Assembly (NCBI GenBank): GCA_945902215.1
Contig: CAMDML010000021.1
Span: 1-43,712 of the forward strand
Length of the DNA stretch: 43,712 nucleotides
Direction: 5' to 3'
From: Klebsiella pneumoniae
Lineage (GTDB): Bacteria; Pseudomonadota; Gammaproteobacteria; Pseudomonadales; Pseudohongiellaceae
Shown here: positions 1 through 43,712 of the stretch, one piece after another
Numbering within the stretch: the first letter of the stretch is position 1
How the letters are laid out: every line of letters begins with the position of its first letter
Made by a program: the position numbers and the translations under genes
The notes under the pieces: generated by a model
Told to the model about the DNA's origin: nothing
What the model saw: only the letters and a program-made list of their open reading frames with translations
Database searches by the model: none

Positions 1-12
1 CGGAGGCCCACC

Positions 13-1206
13 ATGGCGAAGGAAAAATTTGAACGTAAGAAGACCCACGTAAACGTTGGCACGATTGGTCACGTTGACCATGGCAAGACGACGCTGACGG
101 CAGCACTGACAAAGGTGTGCGCCGAAACTTGGGGCGGCACGTTCCGCTCCTTCGACCAGATTGACAACGCGCCGGAAGAACGTGAGCGCGGTATCACGAT
201 CAACACCTCGCACGTGGAATACGATTCCCCCAAGCGTCACTATGCGCACGTTGACTGTCCCGGCCACGCAGACTATGTGAAAAACATGATCACCGGCGCC
301 GCGCAGATGGACGGCGCCGTTTTGGTGTGCTCGGCGGCCGATGGCCCGATGCCCCAGACCCGCGAACACATTCTGCTGGCCCGCCAGGTCGGCGTACCTT
401 TCATCGTCGTGTTCATGAACAAGGCCGACATGGTGGATGATGCGGAACTGCTGGAACTGGTTGAAATGGAAATCCGTGAACTGTTGACCATGTACAAATT
501 CCCCGGCGACACCACGCCAATCATCATTGGCTCTGCGCTGATGGCTCTGGAAGGCAAAGACGACAACGCTATGGGCGTCTCTGCGGTGAAGAAGCTGGTG
601 GAAACCCTGGACAGCTACATCCCCGACCCAATCCGTGATATCGAAAAACCGTTCCTGCTGCCGATTGAAGACGTGTTCTCGATTTCGGGTCGCGGCACGG
701 TGGTTACGGGCCGTATTGAGCGCGGTATCGTCAAAATAGGCGAAGAGATCGAGATCATCGGCCTCAAGCCGACCATCAAAACCACCTGCACTGGCGTTGA
801 AATGTTCCGCAAGCTGCTGGACGAGGGCCGTGCTGGCGAAAACGTGGGCGTGCTGCTGCGCGGCACCAAGCGTGAGGAAGTGGAGCGCGGTCAGGTACTG
901 GCGAAGCCGGGTTCGATCAACCCGCACACGAAATTTGAATCCGAAGTGTACATTCTGAGCAAGGAAGAAGGTGGTCGTCATACGCCGTTCTTCAAAGGCT
1001 ATCGCCCGCAGTTCTATTTCCGGACCACGGACGTAACAGGTGCGGTCACGCTGCCGGAAGGGGTTGAAATGGTGATGCCGGGTGACAACATCAAGATGGT
1101 GGTGGAACTGATCGCCCCGATTGCGATGGATGAGGGCCTGCGTTTTGCCATCCGCGAGGGTGGTCGTACGGTGGGTGCTGGCGTCGTTGCCAAGATCATC
1201 GAGTAA
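13..1206 (+). CDS. tuf: Elongation factor Tu
   Basis: GTPase that delivers aminoacyl-tRNA to the ribosomal A site in the cytoplasm. The 397-residue protein is full length. It shows the P-loop GHVDHGKTT near residues 19-27, DCPGH near 81-85 and the guanine-specificity motif NKAD near 136-139 (many gammaproteobacteria have NKCD here), followed by beta-barrel domains 2 and 3. The start is set by GGAGG eight bases upstream (bases 3-7). The position just before rpsJ matches the tufA copy of the str operon, so rpsL-rpsG-fusA probably lie to the left of the window. A second tuf copy elsewhere is common in this group but cannot be checked here. Confidence 0.99.
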
Positions 1207-1225
1207 AAGCTTGTATTTTTGCCGA

Positions 1226-1249
1226 GTGGGGGTCAAAACAGGCCCCCGC
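1226..1249 (+). terminator. GC-rich hairpin after tuf, possible terminator/attenuator
   Basis: A 9-bp stem forms between GTGGGGGTC (1226-1234) and GGCCCCCGC (1241-1249), with loop AAAACA and two G-U pairs. No T-run follows, so it is not a canonical intrinsic terminator. It may slow polymerase, protect the tuf mRNA 3' end, or separate the str and S10 units. It lies 20 bases after the tuf stop and about 40 bases before the S10 promoter. Confidence 0.45.
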
Positions 1250-1286
1250 CACGACAGGAAAGGGTAGAAAACTTCGAAATATTGCC

Positions 1287-1315
1287 TTGACACTCCGCGG
1301 TGTCGCTCTTAAAAT
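1287..1315 (+). promoter_or_regulatory. Sigma70 promoter of the S10 operon
   Basis: A perfect -35 box TTGACA (1287-1292) is separated by 17 bases from TAAAAT (1310-1315), which matches the -10 consensus at five of six positions. The start site is expected near 1322, giving a leader of about 70 nt before rpsJ. That is too short for an E. coli-type S10 leader with its L4-responsive attenuator. Confidence 0.85.
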
Positions 1316-1390
1316 TCGCGCTCTTTTTTCGCTGCGTAAAAAACAATTTGTAGCGAAAGTTCTTTAATAATTACAGGAGATGTTGGTCTC

Positions 1391-1702
1391 ATGCAGAGCC
1401 AGCGCATCAGAATTCGTCTTAAGGCTTTTGATCATCGATTGATAGACAAGTCGACTCAGGAAATCGTGGAAACCGCCAAGCGCACAGGCGCTCAGATACG
1501 CGGCCCGATTCCGCTTCCGACCCAGAAGGAGCGTTTTACGATCCTGGTTTCACCGCATGTGAACAAAGACGCCCGCGACCAGTACGAAATCCGTACCCAC
1601 AAGCGCCTCCTGGACATTGTTGAGCCTACAGAAAAAACTGTAGATGCCCTGATGAAACTCGACCTTGCAGCGGGTGTCGAGGTGCAAATCAGTCTCGGTT
1701 AA
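1391..1702 (+). CDS. rpsJ: 30S ribosomal protein S10 / NusE
   Basis: Component of the 30S head. In E. coli it also pairs with NusB in transcription antitermination, hence the alternative name NusE. At 103 residues it has the family length, starting [15 protein letters not shown] and carrying the conserved IRGPIPLPT segment near residues 36-44. It is preceded by ACAGGAGATG as ribosome binding site. It is the first gene of the S10 block, behind a strong promoter. It is followed by a 216-nt gap instead of the short spacer usual before rplC. Confidence 0.99.
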
Positions 1703-1918
1703 GTCTGCACAGAATTTGAAAATATTTAAGTAGTTCAAGCAGTTGGAAGTAAAGTGTCTGCATTCAAACTTGCTGGCACTCTAAATACAACTAAACGTCG
1801 CTCTCTACAAAAGCGGGTCTCATATGAGGCTCTCGCGTAGAGGAGGGGCATACATAACATGGTGTAATGCGAAAGCAGCCATAGTGGGTTTCAGCCCCAT
1901 ACACGATGGAGTAAGAAA
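1703..1918 (+). promoter_or_regulatory. Unusual rpsJ-rplC spacer with hairpin and mini-ORFs (candidate leader)
   Basis: The 216-nt spacer holds a hairpin around CTCATATGAG (1819-1828) that extends by G-C and G-U pairs to about 1813-1836. A strong Shine-Dalgarno-like AGGAGGGG (1841-1848) follows, then a two-codon frame ATG-GTG-TAA (1859-1867). Its stop overlaps the ATG of a five-codon frame (1867-1884, MRKQP). A small TGGG/CCCA hairpin follows near 1886-1900, just ahead of the rplC ribosome binding site (GGAG). A translational or attenuation control element for L3/L4 is an inference; no known leader family was recognised. Confidence 0.4.
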
Positions 1919-2572
1919 ATGTCGATTGGCTTAGTCGGTCGGAAGAGCGGTATGACCCGCGTTTTCACCGAATCCGGGTCCTCTATACCCGTAACTGTAG
2001 TGGAAGTGCTCCCTAACCGGGTCACCCAGGTGAAGTCTGTGGAAAATGATGGCTATAGCGCCATACAGGTCACCGCGGGCAGCAAAAAAAGCAGTCATGT
2101 CTCCAAAGCGGCTGCAGGCCACTTTGCAAAAGCTGGCGTCGAAGCGGGACTTGGCCTGTGGGAATTCCGGGCTGATGCCGGTGTTATTGGCAAGTTCGCT
2201 CCTGGTGCCGAATTGAGCGTGACTACCTTCTCCGAAGGACAGATGGTCGATGTGACCGGCGTGTCCAAGGGCAAGGGCTTTCAAGGCGTTATCAAGCGCC
2301 ACCATTTCAGCATGCAGGATGCCACCCACGGTAACTCCCTCTCCCACAGAGCCCCTGGCTCCATCGGTCAGAACCAGTCTCCTGGCCGTGTATGGAAAGG
2401 CAAGAAAATGGCCGGCCACATGGGTGATGAACAAGTCACGATACAGAATCTCAAGATCATCAAAGTCGACACCGCAAATAATTTGTTACTGATCCTGGGC
2501 TCTGTCCCGGGGGCAACTGGAGGGGATGTGATTATTTCTCCAGCTGTAAAAGCAAAAACTTCCGAGGGCTAA
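1919..2572 (+). CDS. rplC: 50S ribosomal protein L3
   Basis: Early-assembly 50S protein whose extension reaches toward the peptidyl transferase centre. The 217-residue product has the family start ([16 protein letters not shown]) and the central loop [16 protein letters not shown] near residues 139-154. That loop contains the glutamine that PrmB methylates in E. coli. The ribosome binding site GATGGAG precedes the ATG. It is separated from rplD by 3 nt, so the two are co-translated, but it is unusually far from rpsJ. Confidence 0.99.
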
Positions 2573-2575
2573 GCA

Positions 2576-3196
2576 ATGGATCTCCAAATTGTTTCGCCTG
2601 GAATGAAGGCAGCAAAATCAGTCGTCTCGGTCTCAGATGACACTTTTGGCCGGGATTTCAATGAAAGCCTGGTGCATCAGGTTGTCGTGACCTATATGGC
2701 CGGCGCCCGTCAGGGTTCAGTGAAGCAGAAGACCCGTGCCGAAGTTAGCGGCGGCGGTCGCAAACCCCATCGCCAAAAAGGAACGGGCCGTGCCCGTGCC
2801 GGTAGTACCCGTAGCCCGTTGTGGCGCGGCGGCGGGAAAACCTTCGCAGCTGTTCCCCAGGACCATTCCAGAAAGATCAACAAGAAGATGTATCGCGGCG
2901 CCATGCGCTGCATCGTTTCTGAACTTATCCGTCAGGGTCGTCTGGTTGTAGTAGACGACTTCAAACTGGACAATCACAAAACCAAAAGCTTGCAGGCTAA
3001 GCTGTCCGAGTTCGATCTGCACAACGTACTGATCGTCAGTGAGCAGGTAGACAAGAATCTCTACTTGGCTGCACGCAACCTGCATGGTGTTGACGTACTT
3101 GATGCCGATGGCGTTGACCCGGTTAGTCTGATTGGCTTCGACAAGGTGCTGGTAACCGTACCCGCCCTTAAAAAACTAGAGGGCCTGCTGGTATGA
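2576..3196 (+). CDS. rplD: 50S ribosomal protein L4
   Basis: 50S protein whose extended loop lines the peptide exit tunnel. In E. coli L4 also represses its own operon by transcription attenuation and translation block. The 206-residue protein carries the basic, glycine-rich loop ([19 protein letters not shown], residues about 59-77) typical of the tunnel loop. Its stop overlaps the rplW start by ATGA (3193-3196). Because the leader before rpsJ is short, any autogenous control here may use the rpsJ-rplC spacer instead (inference). Confidence 0.99.
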
Positions 3197-3492
3197 ACCA
3201 GGAACGAATTCTGAGCATTATCTTGGGACCTCACGTCTCTGAGAAATCCAGCATGATTGCCGAGAGCAACAACCAGGTCACTTTCAAAGTGCTGGGTGAT
3301 GCTACCAAACCGGAAATAAAGAAAGCCGTCGAAAGCCTCTTCAATGTCGTGGTGAAGGGCGTGCAGGTATTGAATGTGAAAGGCAAGTCCAAGCGCACCG
3401 CGCGTGGCAAGATGCGCAGTCGCAGTGACTGGAAAAAAGCCTTTGTAAGACTGGAGCAGGGTCAGCAAATTGACTTTGCCGACATGGGCTAA
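3193..3492 (+). CDS. rplW: 50S ribosomal protein L23
   Basis: Protein at the tunnel exit that, in E. coli, docks trigger factor and the signal recognition particle. The 99-residue product has the N-terminal signature GPHVSEKS near residues 12-19, which includes the acidic residue used for trigger-factor contact. The start codon overlaps the rplD stop, indicating translational coupling. Confidence 0.98.
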
Positions 3493-3512
3493 GGAAGATT
3501 TGGGAGAAGGTT

Positions 3513-4343
3513 ATGGCAGTCGTTAAATGTAAACCCACATCACCCGGTCGACGCTTCGTTGTCAAAGTCGTGCGTCCCGAGTTGCATCGCGGTGCGCCCT
3601 ATGCTCCGCTGACCGAAATCAAGAGCAAGAATGGTGGCCGTAACAACATGGGCCGCATTACCACGCGCCATCAAGGCGGTGGTCACAAAAAGAAATACCG
3701 CGTTGTCGATTTCCGTCGTGACAAAGATGGCATTCCGGCTCGCGTTGAGCGACTCGAATACGATCCGAACCGCACCGCTAGCATTGCGCTGTTGCTGTAC
3801 GCAGACGGCGAGCGCCGTTATGTGATAGCGCCTCAGAAAGTGGCGGTTGGCGATGAGCTTATGTCGGGTGCCGCCTCCCCGATGAAGCCGGGTAACTGTC
3901 TGCCATTGCGCAACATCCCGGTAGGCAGCATGGTTCATTGCGTGGAAATGAAGCCAGGCAAGGGTGCGCAGATTGCGCGCAGCGCTGGCGCAGCCGTGCA
4001 GCTGGTAGCCCGCGAAGGTCAGTATGCAACCCTGCGACTACGCTCAGGTGAAGTTCGCAAAGTGCCCTCCGACTGTCGTGCTACTCTCGGTGAAGTATCG
4101 AATCAAGAACATAACCTGCGCTCGCTTGGCAAAGCAGGTGCCAGCCGCTGGCGTGGTGTACGTCCGACCGTACGCGGTGTGGTCATGAACCCCGTCGATC
4201 ACCCGCATGGTGGTGGCGAAGGTCGAACCTCTGGTGGTCGTCATCCGGTTTCTCCATGGGGCACGCCGACCAAGGGTTACAAAACACGCACCAACAAACG
4301 TACGACGAAATTGATCGTGCGTCGTCGAAATGCGAATAAATAG
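3513..4343 (+). CDS. rplB: 50S ribosomal protein L2
   Basis: Universally conserved 50S protein needed for subunit association and peptidyl transferase centre folding. The 276-residue product shows the N-terminal [11 protein letters not shown] segment, an OB/SH3-like core, and the C-terminal signature [14 protein letters not shown] with the conserved histidine near the active centre. The lysine- and arginine-rich tail ([18 protein letters not shown]) is typical. An AGGAAGATTTGGGAGAAGG stretch precedes the ATG. Confidence 0.99.
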
Positions 4344-4373
4344 TACTAACAAGTAAAAGGGTAGGGTAATCAA

Positions 4374-4646
4374 GTGCCAAGATCGCTCAAAAAAGGTCCT
4401 TTCATCGATCTGCATCTTCTGAAAAAAGTGCAGGTAGCTGTTGAGAAGAACGACAGAAGGCCGATCAAGACCTGGTCCAGACGTTCCATGGTGTCTCCGG
4501 ACATGCTGGGTCTGACACTATCGGTGCATAACGGTCGGCAGCACGTACCGGTCCTCGTCACTGAGGACATGGTAGGTCACAAGCTGGGCGAATTCGTATT
4601 GACGCGGACTTACCGCGGTCACTCTGCTGACAAGAAAGCGAAATAA
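4374..4646 (+). CDS. rpsS: 30S ribosomal protein S19
   Basis: 30S head protein that forms a complex with S13 near the A-site finger. The 90-residue product starts [15 protein letters not shown] after the initiator and ends with [13 protein letters not shown], as in the family. The start is GTG at 4374, with GGGTAGGG upstream, rather than ATG. Confidence 0.98.
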
Positions 4647-4700
4647 GTCGAAAGGGCAAGCCGGACAAGGTTTGCCTGAAAAGATAATGAGGTAGTCGAG

Positions 4701-5036
4701 ATGGAAGTTTCAGCGGTATTAAAAGGCGCAAGAATGTCTGCCCAAAAGGCCAGGCTTGTTGCCGACCAGATTCGCGGCAAGCGCGTCGAAGAGGCGCTGG
4801 AAGTGCTGTCTTTCAGCACCAAGAAAGCTGCGGCTATCATCAAGAAAGTGCTCAATTCCGCGATCGCGAATGCTGAGCATAATCAGGGTCTTGATGTGGA
4901 CGAACTAAAAGTCGCGACTATTTTTGTTGATGAGGGCATGTCGCTCAAACGCATTATGCCCCGTGCGAAAGGTAGAGCAGATCGCATTACGAAACGCTCG
5001 TGTCATATCACTGTAAAAGTTGCAGATAAGGGTTAG
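4701..5036 (+). CDS. rplV: 50S ribosomal protein L22
   Basis: 50S protein whose long beta-hairpin lines the exit tunnel; changes at the tip cause macrolide resistance in other bacteria. The 111-residue product has the family pattern, with [18 protein letters not shown] near residues 10-27 and the hairpin [17 protein letters not shown] near 83-99. No insertion or deletion in the hairpin is obvious. It ends 4 nt before rpsC. Confidence 0.98.
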
Positions 5037-5040
5037 TTCC

Positions 5041-5718
5041 ATGGGTCAAAAAGTACACCCGACAGGCATTCGACTAGGTATTGTCAAAAGACATACCTCC
5101 GTATGGTATGCAAGCGGCAAAGATTATGCCCGCTACTTGCTGGAAGACATGGAAGTGCGCGCGCTGGTTAAGAAAAAACTGGCAGCAGCCTCCGTTTCCC
5201 GGGTGGAAATTGAACGACCGGCGCAAACAGCCAAGATCACTGTTTACACGGCACGTCCGGGTATCGTCATTGGCAAGAAAGGCGAAGACGTAGAAAAGCT
5301 TCGCAATGAGCTGACAAAGAAGATGGGCGTTCCCGTCAACATTAACATCGAAGAAATTCGTAAGCCGGACCTTGATGCACAACTGGTGGCTGACAGCGTG
5401 GCCCAGCAGCTTGAGCGACGCGTGATGTTCCGCCGCGCAATGAAGCGTGTCATGCAGAACGCCATGCGCCAGGGTGCTGAAGGTATCAAAGTACAGGTAG
5501 GTGGTCGTTTAGGTGGTGCAGAAATCGCACGTACGGAGCGCTATCACGAAGGTCGTGTGCCTTTGCACACCCTCCGTGCCGATATCGACTACGCTACCAG
5601 TGAAGCGCTTACGACGTTCGGTATCATCGGCGTCAAAGTTTGGATATTCAAAGGTGAAATCCTCAATGTTGCTGAAGCATTGGCGGGTGACAAGAAGAAG
5701 GTGCAGCAACAGCAGTAA
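5041..5718 (+). CDS. rpsC: 30S ribosomal protein S3
   Basis: 30S protein at the mRNA entry channel with KH-domain RNA binding and a role in unwinding mRNA. The start is ATG at 5041 ([14 protein letters not shown]). A farther in-frame ATG at 5020 would add seven residues inside rplV and lacks family support. The AAGGG at 5029-5033 is the ribosome binding site. The 225-residue protein has the KH motif ([17 protein letters not shown]) near residues 72-88 and a glutamine-rich end. Confidence 0.98.
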
Positions 5719-5780
5719 GAGTCGGGCGTGAGCTCTGGCTGAGTGGCTGAATGCGCAAGATTAATTAGAGGTGGTTCCGG

Positions 5781-6194
5781 ATGTTGCAACCCAAGCGAAC
5801 TAAATTTCGCAAACAGATGAAAGGCCGTAATCGTGGTCTGGCCCATCGCGGCAGCACGGTTAGCTTCGGCGAATACGGCCTGAAAGCTGTTGGCCGTGGC
5901 CGTCTGACTGCGCGCCAGCTTGAGTCTGCCCGTCGTGCGCTTACCCGTCACATAAAACGTGGCGGCAAAGTATGGATTCGTGTGTTTCCGGACAAGCCGA
6001 TTACACAGAAGCCGCTCGAAGTGCGTCAGGGTAGCGGTAAAGGTAACGTCGAATATTGGGTTGCCAACATCCAGCCTGGCCGCATCTTGTTTGAGGTGGA
6101 GGGCGTGGAACCTGCGACAGTCAAGGAAGCATTTGACTTGGCCGCTGCGAAGCTCCCCTTTGCAACCAAGATAGCAAAACGGGTGGTGATGTAA
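5781..6194 (+). CDS. rplP: 50S ribosomal protein L16
   Basis: 50S protein close to the A-site tRNA elbow. The 137-residue product is full length, starting [17 protein letters not shown] and containing [20 protein letters not shown] near residues 70-89. That segment includes the arginine hydroxylated by RoxA/YcfD in E. coli. It is preceded by TTAGAGGTGG. Its TAA overlaps the rpmC ATG by one base (TAATG). Confidence 0.98.
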
Positions 6195-6394
6195 TGGCCA
6201 AATTGCAAGCAAGCGAACTCAGGGGCAAATCTGTGAAGGAACTCAATGAAGTTCTGACCGGTTTGCAAAAAGACCAGTTTAATTACCGCATGCAGAAAAG
6301 CACCGGGCAGTTGTCCCAGTCGCATCTGCTGTCAGCGGTCAGACAGGATATCGCCAGGGTCAAAACCCTGATTGGCGAAAAAGCGGGTTCTTAA
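6194..6394 (+). CDS. rpmC: 50S ribosomal protein L29
   Basis: Small helical protein at the tunnel exit beside L23. The 66-residue product has the expected AxELRxKSxxEL start ([12 protein letters not shown]) and the long helical hairpin. Its start codon overlaps the rplP stop, so translation is coupled. Confidence 0.97.
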
Positions 6395-6397
6395 TTT

Positions 6398-6664
6398 ATG
6401 GCTGAAGCAGAAAAAAGATCACGTACGGTTACTGGCAGGGTTGTCAGCAACAAAATGAACAAGTCGATCACCGTGCTGGTGGAAAGACGGGTCAAGCACC
6501 CTGTTTACGGTAAATACGTAACCAAGTCTTCCAAGTTGCACGCGCATGACGAAAGTAATGAGTGCCTGCCAGGCGACGTGGTAACGGTAAAGGAAGTGCG
6601 CCCCATCTCCAAAACCAAAACCTGGGCGCTGGTCAGCATCATTGAAAGAGCCGTACAGGAATAA
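6398..6664 (+). CDS. rpsQ: 30S ribosomal protein S17
   Basis: OB-fold primary 16S-binding protein. The 88-residue product contains [21 protein letters not shown] near its start (residues about 10-30) and ends in the family pattern with [18 protein letters not shown]. It lies 3 nt after rpmC and 12 nt before rplN. There is no room for a separate spc promoter here, so the S10 and spc groups are probably one transcription unit. Confidence 0.98.
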
Positions 6665-6676
6665 GGAAGCAGCAGC

Positions 6677-7045
6677 ATGATTCAAGTTCAGTCATATTTA
6701 GACGTAGCAGATAACAGTGGCGCACGCCGCGTCATGTGTATCAAGGTGCTTGGTGGTTCCCACCGCCGTTATGCCCGAATCGGTGACGTTATCAAGGTGA
6801 CGGTCAAAGAAGCGATTCCACGTGGCAAAGTAAAAAAAGGCCAAGTGCTGAATGCGCTGGTTGTGCGTACCAAAAGTGGAGTGCGCCGTCAGGATGGGTC
6901 ACTGATCCGCTTTGACGACAATGCGGCCATCCTACTGAACAATCAGGATGCTCCGATTGGTACGCGCGTATTCGGCCCCGTGACGCGCGAACTGCGCAAC
7001 GAGAAGTTCATGCGCATTATTTCGCTGGCGCCGGAAGTTCTATAA
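6677..7045 (+). CDS. rplN: 50S ribosomal protein L14
   Basis: 50S interface protein that contacts L19 and is the target of the silencing factor RsfS. The 122-residue product is canonical: [18 protein letters not shown] at the start and [24 protein letters not shown] at the end (given here as its conserved C-terminal block, residues 99-122). AAGGAAGC precedes the ATG. It is the first gene of the spc group. Confidence 0.98.
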
Positions 7046-7114
7046 GCCGGAAAGCAAGTAAAGACCATAGTAAAGTCGAACACAGAACTAAATATAAAAG
7101 TTGAGATCAGGTAA

Positions 7115-7429
7115 ATGCAAAAGCTGAAACGTGATGATGAAGTAATCGTGATCGCCGGCCGCGACAAGGGCAAGCGCGGCAAGATTACGCGCGTGCTTGG
7201 CAGCGGCCGCGTGCTGGTGACCGGCATCAACATGGTCAAGCGCCACACAAAGCCGAATCCAAACGCCGGTAATCAGGGCGGCATTATTGAGAAAGAAGCC
7301 GGGATCGCCATCTCCAATGTTGCGATCTATAACCCGAAGTCCTCGAAAGCGGACAAGGTTGGCATCCGTGTTGAAGCTGACGGCAAAAAGGTCAGGGTTT
7401 TCAGATCCGACAAATCGGTAATAGCTTGA
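7115..7429 (+). CDS. rplX: 50S ribosomal protein L24
   Basis: Assembly-initiator protein of the 50S subunit. The 104-residue product has the KOW motif ([20 protein letters not shown], residues about 8-27) and the [11 protein letters not shown] segment near 43-53. The gap to rplE (7430-7489) holds a TAATAGCT direct repeat but no recognised S8 target. Confidence 0.98.
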
Positions 7430-7489
7430 GTTTTTAATAGCTCAGAAAAGCGCATCCGGGACTAATACAGAGATATAGCAGGTCAAATC

Positions 7490-8056
7490 ATGGCTCGATT
7501 AAAAGAGTATTACAAAGACACGGTGGTAAAGGAGCTGACAGAACAGTTTTCCTACCAGAACCCCATGCAGGTGCCGAAAATCACCAAGATCGTGCTGAAC
7601 ATTGGCAGCGGCGAATTCAGCGACAAAAAAGTGCTGGATAACGCCATGGGTGACCTGGTGAAAATCACCGGTCAGCGTCCAGTGGTAACCAAGGCGCGCA
7701 AATCAGTTGCTGCTTTCAAGATTCGGGAAGGTTGGCCGGTTGGCTGCAAGGTCACTTTGCGTGGCGAGCGCATGTATGAATTCCTGGATCGTCTGGTGAA
7801 TATCGCTATTCCGCGCATTCGCGACTTCCGTGGCCTGAACCCTAAAGCGTTCGACGGCCGCGGCAATTACGCGCTGGGCGTGATTGAGCAGATAATTTTC
7901 CCTGAAATCGATTACGACAAGATCGACAAACTGCGTGGCATGGACATAACCATCACGACCACGGCAGCAAGCAATGAAGAAGGTCGCGCACTGCTGCGCG
8001 CATTCAATTTTCCGTTCCGCGGTGAAACTGCGGCGACGGCTGAAGCCAGAGGGTAA
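7490..8056 (+). CDS. rplE: 50S ribosomal protein L5
   Basis: 5S rRNA-binding protein of the central protuberance that contacts P-site tRNA. At 188 residues it is slightly longer than the usual 178-180 because of a C-terminal extension after FNFPFRGE. The conserved segments [19 protein letters not shown] (residues about 63-81) and [11 protein letters not shown] are intact. It is followed 3 nt later by rpsN. Confidence 0.98.
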
Positions 8057-8059
8057 GTC

Positions 8060-8365
8060 ATGGCTAAAACATCGATGGTTGAAAGAGATATTCGGCGTCT
8101 GAAGATTGCAAAAAAGTATGCCGCTAAACGTGCTGCGTTCAAGAAAATTGTACTGAGCACAACGGCTACTGACGAGGAAAAATGGGAAGCCCAGATCAAG
8201 CTGCAAAAACTGCCGCGCGATGCCAGCCCAAGCCGTCAGCGGAGACGTTGCGCGATCACCGGCCGTCCACATGGTGTCTATCGCAAATTCGGCCTCTGCC
8301 GTATCAAGTTGCGTGAGCATGCAATGAAGGGCGATGTGCCTGGTTTGACTAAGGCGAGCTGGTAA
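8060..8365 (+). CDS. rpsN: 30S ribosomal protein S14 (zinc-free form)
   Basis: Late-assembling 30S head protein. The 101-residue product is the long, C-minus form. It lacks the two CxxC zinc pairs of the short form and keeps RNRC-like [21 protein letters not shown] near residues 60-80. The zinc-free form carries no zinc requirement, in contrast to L36 in this cluster, which keeps its zinc ligands. Confidence 0.98.
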
Positions 8366-8443
8366 GCGAGCCGGCTGAGCAGGCAAACAAAGAGCCGAGC
8401 TGGCAACGCAACGCAACGACTGATAAAGATTGAGGAAAGCAGA

Positions 8444-8839
8444 ATGAGCATGTCCGACCCGATAGCAGATCTTCTGACCCGCATCCGCAATGCGCAGATG
8501 GCCGGCAAACCGACCGTGGTTTGCCCATCGTCAAAAATCAAACAGGCGATTCTGGAAGTGCTGAAGCAGGAAGGCTATATCGCTGGCTATAACATCAGCA
8601 GTGACGTGGTGAAACCGGTTCTGAATATTGATTTGAAATATTTTAATGGCCGTCCAGTAATCGAGGAGCTGCATCGCGGTAGTTCGCCTGGGCTGCGCAA
8701 TTACAAACGGCACGATGCCCTTCCGAAAGTGCGCGCGGGTCTCGGCATTGCAGTCCTGTCCACGGACAAGGGTGTGATGACGGATAAGGCAGCCCGGGCT
8801 GCTGGTCTCGGCGGCGAAGTGCTCTGCACTGTATTTTGA
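8444..8839 (+). CDS. rpsH: 30S ribosomal protein S8
   Basis: Primary 16S-binding protein of the central domain and, in E. coli, translational repressor of the spc operon. The 131-residue product has the start [18 protein letters not shown] and the conserved C-terminal [18 protein letters not shown] pattern. A GAGGAAAG ribosome binding site precedes the ATG at 8444. Any autoregulatory target would be expected near rplX-rplE but was not identified. Confidence 0.98.
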
Positions 8840-8856
8840 TTTAGGAAAACGAGCTT

Positions 8857-9390
8857 ATGTCCAGAATTGCCAAAGCACCGGTGGTGTTGCCCAAAGGCGT
8901 TGAAGCCCAGATCGCCAATGGCATCGTTTCCGTCAAAGGAAGCAAAGGTACGCTCAAGCTGCAGTTGCATAGCAGCGTGCAGGTTGTGAGCGAAGACAAC
9001 CAACTGAAAGTGTCTGCCAAAAACAACAGCAAAGGTGCAGATGCGCTTGCTGGAACCAGCCGCGCGCTGGTCCAGAACATGGTCAACGGCGTCAGCAAAG
9101 GTTTTGAACGCAAGCTGGAGCTTGTAGGGGTTGGTTATCGCGCCAAGGCGCTGGGTAAAACTGTCAACATGGTGCTGGGTTTCTCGCATCCGATTGACTA
9201 CGTATTACCGGAAGGTGTGACGGCGGAAACGCCCACCCAGACCGAGATACTGCTCAAGAGCGCCGACCGCCAATTGCTCGGTCAGGTTGCCGCAGAGCTG
9301 CGCCAGTTCCGTGAGCCTGAGCCTTACAAGGGCAAGGGTGTGCGTTACGGCGGTGAGCAGGTTTACCGCAAAGAAGCCAAGAAGAAATAA
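8857..9390 (+). CDS. rplF: 50S ribosomal protein L6
   Basis: 50S protein near the sarcin-ricin loop and factor-binding site. The 177-residue product is full length, starting [16 protein letters not shown] and ending with the signature [20 protein letters not shown] near residues 154-173. It is separated from rpsH by 17 nt and from rplR by 23 nt. Confidence 0.98.
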
Positions 9391-9413
9391 GTAAAGCCAA
9401 GAGGCATCGAGTA

Positions 9414-9749
9414 ATGAACGAGAAAAAAGTATCTCGCCTGCGTCGCGCCAAGCGAATCCGCGCGAAGATCAGTGAACTGCGTGTCAATCGACTGTGTGTG
9501 TACCGCAGCCCGCGGCACATCTATGCGCAGGTCATTTCACCAGACAACCAGGTATTGGCGTCTGCGTCCTCGTTGGGCGAAACCAAAGCAGGTAACGTTG
9601 AATCAGCAGTAAAAATCGGCAAGCTGATTGCGGAAAGAGCTAAATCAGCCGGCGTCACCAAAGTGGCTTTTGATCGTAGCGGTTACGTGTACCACGGCCG
9701 TGTAAAAGCATTGGCAGATGCAGCCCGCGAAGGCGGCCTGGAATTTTAA
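9414..9749 (+). CDS. rplR: 50S ribosomal protein L18
   Basis: 5S rRNA-binding protein of the central protuberance. The 111-residue product carries the basic N-terminus ([16 protein letters not shown]), the [16 protein letters not shown] strand near residues 26-41 and the end [20 protein letters not shown], all family hallmarks. Confidence 0.98.
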
Positions 9750-9803
9750 GAAAACAAAAAGAGTTGCGGAACAAGTTGCGGAACAAAAAGCGGAATAGGT
9801 CAT

Positions 9804-10313
9804 ATGGCATTTAAGAACGAGCAGAACAAGAATGAAGAAGGCTTGCAGGAAAAGCTGATTCAGGTCAACCGTGTCGCCAAAGTGGTAAAAGGTGGTCGCA
9901 TCTTCTCGTTCACTGCGTTGACCGCTGTGGGTGATGGCAATGGCAAGGTGGGTTTTGGTCGTGGCAAGGCGCGTGAAGTGCCGCAGGCCATCCAGAAAGC
10001 CATGGAAGCTGCGCGTCGCAATATGATCAGCGTGAAACTCGATGGCACAACGTTGCAGTATCCGGTGAAAGCGCGTCATGGGGCCTCCAATATTTACATG
10101 CAGCCGGCGTCCGACGGTACAGGCGTTATCGCTGGTGGTGCAATGCGTTCGATTCTGGAGCTGGCAGGCGTACATAACGTTCTAGCCAAGTGCTACGGCT
10201 CAACAAACCCGGTGAACGTGGTTCGCGCCACCTTCAAAGGTTTAAAAAACATGCGCTCCCCCGATGATGTTGCTGCGAAGCGCGGCAAATCGGTGGAAGA
10301 AATAACAAGTTAA
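9804..10313 (+). CDS. rpsE: 30S ribosomal protein S5
   Basis: 30S protein at the mRNA entry channel that influences decoding fidelity. The 169-residue product has the double-stranded RNA-binding N-terminal domain ([20 protein letters not shown], residues about 16-35) and the C-terminal [19 protein letters not shown] region. A short direct repeat, GTTGCGGAACAA, occurs twice in the spacer just upstream (9762-9788 region). Confidence 0.98.
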
Positions 10314-10373
10314 TTTCGTTTCGGGCCTTCTGAAGCGGGTGTTGGTTAAAGATTGAATTACAAGGTTAAGGTC

Positions 10374-10562
10374 ATGGCAGCAAAAACACTGAAAGTGACA
10401 ATGACGAAAAGTGCCCACGGCATCTTGCCGAACCACAAGGCCTGCATCAGGGGCTTGGGTTTGCGCAGAATCCGGCACACGGTACAGCTGGAAGACACGC
10501 CGTCAGTACGCGGCATGATCAACAAAGTACGTCACATGGTCCAGGTTGTAGGAGAGGGTTAA
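10374..10562 (+). CDS. rpmD: 50S ribosomal protein L30
   Basis: Small 50S protein of the L30/L7e fold. The start is taken as ATG at 10374 ([16 protein letters not shown]), with AAGG upstream. An in-frame TTG at 10353 would add seven residues without family support. The 62-residue product contains [21 protein letters not shown] near residues 32-52. Its TAA overlaps the rplO ATG (TAATG). Confidence 0.96.
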
Positions 10563-11065
10563 TGAGCGGGCAGACAAAAGAAATAATGCGTTTAAATACC
10601 CTGAGTCCGGCGCCCGGTTCCAAGCATGCGCCCAAGCGTTTGGGTCGCGGCATCGGCAGCGGTTTGGGTAAAACATCTGGTCGTGGACACAAGGGCCAAG
10701 GTGCTCGCAAGAGCGGTAACGTACGCCCGGGTTTTGAAGGTGGCCAGATGCCCTTGCAGAAACGTCTCCCCAAGTTTGGTTTCTATTCGCGTATTGGCAA
10801 TGCAACCGCTGAAGTTCGGACTTCTGAACTAGGTAAGGTTGAAGGTTCCGTAGTGAATATGAAGACTCTTGAAAAAGCCAACGTGATTGGCCGCAGCATG
10901 CTGCGTGCGCGCATCATGCTGTCGGGTCCTGTAACCAAAGCCGTGACAATTGAAGGCCTTGTTGTGACCAAAGGGGCTCGCGCTGCGATCGAGGCCGCGG
11001 GCGGCAAGATCGTAGAAAAAATCGTGAATGAACCGGCGAAAAAAGTAAGAGCGAAGAAGAAGTAA
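10562..11065 (+). CDS. rplO: 50S ribosomal protein L15
   Basis: Late-assembly 50S protein. The usual family start [13 protein letters not shown] appears only at residue 9. The upstream ATG at 10562 has the better ribosome binding site (AGGAGAGGG at 10549-10557) and overlaps the rpmD stop, so it is preferred. The C-terminus also extends past the usual end with a lysine-rich tail, giving 167 residues against about 144 in E. coli. The glycine-rich [20 protein letters not shown] block is intact. Confidence 0.96.
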
Positions 11066-11068
11066 CCT

Positions 11069-12376
11069 ATGGCGAAAACAATGAATCCCGGCAAAGCGGA
11101 CGGACTGGCGGAACTTAAATCCCGTCTCCTGTTCGTGCTGATTGCCGTGATCGTGTATCGCGTAGGCACCCATATACCGGTTCCGGGCATCAGCCCAGAC
11201 CAGTTGACTGCGCTGATTACGCAAAATCAGGGTACGTTCCTGGAAATGTTCAACATGTTTTCGGGTGGCGCTATGGAGCGCATGAGTATTTTTGCATTGG
11301 GGATCATGCCTTACATCACGGCATCGATCATCATGCAGCTGTTGACGGCTACAACTCCATCATTGGAGCAGTTGAAGAAAGAGGGTGAAGCTGGAAGGCG
11401 CAAGATCAGCCAGTACACGCGGTATGGCGCGCTGTTCTTTGCAACCGTGCAGGCTGTGGGCCTCAGTACCGGCGTGTTGGGTCAGTTGGCGTTCAATCCC
11501 AACTTCAGCTTTTACTTCACAGCGATCGTATCATTGGTGACGGGCGCGATGTTCCTGATGTGGCTCGGAGAGCAGATCACTGAGCGAGGTGTTGGAAACG
11601 GCATATCGCTGTTAATTTTCGCCGGTATCGTGGCGGGTTTGCCTGCCGCCATTGGCCAGTCGCTGGAGCAGGTAGCCGAAGGTCAGATTCAGCCGTTGGC
11701 ACTGTTCGTAGTTGCAGCGCTTGGAGCAGCCGTGATCGCTGCAGTGGTATTTGTGGAGCGCGCACAGCGCCGAATTACAGTGAACTATGCTCCGCGTCAG
11801 CAAGGCCGCAAGATGTTCCAGGGGCAGTCAAGCCATTTGCCCCTCAAGGTCAATATGGCGGGTGTGATCCCGGCCATATTTGCGAGCAGTTTTCTGCTGT
11901 TTCCGGCTTCACTGGGACAGTGGTTTGGACAGAATGAAGGCTATGAATTTTTGGCGGATTTGGCATTGATTTTGGGTCCAGGCCAGCCCCTGAATGTGTT
12001 GTTGTTTACGATTTTGATTGTAGCGTTTTGTTTTTGGTACACATCCCTGGTGTTCAATCCCAAGGAGATCGCTGAAAACCTGAAGCGCTCCGGAGCTTTT
12101 ATCCCGGGTATACGCCCAGGTGAGCAGACCGCAAATTATGTAGACGACGTTATGACCCGCCTCACCATGTTTGGTGCGGCCTACATAACGCTGATCTGCC
12201 TGCTGCCGCAATTTCTGCAGACTTCAGCGAATGTGCCCTTCCAATTGGGCGGTACGTCGATGTTGATCGTAGTGGTTGTGTGCATGGATTTCATGGCACA
12301 GGTGCAGTCTCACCTGATGTCGCATCAGTATGAGTCGCTGATGAAAAAGTCCAACATTGGATCGTTCAAGCGTTAG
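11069..12376 (+). CDS. secY: Protein translocase subunit SecY
   Basis: Pore-forming subunit of the SecYEG translocon in the inner membrane. The 435-residue product has about ten membrane segments. It shows the early IPVPGI motif near residue 33, the plug region [20 protein letters not shown], and the cytoplasmic loop [21 protein letters not shown] near residues 243-263, which contacts SecA and the ribosome. It starts 3 nt after rplO, as in the spc operon of other gammaproteobacteria. No adk or map gene follows. Confidence 0.99.
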
Positions 12377-12441
12377 GGCCCTGCTAGTTACAAGCAAGGG
12401 TTACGAGAAAGAGTTACCAGAAAGTTTTTGGAGATAGTTCG

Positions 12442-12555
12442 ATGAAAGTCAGAGCATCGGTTAAACGCGTTTGTCGCAAGTGCAAGATCGTGAAGCGCAA
12501 CGGCGTAGTCAGAGTGATTTGTTCCGAACCCAGGCACAAGCAAAGACAGGGTTAA
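12442..12555 (+). CDS. rpmJ: 50S ribosomal protein L36 (zinc form)
   Basis: A 37-residue zinc-ribbon ribosomal protein. It begins [20 protein letters not shown], with zinc ligands Cys11, Cys14, Cys27 and His32 present. This is the type that zinc-starved cells often replace with a zinc-free paralogue. GGAGATAG precedes the ATG. It closes the spc group and is followed by two hairpins. Confidence 0.97.
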
Positions 12556-12559
12556 GCAG

Positions 12560-12600
12560 CTTCGCTTGGAGTGAAGTCAAGGTCCTGTTCCTTGATTTTT
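12560..12600 (+). terminator. Tandem hairpins and intrinsic terminator after rpmJ
   Basis: The first stem pairs CTTCGCT (12560-12566) with AGTGAAG (12570-12576), using one G-U pair. The second pairs TCAAGG (12577-12582) with CCTTGA (12590-12595) and is followed directly by five T residues (12596-12600). The second is a plausible intrinsic terminator or attenuator separating the spc and alpha groups; the stem is short, so termination is probably partial. Confidence 0.6.
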
Positions 12601-12751
12601 CCCCGTTAGAAAGCTAAGCTTGCCGGCCTTTTTTAAGCCTGCCGCCAGCAAGCATGAACAAGCTAACTGGCTGAAAAAACATAAGAAATTTTACTGAACA
12701 ATTTTGTCGAACAACAAAGCAAGACAGAACGTTTAAACACTGGAGTGAGTT
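12601..12751 (+). promoter_or_regulatory. Alpha-operon leader region
   Basis: These 151 bases before rpsM contain complementary arms GCTTGC (near 12617) and GCAAGC (near 12648), a nested GGCC/GGC-GCC pairing around a TTTTTT run, and repeated AAGCTAA/CAAGCTAA elements. In E. coli the same position carries the pseudoknot bound by S4. A structured S4-responsive leader is likely by position only. No convincing -35/-10 pair was found, although the preceding terminator implies one may exist. Confidence 0.35.
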
Positions 12752-13108
12752 ATGGCCCGTATTGCCGGCGTCAACATACCCGATAACAAGCATGTGGTGG
12801 TTTCTCTGCGCTACGTTTACGGCATTGGTTCGACCGTGGCGAAGAACCTGTGCGCGATAACGGGTATCAGCCCTGCCGCCAAGGTCAGCGATCTGAGCGA
12901 AGATCAGCTCGATTCCCTGCGCAACGAAATAGGCAAGCTCACAGTCGAAGGCGACCTGCGTCGTGAAGTGTCGATGAACATCAAGCGTCTGATGGATCTG
13001 GGCACGTATCGCGGCATCCGTCATCGTCGCGGTCTGCCTGTGCGTGGTCAGCGTACCAAAACCAATGCCAGAACCCGCAAGGGTCCGCGCAAACCCATTC
13101 GTAAATAA
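12752..13108 (+). CDS. rpsM: 30S ribosomal protein S13
   Basis: 30S head protein forming bridges to the 50S subunit and contacting P-site tRNA. The 118-residue product has [20 protein letters not shown] at the start, a helix-two-turn-helix region and the basic tail [16 protein letters not shown]-like end. GGAGTGAG is the ribosome binding site. It is the first gene of the alpha group. Confidence 0.99.
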
Positions 13109-13160
13109 GTACAGAGCTCGATTGTGAGCATGAAAAAAAGATATTCAAGGTAAACAAGAC

Positions 13161-13565
13161 ATGGCAAAACCAGCAGCTGCAGCGGCCCCCCAGGCCAGGA
13201 AAAAAGCCAGATCGTCGGTATCCGATGGTGTGGCTCATATCCATGCTTCTTTTAACAATACCATCGTGACGATCACTGATCGTCAGGGCAACACGCTGGC
13301 TTGGGCAACGTCCGGCGGCTCCGGCTTCCGTGGTTCCCGTAAAAGCACGCCTTTTGCCGCGCAAACTGCAGCTGAAAAAGCTGGTAGAAGCGCCATTGAG
13401 TTGTACAGTCTGAAAAACGTTGATGTACGCGTTAATGGCCCCGGCCCAGGCCGCGAGTCTGCGGTAAGAGCGCTGAATGCCTGCGGTCTGAAAGTCAGCA
13501 ACATTACTGATGTGACGCCGATTCCGCATAACGGCTGCCGTCCGCCCAAACGCCGTCGCGTTTAA
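13161..13565 (+). CDS. rpsK: 30S ribosomal protein S11
   Basis: Platform protein of the 30S subunit near the E site. The 134-residue product has a lysine- and alanine-rich start and the conserved blocks [18 protein letters not shown] (residues about 30-47) and [20 protein letters not shown] near the end. The asparagine in HNGC is the site often seen as isoaspartate in E. coli. Confidence 0.99.
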
Positions 13566-13600
13566 GTCGCGCCAAAAAGAATACGACAGGAGATTGAATT

Positions 13601-14221
13601 ATGGCCCGCTACATCGGCCCCAAATGCAAACTGGCAAGACGAGAAGGCACTGATCTGTTCCTGAAGAGCGGCATCCGCTCGCTGGAAGACAAGTGCAAGC
13701 ATGAGACGGCACCTGGCCAGCATGGTCAGCGTCGTGGTCGTCTGTCTGATTACGGCGTTCAGTTGCGTGAGAAGCAGAAAGTGCGCCGCATGTACGGTAT
13801 TCTCGAAAACCAGTTTCGCAACTACTACAAGGAAGCCGCTCGTCTGAAAGGCGCTACCGGCGAAAACCTGTTGCAGCTGCTCGAATCCCGTCTAGACAAT
13901 GTTGTTTACAGAATGGGCTTTGGCTCCACGCGCTCAGAAGCGCGCCAGTTGGTTGCGCACAAAGCAATCATGGTTAATGGCAAGGTCGTAAATATCGCGT
14001 CCTATCAGGTCCAGGCCGGTGATACGGTGTCGGTCAGGGAAAAAGCCAAAACCCAACTTCGCATCAAATCCTCACTGGACATTGCCGGCACACGTGCGCC
14101 GGTTGAATGGCTGGAAGTCAGCACGGACAAGCTGGAAGGCCGGTTCAAGAACAAACCCGAGCGCAGCGAGCTGTCCACGGAAATCAACGAAAGCTTGATC
14201 GTAGAGCTCTACTCGAAATAA
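13601..14221 (+). CDS. rpsD: 30S ribosomal protein S4
   Basis: Primary 16S-binding protein, ribosome fidelity determinant and, in E. coli, repressor of the alpha operon. The 206-residue product is the zinc-free form with the start [20 protein letters not shown] and the S4 RNA-binding domain near residues 96-160 ([20 protein letters not shown]). An ACAGGAGATT ribosome binding site precedes it. Confidence 0.99.
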
Positions 14222-14246
14222 ACCATTTTGGCCTGTGAGGAATTCC

Positions 14247-15245
14247 ATGCAGATTTCTTTAGTGAACTTTCTGACACCGCAAGTCATCCAGGTTGAGGCC
14301 TCTGACCGGTGGCATTCCAGGGTAGTACTGGAGCCTCTCGAAAGGGGTTTTGGGCACACGCTGGGGAATGCACTCCGCCGGATCCTCCTGTCCTCTATGC
14401 CGGGTTGCGCAGTGGAAGAAGTTGAAATTGACGGTGTCGTGCACGAATACAGCACGATCGAAGGCGTTCAGGAAGATGTGATTGAAATGCTGCTGAACCT
14501 GAAAGAAGTGGCTGTGATCATGCACTCCGGGCAGTCCGCCGTGCTGAACCTGAAAAAGAGTGGCAAAGGACCTGTGAAAGCGTCTGACATCACCCTTCCA
14601 CACGATGTTGAAATCGTGAATCCGGAACATGTGATCTGTAACCTCAACGACAATGGTTCGATCAACATGCACATCAAGGTTGGAGTTGGTCGTGGTTATG
14701 TGGCTGCAGACAGCCGCATCTCCCGTGACGATGAAACCCGCGCAGTAGGCAAGCTGATGTTGGATGCTTCGTATACACCGGTAAGCCGCGTGACCTATTC
14801 AGTCGAGAACGCCCGTGTTGAGCAGCGCACCGATCTTGATAAACTGATCATCGAACTCGAAACCAACGGCACCATCGATCCCGAAGAAGCAATCCGTCAG
14901 GCCGCCACCATCCTGCAGCACCAGCTCAGTGTGTTTGTTGATCTGAAGAACAACTCCGTGAAAGAACAGCCGAAGCATGAAGACAAGATCGACCCGATAC
15001 TGTTGCGTCCGGTCGATGATCTCGAACTGACTGTACGTTCGGCCAACTGTTTGAAGGCGGAAAACATCTACTACATCGGCGATCTGATTCAGCGCACCGA
15101 AGTTGAGTTGCTGAAAACCCCGAACCTGGGCAAGAAATCGCTCACCGAAATCAAGGACGTGCTGGCTTCCAAAGGTCTGTCATTGGGCCTGCGTCTGGAA
15201 AACTGGCCGCCGTCCAGCTTGAAAGGTGATGACCGCGCTGCGTAA
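14247..15245 (+). CDS. rpoA: RNA polymerase subunit alpha
   Basis: Assembly platform of RNA polymerase and contact point for UP elements and activators. The start is ATG at 14247 ([17 protein letters not shown]), five bases after AGGA. An in-frame GTG at 14235 lies on the ribosome binding site itself and is rejected. The 332-residue protein has the dimerising N-terminal domain ([22 protein letters not shown], given as residues about 30-51) and the C-terminal domain with the DNA-contact motif [18 protein letters not shown]. Confidence 0.99.
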
Positions 15246-15314
15246 TCCGTGGACCGGTGGGCTGGTAAATCGGCTCGTTAATTGTAAGAAACTTTAATAT
15301 CAGGAATTGCCGTC

Positions 15315-15710
15315 ATGCGTCATCGTCTTAGTGGACGTAAGCTCAACCGAAACAGCGCACATCGCCAGGCGATGTTTCGCAATATGACTTCCTCGCTAGT
15401 CGAGCACGAAGTTATTAAAACCACCTTGGCAAAAGCCAAGGAACTGCGCATGATCGCTGAGCCGCTGATCACGCTGGCGAAAGAAGACAGCGTGGCCAAC
15501 CGCCGCCTGGCGTTTGATCGTCTGCGCAACAAAGTTACAGTCGGCAAGTTGTTCACCGACATTGGCCCACGTTATACCGCGCGTCCCGGCGGTTATATCC
15601 GCATCATCAAGTGCGGTTATCGCTCCGGTGACAAGGCGCCCATGGCTTATGTGGAGTTGGTGGATCGCCCGGTGAACTTCACGGCGCCTGACGCAGCCAG
15701 TGCAGAATAA
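15315..15710 (+). CDS. rplQ: 50S ribosomal protein L17
   Basis: 50S protein near the tunnel exit and last gene of the alpha group. The 131-residue product has the family start [20 protein letters not shown] and the segment [23 protein letters not shown] near the end. It is followed 15 nt later by a perfect intrinsic terminator. In many gammaproteobacteria rplQ is followed by uvrA or katA; here unrelated accessory genes follow. Confidence 0.99.
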
Positions 15711-15725
15711 GTAGTCACAGTCTGT

Positions 15726-15755
15726 AAAAAAAGCCGTCTTAACACGGCTTTTTTT
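15726..15755 (+). terminator. Intrinsic terminator closing the ribosomal supercluster
   Basis: A perfect 12-bp inverted repeat pairs AAAAAAAGCCGT (15726-15737) with ACGGCTTTTTTT (15744-15755) around a 6-base loop. The T-run of seven on one side and A-run of seven on the other make it a textbook terminator that could act in both directions. Confidence 0.95.
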
Positions 15756-15809
15756 ATGCCAGAAATATTTGTACGAGCGCCGCACTCAACAGTAGGCAGT
15801 TCCACCATC

Positions 15810-16994
15810 ATGATCAAATCTTTTCATCCTCCTGTCCGCACCTTGATGGGTCCCGGTCCGTCTGACGTAAACCCGCGCGTTACCGCTGCTATGGGCGCAC
15901 CTACGATCGGCCATCTTGATCCCGCATTCGTCATGTTGATGGACGAGATCAAGCAGATGCTGCAGTACGCCTTTAAAACCAAAAACCGCCTGACGATTCC
16001 CGTATCTGCGCCAGGCTCGGCTGGCATGGAAGCTTGTTTCGTTAATCTACTTGAGCCGGGCGACAAGGCGATTGTGTGCCAGAACGGTGTGTTCGGCGGG
16101 CGCATGAAGGAAAACGTCGAGCGCTGTGGTGCCACGGCCATCATGGTGCAGGATGCCTGGGGTGAAGCGGTCGATCCACAGAAAGTGGAAGATGCACTTA
16201 AAGCCAATCCCGATGCCAAGCTGCTGGCGTTCGTGCATGCCGAAACATCGACCGGCGCGCGCAGTGATGCGAAAACCTTGACCAGTCTGGCTCATCAATA
16301 TGACTGTCTGGCGCTGGTAGACACTGTCACGGGTCTCGGTGGCATCGAACTCGATGTCGATGGTTGGGGCATTGATGCCATTTATTCCGGCACCCAGAAG
16401 TGTCTGTCTTGCCCGCCGGGACTGTCACCGGTGAGCTTCGGCGAACGCGCTGTGAATGTTATCAACAATCGCAAAACGAAAGTGCAGAGCTGGTTTCTGG
16501 ACATGAATCTGGTGATGGCTTATTGGGCCGGCGATGGCGCCCGCACCTATCACCATACCGCGCCAGTCAACAGCATGTATGGTCTGCATGAAGCACTGGT
16601 TATTCTGCAGGAAGAGGGTTTGGAAAATTCCTGGGCGCGGCATACGTATAACTATCGCGCGCTGGCAGCGGGAGTGGAAGCAATGGGACTGAGTTTTATC
16701 GTGGACAAGAATGCGCGCTTGCCTCAGCTCAATTCCATCTCGGTGCCCAACGGTGTAAAGGAAGCTGAGGTCAGAACGCGTTTATTGCAGGACTACAATC
16801 TTGAAATCGGTGCCGGGCTTGGCGCGATGGCAGGTAAAATCTGGCGCATTGGTCTGATGGGCGAATCCTCTTGTGAAACCAATGTTGTGCTGTGTCTCGA
16901 TGCCCTCGATGCCATACTCAGTGAAATGAAAGCCCCGATTTATTCTGGCAAGGCAGTAGCGGCTGCCAAAGCTGTCTATTCCGCCAAGCAGTAA
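15810..16994 (+). CDS. Alanine/serine-glyoxylate-type PLP aminotransferase
   Basis: Class V (fold type I) aminotransferase of the AGXT / serine-pyruvate / PucG family, which transfers amino groups to glyoxylate or pyruvate using pyridoxal phosphate. The 394-residue protein begins MIKSFHPPVRTLMGPGPSDV. It carries the GPGP phosphate-region motif (residues 14-17), HAETSTG (143-149), DTVTGLGG (171-178) and the cofactor lysine Lys197 in YSGTQKCLSCPPG. An in-frame ATG at 15756 abuts the terminator and adds 18 residues without family support, so 15810 is chosen. The exact donor (alanine, serine or ureidoglycine) cannot be decided; no purine-catabolism genes are adjacent. Confidence 0.9.
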   Translation: MIKSFHPPVRTLMGPGPSDVNPRVTAAMGAPTIGHLDPAFVMLMDEIKQMLQYAFKTKNRLTIPVSAPGSAGMEACFVNLLEPGDKAIVCQNGVFGGRMKENVERCGATAIMVQDAWGEAVDPQKVEDALKANPDAKLLAFVHAETSTGARSDAKTLTSLAHQYDCLALVDTVTGLGGIELDVDGWGIDAIYSGTQKCLSCPPGLSPVSFGERAVNVINNRKTKVQSWFLDMNLVMAYWAGDGARTYHHTAPVNSMYGLHEALVILQEEGLENSWARHTYNYRALAAGVEAMGLSFIVDKNARLPQLNSISVPNGVKEAEVRTRLLQDYNLEIGAGLGAMAGKIWRIGLMGESSCETNVVLCLDALDAILSEMKAPIYSGKAVAAAKAVYSAKQ

Positions 16995-17179
16995 GAATGC
17001 CGTCATTGGCATACCTCGACTGCAAAGCAGATGCTGCGTCGCAAATCATCAGACCTTATCTACAAAAAAAGCAGAGATTAAATAAGGATTAACGGTGGAT
17101 TTCTTGCTGATCCCGCAGTGTGAACCTTTCTAGGGTTGTACCCCCTCCCTATACTCCCTCTTTTACTCAGGACCTGCCA

Positions 17180-19411
17180 GTGCCCATGAAAGCGACGCTC
17201 CTTTCCGCCACCGCCTCTCTTCTGTGTTTGTCTTTTTCGACACTGCTGTTGGCCCAACCTCCTGCCGGCGTTGCCCCAACCGTGCTGGATCCTGCTGCGC
17301 GCAAGCGGGTTGAAATCGTCCGCACCGATCTCATCCCCGAAATCGATGGTGTACTGGACGACGAACTCTGGCGCCAGGCCACCGTCATCAGCGACCTGCA
17401 CCAATTTGAGCCCATTGATCATGGTGAACCCACGGAGCGCTCCGAGTTTTATATTGCCTACAGTGAACGCTTCCTCTACATCGGTGCCCGTTTGTATGAC
17501 AGTGATCCTTCGGGTATCAGCGCGCGTCAGCTGGTGCAGGGGCAGGGCATGGCCTTCGACGATGCGTTCGAATTCATCCTGGATACCTTCAATACCGGCC
17601 GCACCGGTTACCAGTTTCAGGTAAATCCCAACGGCATCCGCCGTGAAGGCCTCTATGAAAATCCGAGCACGCTTAACAATGACTGGTCGGGCATCTGGCT
17701 GGTTGAAAGCCGTGTGGATGAGCAGGGCTGGACTGCCGAAGTCGCGATTCCGTTTAACACGCTCAATTTTGATCCGAACATGGAGGAGTGGGGCTTCACC
17801 ATTGCCCGCACGATTGCGCGCAAGCAGGAAGAGATTGCCTGGTCCTCCTTCAACCGCAATATCAACCCGTCGACCGCTGGAGTCATTTATGGCATCCGCG
17901 ATATTCGCCAGGGTATGGGTCTGGATGTTATTCCATCGATTGCAATGGCAGCCGCAGAAGATTACGTCATTGGCAAGTCGGATGAGCGTTTTGATCCGTC
18001 TCTGAACGTGTTCTACAAGATTACACCAAACCTCACCGGCGCCCTGACGCTTAACACGGATTTCTCGGCGACCGAAGTGGACAATCGTCAGGTCAACCTG
18101 TCGCGTTTCTCTCTGTTTTTTCCTGAGAAGCGTGATTTCTTTCTGCAGGATGTAGACATCTTCTCATTCGGGGGCCGCGGTGGTGGTGGCAACAACAATT
18201 TCAGCAACAACCAGAACGGTATTCCGTTTTATTCGCGTCGCGTCGGCTTGAGCCGCACCGGACAACCGATTGATATCGACACCGGTCTCAAGATGACGGG
18301 TAGGGTGGGGCAGTGGAACGTAGGGGCGCTCGCTGTACAGCAGGGTGATTTCGGCACCCTTGACGGCCAGCAGATATTTGTTGGCCGCGCCTCAGCAAAC
18401 ATCCTGAGCGAATCAAATATCGGCGTGATCTTCACCAACGGAGACCCGACCAGTACAGTCGGCAACAAACTCTTTGGTGCCGATTTCCGCTACCAGAACA
18501 CCCGTTTTTCCAGCAGCTATGGCCTGCGCGGCAATGCTTTCTACCAGCAGACCGATACCCCTGGCCGCACCGGGGATGACAAGGCTTTCGGTACTTCAGT
18601 GAATATGGAAACCCAGGGCAATGGGTTTGGCGGCAATGTGGGCTACGAATATTACGGACAGGACTACTATCCCGGATTGGGTTTCGCGAACAGGGTGGGT
18701 GTCGAAAGCGTAAACTTCATGGGAAGGGCGCGCCATTTCTTCGTGGGCCATCCCATGCTCCGTGTCATCAATTCCTTCGGGCGCTATGAATACACCCGGC
18801 GACTCGATACGGGTGCCATGCAATCCGAAAACCTGTTCTTCCGGCCAGTCAATCTCAATACCAATCTGGGCGACCAGCTCGGTTTGGGTGTGTCACGCAA
18901 CCGCGAAGGTCTGGAGCAGGCCTTCATGATCAGCCCTGGCGTGATCATTCCTGCCGGCGAATACACTTTTACCGAATACAATTTGGAATTGAACATGTCT
19001 GACCAGCGCATTGTTGCGTTTGGCCTTCAGCTCAATGCGGGTGAGTTTTACGACGGCGATCGTCAGCGCGGACGCATAGGTATGGGCTGGCGGCCCGATG
19101 AGCATTTCTATCTTAATGTCAGTTACGACGTTCAGGACATCACCCTGCCTGCCGGTGACTTCATGGTGAAGCTGGTCAGCGCTAACGCCAACTATGCGTT
19201 CAATGCGAAATGGTCCTGGGTTAACCTGGTTCAGTACGATAACGCCTCCAGCACGGTGGGGCTCAACAGTCGCTTGCGGTGGAATCCAAAGGCAGGTGAA
19301 GATCTGTATCTGGTGCTCAACTACAATTTTGACTCAGAGGGTGTATTCTCCAACATCAGCCGTGAGAAAGCGGAAATTGCACTCAAATATACCAAGACAT
19401 TCCGCTATTGA
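17180..19411 (+). CDS. DUF5916 / CBM9-like outer-membrane protein
   Basis: Exported protein with a signal peptide (KATLLSATASLLCLSFSTLL, ending near LAQ). It has an N-terminal CBM9-like DOMON-type domain (about residues 40-230, with IDGVLDDELWRQA and GYQFQVNPNGIRREG). The C-terminal DUF5916 region (about 250-740) is rich in alternating aromatic strands and ends in Tyr (TKTFRY), as in outer-membrane beta barrels. The block FFPEKRDFFLQDVDIFSFGG is a DUF5916 hallmark. GTG at 17180 lies 7 nt after AGGA and is preferred; ATG at 17186 is nearly equivalent. The family occurs in polymer-degrading and marine bacteria, but its function is not established. Confidence 0.85.
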   Translation: MPMKATLLSATASLLCLSFSTLLLAQPPAGVAPTVLDPAARKRVEIVRTDLIPEIDGVLDDELWRQATVISDLHQFEPIDHGEPTERSEFYIAYSERFLYIGARLYDSDPSGISARQLVQGQGMAFDDAFEFILDTFNTGRTGYQFQVNPNGIRREGLYENPSTLNNDWSGIWLVESRVDEQGWTAEVAIPFNTLNFDPNMEEWGFTIARTIARKQEEIAWSSFNRNINPSTAGVIYGIRDIRQGMGLDVIPSIAMAAAEDYVIGKSDERFDPSLNVFYKITPNLTGALTLNTDFSATEVDNRQVNLSRFSLFFPEKRDFFLQDVDIFSFGGRGGGGNNNFSNNQNGIPFYSRRVGLSRTGQPIDIDTGLKMTGRVGQWNVGALAVQQGDFGTLDGQQIFVGRASANILSESNIGVIFTNGDPTSTVGNKLFGADFRYQNTRFSSSYGLRGNAFYQQTDTPGRTGDDKAFGTSVNMETQGNGFGGNVGYEYYGQDYYPGLGFANRVGVESVNFMGRARHFFVGHPMLRVINSFGRYEYTRRLDTGAMQSENLFFRPVNLNTNLGDQLGLGVSRNREGLEQAFMISPGVIIPAGEYTFTEYNLELNMSDQRIVAFGLQLNAGEFYDGDRQRGRIGMGWRPDEHFYLNVSYDVQDITLPAGDFMVKLVSANANYAFNAKWSWVNLVQYDNASSTVGLNSRLRWNPKAGEDLYLVLNYNFDSEGVFSNISREKAEIALKYTKTFRY

Positions 19412-19458
19412 TGTTGTTGCAGATGTAGCTCCGGCGACATCATCATTATAATAACAAG

Positions 19459-20364
19459 ATGATTGCCACTTTCTATAAACAGCCGCTCTGGCAGTTCCTC
19501 AAACAGCCTCTGCTCCACTTCCTGGTGCTGGGTGCGCTGATCTTCGTGGCGTATGCCTACACCGGGGAGCATGCGTCTGAAACAAACACAGACGCTCCGG
19601 GAAATGTCATCGTCGTCGACCGCACGACACTGCTCGATTTCATGCAATACCAGGCACAGGCGTTCGAACCAGAGCAGTTTGAGGCGCGTCTGGCAGAGAT
19701 GAGCGCGACCGAGACGGAGATGCTTGTCGCTTCGTATGTGCGCGAAGAAGCCTTGTATCGCGAAGCTCTGCGTATGGGCATGGACCAGGGCGATTACAAC
19801 ATCCGCCAGCGACTGGTGCAGAAAGTTGAATTCCTGCTGGAAAATCTTGTCGTCGATAGCATCAACCCCTCAGAAGATGATCTCAAGGGGTTTTATGCAG
19901 CGCGCACGGATGATTACGTGATTGATGCTGTTTACACCTTTACCCACATTTTTTTCGATGGCCAGAATGATGCCATGGAACAGGCCCGTGCCCGTGCTGC
20001 AGCTCTGCTTGGGATTAGCGCAGACATAACCTTCGACATGGCCTCGCAATACGGGGATAGGTACCCGTTCCTGGAGAATTATGTCGAGCGCACGCGCGAT
20101 TTCGTAGCAAACAATTTTAGCGCGGATTTTGTCGCACAGCTGGATACGCTGACACCAGGCGAAAACTGGCAAGGACCATTTGCATCGCGTTACGGTTTCC
20201 ATCTGGTCATGTTGCGTGCCCGTGCTGAGCCCTTCACTCCGCAATTTGCAGAAATCCGTGAGCGGGTTCTTGACGATTACCGCTACGAGACATTAGTGCG
20301 CAGTCGGCAGGAAGCGGAAGGCCGCGTGATTGCAGAATACAGCGTGTCGCTGCAGCTGGAATGA
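19459..20364 (+). CDS. PpiC-type peptidyl-prolyl isomerase, membrane anchored
   Basis: Predicted periplasmic parvulin-like foldase. The 301-residue product has one N-terminal membrane anchor (residues about 18-36, HFLVLGALIFVAYAY), a helical SurA/PpiD-like region, and a C-terminal PpiC-type segment (about 140-260). That segment ends in the typical LTPGENWQGPFASRYGFHLVML block. Conserved catalytic histidines of parvulins are only partly recognisable (THIFF near 155), so chaperone rather than isomerase activity is possible. Its stop overlaps the next start as ATGA, implying co-translation with the HupE-like protein. Confidence 0.8.
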   Translation: MIATFYKQPLWQFLKQPLLHFLVLGALIFVAYAYTGEHASETNTDAPGNVIVVDRTTLLDFMQYQAQAFEPEQFEARLAEMSATETEMLVASYVREEALYREALRMGMDQGDYNIRQRLVQKVEFLLENLVVDSINPSEDDLKGFYAARTDDYVIDAVYTFTHIFFDGQNDAMEQARARAAALLGISADITFDMASQYGDRYPFLENYVERTRDFVANNFSADFVAQLDTLTPGENWQGPFASRYGFHLVMLRARAEPFTPQFAEIRERVLDDYRYETLVRSRQEAEGRVIAEYSVSLQLE

Positions 20365-21386
20365 GCGTGAGTACCCTGTCCATCCGAGTGTTCACCAGAG
20401 TGCTCACAAGGTTGTTGTCGCTGCTGATGTTGCTCTGCTGTTGCACAGCAATTGCCCACGATGCCCGCCCTGTTGCGGTCACTATCATCGAAACCCTGCC
20501 CGGCCTGTATCAAGCCACGCTGCGCGTACCGCCCACTGTGGAAAGGGACAACGTGCCCACGCTGGTCTGGCCCACCACGTGCGCACCCGGCGAAGGCGAC
20601 ACCAGACGTGGCGGCCTGGTGAGCTGTGAAGGTGGGCTCATCGGGCAGGAATTTGCACTCGACTATCCCTTGTTCAATCCCTCGCTGGCAACCTTCTACC
20701 GGTTGCAAACGCTGGATACAGGCGACAGCACGGCAATGTTGGCGCCAACCGAGGATAGTTGGGTAGTGCCCGAGGCAATGACCCGTGGACGCGTAGCGCG
20801 TGACTATCTCTTGCTTGGTATCGAGCACATCATCGGCGGTTTCGACCACTTACTGTTCGTGCTGGGGCTTTTGGTTATCGCCCGCACGGTCAGGCGCATC
20901 CTGCTGACGGTTACCGGCTTCACGCTGGCGCATTCAATCACGCTGTCGCTGTCGGCACTGGGTCTGGTCAGCATACCGACCGTGCCAGTTGAAGCTGCCA
21001 TCGCGCTGTCCATTCTCTTCCTGGCGGTTGAGATCAGTAGGCAGCAGAAAGGTAGTCTGACTTACCGCTTTCCCTTGCTGATTGCCTTCGGGTTCGGGCT
21101 GTTGCACGGCTTTGGTTTTGCAAGTGCACTGGGTGAGATCGGGCTTGCTCGCAGTGAAGTGCTTGTCTCCCTGCTATTCTTCAACCTGGGAGTCGAAGCG
21201 GGCCAGATCCTGTTTATCCTGGCCGTGTTGGCACTGGTACAGCTGATGCAGAGAGTATTCGCGCCGCAGCCAACTGCGGTTGGACTTTCCGGCGTGCTGA
21301 CACGGCGCGCTGACCTGCTGGCCGCTTATCTCATCGGAATCCCTTCCGCGTACTGGCTGATCGAGCGCGTCTCGCAGTTTTTGTAA
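20361..21386 (+). CDS. HupE/UreJ-family membrane protein
   Basis: The 341-residue protein has a signal peptide, an exported domain of about 110 residues, then a hydrophobic block of some six to seven helices. The block resembles the HupE/UreJ_2 family, related to nickel/cobalt permeases. The candidate metal motif is GIEHIIGGFDHLLF (His156, Asp162, His163), with further polar membrane residues in FTLAHSITL (His191), VEAAIALS (Glu211) and LLHGFGFAS (His249). No hydrogenase or urease genes are near, so the substrate is unknown. Translational overlap with the PpiC-type protein suggests that one helps fold or assemble the other (inference). Confidence 0.8.
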   Translation: MSVSTLSIRVFTRVLTRLLSLLMLLCCCTAIAHDARPVAVTIIETLPGLYQATLRVPPTVERDNVPTLVWPTTCAPGEGDTRRGGLVSCEGGLIGQEFALDYPLFNPSLATFYRLQTLDTGDSTAMLAPTEDSWVVPEAMTRGRVARDYLLLGIEHIIGGFDHLLFVLGLLVIARTVRRILLTVTGFTLAHSITLSLSALGLVSIPTVPVEAAIALSILFLAVEISRQQKGSLTYRFPLLIAFGFGLLHGFGFASALGEIGLARSEVLVSLLFFNLGVEAGQILFILAVLALVQLMQRVFAPQPTAVGLSGVLTRRADLLAAYLIGIPSAYWLIERVSQFL

Positions 21387-21419
21387 AGCTGCTACCGCGT
21401 CTTGGTGTGGCGCAGCTTT
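21385..21419 (+). terminator. Inverted repeat between convergent genes
   Basis: AAAGCTGC (21385-21392) and GCAGCTTT (21412-21419) form a perfect 8-bp stem with a 19-base loop just after the hupE-like stop codon. The T-run is only three long. It could terminate the plus-strand pair and protect against convergent reading from the sulfatase operon. Confidence 0.4.
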
Positions 21420-21498
21420 CAACCTGGACATGCTGCTTGGCGGCGTATGTCTGCTTTGAGGCAGATGGAGGCCCGGGGTTTGAATCAGAACTGCAACA

Positions 21499-22488
21499 TC
21501 AGGGATTGAGGACTGTGCGGAAACCGATGTGTGAGGTACCGAGCCCCTTGCTCTGGCCCTGGCGCGCTTCCGGGCGGTAGCGCATGCAGTAGTTGGGAGC
21601 GCACAACCATGAGCCGCCTTTGATTACGGCTACTGCGTCATCCGGCTGGTTGGGATCAAAGCCTTCCGGAAAGTCTGCTTTTGCTGTGAAATCATGGCCT
21701 TGGTAGAAGGGACTTGCGGTCCATTCCCAGGCGTTCCCGATCAAGTCATAGAGGCCGAGCTCGTTGGCGCTATAACAACCCACCGGCGCGGTGCCGGAAT
21801 AACCGTCGAGCGCATCGTTCTGATAGGGAAAGAAGCCCTGCCAAGTATTGGAGGTAAACGCTCCCTCGGCATTCTTGCGCGCGCTGGTCTGCGCGGCAAA
21901 TTCAAACTGGGCCTCGGTCGGCAGGCTATGGCCCTTCCATTCCGCATAAGCGCTAGCGTCTTCGAAAGCGATATGGACTACCGGGTGCTGCTCCTGCCCA
22001 CTGATCGAAGAGGCGGGCCCTTCCGGATGGCGCCAGCTTGCGCCCGGGATGAGCTGCCACCAGTTCGCAAAGGGGTCCAGTGCACCATTGGTGAGAACAG
22101 GCTTGAACACGGCAGATCCGGCGATGGCGGGAGCGCCTGCTTCCGGGCTGCTGATACCGCGCTCGGCGAGCGTAAGGTAGCCGGTGGCATCGACGAATTC
22201 TGCAAACTGGGCGTTGGTGACTTCGGTCTGGTCCATCCAGAAACCTGACACCTGTTCCGGATGCGCGGGGCCTTCCTCACGGTAGGCATATTCGGCGCCC
22301 ATCGTGAAGGCCCCTCCGCCAAGCCAAACCATGCCTGCTTGGCTGGAGTCTCCTGCAGGTACAGTGCACGTGTTTGCAGCGATGTCTGTCGGGGCGCGCT
22401 CGAAACCGACCCAGTAGAGACTGCCGGCGAGAGCCAGACCGGTCAGGAGCAAGCCTGCCAAATTCAGTCCTGCCCGTTTCAGGCGCAT
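21499..22488 (-). CDS. Formylglycine-generating enzyme, membrane anchored
   Basis: SUMF1/FGE-family oxidase that converts the active-site cysteine of sulfatases to formylglycine. The 329-residue protein keeps both catalytic cysteines, Cys296 and Cys301, in GGSWLCAPNYCMRYRPEAR. It also has the family blocks GGGAFTMG (57-64), DQTEVTNAQFAEFV (86-99), LPTEAQFEFAA (189-199) and GNAWEWT (251-257). A basic start followed by a hydrophobic helix (residues about 9-27) predicts an inner-membrane anchor with the catalytic domain in the periplasm, or a signal peptide. Its ATG overlaps the sulfatase stop by one base (TGATG), so the two are coupled. Confidence 0.93.
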   Translation of the reverse strand: MRLKRAGLNLAGLLLTGLALAGSLYWVGFERAPTDIAANTCTVPAGDSSQAGMVWLGGGAFTMGAEYAYREEGPAHPEQVSGFWMDQTEVTNAQFAEFVDATGYLTLAERGISSPEAGAPAIAGSAVFKPVLTNGALDPFANWWQLIPGASWRHPEGPASSISGQEQHPVVHIAFEDASAYAEWKGHSLPTEAQFEFAAQTSARKNAEGAFTSNTWQGFFPYQNDALDGYSGTAPVGCYSANELGLYDLIGNAWEWTASPFYQGHDFTAKADFPEGFDPNQPDDAVAVIKGGSWLCAPNYCMRYRPEARQGQSKGLGTSHIGFRTVLNP

Positions 22489-24182
22489 CAGTAGATCACT
22501 CCATTGGCACTTGCGTATGCCTCCCAGCGCGTCAGCATGTCAGCAAATTTTTCCGGCATGGTTGTGCTCAGATCGTTCTGTTCAAAAGGATCTTGGTCAA
22601 TGTTAAACATCTGCCAGCGGCGCTGGTCAGCGGGCAGTGCCTGATCCCAGACGATTTTCCATTCACCCTGCCTGACGCTGCGATGACCGTACAGTTCCCA
22701 ACCAATGACTTCATCAGCTGTATGCACACCCTCGACTTCACCTGTGAGCAACGGTAACAGCGAGCGGCCTGTCGCAGGCAGAACCTCCTGGCCGCGATAG
22801 CTTGTGCCGGGATGTTCGGTACCTGCGAGCGCAAGGAAGGTTGGCAGCAGATCCATCACAGTGCCAAAGCCGGAGCTGCGCGAACCGGCGGCGACCTTCC
22901 CGCTGAAATGCACGAAGGCGGGCACATGAATGCCGCCTTCAAATGCGGTGGCTTTATGCCGGAAGAACGGCGTTGCGCTGGCGCTGGCCCAGTTGGCTCC
23001 GTACACGATGTAGGACGTGGCGCTGCCCAGATTTTCCAGACTGTGGTCATACGCCGTGCCGATCAGGTCGCGGATTGGCGGAGCAAGATCACGGCGCGAG
23101 GATTCTGCGCCATTGTCAGACATGAACATGATGAAGGTGTTGTCGAATTCATCGATCTCTTTGAGGTAGGCAACGACCTGGCCGATATACGTGTCGAGGT
23201 CGCTGACCATCGCCGCATAGATTTCCATGTGACGCGCCTCGATCTGTTTCGCTTCGGTGCTGAGCGTGTCCCAGCGTGGATTGTAGCGAGTGTCTGGAAT
23301 CGGTTCGGCATCGGCCGGAATCAGGCCCAGTTCCTTGCTGCGCGCAAAGCGGCTTGCGTAGAGTGCTTCATAACCGGCGTCGTATTGCCCTTTGAAGCGC
23401 GCGATTGATTCCTTGGGCGCTTGCAGCGGCCAATGCGGCGCGGTGTAGGCGAGATAGGCAAAGAATGGCTTGTTATCGGCGCGGTCTTCTTCGATGTACT
23501 GCAGCATGCGTTCGGTGTAGAAGCGGGTCGTGTAGAAATCATCGCCAACATGCACTAGTTCATCACCATCGCGATAGTCAGCCGGCTGCGGCCCGCGCCA
23601 GTCCCAACCGCCCAGATGTGCGGCGCCATCGAGCGACACAAAGGATTTCTTGAAACCGCGCGCGCGTGGTCCTGTTTCCACGTCGCCACCGAGATGCCAT
23701 TTGCCGGTCATGTAGGTGTTGTAACCGGCATCAGTCAGGAGGTCCGCGAGCGAAGCCACGCGAAAATTCAGATAACCGAGATAACCGCTTTGGTTCTTCT
23801 GGTCCTCGCGTGCCGGTGCCCCCATCACACCGAGTCCGGCCAGATGGCTGTCCATCCCTGACATCAGTTCGGCGCGCGTGGGTGAGCAAGTCAGGTTGGC
23901 ATAGAACTCAGTCAGCAGCAGGCCATTGGCGGCAAGTGCATCGAGATTGGGCGTGGGAATTTCGCTGCCGAAAATACCGAGGTCGGAATAACCCAGATCA
24001 TCTGCCAGGATGTACAGGATGTTGGGTCGAGCGTCTTCAGCCACAGTTGCTGCGGGCGCTGCTTGCTCCTCAGTGGGTGCTGCCGGTGGTTCGCTGCACG
24101 CATTGAGCAGCAACAAAGTGCCGCTACCCAGTAGCAACACGCGGCGAATTGAAGAGTGAGCCAGAAGTTCCGTGTGCGGCAT
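22488..24182 (-). CDS. Lipoprotein arylsulfatase, Cys type
   Basis: Sulfatase of the alkaline-phosphatase superfamily (564 residues) that hydrolyses a sulfate ester. The formylglycine signature is CSPTRAELMSG (Cys99 to Gly109), with metal-site DDLGYSD (61-67), KWHLGG and the MFMSDNGAESSRRD block also present. The lipobox LNAC (Cys29) after a hydrophobic segment predicts an exported lipoprotein. ATG at 24182 has GGAG seven bases upstream; a longer in-frame start at 24296 runs into the tetR gene and is rejected. The adjacent FGE is its likely maturase. The natural substrate cannot be named from sequence. Confidence 0.93.
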   Translation of the reverse strand: MPHTELLAHSSIRRVLLLGSGTLLLLNACSEPPAAPTEEQAAPAATVAEDARPNILYILADDLGYSDLGIFGSEIPTPNLDALAANGLLLTEFYANLTCSPTRAELMSGMDSHLAGLGVMGAPAREDQKNQSGYLGYLNFRVASLADLLTDAGYNTYMTGKWHLGGDVETGPRARGFKKSFVSLDGAAHLGGWDWRGPQPADYRDGDELVHVGDDFYTTRFYTERMLQYIEEDRADNKPFFAYLAYTAPHWPLQAPKESIARFKGQYDAGYEALYASRFARSKELGLIPADAEPIPDTRYNPRWDTLSTEAKQIEARHMEIYAAMVSDLDTYIGQVVAYLKEIDEFDNTFIMFMSDNGAESSRRDLAPPIRDLIGTAYDHSLENLGSATSYIVYGANWASASATPFFRHKATAFEGGIHVPAFVHFSGKVAAGSRSSGFGTVMDLLPTFLALAGTEHPGTSYRGQEVLPATGRSLLPLLTGEVEGVHTADEVIGWELYGHRSVRQGEWKIVWDQALPADQRRWQMFNIDQDPFEQNDLSTTMPEKFADMLTRWEAYASANGVIY

Positions 24183-24204
24183 GCAGGGTCTCCGGTATGC
24201 GTGG

Positions 24205-24927
24205 CTAAAGACTCTCAGGCCTTCTTGGTTGAAGACTCTCAGACCTTTTTGTTTTTTGTTGCTGCGGCTTTTTGTCTGGGGCTTGAATGCTGACAAGCTT
24301 TTCGAATTCCGAAATCAGCCTGAAGGCTCGGGTCAGTTCCTGAATAAACAGTTTCTGCCCCATGAATATCGGGCCGGGCTGGTTGATTAGAGTGCTGTTG
24401 ATCATGCCGAAGATCACCTGAAAGGCGAAAGAGACGTTAGCCTCATCTTCCTTGAGGAGCCTGTGGCCGGTCTCCTGAAAAATGCGCTCAAGGAAGCGGC
24501 CAGTGAATTCATGGCCATGCTTGCGAATAGGTTCCCAGAAGGCGGTATCACGCACACTGCGCACCAGCACTGAGCGCCAGAATTTACGGTGATCCCAGTA
24601 GTAGTTGACGACGTTGTTGATCAACTCGTCGAGCAGCGATTCGCGTGACAAGGTGGAAAAGAGATGCCGCTGGGTAGCGGTGCGGGTCTCCAGATGCCTG
24701 GCCACCAGCGCGTCGAAAAACTCATCCTTGCCGTGAAAGCGGGAGTAGAAGGCGCCAACCGAATAACCTGCAGTGCGTACCAATTCCGCGATGGAGATGT
24801 CCTGCAGATCGCGCTGTTCCAGCAGGCGAAAGCCGGCAGCGATCATGGCGTCGTAAGTGACCTGGCCGCGCTCTTGCTTAATGGCAATACCGAAAGTACG
24901 GGAGTTGCCGGGTTTGGGTTTGATCAC
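24205..24927 (-). CDS. TetR-family transcriptional regulator
   Basis: DNA-binding repressor type of 240 residues, with an N-terminal helix-turn-helix of the TetR class (residues about 25-70, ISIAELVRTAGYSVGAFYSRF) and a helical ligand domain. It starts with GTG at 24927, and the ribosome binding site is poor, so a later Met at residue 28 is possible. It lies 22 nt before the sulfatase on the same strand and probably controls that operon, the divergent POT transporter, or both. The last codons contain a 24-bp duplication that repeats ESL in the C-terminus. Confidence 0.88.
   Translation of the reverse strand: MIKPKPGNSRTFGIAIKQERGQVTYDAMIAAGFRLLEQRDLQDISIAELVRTAGYSVGAFYSRFHGKDEFFDALVARHLETRTATQRHLFSTLSRESLLDELINNVVNYYWDHRKFWRSVLVRSVRDTAFWEPIRKHGHEFTGRFLERIFQETGHRLLKEDEANVSFAFQVIFGMINSTLINQPGPIFMGQKLFIQELTRAFRLISEFEKLVSIQAPDKKPQQQKTKRSESLQPRRPESL
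24207..24250. repeat. 24-bp period duplication at the tetR 3' end
   Basis: Two near-identical copies begin AAGACTCTCAG at 24208 and 24232, offset by exactly 24 bases. The duplication is in frame with tetR and adds an eight-residue repeat to its C-terminus. It lies directly upstream of the sulfatase ribosome binding site. It is probably a replication-slippage product. Confidence 0.6.
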
Positions 24928-25130
24928 GGCGAGGGGTAAAAGCTCTTGTGGTAGGTGTTTTTATAGTGCTTTTTATAGCTACTTACGGGTGCAGGGGGCA
25001 GGAAAAGCAGCCACTTCGGGTAACTTAACCGACCTGCCGCCGCCAATACAAGCCTTGTTTCCGGCCCCGTCGGGACTCACTTGAAATGGCCCTTGATTAC
25101 GTCTAACTTCATGAATGTTTTCCTGTCTGG
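24928..25130. promoter_or_regulatory. Divergent control region between tetR and the POT transporter
   Basis: This 203-base spacer separates divergent genes and must hold promoters for both. It contains a direct repeat TTTTTATAG at about 24958-24966 and 24971-24979, whose reverse complement offers TATAAA-like -10 elements toward tetR. No clear palindromic TetR operator and no well-spaced -35/-10 pair was found. Confidence 0.35.
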
Positions 25131-26882
25131 ATGCCTGCCATGTACCAAGCTGCCTCGCCTGCAAATACCACCAGTGCCAAAGCTACTATTCTGGGCCATC
25201 CGCGGGGACTCGTAATCCTGTTTCTCACGGAAATGTGGGAGCGCTTTTCGTATTACGGAATGCGCGGGTTGCTGATTCTTTACCTCACGCAGCATTTCCT
25301 TTTCAGCGACGCAAACTCCAACATCATTTACGGCGCATATACCGCGCTCGTCTATGTGATGACCATTGTTGGCGGTACCCTGGCCGACCGTTATCTGGGT
25401 TCGCGCAAGGCAGTTACCTTCGGCGCGATCCTGTTGGTGCTGGGTCATTTCGGCATGGCCTTCGAGGGCAGTGGTTCGCAACAGATCATGACGTACAACG
25501 GTGCGGAATACGTGGTAGGTCTCGATGGCCGCGGTGGCGATGCCACGCAGATCATCACCTCGGCACAGGGCGTATCGGAGATCAGCTTCAACGAAGGCGC
25601 CACCCAGATGCTGATCGGGAGTCCAGCTGCCGTCGGGTTGCCCGCGTCAATACCTGTAAATAGCTACACCACGCGTGTCGTAACCGAAACCTTCTACCTC
25701 AACCTCATGTATCTGTCGCTGGCCTTCATCATCGCCGGCGTCGGCTACCTCAAGGCCAACATTTCCACGATCGTCGGCACCCTGTATGGTTTCGGCGACA
25801 CCCGCCGCGATTCGGGCTTCACGATTTTCTACATGGGCATCAATCTTGGTGCCTTCCTATCTTCGGTGCTGTGCGGCTATCTCGGTATCACTTACGGGTG
25901 GAAATACGGTTTCGGTCTTGCTGGCATCGGCATGGTGCTTGGCCTGACCATTTTCCTGAGATGGCAGCACTGGTTGGAAGGCCGCGCCGAGCCGCCGGAT
26001 CCCGCACTGCTGAAGAAAAAAGTGCTGGGCCCCTTCAATGTTGAAATCCTGTGTTATCTGGCCGGAATCTGCATCATCGTCCTGTCGATGCTGCTGGTGA
26101 TGAACTCGCATCTGGTGCATGAAGGTTATGTCGGCTTGCTGGGCATTCTGATCTTTGCGGTATTGCTGTGGTATTCGTTCGTCACCTGTAGCAAGGGTGA
26201 AGAGCGCGACCGCATGCTGGCCGCCATGTATTTTATTCTAGCGCAGATTCCGTTCTGGGCGCTGTTTGAACAAGCAGGCTCTTCCTTGAATCTGTTCACT
26301 GACCGGCTTGTCGACCGAACCATGCTCGGCATGTCCGTGCCTGCGCCGGTGTTCCAGTCACTCAACGCCATGTATATCGTGCTGTTCGCGCCAATAATGG
26401 CGTGGATGTGGATCGCGCTGGCACGCCGCAAACGGAATCCCTCAGCACCAGTAAAATTCGCGCTCGGTGTGTTCATGGCCGGCCTTGGTTTTCTCGCGTT
26501 GGTGGCCGGTATCAAACTGTCGGGACCTGCTGGCATGACCTCGGTCTACTTCATTTTCCTGATCTACTGGATTCACACGATTGGTGAACTGATGGTGTCA
26601 CCGGTTGGACTTTCGGCAGTCACCAAGCTGGCGCCGGCGAAAGCCGTGGGCATGACGATGGGGGCCTGGTTCCTGTACAGCGGTCTGGCCAATTACCTGT
26701 CCGGTGTCATCGCTGCGACGACCGGAGCGGAAACGATTGGTGGCCAGTTGACCGACACGGTGGCGGCCAAGGCCACCTATATCGACGTCTATAGTTCGGT
26801 GGGTTATATCGCGTTGGCGGTCGCGGTCGGCATGCTCTTGATCTCGCCGCTGATCCGCAAAATGATGCATGGAACCGACTGA
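25131..26882 (+). CDS. POT/PTR2-family peptide transporter
   Basis: Proton-coupled oligopeptide transporter of the inner membrane (583 residues, about 14 helices). The start of the first helix carries the POT signature EMWERFSYYGMRGLLILYL, with the E-x-x-E-R-F/x-Y motif at residues 34-42. FYMGINLGAFLSS and the FALFEQ-like ALFEQAGSSLNLF block are also present. A 60-residue loop after the third helix is predicted to be external. Start 25131 or 25140 are both possible. It imports di- or tripeptides in characterised relatives. Divergent placement from tetR suggests possible co-regulation. Confidence 0.93.
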   Translation: MPAMYQAASPANTTSAKATILGHPRGLVILFLTEMWERFSYYGMRGLLILYLTQHFLFSDANSNIIYGAYTALVYVMTIVGGTLADRYLGSRKAVTFGAILLVLGHFGMAFEGSGSQQIMTYNGAEYVVGLDGRGGDATQIITSAQGVSEISFNEGATQMLIGSPAAVGLPASIPVNSYTTRVVTETFYLNLMYLSLAFIIAGVGYLKANISTIVGTLYGFGDTRRDSGFTIFYMGINLGAFLSSVLCGYLGITYGWKYGFGLAGIGMVLGLTIFLRWQHWLEGRAEPPDPALLKKKVLGPFNVEILCYLAGICIIVLSMLLVMNSHLVHEGYVGLLGILIFAVLLWYSFVTCSKGEERDRMLAAMYFILAQIPFWALFEQAGSSLNLFTDRLVDRTMLGMSVPAPVFQSLNAMYIVLFAPIMAWMWIALARRKRNPSAPVKFALGVFMAGLGFLALVAGIKLSGPAGMTSVYFIFLIYWIHTIGELMVSPVGLSAVTKLAPAKAVGMTMGAWFLYSGLANYLSGVIAATTGAETIGGQLTDTVAAKATYIDVYSSVGYIALAVAVGMLLISPLIRKMMHGTD

Positions 26883-26984
26883 AAGCCGCGGAAAATCCGT
26901 TACTCCCCGGAATTTCTCCCGGACAGGCAAGTGCGCTATTATCCCGCCGCTTCCGCGTTCCTGTAGCCAAAAAATGGTAATCCC

Positions 26985-29114
26985 ATGGCAAAGATGAGAC
27001 TGCTCACAATTTCCCTGATGTCAGCACTGCTGGTGGCCTGTGGCGGCAGCGATGAGACTTCCGCACCCGCCGCGCCGGATGAAGCGCAAAGTGTTGCACC
27101 TGCCGCCGCCGCTGTCTCCGAAGCGCGTCTTGAAAATTCCGCAAGCGAGCCCGGCCAGTGGATGACGTATGGCGGTTCCTACAAAGAGCAGCGTTTCAGC
27201 CAGCTGACACAGATCACGCCTGACAATATCAGCCAGCTCGGTTTGGCCTGGTTTGCTGACCTCAATACCAACCGTGGGCAGGAATCCACTCCCTTGTTCA
27301 TCGACGGCGTGATCTACGTGTCCGAGCCTTGGAGCAAAGTGAATGCGTATGACGCGCGCACTGGCGCCTTGCTGTGGCATTACGATCCGAAAGTGCCAGG
27401 TGAGTTCGGTGCACGCGGCTGTTGCGATGTCGTCAACCGCGGGGTGGCGGCATGGAATGGCAAAATTTATGTGGGCGCCTACGACGGTCGCCTGATTGCG
27501 CTTGATGCTGCCACCGGCCAAGAAGTGTGGAGCACGATCACCACCGACCAGTCCAAGTACTACACGATTACTGGCGCGCCCCGTGTTGCCAACGGCAAAG
27601 TCTTTATCGGTAACGGCGGCGCCGAATATATTTATCGCGGTTACATTGGTGCCTATGATGCCGAAACCGGCGAACAGCTCTGGCGCTTCTACACAGTGCC
27701 CGGCAACCCGGCAGACGGATTTGAAAATGCGGCGATGGAAATGGCGGCTGCCACTTGGTCGGGCAACTGGTGGGAAAAAGGTGGAGGCGGTTCCACATGG
27801 GATGCCATTACCTATGACCCGCAAACCAATCTTGTGCTGTTTGGAGTTGGCAACGGTGCGCCGTGGAATGCACTTGCCCGCAGCCCGCAAGGTGGCGACA
27901 ACCTGTTCACAGTATCCGTTGTGGCAGTTGATGCCGACACTGGCGAATACCGCTGGCACTATCAGGAAATTCCGGCTGAAGAGTGGGACTACGATGCCGT
28001 ACAGCAGATCACGATTGCTGACATCGACGTCAATGGCACTGTGCGGCACGTAGCAATGCAAGCCACCAAGAGCGGTTACTACTACATGCTCGATGTTGCC
28101 ACCGGCGAATTGCTGGTGGCGGAAAATTTTGTCCCGGTGAACTGGACCACAGGTTACGATCTTGCCACCGGCCGTCCCGTCATCAACGAAGCCGCGCAGT
28201 ACACGAAGGCCGAAGGTCCGCGCATCGCGCAGCCTGGTCCGGCTGGCGCGCATGCCTGGCACCCGATGGCATACAGCCCGATCACCGGTTTACTCTATAT
28301 CCCGGGACGTGAAAGCAGCATTGCCTACACGGCCAACCCGAACGCCAGTCTCGGCAACTTCAACCTGAACGTGGATTTCTTCGGTGGCGACGCGGCCTAC
28401 GATGATCCTGCCAACACCATTCCGCGCGGCGGCGATACCAAGGTGATCGCGTGGGATCCGGTGCGCGGCGCAGAAGTGTGGAGTGCTGCGCGCTCCTCAG
28501 GCGGCCCGGCCGGTATGCTGGCCACTGCGGGCAATCTGGTGTTCACCGGCAACCCGGCTGATCAGATCATGCAAGCTTTCCGCGCCGACAACGGTGAGCA
28601 GGTCTGGTCGTACCCAATTCAGGCCGGCATTTCCGCCGGATCTATTTCCTTTGAACTGGATGGTGAACAGCACATTGCCCAAGTTGTGGGCGGGCAATCA
28701 CAGGGCGGCTACTACGCGCCGACCCATGCAAGACTGCTGATCTTCAAGCTCGGCGGTACTGCGCAACTGCCACCGAACGCCGAGTACACCCAAGCTCCTT
28801 ACAGCCCACCGGAACAGTTTGCCACGGCGGATGAAGTAACCCAGGGCGGGCAGATCTACGGCAATGCCTGCGCCATCTGCCATGGTGATGGTGGTACCAG
28901 TCGCGGTATGTTCCCGGATCTGCGCCGTTCCGCGCTGCTGCAGAGTCAGGAAGCTTTCGATCAGGTAGTGCTGGAAGGCATCCGCGCTGAACGTGGCATG
29001 ACTGCATTTGCCGGCCAGCTGACGACTGCGGAAACCTCACTGATTCGCGCCTACATGACCGACAGGGCAATTGCTGCCCGTGACGCACCCCCGTTAGCAC
29101 CTCCGGGACAGTAA
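26985..29114 (+). CDS. Quinohemoprotein alcohol dehydrogenase, DYD (lanthanide-type) motif
   Basis: PQQ-dependent dehydrogenase of the methanol/ethanol family, oxidising an alcohol or aldehyde in the periplasm. The 709-residue protein has a lipoprotein signal (LLVACG, Cys19), an eight-bladed propeller (about 50-590) and a fused C-terminal cytochrome c (CAICH, Cys629/Cys632/His633; likely axial Met672). The vicinal disulfide Cys146-Cys147 is present. Metal-site residues are Glu214 (GGAE), Asn290 (GNG) and catalytic Asp335 in EEWDYDAVQQ. The extra Asp337, two residues on, matches the lanthanide-coordinating Asp of XoxF and PedH. No PQQ-biosynthesis genes are in the window. An NTF2-like gene follows 28 nt later. 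Confidence 0.93.
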   Translation: MAKMRLLTISLMSALLVACGGSDETSAPAAPDEAQSVAPAAAAVSEARLENSASEPGQWMTYGGSYKEQRFSQLTQITPDNISQLGLAWFADLNTNRGQESTPLFIDGVIYVSEPWSKVNAYDARTGALLWHYDPKVPGEFGARGCCDVVNRGVAAWNGKIYVGAYDGRLIALDAATGQEVWSTITTDQSKYYTITGAPRVANGKVFIGNGGAEYIYRGYIGAYDAETGEQLWRFYTVPGNPADGFENAAMEMAAATWSGNWWEKGGGGSTWDAITYDPQTNLVLFGVGNGAPWNALARSPQGGDNLFTVSVVAVDADTGEYRWHYQEIPAEEWDYDAVQQITIADIDVNGTVRHVAMQATKSGYYYMLDVATGELLVAENFVPVNWTTGYDLATGRPVINEAAQYTKAEGPRIAQPGPAGAHAWHPMAYSPITGLLYIPGRESSIAYTANPNASLGNFNLNVDFFGGDAAYDDPANTIPRGGDTKVIAWDPVRGAEVWSAARSSGGPAGMLATAGNLVFTGNPADQIMQAFRADNGEQVWSYPIQAGISAGSISFELDGEQHIAQVVGGQSQGGYYAPTHARLLIFKLGGTAQLPPNAEYTQAPYSPPEQFATADEVTQGGQIYGNACAICHGDGGTSRGMFPDLRRSALLQSQEAFDQVVLEGIRAERGMTAFAGQLTTAETSLIRAYMTDRAIAARDAPPLAPPGQ

Positions 29115-29142
29115 GTGTCCAGAGCACCAGGTATAAGAAATC

Positions 29143-29538
29143 ATGAAGTCTGCACTTGAACGGTATTACCAGTTTTTCAACGCAGCGAACTACGACGGCA
29201 TGCTCGCGCTGCTGGCGGAAGACGTATTGCACGAACCCAGTCAAGGTGAGCCGCGCCGGGGCAAACAGATGTTTCGCGAATTCCTGCAACACATGGAACG
29301 CTGCTATAAAGAGCAGGTGCATGACCCGGTCATCATGGTTAGCACCGATGGCGCGCGTGCGGCTGCCGAATTCATGCTGAGCGGGACCTACTTGCACACC
29401 GACAGTGATCTGCCTCCGGCAACCGGGCAGCAATATCAGCTGCGTGTTGGCACTTTCTTCGAATTCGCCAATGGCCGCATCACCCGCGTGAGCAACCACT
29501 ACAACTTGCCGCACTGGTTGCAGCAGATATCGCTATAA
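29143..29538 (+). CDS. NTF2-like / ketosteroid-isomerase-related protein
   Basis: A 131-residue cone-fold protein of the SnoaL/NTF2 superfamily. The start ALERYYQFFNAANYDGMLALL and the end RITRVSNHYNLPHWLQQISL match the steroid-isomerase-related subgroup. No signal peptide, so cytoplasmic. The reaction is unknown. It directly follows the quinohemoprotein and may share its transcript, possibly handling an oxidation product (inference). Confidence 0.75.
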   Translation: MKSALERYYQFFNAANYDGMLALLAEDVLHEPSQGEPRRGKQMFREFLQHMERCYKEQVHDPVIMVSTDGARAAAEFMLSGTYLHTDSDLPPATGQQYQLRVGTFFEFANGRITRVSNHYNLPHWLQQISL

Positions 29539-29617
29539 ATACCCTGAAGCACGCCGTACCAATGGATAAACCGCAGTTGTTCAATACCGCAAGAACTGCC
29601 TGACAGGAGGGCACACG

Positions 29618-30208
29618 ATGGAAACGATTATTACGCTGGTAATTTTGGCGGTCATTGCTTTTTTGGTGATTGGCATCTACAACCGACTGGTTACGCTGAA
29701 GAACCGCTTCGAAAATGCTTTCTCCCAGATCGAGGTGCAACTCAAACGCCGGTATGACCTGATTCCCAATCTAGTAGAAACCGCGAAGGCCTATATGGCG
29801 CACGAACGTGGCACGCTGGAAGCCGTTATTGCCGCACGCAATCAGGCAGTCAACGGTCTCGCTGCTGCGGCGGCGGCACCGGGCGACCCGCTGGCCATGA
29901 GCGGCCTCGGCCAGGCCGAAGGTCTGCTCAGTGGCGCGCTGGGCCGGCTGAGCGTGGTAATGGAGGCCTACCCTGATCTTAAGGCCAACCAGAACATGAT
30001 GCAGGTATCCGAAGAACTGACCAGCACCGAGAATCGCATTTCCTTCGCGCGGCAGGCCTTTAACGACGCCGTCACGGAATACAACACCTACAAGCAAACC
30101 TTCCCACCGGTAGTATTCGCTGCAACCTTCGGGCATTCCGGAGATGCCAGCCTGCTGGAGTTTGGCGACAGCGAAGCAATGCAGCAGCCGCCAAAAATAG
30201 CGTTCTGA
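29618..30208 (+). CDS. LemA-family protein
   Basis: Membrane-anchored helical protein of 196 residues. It has one N-terminal membrane segment (TIITLVILAVIAFLVIGIY-like, residues 3-22), followed by the LemA core KNRFENAFSQIEVQLKRRYD and IPNLVETAKAYMAHE. A strong AGGAGG precedes the ATG. It lies 7 nt before an M48 protease; LemA-M48/HtpX pairs are common and are linked to envelope quality control, though the mechanism is not established. Confidence 0.92.
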   Translation: METIITLVILAVIAFLVIGIYNRLVTLKNRFENAFSQIEVQLKRRYDLIPNLVETAKAYMAHERGTLEAVIAARNQAVNGLAAAAAAPGDPLAMSGLGQAEGLLSGALGRLSVVMEAYPDLKANQNMMQVSEELTSTENRISFARQAFNDAVTEYNTYKQTFPPVVFAATFGHSGDASLLEFGDSEAMQQPPKIAF

Positions 30209-30215
30209 ATTTACG

Positions 30216-32087
30216 GTGAATTTTTTCGAGCATCAGGACCGTGCCCGCAGTTCCACCAAGCTGCTGGTTTGCCTGTTCGTCTGCGCTGTCATCACTCTGG
30301 TTTTCATTACCACATTTCTGATCGTGTTCGCGCTCAATCTCTCGGAGGAAGGGAGTGTCCCTGCGCCGGGACTCAATCAATCCTTTCTGACTTCCGATAT
30401 CTTCCTGATCGTCAGTGCGGTAGTCGTCACTGTGGTACTGCTGGGCACACTGTTTCGCCTTGCGCAACTGCGCGGCGGCGGCAAGACAGTTGCCGAAAGT
30501 CTCGGCGGACGGCTATTGAATGTGCAGACGCATGATGCCGATGAGCGCAAAATCCTGAACATTGTCGAGGAAATAGCCATCGCTGCCGGGTTGCAGGTGC
30601 CGCAGGTCTATCTGATTGAGGATCCTGCGATCAATGCCTTCGCGGCGGGCTACCAGATCCAGGATGCGGTCATCGGGGTCACGCGTGGCTGCATACGTGA
30701 ACTAAGTCGTGACGAATTGCAGGGCGTCATCGCGCACGAATTCAGCCACATCCTCAACGGCGACATGCGGCTCAATATCCGGTTGATCGGCTGGCTTTAC
30801 GGCATCATGGTGATCGGACTAATCGGCTACCACCTGATGCGCAGTGCCCGCTATGGCGGTGGCCGGGGAGGCAAGAACAGCAAGGGCGGCATCGTTATGC
30901 TCGGCCTCGGTCTGATTATCGTTGGCTACGGCGGCACCTTCTTCGGCAATCTGATCAAAGCTGCGGTCAGCAGGCAGCGGGAATTTCTCGCTGATGCATC
31001 GGCTGTGCAATTCACCCGCAATCCCGGAGGTATCGGCGGCGCTTTGAAAAAAATTGGCGGCTATGCAGCAGGTACGCATATAACTGCCACCAATACTGCC
31101 GAAATCAGTCATATGCTGTTTGGTCAGGGTGCTGGTTTGGCGGGGCTGTTCGCGACGCATCCACCGCTGGGGGAACGCATCCGCCGTATTGATCCAGGCT
31201 GGAAAGGGGAATTCGCAGAGGGATCAGCAGAGAATTCCGCCGCCGCGTCTTCTTCACCGACGCCCGCTGTAGCTGTGCATCCGCAAGCCCAGGGCTTTGC
31301 CAGCTCTGTGGGCCAACCGACCGCAGCCAATCTTGCGGAAGCGCAGCAGCGCTTGCATGCCATTCCGCCGCAGCTGCTGAACGAAGTACACAACACTCTT
31401 GGCAGTTTTCTCACCTTGTTTGCGCTGATCATTGCTGCCTCGGATCAAGTCGCTGCGAAGGAACAACTGGCATACCTGCAACAGCAGCTTCCGGTAGAAA
31501 GTTATAAATTGTTATTGCGTATAAACAACGAAGTGGAGGGACTTGAGCGGAAACTGTATCTCCCGCTTGTCGATCTGGCACTGCCCAGTTTGCGCGAGCT
31601 GTCGGCGGCACAACTGAAGACGTTCACGGCCCAATTGCAGCATCTGATCGAGGCCGATGCGAAAGTCAGTCTCTTCGAATGGTGCTTGTTCCGAATCCTC
31701 AGTAGCAGCCTTGCGCAGCGCGCGAATCAAGCGCGAGGGGCGCAGACCGCACTGGAGGCTTGCAGCCAGGATAGTCGGGTCTTGCTGTCAGCGCTGGCGC
31801 GTGCGGGTCATGCTGATGAAACTGCCGCTGCCACCGCGTTTGATGCTGGCATGGCAGAGTTGCATCCAGACCAGAGACATCAACTTCTGGCATCGGACTC
31901 GGTAAATCTTGCGGTGCTGGACAAAGCTATGGACCGTTTGCGCAATCTCAAACCCTTGCAGAAGCCGCGTCTCCTCAAGGCTATGGCGCAGTGCATCCAG
32001 ACAGATGGCGACATAACAAGTGGGGAAGCGGAACTGCTGCGTGCAGTAGGTGCAATCCTCGATTGCCCGGTGCCGCCGCTGGCTTGA
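30216..32087 (+). CDS. M48-family membrane metalloprotease with long C-terminal domain
   Basis: Zinc endopeptidase related to HtpX/Ste24 (623 residues, GTG start). It has two N-terminal membrane segments (about 16-40 and 60-81), the zinc motif HEFSH (174-178) in GVIAHEFSHILNGD, two further hydrophobic helices (about 189-208 and 225-245) and the third ligand Glu256 in REFLAD. After about residue 340 a variable Ala/Pro-rich linker leads to a helical region of about 250 residues. The end of that region (DGDITSGEAELLRAVGAILDCPVP) resembles a TerB-like domain. With LemA it forms a probable envelope protease pair. Confidence 0.92.
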   Translation: MNFFEHQDRARSSTKLLVCLFVCAVITLVFITTFLIVFALNLSEEGSVPAPGLNQSFLTSDIFLIVSAVVVTVVLLGTLFRLAQLRGGGKTVAESLGGRLLNVQTHDADERKILNIVEEIAIAAGLQVPQVYLIEDPAINAFAAGYQIQDAVIGVTRGCIRELSRDELQGVIAHEFSHILNGDMRLNIRLIGWLYGIMVIGLIGYHLMRSARYGGGRGGKNSKGGIVMLGLGLIIVGYGGTFFGNLIKAAVSRQREFLADASAVQFTRNPGGIGGALKKIGGYAAGTHITATNTAEISHMLFGQGAGLAGLFATHPPLGERIRRIDPGWKGEFAEGSAENSAAASSSPTPAVAVHPQAQGFASSVGQPTAANLAEAQQRLHAIPPQLLNEVHNTLGSFLTLFALIIAASDQVAAKEQLAYLQQQLPVESYKLLLRINNEVEGLERKLYLPLVDLALPSLRELSAAQLKTFTAQLQHLIEADAKVSLFEWCLFRILSSSLAQRANQARGAQTALEACSQDSRVLLSALARAGHADETAAATAFDAGMAELHPDQRHQLLASDSVNLAVLDKAMDRLRNLKPLQKPRLLKAMAQCIQTDGDITSGEAELLRAVGAILDCPVPPLA

Positions 32088-32124
32088 AGACTGCAGACTC
32101 GGTAACGAGTCTGTTTCCAGTGAT

Positions 32125-32732
<608 letters not shown>

Positions 32733-33263
32733 ATGAAAGCATGCCTTACCATCTTGCTAGCCGGAGTCGCGCTGATCACTACACATCAGGCCGGGGCTGC
32801 TACCACCTATGAAGAAGCAGACGTCATTGCGTCCACCCCGATCTACCGGGTGGTCGAAATTTCCAGTCCTCAGGAAGAATGCTGGGAAGAGGAAGTGGTA
32901 CGTCAGAATCGGCGCGATCATGACCGCTCTGCCACGCCCGGTTTGCTGGGTATGGTTATCGGGGGGGCGCTGGGCAATGCGGTGGGTAACAACCACAGCT
33001 CGCGCAAGGTTGGCACTGTCGTCGGCGCAATACTGGGCGGGTCGGTTGCCCGGGATATCGCGCGCGCCAACGATGACCGCAGAGCAACGGTGTATGTCGA
33101 TACTGAAGAGCGCTGCCGCACGGTGTACAACACCCGCGAGGAGGAGAAACTGGTTGGTTATGATGTGAGCTATCGCTACAATGGCTTTGAACACACAGTC
33201 AGAATGCCGGAAGATCCAGGCGCTACTGTGCGGGTCAGAGTCGATGTAGAACCCGTGCTGTAA
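32733..33263 (+). CDS. Glycine-zipper 2TM-domain exported protein
   Basis: A 176-residue protein with a signal peptide (cleaved near QAGAATT). A glycine-zipper segment at about residues 69-110 (PGLLGMVIGGALGNAVGNN, then VGAILGGSVARDIA) is as in the 17-kDa-antigen/SlyB-like family. The C-terminal part holds a Cys (EERCRTVYN) that may pair with the Cys near residue 50 (EECWEEE). It probably sits in the outer membrane or periplasm. Function is unknown; such proteins are often part of envelope-stress regulons, which suits the downstream two-component system. Confidence 0.82.
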   Translation: MKACLTILLAGVALITTHQAGAATTYEEADVIASTPIYRVVEISSPQEECWEEEVVRQNRRDHDRSATPGLLGMVIGGALGNAVGNNHSSRKVGTVVGAILGGSVARDIARANDDRRATVYVDTEERCRTVYNTREEEKLVGYDVSYRYNGFEHTVRMPEDPGATVRVRVDVEPVL

Positions 33264-33391
33264 GACCTTACCACTTACATAGGGCACCATAAGGCAGCAT
33301 CGGACATGATGTTCTGATTGTTCTGGCAGTTCCTGAAGTACAAATTGCACAGATAGTAAAAGTGCGTATGCCAACCAGCCGGTCAGAGCTC

Positions 33392-33721
33392 ATGAAAACG
33401 ATCCTGTCCATTTTTCTGCTTTCCCTGTTTTCTGTGGCCTTGCTTCCGGTAGCCGCACTGCAGGCCGCCGAAGTGGTGCAGCCGCAGAATTTGCTGCCAC
33501 CTTCTTCCGAGCGCAGCGCAGAACGAAGCGCAGAACAGGACTCGCGCATCAGTCGTGACGAAGCTTCCAATATCGCCAAACAGAATTTTCCAGGCGAGGT
33601 GCGCAGTATCCGCCGTGACAACCAGAATTGGCGCATCCGCCTTGACCAGGATGGTGCCGTGTCAGATGTGCTCGTCAACGCCGATTCTGGACGTGTGTCG
33701 CGTCCGACCGGCGGCCAATAA
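33392..33721 (+). CDS. PepSY-domain periplasmic protein
   Basis: A 109-residue exported protein with a signal peptide (ILSIFLLSLFSVALLPVAAL) and a single PepSY domain (residues about 54-103, ISRDEASNIAKQNFPGEV to VNADSGRV). The start is ATG at 33392; an upstream in-frame start at 33362 would interrupt the signal peptide. PepSY proteins encoded before PhoP/PhoQ-like systems are thought to modulate the sensor. It lies 42 nt before the response regulator. Confidence 0.85.
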   Translation: MKTILSIFLLSLFSVALLPVAALQAAEVVQPQNLLPPSSERSAERSAEQDSRISRDEASNIAKQNFPGEVRSIRRDNQNWRIRLDQDGAVSDVLVNADSGRVSRPTGGQ

Positions 33722-33763
33722 ACTTCCCCTTGCGGCGCGTCCCAAAGCCATGCCATTACTGCC

Positions 33764-34447
33764 ATGCGTTTACTGATAGTCGAAGACGAAGATCTGCTGC
33801 GCGCGCGTCTAGTGAAGGCGCTTGGCGACAGTGGTTATGTTGTCGACAGTGCCAGTAATGGCAAAACCGGCCTGTTCGAAGCCACTGAAAACGATTATGA
33901 CGCCGCAATCATTGATCTCGGCCTGCCAGAACTTGATGGTATCGGTCTCATCAAGGCACTGCGCGCAAAGGGTCGCACGTTTCCTGTGTTGATCCTCACT
34001 GCGCGCGATAACTGGACCGATAAGGTCGCTGGCCTCGACGCAGGCGCCGACGATTATGTCGTCAAACCATTTCAGATCGAGGAGATCAAGGCGCGTCTCA
34101 ACGCGCTATTGCGCCGCGCAGCCGGCTTCGCCAAGCCAACTCTGGATTTTGCGCATCTGAGTCTCGACACCACGGCGCGCAAACTGCAAGTGGCTGGCGT
34201 TGATGTGGAACTCACCGCTTACGAATACAAAGTGCTGGAATACCTGATGCTGCACCCCGGCAAGGTGGTTTCCAAAACTGAACTCACTGAACACCTCTAC
34301 GATCAGGATCACGACCGCGACAGCAATGTGCTGGAAGTGTTCATCCGCCGTTTGCGCCAGAAACTCGATCCCGACGAGACCCTCAAGCCCATCGATACGA
34401 TTCGCGGTCAGGGCTATCGCTTCAATGTCCCCACTCGGCAAGGCTGA
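33764..34447 (+). CDS. OmpR/PhoP-family response regulator
   Basis: Two-component transcription factor of 227 residues. The receiver domain (1-115) has the acidic pocket EDED (7-10), phospho-acceptor Asp51 in IIDLGLPELDG, Thr79 and Lys101 (VVKPF). The winged-helix DNA-binding domain (about 130-222) includes LTAYEYKVLEYLMLHPGKVV and RGQGYRF. Sequence is closest in feel to PhoP/QseB-type regulators. It overlaps the kinase start by 23 nt, so the pair is co-translated. Confidence 0.93.
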   Translation: MRLLIVEDEDLLRARLVKALGDSGYVVDSASNGKTGLFEATENDYDAAIIDLGLPELDGIGLIKALRAKGRTFPVLILTARDNWTDKVAGLDAGADDYVVKPFQIEEIKARLNALLRRAAGFAKPTLDFAHLSLDTTARKLQVAGVDVELTAYEYKVLEYLMLHPGKVVSKTELTEHLYDQDHDRDSNVLEVFIRRLRQKLDPDETLKPIDTIRGQGYRFNVPTRQG

Positions 34448-35804
34448 ATCCCGCTATTCCCTGCAAAGACGCCTCGTGCTGGCGTCAGGTGTGCTGTTGA
34501 TTCTGTTTCTGGGGTTGGCCGGCCTTGTGCTTGATCGTGCCTATCAGGAAAGTGTTGTCGCAGCGGTTGAAGAGCGTTTGCAATTACAGGTATACGCCCT
34601 GTTGGGTGTTGCCGAACCGGATGGCGAGGGTTTTTTCATACCTGATCTGGAAGAAGCGCGCTTTGCCCAAATCGATTCCGGCTTATACGGTTTCATTCTC
34701 GACAGGAGTGGCATGGAAGCGTGGCGCAGCCCGTCGGCGCTTAATCTCCGGCTTGCCGACAGTGGTTACGAAGTCGGTGAAATCGTGCGTGGCGAGACCT
34801 CCTATGGCAGCCTGGACTCACGCGAACTGGGCCCGCTGTCCTGGGCTTCGTATGGCACGTATTGGGAATCGCAGGACAACATCTACGAATTTGTCGTACT
34901 GGAATCCACGGCGCCGACGCAGGCGCAGATTCGCGAATTCCGGTACAACCTGTATCAATGGTTTGGTGCCATGGCGGTGTTTCTGTCCATTGCCCAATAC
35001 CTGCTGTTACGCTGGGGGCTGCGCCCGTTGCAGCAGCTGGCAGCTGATGTATCTGCCATTGAAGCAGGCGCACAGGATGCGATGCAGCGCAACTACCCGG
35101 ACGAATTGATAGCCGTTACTGATAATCTCAATTTGCTGATCAAAAGCGAGCGTGATCGTCAGGCGCGTTACCGCACTACCCTTGGTGATCTTGCACACAG
35201 CCTGAAGACTCCACTCGCGGTGCTGTCGACCGCGCTGCAGGAAATGAAACGCGAAAGCAGTTTTACTGACCAGCATCGTCGCGACATGGAAGAGCAGGTC
35301 GAACGCATGGACCAGATCGTGTCATACCAGCTCAAACGTGCTACCAAGCACAATCATCATCAGTTGCTTGCCAAACCGGTGCCGGTGGCGCCGGTGTTGC
35401 AGCGTATCCTGGCCGCACTCGCCAAGGTTTATCGTGACAAGCAGATCGAAACAGTTAAGGAGTTCGCGGAAAGCGCGGTGTTTTACGGTGAGGAAAGCGA
35501 CCTGATGGAGTTGTGCGGCAACCTGCTCGACAACGCCTTCAAATACGGTTCATCACGCCTTGAAGTGAAAGCCACTATGCGTGGCGGCACACTGTTGCTT
35601 GAAATCAATGACGATGGTCCTGGTATTGCCGAAGCCGATAGACACTGGGTACTGGAACGTGGCGCGCGCGCCGATACCGTGAAAAGTGGTCAAGGTATTG
35701 GCCTGGCAGTTGCGGTGGATATCGTCAGTGCCTATGGTGGGGAAATCCGCGTCGAAAAGAGCCAGTGGGGCGGCGCCAGACTCAAGGTTCGGCTAGGAGC
35801 GTGA
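34425..35804 (+). CDS. PhoQ-like sensor histidine kinase
   Basis: Inner-membrane sensor of 459 residues. It has membrane segments at about 17-37 and 175-195, and a periplasmic sensor domain between them with acidic patches (EPDGEGFFIPDLEEARF). A HAMP-like linker leads to the phosphorylated His258 in LGDLAHSLKTPLAVL and an ATPase domain with ELCGNLLDNAFKYG, DDGPG (396-400) and GQGIGLA (422-428). The acidic sensor recalls PhoQ, which senses divalent cations and cationic peptides; the signal here is unproven. A farther in-frame start at 34326 would lie deep in the regulator gene and is rejected. Confidence 0.92.
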   Translation: MSPLGKAESRYSLQRRLVLASGVLLILFLGLAGLVLDRAYQESVVAAVEERLQLQVYALLGVAEPDGEGFFIPDLEEARFAQIDSGLYGFILDRSGMEAWRSPSALNLRLADSGYEVGEIVRGETSYGSLDSRELGPLSWASYGTYWESQDNIYEFVVLESTAPTQAQIREFRYNLYQWFGAMAVFLSIAQYLLLRWGLRPLQQLAADVSAIEAGAQDAMQRNYPDELIAVTDNLNLLIKSERDRQARYRTTLGDLAHSLKTPLAVLSTALQEMKRESSFTDQHRRDMEEQVERMDQIVSYQLKRATKHNHHQLLAKPVPVAPVLQRILAALAKVYRDKQIETVKEFAESAVFYGEESDLMELCGNLLDNAFKYGSSRLEVKATMRGGTLLLEINDDGPGIAEADRHWVLERGARADTVKSGQGIGLAVAVDIVSAYGGEIRVEKSQWGGARLKVRLGA

Positions 35805-35811
35805 ACCTGTT

Positions 35812-35832
35812 TATTGTTTATATTAAACAATA
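35812..35832. terminator. AT-rich inverted repeat after the kinase gene
   Basis: TATTGTTTA (35812-35820) and TAAACAATA (35824-35832) form a perfect 9-bp stem with a 3-base loop, between the convergent kinase and charged-protein genes. It has no GC core and no T-run, so it may be a weak bidirectional terminator or a protein-binding site. Confidence 0.35.
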
Positions 35833-35852
35833 GGCTGCGCCGGCACAGATTC

Positions 35853-36383
35853 CTAGAAGTTGCAGGCCGAGGCGGGCAGCTCCGTGCGGGTTTCGTTACC
35901 GTAACGGTCGGTTTCGCGTTCGAAGCAACGGCCGTGGACGTCGCGCAGCAAGCTGGTGCCTGAACGTGGCGCTGAGCGCGTAATCACGGTAGTGCGCGGG
36001 GTGGGGTTGTCGATATAGGTGTTCTGGTACACGACAACCGGCTGACGGTTGTTGTAACCCCAGTTGCTGTAGGGCGAGCCCCAGCTGTCGAAAGAATTCA
36101 CACCGAAAGTAGTGTAACCGATGCCGGCGCCGAAGTTGTTCCACCGGCGGTCGTGGTAATCTTGGCGCCAGCGCTGATTACCGAAGCCGACAGAATTGAC
36201 GAAATTCACGTTGTACGACACGTTAGCGCGATCGTGACGACGGTTGTCATAACGCTCATCACGCCGCTCATCCCGGTGGTCATAGCCGGTATCCCTGTCT
36301 CCGCGGTGACGGTCGTCAGCCAAGGTCGCTCCGGTGCCAAGCACTAGAAAAAGTGTGGTGGTACAGACAAGCAGCTTATTCAT
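35853..36383 (-). CDS. Charged secreted protein of unknown function
   Basis: A 176-residue exported protein with a clear signal peptide (LLVCTTTLFLVLGTGATLAD) and strong AGGAGGG ribosome binding site. The mature N-terminus is dominated by Asp, Arg, His and Tyr (DDRHRGDRDTGYDHRDERRD), followed by an Asn/Gly/Trp/Tyr-rich middle and a C-terminal part with two cysteines (GRCFERETDRYGNETR, then SACNF). I recognise no family. The alternating charges suggest a cell-surface or periplasmic, possibly metal- or polyanion-binding, protein. It is divergent from the second quinohemoprotein. Confidence 0.75.
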   Translation of the reverse strand: MNKLLVCTTTLFLVLGTGATLADDRHRGDRDTGYDHRDERRDERYDNRRHDRANVSYNVNFVNSVGFGNQRWRQDYHDRRWNNFGAGIGYTTFGVNSFDSWGSPYSNWGYNNRQPVVVYQNTYIDNPTPRTTVITRSAPRSGTSLLRDVHGRCFERETDRYGNETRTELPASACNF

Positions 36384-36511
36384 GATCTTCCCTCCTCTTT
36401 AGGTACGGCTGCAGTCTAGAAGTGCGTGCCTGAATCCATCCTGAACATTGTTTGCACGGAGGTGGCTGGGGTAAGCTCGGTCCCCATTCAAGGCCTAAGG
36501 GGAGCGTGTCG

Positions 36512-38662
36512 ATGAAAAACCAAATTGTGGTGTTGGGACTGGGGCTGCTGGCACTGGTTGGCTGCGGCCAGTCCGACAATGCAGCCCTGACGCCAGCGCC
36601 TCCAGAAGCACCCCTCACTACAGAGAGCGCAGCAACACCCTCCGGTTTCGCTGCCGTTTCCGCAGAGCGTCTCCTCAATGCCGACGCTGAACCTCAGCAA
36701 TGGATGGCCACCGGCCGTACTTATAGTGAACAGCACTACAGTCCGTTGACGCAGGTCGACCGCACTAACGCCGGCACGCTCGGACTCGCGTGGTACGCCG
36801 ACTTCAATATTCCGCGCGGTCAGGAATCCACCCCCCTTGTTGTTGATGGTGTTATCTATGTGACCACGGCGTGGAGCAACGTGCGTGCCTTCGATGCCGC
36901 CACCGGTGCCGCGTTGTGGGAGTTCGATGCGGAAGTGCCGGGCGAGTGGGGCGTGCGCGCTTGCTGCGATGTGGTGAATCGTGGCGCTGCGCTCTGGAAC
37001 GGCAAGGTCTATGTCGGCACCATCGACGGCCGCATGATCGCCATTGACGCCGCCACCGGCACCAAGGTCTGGGAAACCGACACGCTGATTTCGCGTGATG
37101 TGTCCTATTCAATCACCGGCGCGCCGCGTGTGGTGAAGGGCAAAGTCATTATTGGCAATGGTGGTGCCGAGTACGGTGTGCGTGGTTATGTGTCCGCGCT
37201 GGATGCAGAAACTGGCGCACTTTTGTGGCGTTTCTTCACGGTGCCGGGCGACCCCGCGCTCGGTTTCGAGAATGCTGCGATGGAAATGGCAGCGGCCACC
37301 TGGAGCGGTGAATGGTGGAAGCTCGGCGGTGGCGGCACGGTGTGGGATTCGATGGCTTACGATCCCGAACTCGATCTGCTCTACATCGGCACCGGCAACG
37401 GCTCGCCATGGAATCAGGATTTGCGCAGCCCGGGTGGGGGCGACAACCTGTTCCTCTCGTCCATTGTTGCGCTCGATCCCGACGACGGCGCGTACAGGTG
37501 GCACTACCAGACCACCCCCGGCGAGACCTGGGACTACACCGCGACCCAGCCGATCATGGTGGCCACGCTGCCGATTGACGGTATCGAACGCAAGGTAGTG
37601 ATGCAGGCGCCGAAGAACGGTTTCTTCTATGTGCTTGATGCCGCCAGCGGTGAGTTTCTCTCTGCGCAAGCCTTCGCCAATGTGAACTGGGCCTTCGGTA
37701 TCGACCAGGACACGGGCCGCCCCATCGAAAATCCCGCCGCGCGCTTCGACAAAACGGGCAAGGCTTTTGCTGTACAACCAGCTCCATCGGGTGCGCACAA
37801 CTGGCAGCCGATGGCCTTCAATCCTGCCAATGGCATGGTGTATCTCTCATCCACCGACAGTGCATTTATCTACGCGTATGACCGCACCTTCGAGCCGAAT
37901 CCGCTGACCTCCAATCTGGGTGTGGACACCGCAGCAGGCGCTGTCGAGTTGGGCCCTAATGCCACGGCAGATCTGCCGAGCGGTACCTACATGGTGGCGT
38001 GGAATCCTGTCACGCAGCAGGAAGGCTGGCGTATTCCCGGCGCGTCTGCCGGTATGCTGGCTACCGCCGGTGGCCTCGTGTTCAAGGGCGGCCAGAATGG
38101 TCTTGCTGCGTATGATGCCGACAATGGCACTGAGTTGTGGAAATCACTGGATACGCAAACTGGTGTGGTTGCCGCGCCGGTGACCTACGAGGTGAATGGC
38201 GAGCAGTATGTCGCAGTGGTCGCGGGTCGCTCCAGCGGGAATTACTACGCGCCGGATTATTCGCGCCTGCTTGTGTTTAAGCTGGGGGCGACTGTGCAAC
38301 TGCCGCCACCGGTTGAATTCACTGCGCCAACATTGAATCCGCCGCCGTCGACAGCAAGCCCTGAACAAATTGCGCGCGGTGAAGATTTTTATCTGGATAA
38401 CTGCTGGATTTGCCACAGCGATGTCGGCAATGCCGGCGGCTTGCTGCGGCGCGGGTTGTTTCCTGAACTCGCCGTGTCACCGGCACTCGCCAGTCCCGAA
38501 CTCTTTGCTGCGGTCGTGCTGGAAGGTGTGCGCGCGCAGAATGGCATGGTGTCGTTCGCAAACATCCTGACGCCCGAGGGCGCCGAGGATGTGCGTGCTT
38601 ATCTGATCGAACGCGCGAATGTCGCCCTGCAGCAACAGCAGGCGGCGCGGGCAGGGCGTTAG
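36512..38662 (+). CDS. Quinohemoprotein alcohol dehydrogenase, DYT (calcium-type) motif
   Basis: Paralogue of the PQQ dehydrogenase at 26985 (716 residues). It has a lipoprotein signal (LALVGCG, Cys18), a propeller domain, vicinal Cys151-Cys152 and fused cytochrome c (CWICH, Cys631/Cys634/His635; likely axial Met679). Metal and catalytic residues are Glu220, Asn296 and Asp341 in GETWDYTATQPIMV. Thr343 replaces the extra Asp of the first enzyme, as in calcium-dependent type II quinohemoproteins. ATG at 36512 sits seven bases after AAGGGGAG; an upstream ATG at 36452 is rejected because it would bury the signal peptide. Confidence 0.93.
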   Translation: MKNQIVVLGLGLLALVGCGQSDNAALTPAPPEAPLTTESAATPSGFAAVSAERLLNADAEPQQWMATGRTYSEQHYSPLTQVDRTNAGTLGLAWYADFNIPRGQESTPLVVDGVIYVTTAWSNVRAFDAATGAALWEFDAEVPGEWGVRACCDVVNRGAALWNGKVYVGTIDGRMIAIDAATGTKVWETDTLISRDVSYSITGAPRVVKGKVIIGNGGAEYGVRGYVSALDAETGALLWRFFTVPGDPALGFENAAMEMAAATWSGEWWKLGGGGTVWDSMAYDPELDLLYIGTGNGSPWNQDLRSPGGGDNLFLSSIVALDPDDGAYRWHYQTTPGETWDYTATQPIMVATLPIDGIERKVVMQAPKNGFFYVLDAASGEFLSAQAFANVNWAFGIDQDTGRPIENPAARFDKTGKAFAVQPAPSGAHNWQPMAFNPANGMVYLSSTDSAFIYAYDRTFEPNPLTSNLGVDTAAGAVELGPNATADLPSGTYMVAWNPVTQQEGWRIPGASAGMLATAGGLVFKGGQNGLAAYDADNGTELWKSLDTQTGVVAAPVTYEVNGEQYVAVVAGRSSGNYYAPDYSRLLVFKLGATVQLPPPVEFTAPTLNPPPSTASPEQIARGEDFYLDNCWICHSDVGNAGGLLRRGLFPELAVSPALASPELFAAVVLEGVRAQNGMVSFANILTPEGAEDVRAYLIERANVALQQQQAARAGR

Positions 38663-38679
38663 AGTTCAGTAATAGAGGC

Positions 38680-40692
38680 TCAGTAACGGTACCGCACGCC
38701 GGCTTCCACCGAACGCCCGGCCTCCGGCGCAAAGCCGCGCAGGTAGGAGGTGGACAGCCGGATCTCCTCGTTCGCGAGATTGCGACCTTTGATGAATATC
38801 ATGAGTTCGACGCCCCTCTCTGTGTTGATGGTGTAATCCGCGCCGAGATCCAGCCGCGACCAGGAATCCGTGGCGAGTTCGAAGGTGCCGGGTTCGTCCT
38901 GCTCGTCGCCGTGAATCAGCGTTACGTAAGCCGACCATGCTTGCCCTGCCAGTTCACCATTCAGAATCAGTTCTGCTCCAACATGGTTTGGGGGCAGGCG
39001 CGGTGCAGCGCCGTTCTTGTCAAAGCGGCCTTCGATGGTATCTCCAAACAAGCGCAGGGTAGCCAGATCGTTCAGTTGCAAGCTGGCATCTACCTCGATG
39101 CCGCTGAAACGGGCGTCGTCCTGTTGGTAGCGCCGCACCGGGATACCAGCTGCTGCCTCCCCGCTCGTGATTTGGCCAATGTAATCGGCAAAGCGGTTGT
39201 GGAAGCCGGTGATCGTAGCGGTGAAGGCGCCATAGTCGAGATACAGCGTCAGGTCAGTGTTCAGAGAAGTTTCCTCACTAAAGTTCGTATTGCCGATTTC
39301 GCAGGAGCCGGTGGCGAGATGGATAACACAAGCGTCCAGGTCAGCCAGCCCGTAATTCGAGTAAAGCTCCTCGGTGGAGGGTGCGCGTTGCGAGCGGGAA
39401 ACTGCCAGCCCGAACGTCAGCGGCTCGGAAATATCCCATAAGGCCGAAGCCGACAGGCTCGTCGTCGAATAATCCCGGCTGGGTGCAGCGCTGGCCTGCG
39501 GGCTGTAGTCATCCCTGTTGATGCGCGCCCCGATTTCAAATGTAAGCGGGTTGAGGTGAAAGTCTTCAACGACGAACAGTCCCTGTGAGCCGATGTCGGT
39601 GGCCGGAATAAAACTTTCTTCCCCGACCGCAGCGAACTCCTCGTTGCCGAGTTGCAGGCCGACAACGCCATGTCTTTCAGCATTGTCCGTGTGCGTTACC
39701 TGCAGGCGTTGTAGCCAGGCATCGTTGCTGAATTGGGTGCCGATAGCTCCATCTTCTTCGATTTCGGCGTGTGCATAGTCGGTATGACTGAGGCGGTAAC
39801 TCACGGTTTCCGCCCATGGCGCCAGCCCGTGCCATTCACTGTTGAGGTCATAGCGTGTGCGATCCATGTCGATGGCAACGAATTCAGCTTCCGCGCCGGG
39901 TGGCAGGCCGTAGGTGTTGTCCAGACGGTTGACTGCGAAGCCCACGAAACCGTTTGGCAGAATCCATGACACGCCGGCAGTTCCCGTTTTGGTTTCCCCG
40001 CCGGTGTTGGCAACGTAGCCGGAGGTGTTGGCATTTGCCGCGTCATCTTCAAGGTACGCAGGATCTGCCGCGAATCCCGGGATATCGAGATCGTTCCACT
40101 CGCGTTGTACCGCGTCGAGGTGCCAGGCAAAGTTGCCGGTGGCAAAATCGACACTGCCAACCGCTGTGCCGATATCTGCGGCAGAGTCGTGGCGCGCTTC
40201 AAACGCAAAAGAGGGCGCATCGGGCAGGGTCGTGGCGATGCGATTATCGATGACGTTAACCACACCGCCGATCGCACCGCCGCCATACAGCAAGGTGGAG
40301 GGGCCGCGCAGCACTTCGATCCCCTTCGCGAGTATCGCCTCCACGGTTTGCGCGTGGTCGGCCGAGTTGCCGGAGGCATCAGCGTTCGGCATGCCGTTGC
40401 TGAGATTCATCACGCGCCGGCCCTGCTGGCCACGAATCACGGTCTGCCCCACGGCGGGACCAAAGGAGGCATTGCTGATGCCGGGCTGTCCGGCCAGCGT
40501 GTCGCCGAGCGTGGAACGCACGGCATCGTGGAGTTCCTTGTCACTTAACACAGTGACTGGCAGTGCGGTTTCAGAGCGACGCACGTGGATGGCAGTGGTG
40601 ATCAGTTCGTAAATTTCGTCTTCCTGTGCCTGCACGACGGAAGTAATGGCGAGCGCGAGTACACTAACTGGAATAATCAGGATGCGGTTCAT
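38680..40692 (-). CDS. TonB-dependent receptor, ZnuD-like (probable zinc/metal uptake)
   Basis: Outer-membrane transporter of 670 residues. It has a signal peptide (MNRILIIPVSVLALAITSVV), a plug domain (about 40-160: LPVTVLSDKELHDAV, VIRGQQGRRV, IEVLRGPSTLLYGGGAIGG) and a beta barrel ending in aromatic AGVRYRY. The segment pattern RLSHTDYAHAEIE, GAIGTQFSND and FAAVGEESFIPAT resembles zinc-regulated receptors of the ZnuD type. Start 40692 is chosen by the signal peptide; the frame stays open to 40968 without support. It follows a small Cys/His protein on the same strand, supporting metal uptake. Convergent with the second quinohemoprotein, 17 nt apart. Confidence 0.85.
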   Translation of the reverse strand: MNRILIIPVSVLALAITSVVQAQEDEIYELITTAIHVRRSETALPVTVLSDKELHDAVRSTLGDTLAGQPGISNASFGPAVGQTVIRGQQGRRVMNLSNGMPNADASGNSADHAQTVEAILAKGIEVLRGPSTLLYGGGAIGGVVNVIDNRIATTLPDAPSFAFEARHDSAADIGTAVGSVDFATGNFAWHLDAVQREWNDLDIPGFAADPAYLEDDAANANTSGYVANTGGETKTGTAGVSWILPNGFVGFAVNRLDNTYGLPPGAEAEFVAIDMDRTRYDLNSEWHGLAPWAETVSYRLSHTDYAHAEIEEDGAIGTQFSNDAWLQRLQVTHTDNAERHGVVGLQLGNEEFAAVGEESFIPATDIGSQGLFVVEDFHLNPLTFEIGARINRDDYSPQASAAPSRDYSTTSLSASALWDISEPLTFGLAVSRSQRAPSTEELYSNYGLADLDACVIHLATGSCEIGNTNFSEETSLNTDLTLYLDYGAFTATITGFHNRFADYIGQITSGEAAAGIPVRRYQQDDARFSGIEVDASLQLNDLATLRLFGDTIEGRFDKNGAAPRLPPNHVGAELILNGELAGQAWSAYVTLIHGDEQDEPGTFELATDSWSRLDLGADYTINTERGVELMIFIKGRNLANEEIRLSTSYLRGFAPEAGRSVEAGVRYRY

Positions 40693-40799
40693 GTTCAGTT
40701 CCCATAATCTTGGACTACATAAATGCGGGTCCGGCCTGAAGTGCAGCTGCGCACATAAGGCACAGACTGAAACAGGGAGAGGATCCCCACGGTTTCGGA

Positions 40800-41090
40800 T
40801 CAGGAGAACAAACGGGGAGGAGCGCGGCCTTGATAGGGAGAAGGGGAGGTTACTGCGTAAAACTGGCGAAGCGCCGGCCCGACCTGCGCCGCAGCGGCGC
40901 TCGAGGGCAGGGTAAGCTGGTGCTGTACCAGCGCATCGTCGCTGAGCTGTAAATGACACAACGCGCAATCGATCGCTTCTTGTGTGTGATCGTGCAGCGG
41001 CGAAGCCTGAACAAGCTGCACGCCGACCAGCGTGAACGCCATCAAGGCGATCAGCAGGAAGCGGCGCAAGTGTCGGTAACGGTTCAACAT
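40800..41090 (-). CDS. DUF2946-like small exported protein with CxxCH
   Basis: A 96-residue protein with an N-terminal hydrophobic signal (RRFLLIALMAFTLVGVQLV). Metal-ligand candidates follow just after it: SPLHDHTQEAIDCALCHLQL has two His and a C-x-x-C-H. Proteins of this shape beside zinc-responsive TonB receptors are often proposed as periplasmic metal chaperones. Encoded directly upstream of the ZnuD-like receptor. No Shine-Dalgarno is visible before its ATG, which lies in the innermost copy of a 23-bp tandem repeat. A single covalent heme at CxxCH is less likely because the rest does not resemble cytochrome c. Confidence 0.7.
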   Translation of the reverse strand: MLNRYRHLRRFLLIALMAFTLVGVQLVQASPLHDHTQEAIDCALCHLQLSDDALVQHQLTLPSSAAAAQVGPALRQFYAVTSPSPYQGRAPPRLFS

Positions 41091-41160
41091 GGATGTCGGT
41101 AACGGTTCAGCATGGATGTCGGTAACGGTTCAGCATGGATGTCGGTAACGGTTTAGCACG
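41072..41160. repeat. 23-bp tandem repeat re-iterating the DUF2946 start codon
   Basis: Four copies with a 23-base period begin at 41072, 41095, 41118 and 41141 (the last is partial), each starting GTCGGTAACGGTT. On the minus strand each copy contains a start codon followed by codons for LNRYR. The copy at 41072 holds the true start (41090). Those at 41113 and 41136 have ATG, and the outermost (41159) has GTG. Because 23 is not a multiple of 3, each upstream copy encodes a nine-codon mini-ORF whose TGA lies just past the next start. It fills the spacer after DUF167. Confidence 0.9.
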
Positions 41161-41169
41161 CTTGGCAGT

Positions 41170-41424
41170 TCAACTCAGTTTTTGGCGTAAAGCAGCCAGA
41201 TCAGGGATAGAACTTATTTCAACGGTTTTCAGCGGGCTGCCGAAGCCTGTGGTAATTCTGACGGATGATAGCGGTACCGCCAGACGTTCGGCCAGCAATT
41301 CCTCTACAGCAGAATTGGCACGTCCTTTGTCCGGTGGCGCGCGGACCTTGACCTTGAGCAGGTCACCAAACCATTCAACACTTTCGCATGCTGCGCCGGG
41401 CAGTACCTTGATCCGGATTTGCAT
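41170..41424 (-). CDS. DUF167 / YggU-family protein
   Basis: Small conserved cytoplasmic protein of 84 residues. The family pattern is clear: IRIKVLPGAACESVEW, then LKVKVRAPPDKGRANSAVEE near residues 23-42. Function is unknown across the family. It starts 2 nt after the FkbM methyltransferase stop, so they are probably co-transcribed. Confidence 0.9.
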   Translation of the reverse strand: MQIRIKVLPGAACESVEWFGDLLKVKVRAPPDKGRANSAVEELLAERLAVPLSSVRITTGFGSPLKTVEISSIPDLAALRQKLS

Positions 41425-41426
41425 AT

Positions 41427-42266
41427 TCAGGCCGCCTGCATAATGAAGTTCAGCACAAGTTCTTTACCCTTGGGCACCAGCAACAGATTCTTGTAGAGCT
41501 TTCCCGGGTCAAAAGCATACAGCACTGCCACCCGGTGGCGAAACAAGCGCGTTAATTTGCGCCGCAGGAAGCCCAGCGGCTTGCCTGCCCACCAGACGCG
41601 GTCGTAATTACTGCCAAGTACATGGATGTGGTAGTGCTCTTGCAGAAACTGCAATTCTGGTGAGCCTGTAAGCCGCTGCACTGTCAACGGGTCATTCCAC
41701 TCCATCGTGATGAAGGGCAGATCGCGGCGCAGTGTTTGCATCAGGCCGCGCAACACAAATACTTCGTGGGCTTCCACATCAATTTTTACGAAGTCCACAC
41801 GCGCGAGTTTCTGGCTGGCTACAAAAGCATCGCCGGTTGTCAAGGTAACGTTGACAGGCGTGGTGCCTTCCATGCGTTTATCGAAACTGGACGCGCCGTA
41901 GTTGCCGGCATTCACCATGTTGATAGTGGCGCTGCCTTCGTGGTCGGACAGTGCGACGTTATGTGCGCTGGCCTGGCGCAAATTGTTGTGGCTAATATTG
42001 TCGCTGAGAACAGCGAATAGACAGGGTATGGGCTCGAAGGCATGCACCTGCTTTGCCTGCGTGGCAAAAGCCAGCGTGTGGTTGCCAATATTGGCACCGA
42101 TATCCAGCACCACAGGCTGCGATAGTGTCGCCAGCAACTTCAGCAGCAGCTCCAGGTTTTCCTTTTCATAGAGACCGTGTTTGACGATCTTGTTCCCGAC
42201 ATGATCGTTCCGGTATACGGTGACGTGGTGACCCAATGAGCTTGTGACTGTAACGGTGTTATCCAT
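41427..42266 (-). CDS. FkbM-family methyltransferase
   Basis: S-adenosylmethionine-dependent methyltransferase of 279 residues. The Rossmann core shows VVLDIGANIGNHTLAFA (residues about 52-68, AdoMet glycine motif), VHAFEPIP near 74-81 and VDFVKIDVEAHEVFVLRG near 157-174, all FkbM hallmarks. Members methylate sugars, lipids or natural products; the acceptor cannot be told here. No glycan cluster is adjacent. The ribosome binding site is weak. Confidence 0.9.
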   Translation of the reverse strand: MDNTVTVTSSLGHHVTVYRNDHVGNKIVKHGLYEKENLELLLKLLATLSQPVVLDIGANIGNHTLAFATQAKQVHAFEPIPCLFAVLSDNISHNNLRQASAHNVALSDHEGSATINMVNAGNYGASSFDKRMEGTTPVNVTLTTGDAFVASQKLARVDFVKIDVEAHEVFVLRGLMQTLRRDLPFITMEWNDPLTVQRLTGSPELQFLQEHYHIHVLGSNYDRVWWAGKPLGFLRRKLTRLFRHRVAVLYAFDPGKLYKNLLLVPKGKELVLNFIMQAA

Positions 42267-42364
42267 GTTGGTAGCGGGTTGTCCTGTGAATTTTTGGGGA
42301 AGTTAATTCAGAGCCAATCTGAAGAAAGACACATGGCCCAAAACCAGGCAGTGTACTATAGAAA

Positions 42365-42398
42365 GATGCCAGTACCGAACCGTTCGGTTCTTGGCATC
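42365..42398. promoter_or_regulatory. Nested palindrome (hairpin or operator)
   Basis: Outer arms GATGCCA (42365-42371) and TGGCATC (42392-42398) enclose a perfect 15-base palindrome ACCGAACCGTTCGGT (42374-42388, central base C). As RNA it forms a two-part stem; as DNA it has the symmetry of a dimeric repressor site. No T-run follows. It ends 16 bases before the -35 box of the receptor promoter. Confidence 0.6.
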
Positions 42399-42414
42399 CT
42401 GTCCTAGTTTAGCC

Positions 42415-42443
42415 TTGACATTGGGTGTCATGAATATTCAAAT
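42415..42443 (+). promoter_or_regulatory. Putative sigma70 promoter of the TonB receptor
   Basis: A perfect -35 box TTGACA (42415-42420) is followed after 17 bases by TCAAAT (42438-42443), a four-of-six match to the -10 box. It would give an untranslated leader of about 230 nt before the receptor start at 42678. Confidence 0.55.
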
Positions 42444-42677
42444 CGCGACAGGGGAGAGTAGTCGTATTTATAAAAACCAGATGGCTGTGCGTACTGCGTA
42501 CTGACCATTGGAGTCTGGTGTCACTTTTCGGTAATCCAGAACATTTTAAGCCGCTTTTTAGTTTTGCTGTAAATTCCCCTCGGTACTCGTCATTGGACGC
42601 ATTCTAACCTCATGTGGGTCATGTGGTTTTGCTTTGTGCACAATGGTTACTCATATCATCATTCCAGGGGAATATTG

Positions 42678-43712
42678 ATGAAAAAATCACTTACTAACAC
42701 CTTCAAAACCAGAGCATTGGTGCTCTCCGTGTCGGCGATTACCGCCGGCCTTATGGCGCAGGGACTTTACGCTGCGGATGCAACAGAAGAACTGGAAGAA
42801 ATCCAGGTAACCGGTTCCCGTATTCGTGCAACCGACGGCATGCAACAACCGACTCCCGTAACGGCCATTTCGTTCGATGAACTGAGCAATATCGATCCAG
42901 GTGGGGTTATCAGTGAGCAGATCGGCACACTTCCACAATTTTTTGGCACCCAGTCCGCGCAGCGCGGCGGCGGCGCACTCTTCGGTTCAGCCGGCGGTTC
43001 CTACCTCAACATGCGCAGCCTGGGTGCCAACCGTACCTTGGTGCTGCTGGATGGTTCCCGTGTTGTTCCTGCTGACAAAAGTGGCTCGGTCAACGTAGAC
43101 ACCCTGCCCAACGCACTGATTCGTACTGTCGATGTGGTAACCGGTGGTGCTTCTGCTGCATACGGTGCCGACGCCCTCGGCGGTGTGACCAACTTCGTCC
43201 TTGACCGTGAGTTTCAGGGTCTGAAAATCCAGGCCGGTACGGGTATCACCGAAGTGGGTGATGGCGACCGTTACAACGTGTCGGTCGCCGGTGGCAGACA
43301 GTTCGGCGAACGTCTGAATATCATCGCTTCTTTCGATGAAAAGTACATCAACGACATCGAACGTCAACCGGAAGATCTGGATCCTGATTTCTTCCGGCGC
43401 TGGGGTCATGTAACCAACCCGGCATGGGTATCAGCAGCTGCCACACCAAACATACCGCAGCGTCTGACCTTGCCCGATGTCTGCTCCTCGCAGCACTCCC
43501 CCTACGGCCTGATCAGCGCTCCCGGTACGCCGCTGAACCGCATGAAATTCCTGCCTGACGGCTCTGGGATTACTCCGTTTGTAAACGGTAGCGTTACTGC
43601 ACTGGGTGGCACCGCTTCCATGTCGGGTGGCCCCGAGTGCGCTACTGCCAACCGCGCCTTCAGCGCTGGTGGCGCCGATGCTGCCGAAGTGGTGGGCCGT
43701 TCCGGTTTCGTC
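42678..43712 (+). CDS. TonB-dependent receptor (3' end cut by window)
   Basis: The first 345 residues of a large outer-membrane receptor; no stop codon before the window end. It has a long signal peptide (ending near GLYAADA), the TonB-box-like ELEEIQVTGSRIR (residues about 38-50) and a plug domain with LNMRSLGANRTLVLLDGSRV, VDVVTGGASAAYGADALGGV and NFVLDREF. The first barrel strands follow. The type is that of receptors from carbohydrate- and peptide-scavenging proteobacteria, but the substrate is unknown. AGGGGA lies seven bases before the ATG. Two cysteines (near residues 276 and 326) may form an extracellular disulfide. Confidence 0.93.
   Translation, partial: MKKSLTNTFKTRALVLSVSAITAGLMAQGLYAADATEELEEIQVTGSRIRATDGMQQPTPVTAISFDELSNIDPGGVISEQIGTLPQFFGTQSAQRGGGALFGSAGGSYLNMRSLGANRTLVLLDGSRVVPADKSGSVNVDTLPNALIRTVDVVTGGASAAYGADALGGVTNFVLDREFQGLKIQAGTGITEVGDGDRYNVSVAGGRQFGERLNIIASFDEKYINDIERQPEDLDPDFFRRWGHVTNPAWVSAAATPNIPQRLTLPDVCSSQHSPYGLISAPGTPLNRMKFLPDGSGITPFVNGSVTALGGTASMSGGPECATANRAFSAGGADAAEVVGRSGFV

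Follow-up and report, generated by a model that had tools for sequence, protein, structure and literature searches.

The quinohemoprotein encoded at positions 26985-29114 (+ strand) of the window, the stretch of 43,712 nucleotides analysed here, carries an Asp of the lanthanide type at its metal site within the architecture of a type II quinohemoprotein alcohol dehydrogenase. Our preferred reading, to which we give a probability of roughly two in three, takes it for a PQQ-dependent dehydrogenase of alcohols (or aldehydes) that belongs to the type II lineage, resides in the periplasm and is probably anchored by a lipid. Its metal site would have changed from E-N-D-T to E-N-D-D when Asp was regained in a Thr-bearing clade, and it would use a trivalent light lanthanide together with its own heme c.

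The protein was compared with a set of 214 aligned rows, of which 189 were kept for the large tree. The 25 dropped rows comprise 16 short sequences, L203 and L227, which have no Asp at column 335, and L024-L030; some truncated matches (e.g. G002:C14, G017:C251 and G010:C6) were left out of the rows. Asp and Thr rows are named after the residue at position 337. The mostly-Asp clade that contains the window protein in the 189-row tree (56 rows, 54 Asp and 2 Thr) is referred to as the large clade, and the window protein with its orthologues (11 rows) as the window clade.

Architecture of the protein

The reading frame codes for 709 residues with zero internal stops. A profile search assigns the protein to the PQQ methanol/ethanol dehydrogenase family TIGR03075 (563.5 bits, cut-off 480.05), and the propeller family PF01011 is also above its cut-off. 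The C-terminus matches the cytochrome family PF13442 (35.2 bits, cut-off 27) and contains the heme c attachment site CAICH at residues 629-633 (28869-28883, +). Met672 (28998-29000, +), which we take to be the likely axial heme ligand, is present in 54/54 large-clade Asp rows, 103/103 Thr rows and all nine other heme-bearing Asp rows. The vicinal pair Cys146-Cys147 (27420-27425, +), located by alignment, is found in 103/103 Thr rows and 44/54 large-clade Asp rows.

The N-terminus, MAKMRLLTISLMSALLVACGG, constitutes a signal sequence with the lipobox LLVAC (26985-27041, +). The pattern ends at Cys19, the predicted lipidation site. It recurs in 10 of the 11 window-clade rows; the exception, L084, was matched over residues 124-707 only. 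The initial annotation had reported a C-terminal CAICH cytochrome and a lipobox, and both are present. The lipobox pattern occurs in 40/63 heme-bearing Asp rows and 61/103 Thr rows. Since its frequency does not separate the two groups, lipid anchoring is not tied to the Asp.

Descent from type II quinohemoproteins

The closest solved chain is the type II quinohemoprotein alcohol dehydrogenase 1kv9 (618 bits), followed by 1yiq (581), 8gy2 (557), which we assume to be a type III-like dehydrogenase subunit, and 1kb0 (552). The lanthanide enzymes score lower, with 329 bits for PedH (6zcv) and 296 for the best XoxF. The type II enzymes 1kv9, 1yiq and 1kb0 can be aligned with the window protein over about 650 residues, and the alignment with 1kv9 extends through the heme domain. 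They share its layout, with a PQQ propeller and a C-terminal cytochrome c on one chain, as well as the vicinal Cys and the Glu/Asn/Asp ligands. Two residues after the catalytic Asp, however, 1kv9, 1yiq, 8gy2 and 1kb0 have a Thr, while the window protein and PedH have an Asp, and Pro361 and Asn424 of the type II enzymes are replaced. Type II quinohemoprotein alcohol dehydrogenases are soluble periplasmic proteins, whereas the pattern at its N-terminus predicts the window protein to be a lipoprotein.

PedH/ExaF (ADH type 2b; 6zcv, 6zcw) resembles the window protein in its E-N-D-D ligands and vicinal Cys pair, but its Glu is preceded by Gly, positions 361-362 are Asp-Arg and position 424 is Asn. 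The XoxF row used here, L204 from Sinorhizobium meliloti, is taken as such judged by its gene neighbours. It also shows E-N-D-D, the set tabulated for the XoxF (6dam, 4mae, 6oc5) and PedH structures in the part of PMC11845868 that lists metal ligands. In contrast to the window protein, neither PedH nor the XoxF-like rows compared, L204 among them, have a C-terminal CxxCH, as the initial annotation had stated for both enzymes.

Alignment and tree group the protein with the type II enzymes 1kv9 and 1kb0, apart from PedH and XoxF. Membership in XoxF or PedH was rejected because of the lower scores (at most 296 bits for XoxF), the separate branch in the trees and the rejected grouping with non-heme Asp rows (p 0.008). 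Judged by its sequence, the window protein is by descent a type II quinohemoprotein alcohol dehydrogenase, not a XoxF or PedH. Because Asp337 replaces the Thr, we file it as a variant of the type II lineage and not as a typical member. The annotation had described a lanthanide-type lipoprotein; the ligand column and the predicted lipoprotein with a heme motif agree with this description, while the kinship lies with type II enzymes.

The metal site

The predicted metal ligand Glu214 (27624-27626, +) aligns with the Glu of PedH, 1kv9 and 1kb0. Asn290 (27852-27854, +), the second predicted ligand, is Asn in 103/103 Thr rows and 54/54 large-clade Asp rows. The segment Asp335-Tyr336-Asp337 (27987-27995, +) provides the catalytic Asp and the lanthanide-type Asp. 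Alignment of the surrounding region (residues 303 to about 342) is gap-free with 1kv9 (WDFT), 1kb0 and 1yiq (both WDYT) and PedH 6zcv (WDFD). E, N, D and D thus occupy exactly the positions at which the initial annotation had placed them. According to this alignment and the ligand table of PMC11845868, Asp337 shares its column with the extra lanthanide Asp, i.e. Asp325 of PedH and Asp301 of XoxF.

Position 337 is Thr in 103, Asp in 63, Asn in 5, Pro in 1 and Ser in 1 of the 173 rows with a C-terminal heme motif. The Thr rows have E-N-D-T (92) or D-N-D-T (11). Large-clade Asp rows account for 54 of the 63 Asp rows and have E-N-D-D throughout (54/54); the nine Asp rows outside the large clade divide into four E-N-D-D and five D-N-D-D. 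Within the window clade, the Asp as well as the Glu and Asn ligands are present in 11/11 rows. This conservation in the large clade and the window clade rules out a chance D-x-D motif. Non-heme rows of the 189-row set have Asp in 15 of 16 cases, with a Ser in L206.

The likeness to known lanthanide enzymes is only partial, since the window protein has Thr361, Ala424 and Ala213. Pro is found at position 361 in 103/103 Thr rows, 13/54 large-clade Asp rows and 0/15 non-heme Asp rows. The position adjoins a Lys that aligns with an Arg of PedH, which is presumably a PQQ contact. Position 424 is Asn in 92/103 Thr rows, 1/54 large-clade Asp rows and 12/15 non-heme Asp rows; with its Ala, the pocket of the window protein is no copy of PedH or XoxF. 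At position 213, preceding the Glu ligand, Ala dominates in the Thr rows (87/103). The 54 large-clade Asp rows contain Ser (22), Gly (18) or Ala (14) there, and the non-heme Asp rows Gly (15/15). The corresponding residue is given as Gly171 in XoxF and Ala in MxaF in the structural comparison of PMC11845868. Over five independent pairs, position 361 changes the same way as D337 in about 3.9 (never against it), 213 in about 3.2 and 424 in 0.9; none of these values is significant, significance being out of reach with fewer than six pairs.

The loss of Asn424 in 53/54 rows of the large Asp clade, along with the very high number of PQQ dehydrogenase paralogues, would fit a PQQ-propeller lipoprotein that has lost catalysis or been put to another use and serves a structural role. 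We consider such a role very improbable, as the ligands, the catalytic Asp, the heme motif and Met672 are conserved across genera and the TIGR03075 cut-off is exceeded.

A calcium or promiscuous-metal enzyme, in which the extra Asp is tolerated or tunes the redox potential or substrate fit, deserves more weight. The characterised membrane glucose dehydrogenase carries D-x-D yet complexes Ca, Mg, Zn and Sr, as noted in the main text of PMC11996626, whose authors also predict facultative lanthanide use by this enzyme. Ala213 is likewise Ca-like, and the nearest solved relatives are Thr-type type II enzymes. Moreover, L024-L030 from the same genome combine D-x-D with an incomplete set of Glu/Asn ligands, in an alignment that is uncertain. 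Nevertheless, the PedH/XoxF ligand set is complete here, its four residues being conserved in 54/54 rows. The crystal structures of XoxF and PedH described in PMC11845868 show the metal bound by both oxygens of the extra Asp. We therefore regard calcium or mixed-metal use as unlikely, though it is the alternative that we take most seriously. The annotation's reading of Asp337 as the diagnostic lanthanide ligand holds as far as the column is concerned; as a diagnosis it goes too far, since D-x-D is insufficient and Ala213 is Ca-like.

Under the preferred lanthanide reading, the trivalent light lanthanide would be held by E214, N290, D335 and D337 and activate PQQ in the propeller. D335 would serve as the base, and hydride would go to PQQ. 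Electrons would then pass through the C-terminal heme c of the protein itself to an acceptor further along, making a separate XoxG- or PedF-type cytochrome unnecessary for the first step. Judged by its residues, the metal site most likely functions as in PedH, and electron transfer proceeds as in a type II quinohemoprotein.

Origin of the Asp residue

Three trees were calculated without the motif columns: a FastTree of 189 rows, an IQ-TREE LG+C20 tree of 97 rows and a careful IQ-TREE that also omits the columns around 213, 361 and 424. The 97 rows (48 Thr, 46 Asp, 2 Asn and 1 Ser) were hand-picked from the 189 to span the subclades, with L021-L023 absent. All three trees agree that the window protein and its orthologues belong to a mostly-Asp clade nested among Thr enzymes. 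With the motif and nearby columns removed, this clade contains 32 rows (30 Asp, 2 Thr) of the 97-row tree and has a bootstrap/SH-aLRT support of 100/98. Support for the equivalent clade is 99 in the IQ-TREE LG+C20 tree and 97 in the FastTree. One branch (100/99) splits the 87 heme-bearing rows, including 1kv9 and 1kb0, from the 10 non-heme rows in the 97-row tree, which does not include L021-L023.

Six Asp/Thr changes are required (bootstrap range 5-7), and at least five are forced by well-supported branches. L170 is an isolated Asp row with a Thr sister, L171 (support 100/100), while L045 and L083 are Thr rows inside the mostly-Asp clade. AU tests, whose groups were defined after inspecting a first tree, reject the union of all 36 heme-bearing Asp rows in one clade (log-likelihood lower by 646.8, p 1.9e-12). 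They also reject a single clade that comprises all 48 Thr rows (lower by 624.0, p 0.0011) and a grouping of the 10 non-heme Asp rows with the 30 Asp rows of the window protein's clade (lower by 98.8, p 0.008).

With the root placed on the non-heme enzymes, the simplest history starts the main heme clade with Thr and lets Asp return three times: in the window protein's clade, in L170, and in the group formed by L059, L061, L163, L166 and L168. Some basal nodes of the heme clade are poorly supported (40/34 and 55/93), so the ancestral state depends on rooting and parsimony. The rooting argument is weakened by L021-L023, heme-bearing Asp proteins that branch outside the 170-row heme clade in the 189-row FastTree.

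These three proteins, as well as the Asp of nearly all non-heme rows, would be accounted for if D-x-D were ancestral for PQQ alcohol dehydrogenases, kept by the window protein and replaced by Thr many times. Such a history would also agree with the literature, in which lanthanide-dependent methanol dehydrogenase is viewed as old. However, the topology tests reject both the single Thr clade and the union of the window protein's clade with non-heme Asp enzymes, and Asp kept along the backbone would entail many separate losses where six changes suffice. An ancestral D-x-D is thus likewise unlikely. The likeliest history is that a Ca-type lineage regained Asp, on three or more occasions provided that the root is correct. 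The Asp would then have arisen anew within a Thr-bearing clade, and would not have been inherited from XoxF- or PedH-like ancestors.

The result bears on the idea of lanthanide use as the older state. A repeated new origin of lanthanide dependence, if true, would go against the customary assumption that lanthanide use gave way to calcium use. Should the clade use lanthanides, L170 (Asp) with L171 (Thr), and the Thr rows L045 and L083 in the Asp clade, would constitute natural pairs for changes from a calcium to a lanthanide site.

Abundance of D-x-D with a fused heme

The initial annotation considered the combination of a lanthanide-type motif and a fused cytochrome notable. It is instead common in the lineage of the window protein and not a one-off. 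The genome of the window (2.85 Mb, 107 contigs) contains 22 PQQ dehydrogenase genes that were classified via TIGR03075 (L009-L030), with the low-scoring L031 and L032 left out. Eight of the 22 combine D-x-D with a C-terminal CxxCH (the window protein, L014, L015, L017, L019, L021, L022 and L023), L021 having an Asp in place of the Glu ligand. D-x-T with a C-terminal CxxCH is found in three (L009, L010 and L011). The other 11 have D-x-D and no C-terminal CxxCH: L012, L016 and L018 are E-N-D-D, L020 has Asp for Glu, and in L024-L030 one or both of Glu and Asn are missing from the aligned columns, although for these distant proteins the alignment is uncertain.

Wider samples were also compared. 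D-x-D with a C-terminal heme accounts for 63 of the 173 heme-bearing rows. A search of genome contigs gave 35 loci: 16 D-x-D with a C-terminal heme, 11 D-x-T with a heme, and 8 truncated or without heme. TIGR03075 is above its cut-off in 11/11 genomes of the genus. Of 274 genomes drawn evenly from the class, with at most four candidates scored per genome, 16, the window's own included, match the window protein at E <=1e-120. Among the 23 loci aligned from this draw outside the own genome, again from at most four candidates per genome, the motif is visible in 22, which have T, S or N and in no case D-x-D.

The literature searched for lanthanide together with quinohemoprotein or C-terminal cytochrome gave no description of a heme-fused lanthanide-type dehydrogenase. 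If the clade uses lanthanides, it adds another, heme-fused architecture to the lanthanide dehydrogenases. The main text of PMC11996626 (Voutsinos et al. 2025) reports D-x-D in 61% of 6,328 ocean PQQ dehydrogenases, single genomes with up to 70 D-x-D enzymes, and metal heterogeneity in PQQ dehydrogenase families once held to be Ca-only. The ocean enzymes resemble our case in that D-x-D is predicted by motif across many PQQ dehydrogenase families, one of them thought to be Ca-only, and given the 61% the group of the window protein may be among those sequences. The words "cytochrome" and "fused" are absent from the main text, however, and the one instance of "quinohemoprotein" is in its reference list; the heme-fused group is accordingly not described there. 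A greater diversity of lanthanide-binding alcohol dehydrogenases was predicted by Keltjens et al. 2014, as cited in the same text (PMC11996626), which limits the claim of novelty.

PQQ supply

Searches of the window's own genome revealed neither PqqB nor PqqC, and PqqE gave weak matches only, under the cut-off. Nor was PqqC found in any of the genus's 11 genomes, of which several are incomplete. It was detected above the cut-off in 12/57 genomes of a comparison set, so the PqqC search works; the PqqB search had no genome above the cut-off as a positive control. Given the absence of PqqB and PqqC, we infer that the organism probably imports PQQ, going by its gene content. Passages of PMC12124388 describe such import as the strategy of many Gram-negative bacteria. 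No PQQ importer was identified.

We tentatively propose, with slightly less than even confidence, that dependence on lanthanides arose afresh three or more times among Ca-type type II quinohemoproteins. This would have given rise to a heme-fused, membrane-anchored class that expanded in apparently PQQ-importing Gammaproteobacteria.

Genomic neighbourhood

The gene is preceded directly by a POT-family peptide transporter (25131-26882, +; PF00854). It is followed after 28 nt by a SnoaL-like/ketosteroid-isomerase-related protein (29143-29538, +; TIGR02096 above cut-off), which is possibly co-transcribed with the dehydrogenase gene. Both neighbours are retained directly adjacent in 5/6 orthologous loci of the genus. 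The same five loci have a response regulator downstream. None of the three accompanies L044, which is a second copy within one genome. At L197, from a second genus, the transporter is directly upstream and the SnoaL-like gene was not found.

About 7 kb downstream lies a paralogous quinohemoprotein (36452-38662, +) that is 53% identical and has WDYT, with Thr at the diagnostic position. A paralogue is found at the matching place in one other orthologous locus, L194. An OmpR-type response regulator and a histidine kinase (33764-35804, +; PF00072, PF00486, HisKA, HATPase_c) are encoded between the two quinohemoprotein genes. PedH and PedE form the lanthanide switch of Pseudomonas putida. As an arrangement of genes, the Asp/Thr pair of quinohemoproteins with a regulator between them is reminiscent of this switch.

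The TonB receptor at 38680-40968 best matches ZnuD-like proteins (344 bits against a curated cut-off of 950). A role as PQQ or lanthanide importer is not supported, the receptor being closest to ZnuD.

After the SnoaL-like gene come genes for LemA, an M48 peptidase and a PepSY protein (33362-33721), which adjoins the OmpR-type two-component system, and then the paralogue. PepSY domains are also present in lanpepsy. This protein is mentioned as lanthanide-binding in the main text of PMC11996626.

PQQ enzymes and PQQ supply

The genome that carries the quinohemoprotein under study is 2.85 Mb in size and encodes at least 22 PQQ dehydrogenases. Neither PqqB nor PqqC was detected in this genome. 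The organism and its genus are apparently PQQ importers with a large set of PQQ enzymes.

Sequence features of the quinohemoproteins

In the alignment, the vicinal Cys pair (Cys146-Cys147 in our protein) is present in every D-x-T sequence (103/103) and in 44 of the 54 heme-bearing D-x-D sequences of the large clade. Ten heme-bearing D-x-D sequences lack the pair: L017, L048, L049, L050, L051, L053, L139, L144, L145 and L151. In five aligned quinohemoproteins (L218, L220, L225, L226 and L229), the diagnostic position two residues after the catalytic Asp is occupied by Asn; the resulting WDFN/WDYN corresponds to neither the calcium nor the lanthanide motif.

Neighboring genes

Directly 5' of the OmpR-type two-component system, 33362-33721 encodes a small protein that has a PepSY domain and begins with a signal-like sequence. 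Its position is conserved in loci of the genus, yet its identity is only 30–50%. The D-x-T paralogue is adjoined by a ZnuD-like TonB-dependent receptor on the reverse strand (38680-40968). The region 21499-24296, also on the reverse strand, encodes a sulfatase adjoining a sulfatase-modifying-factor-like protein, together with a TetR regulator.
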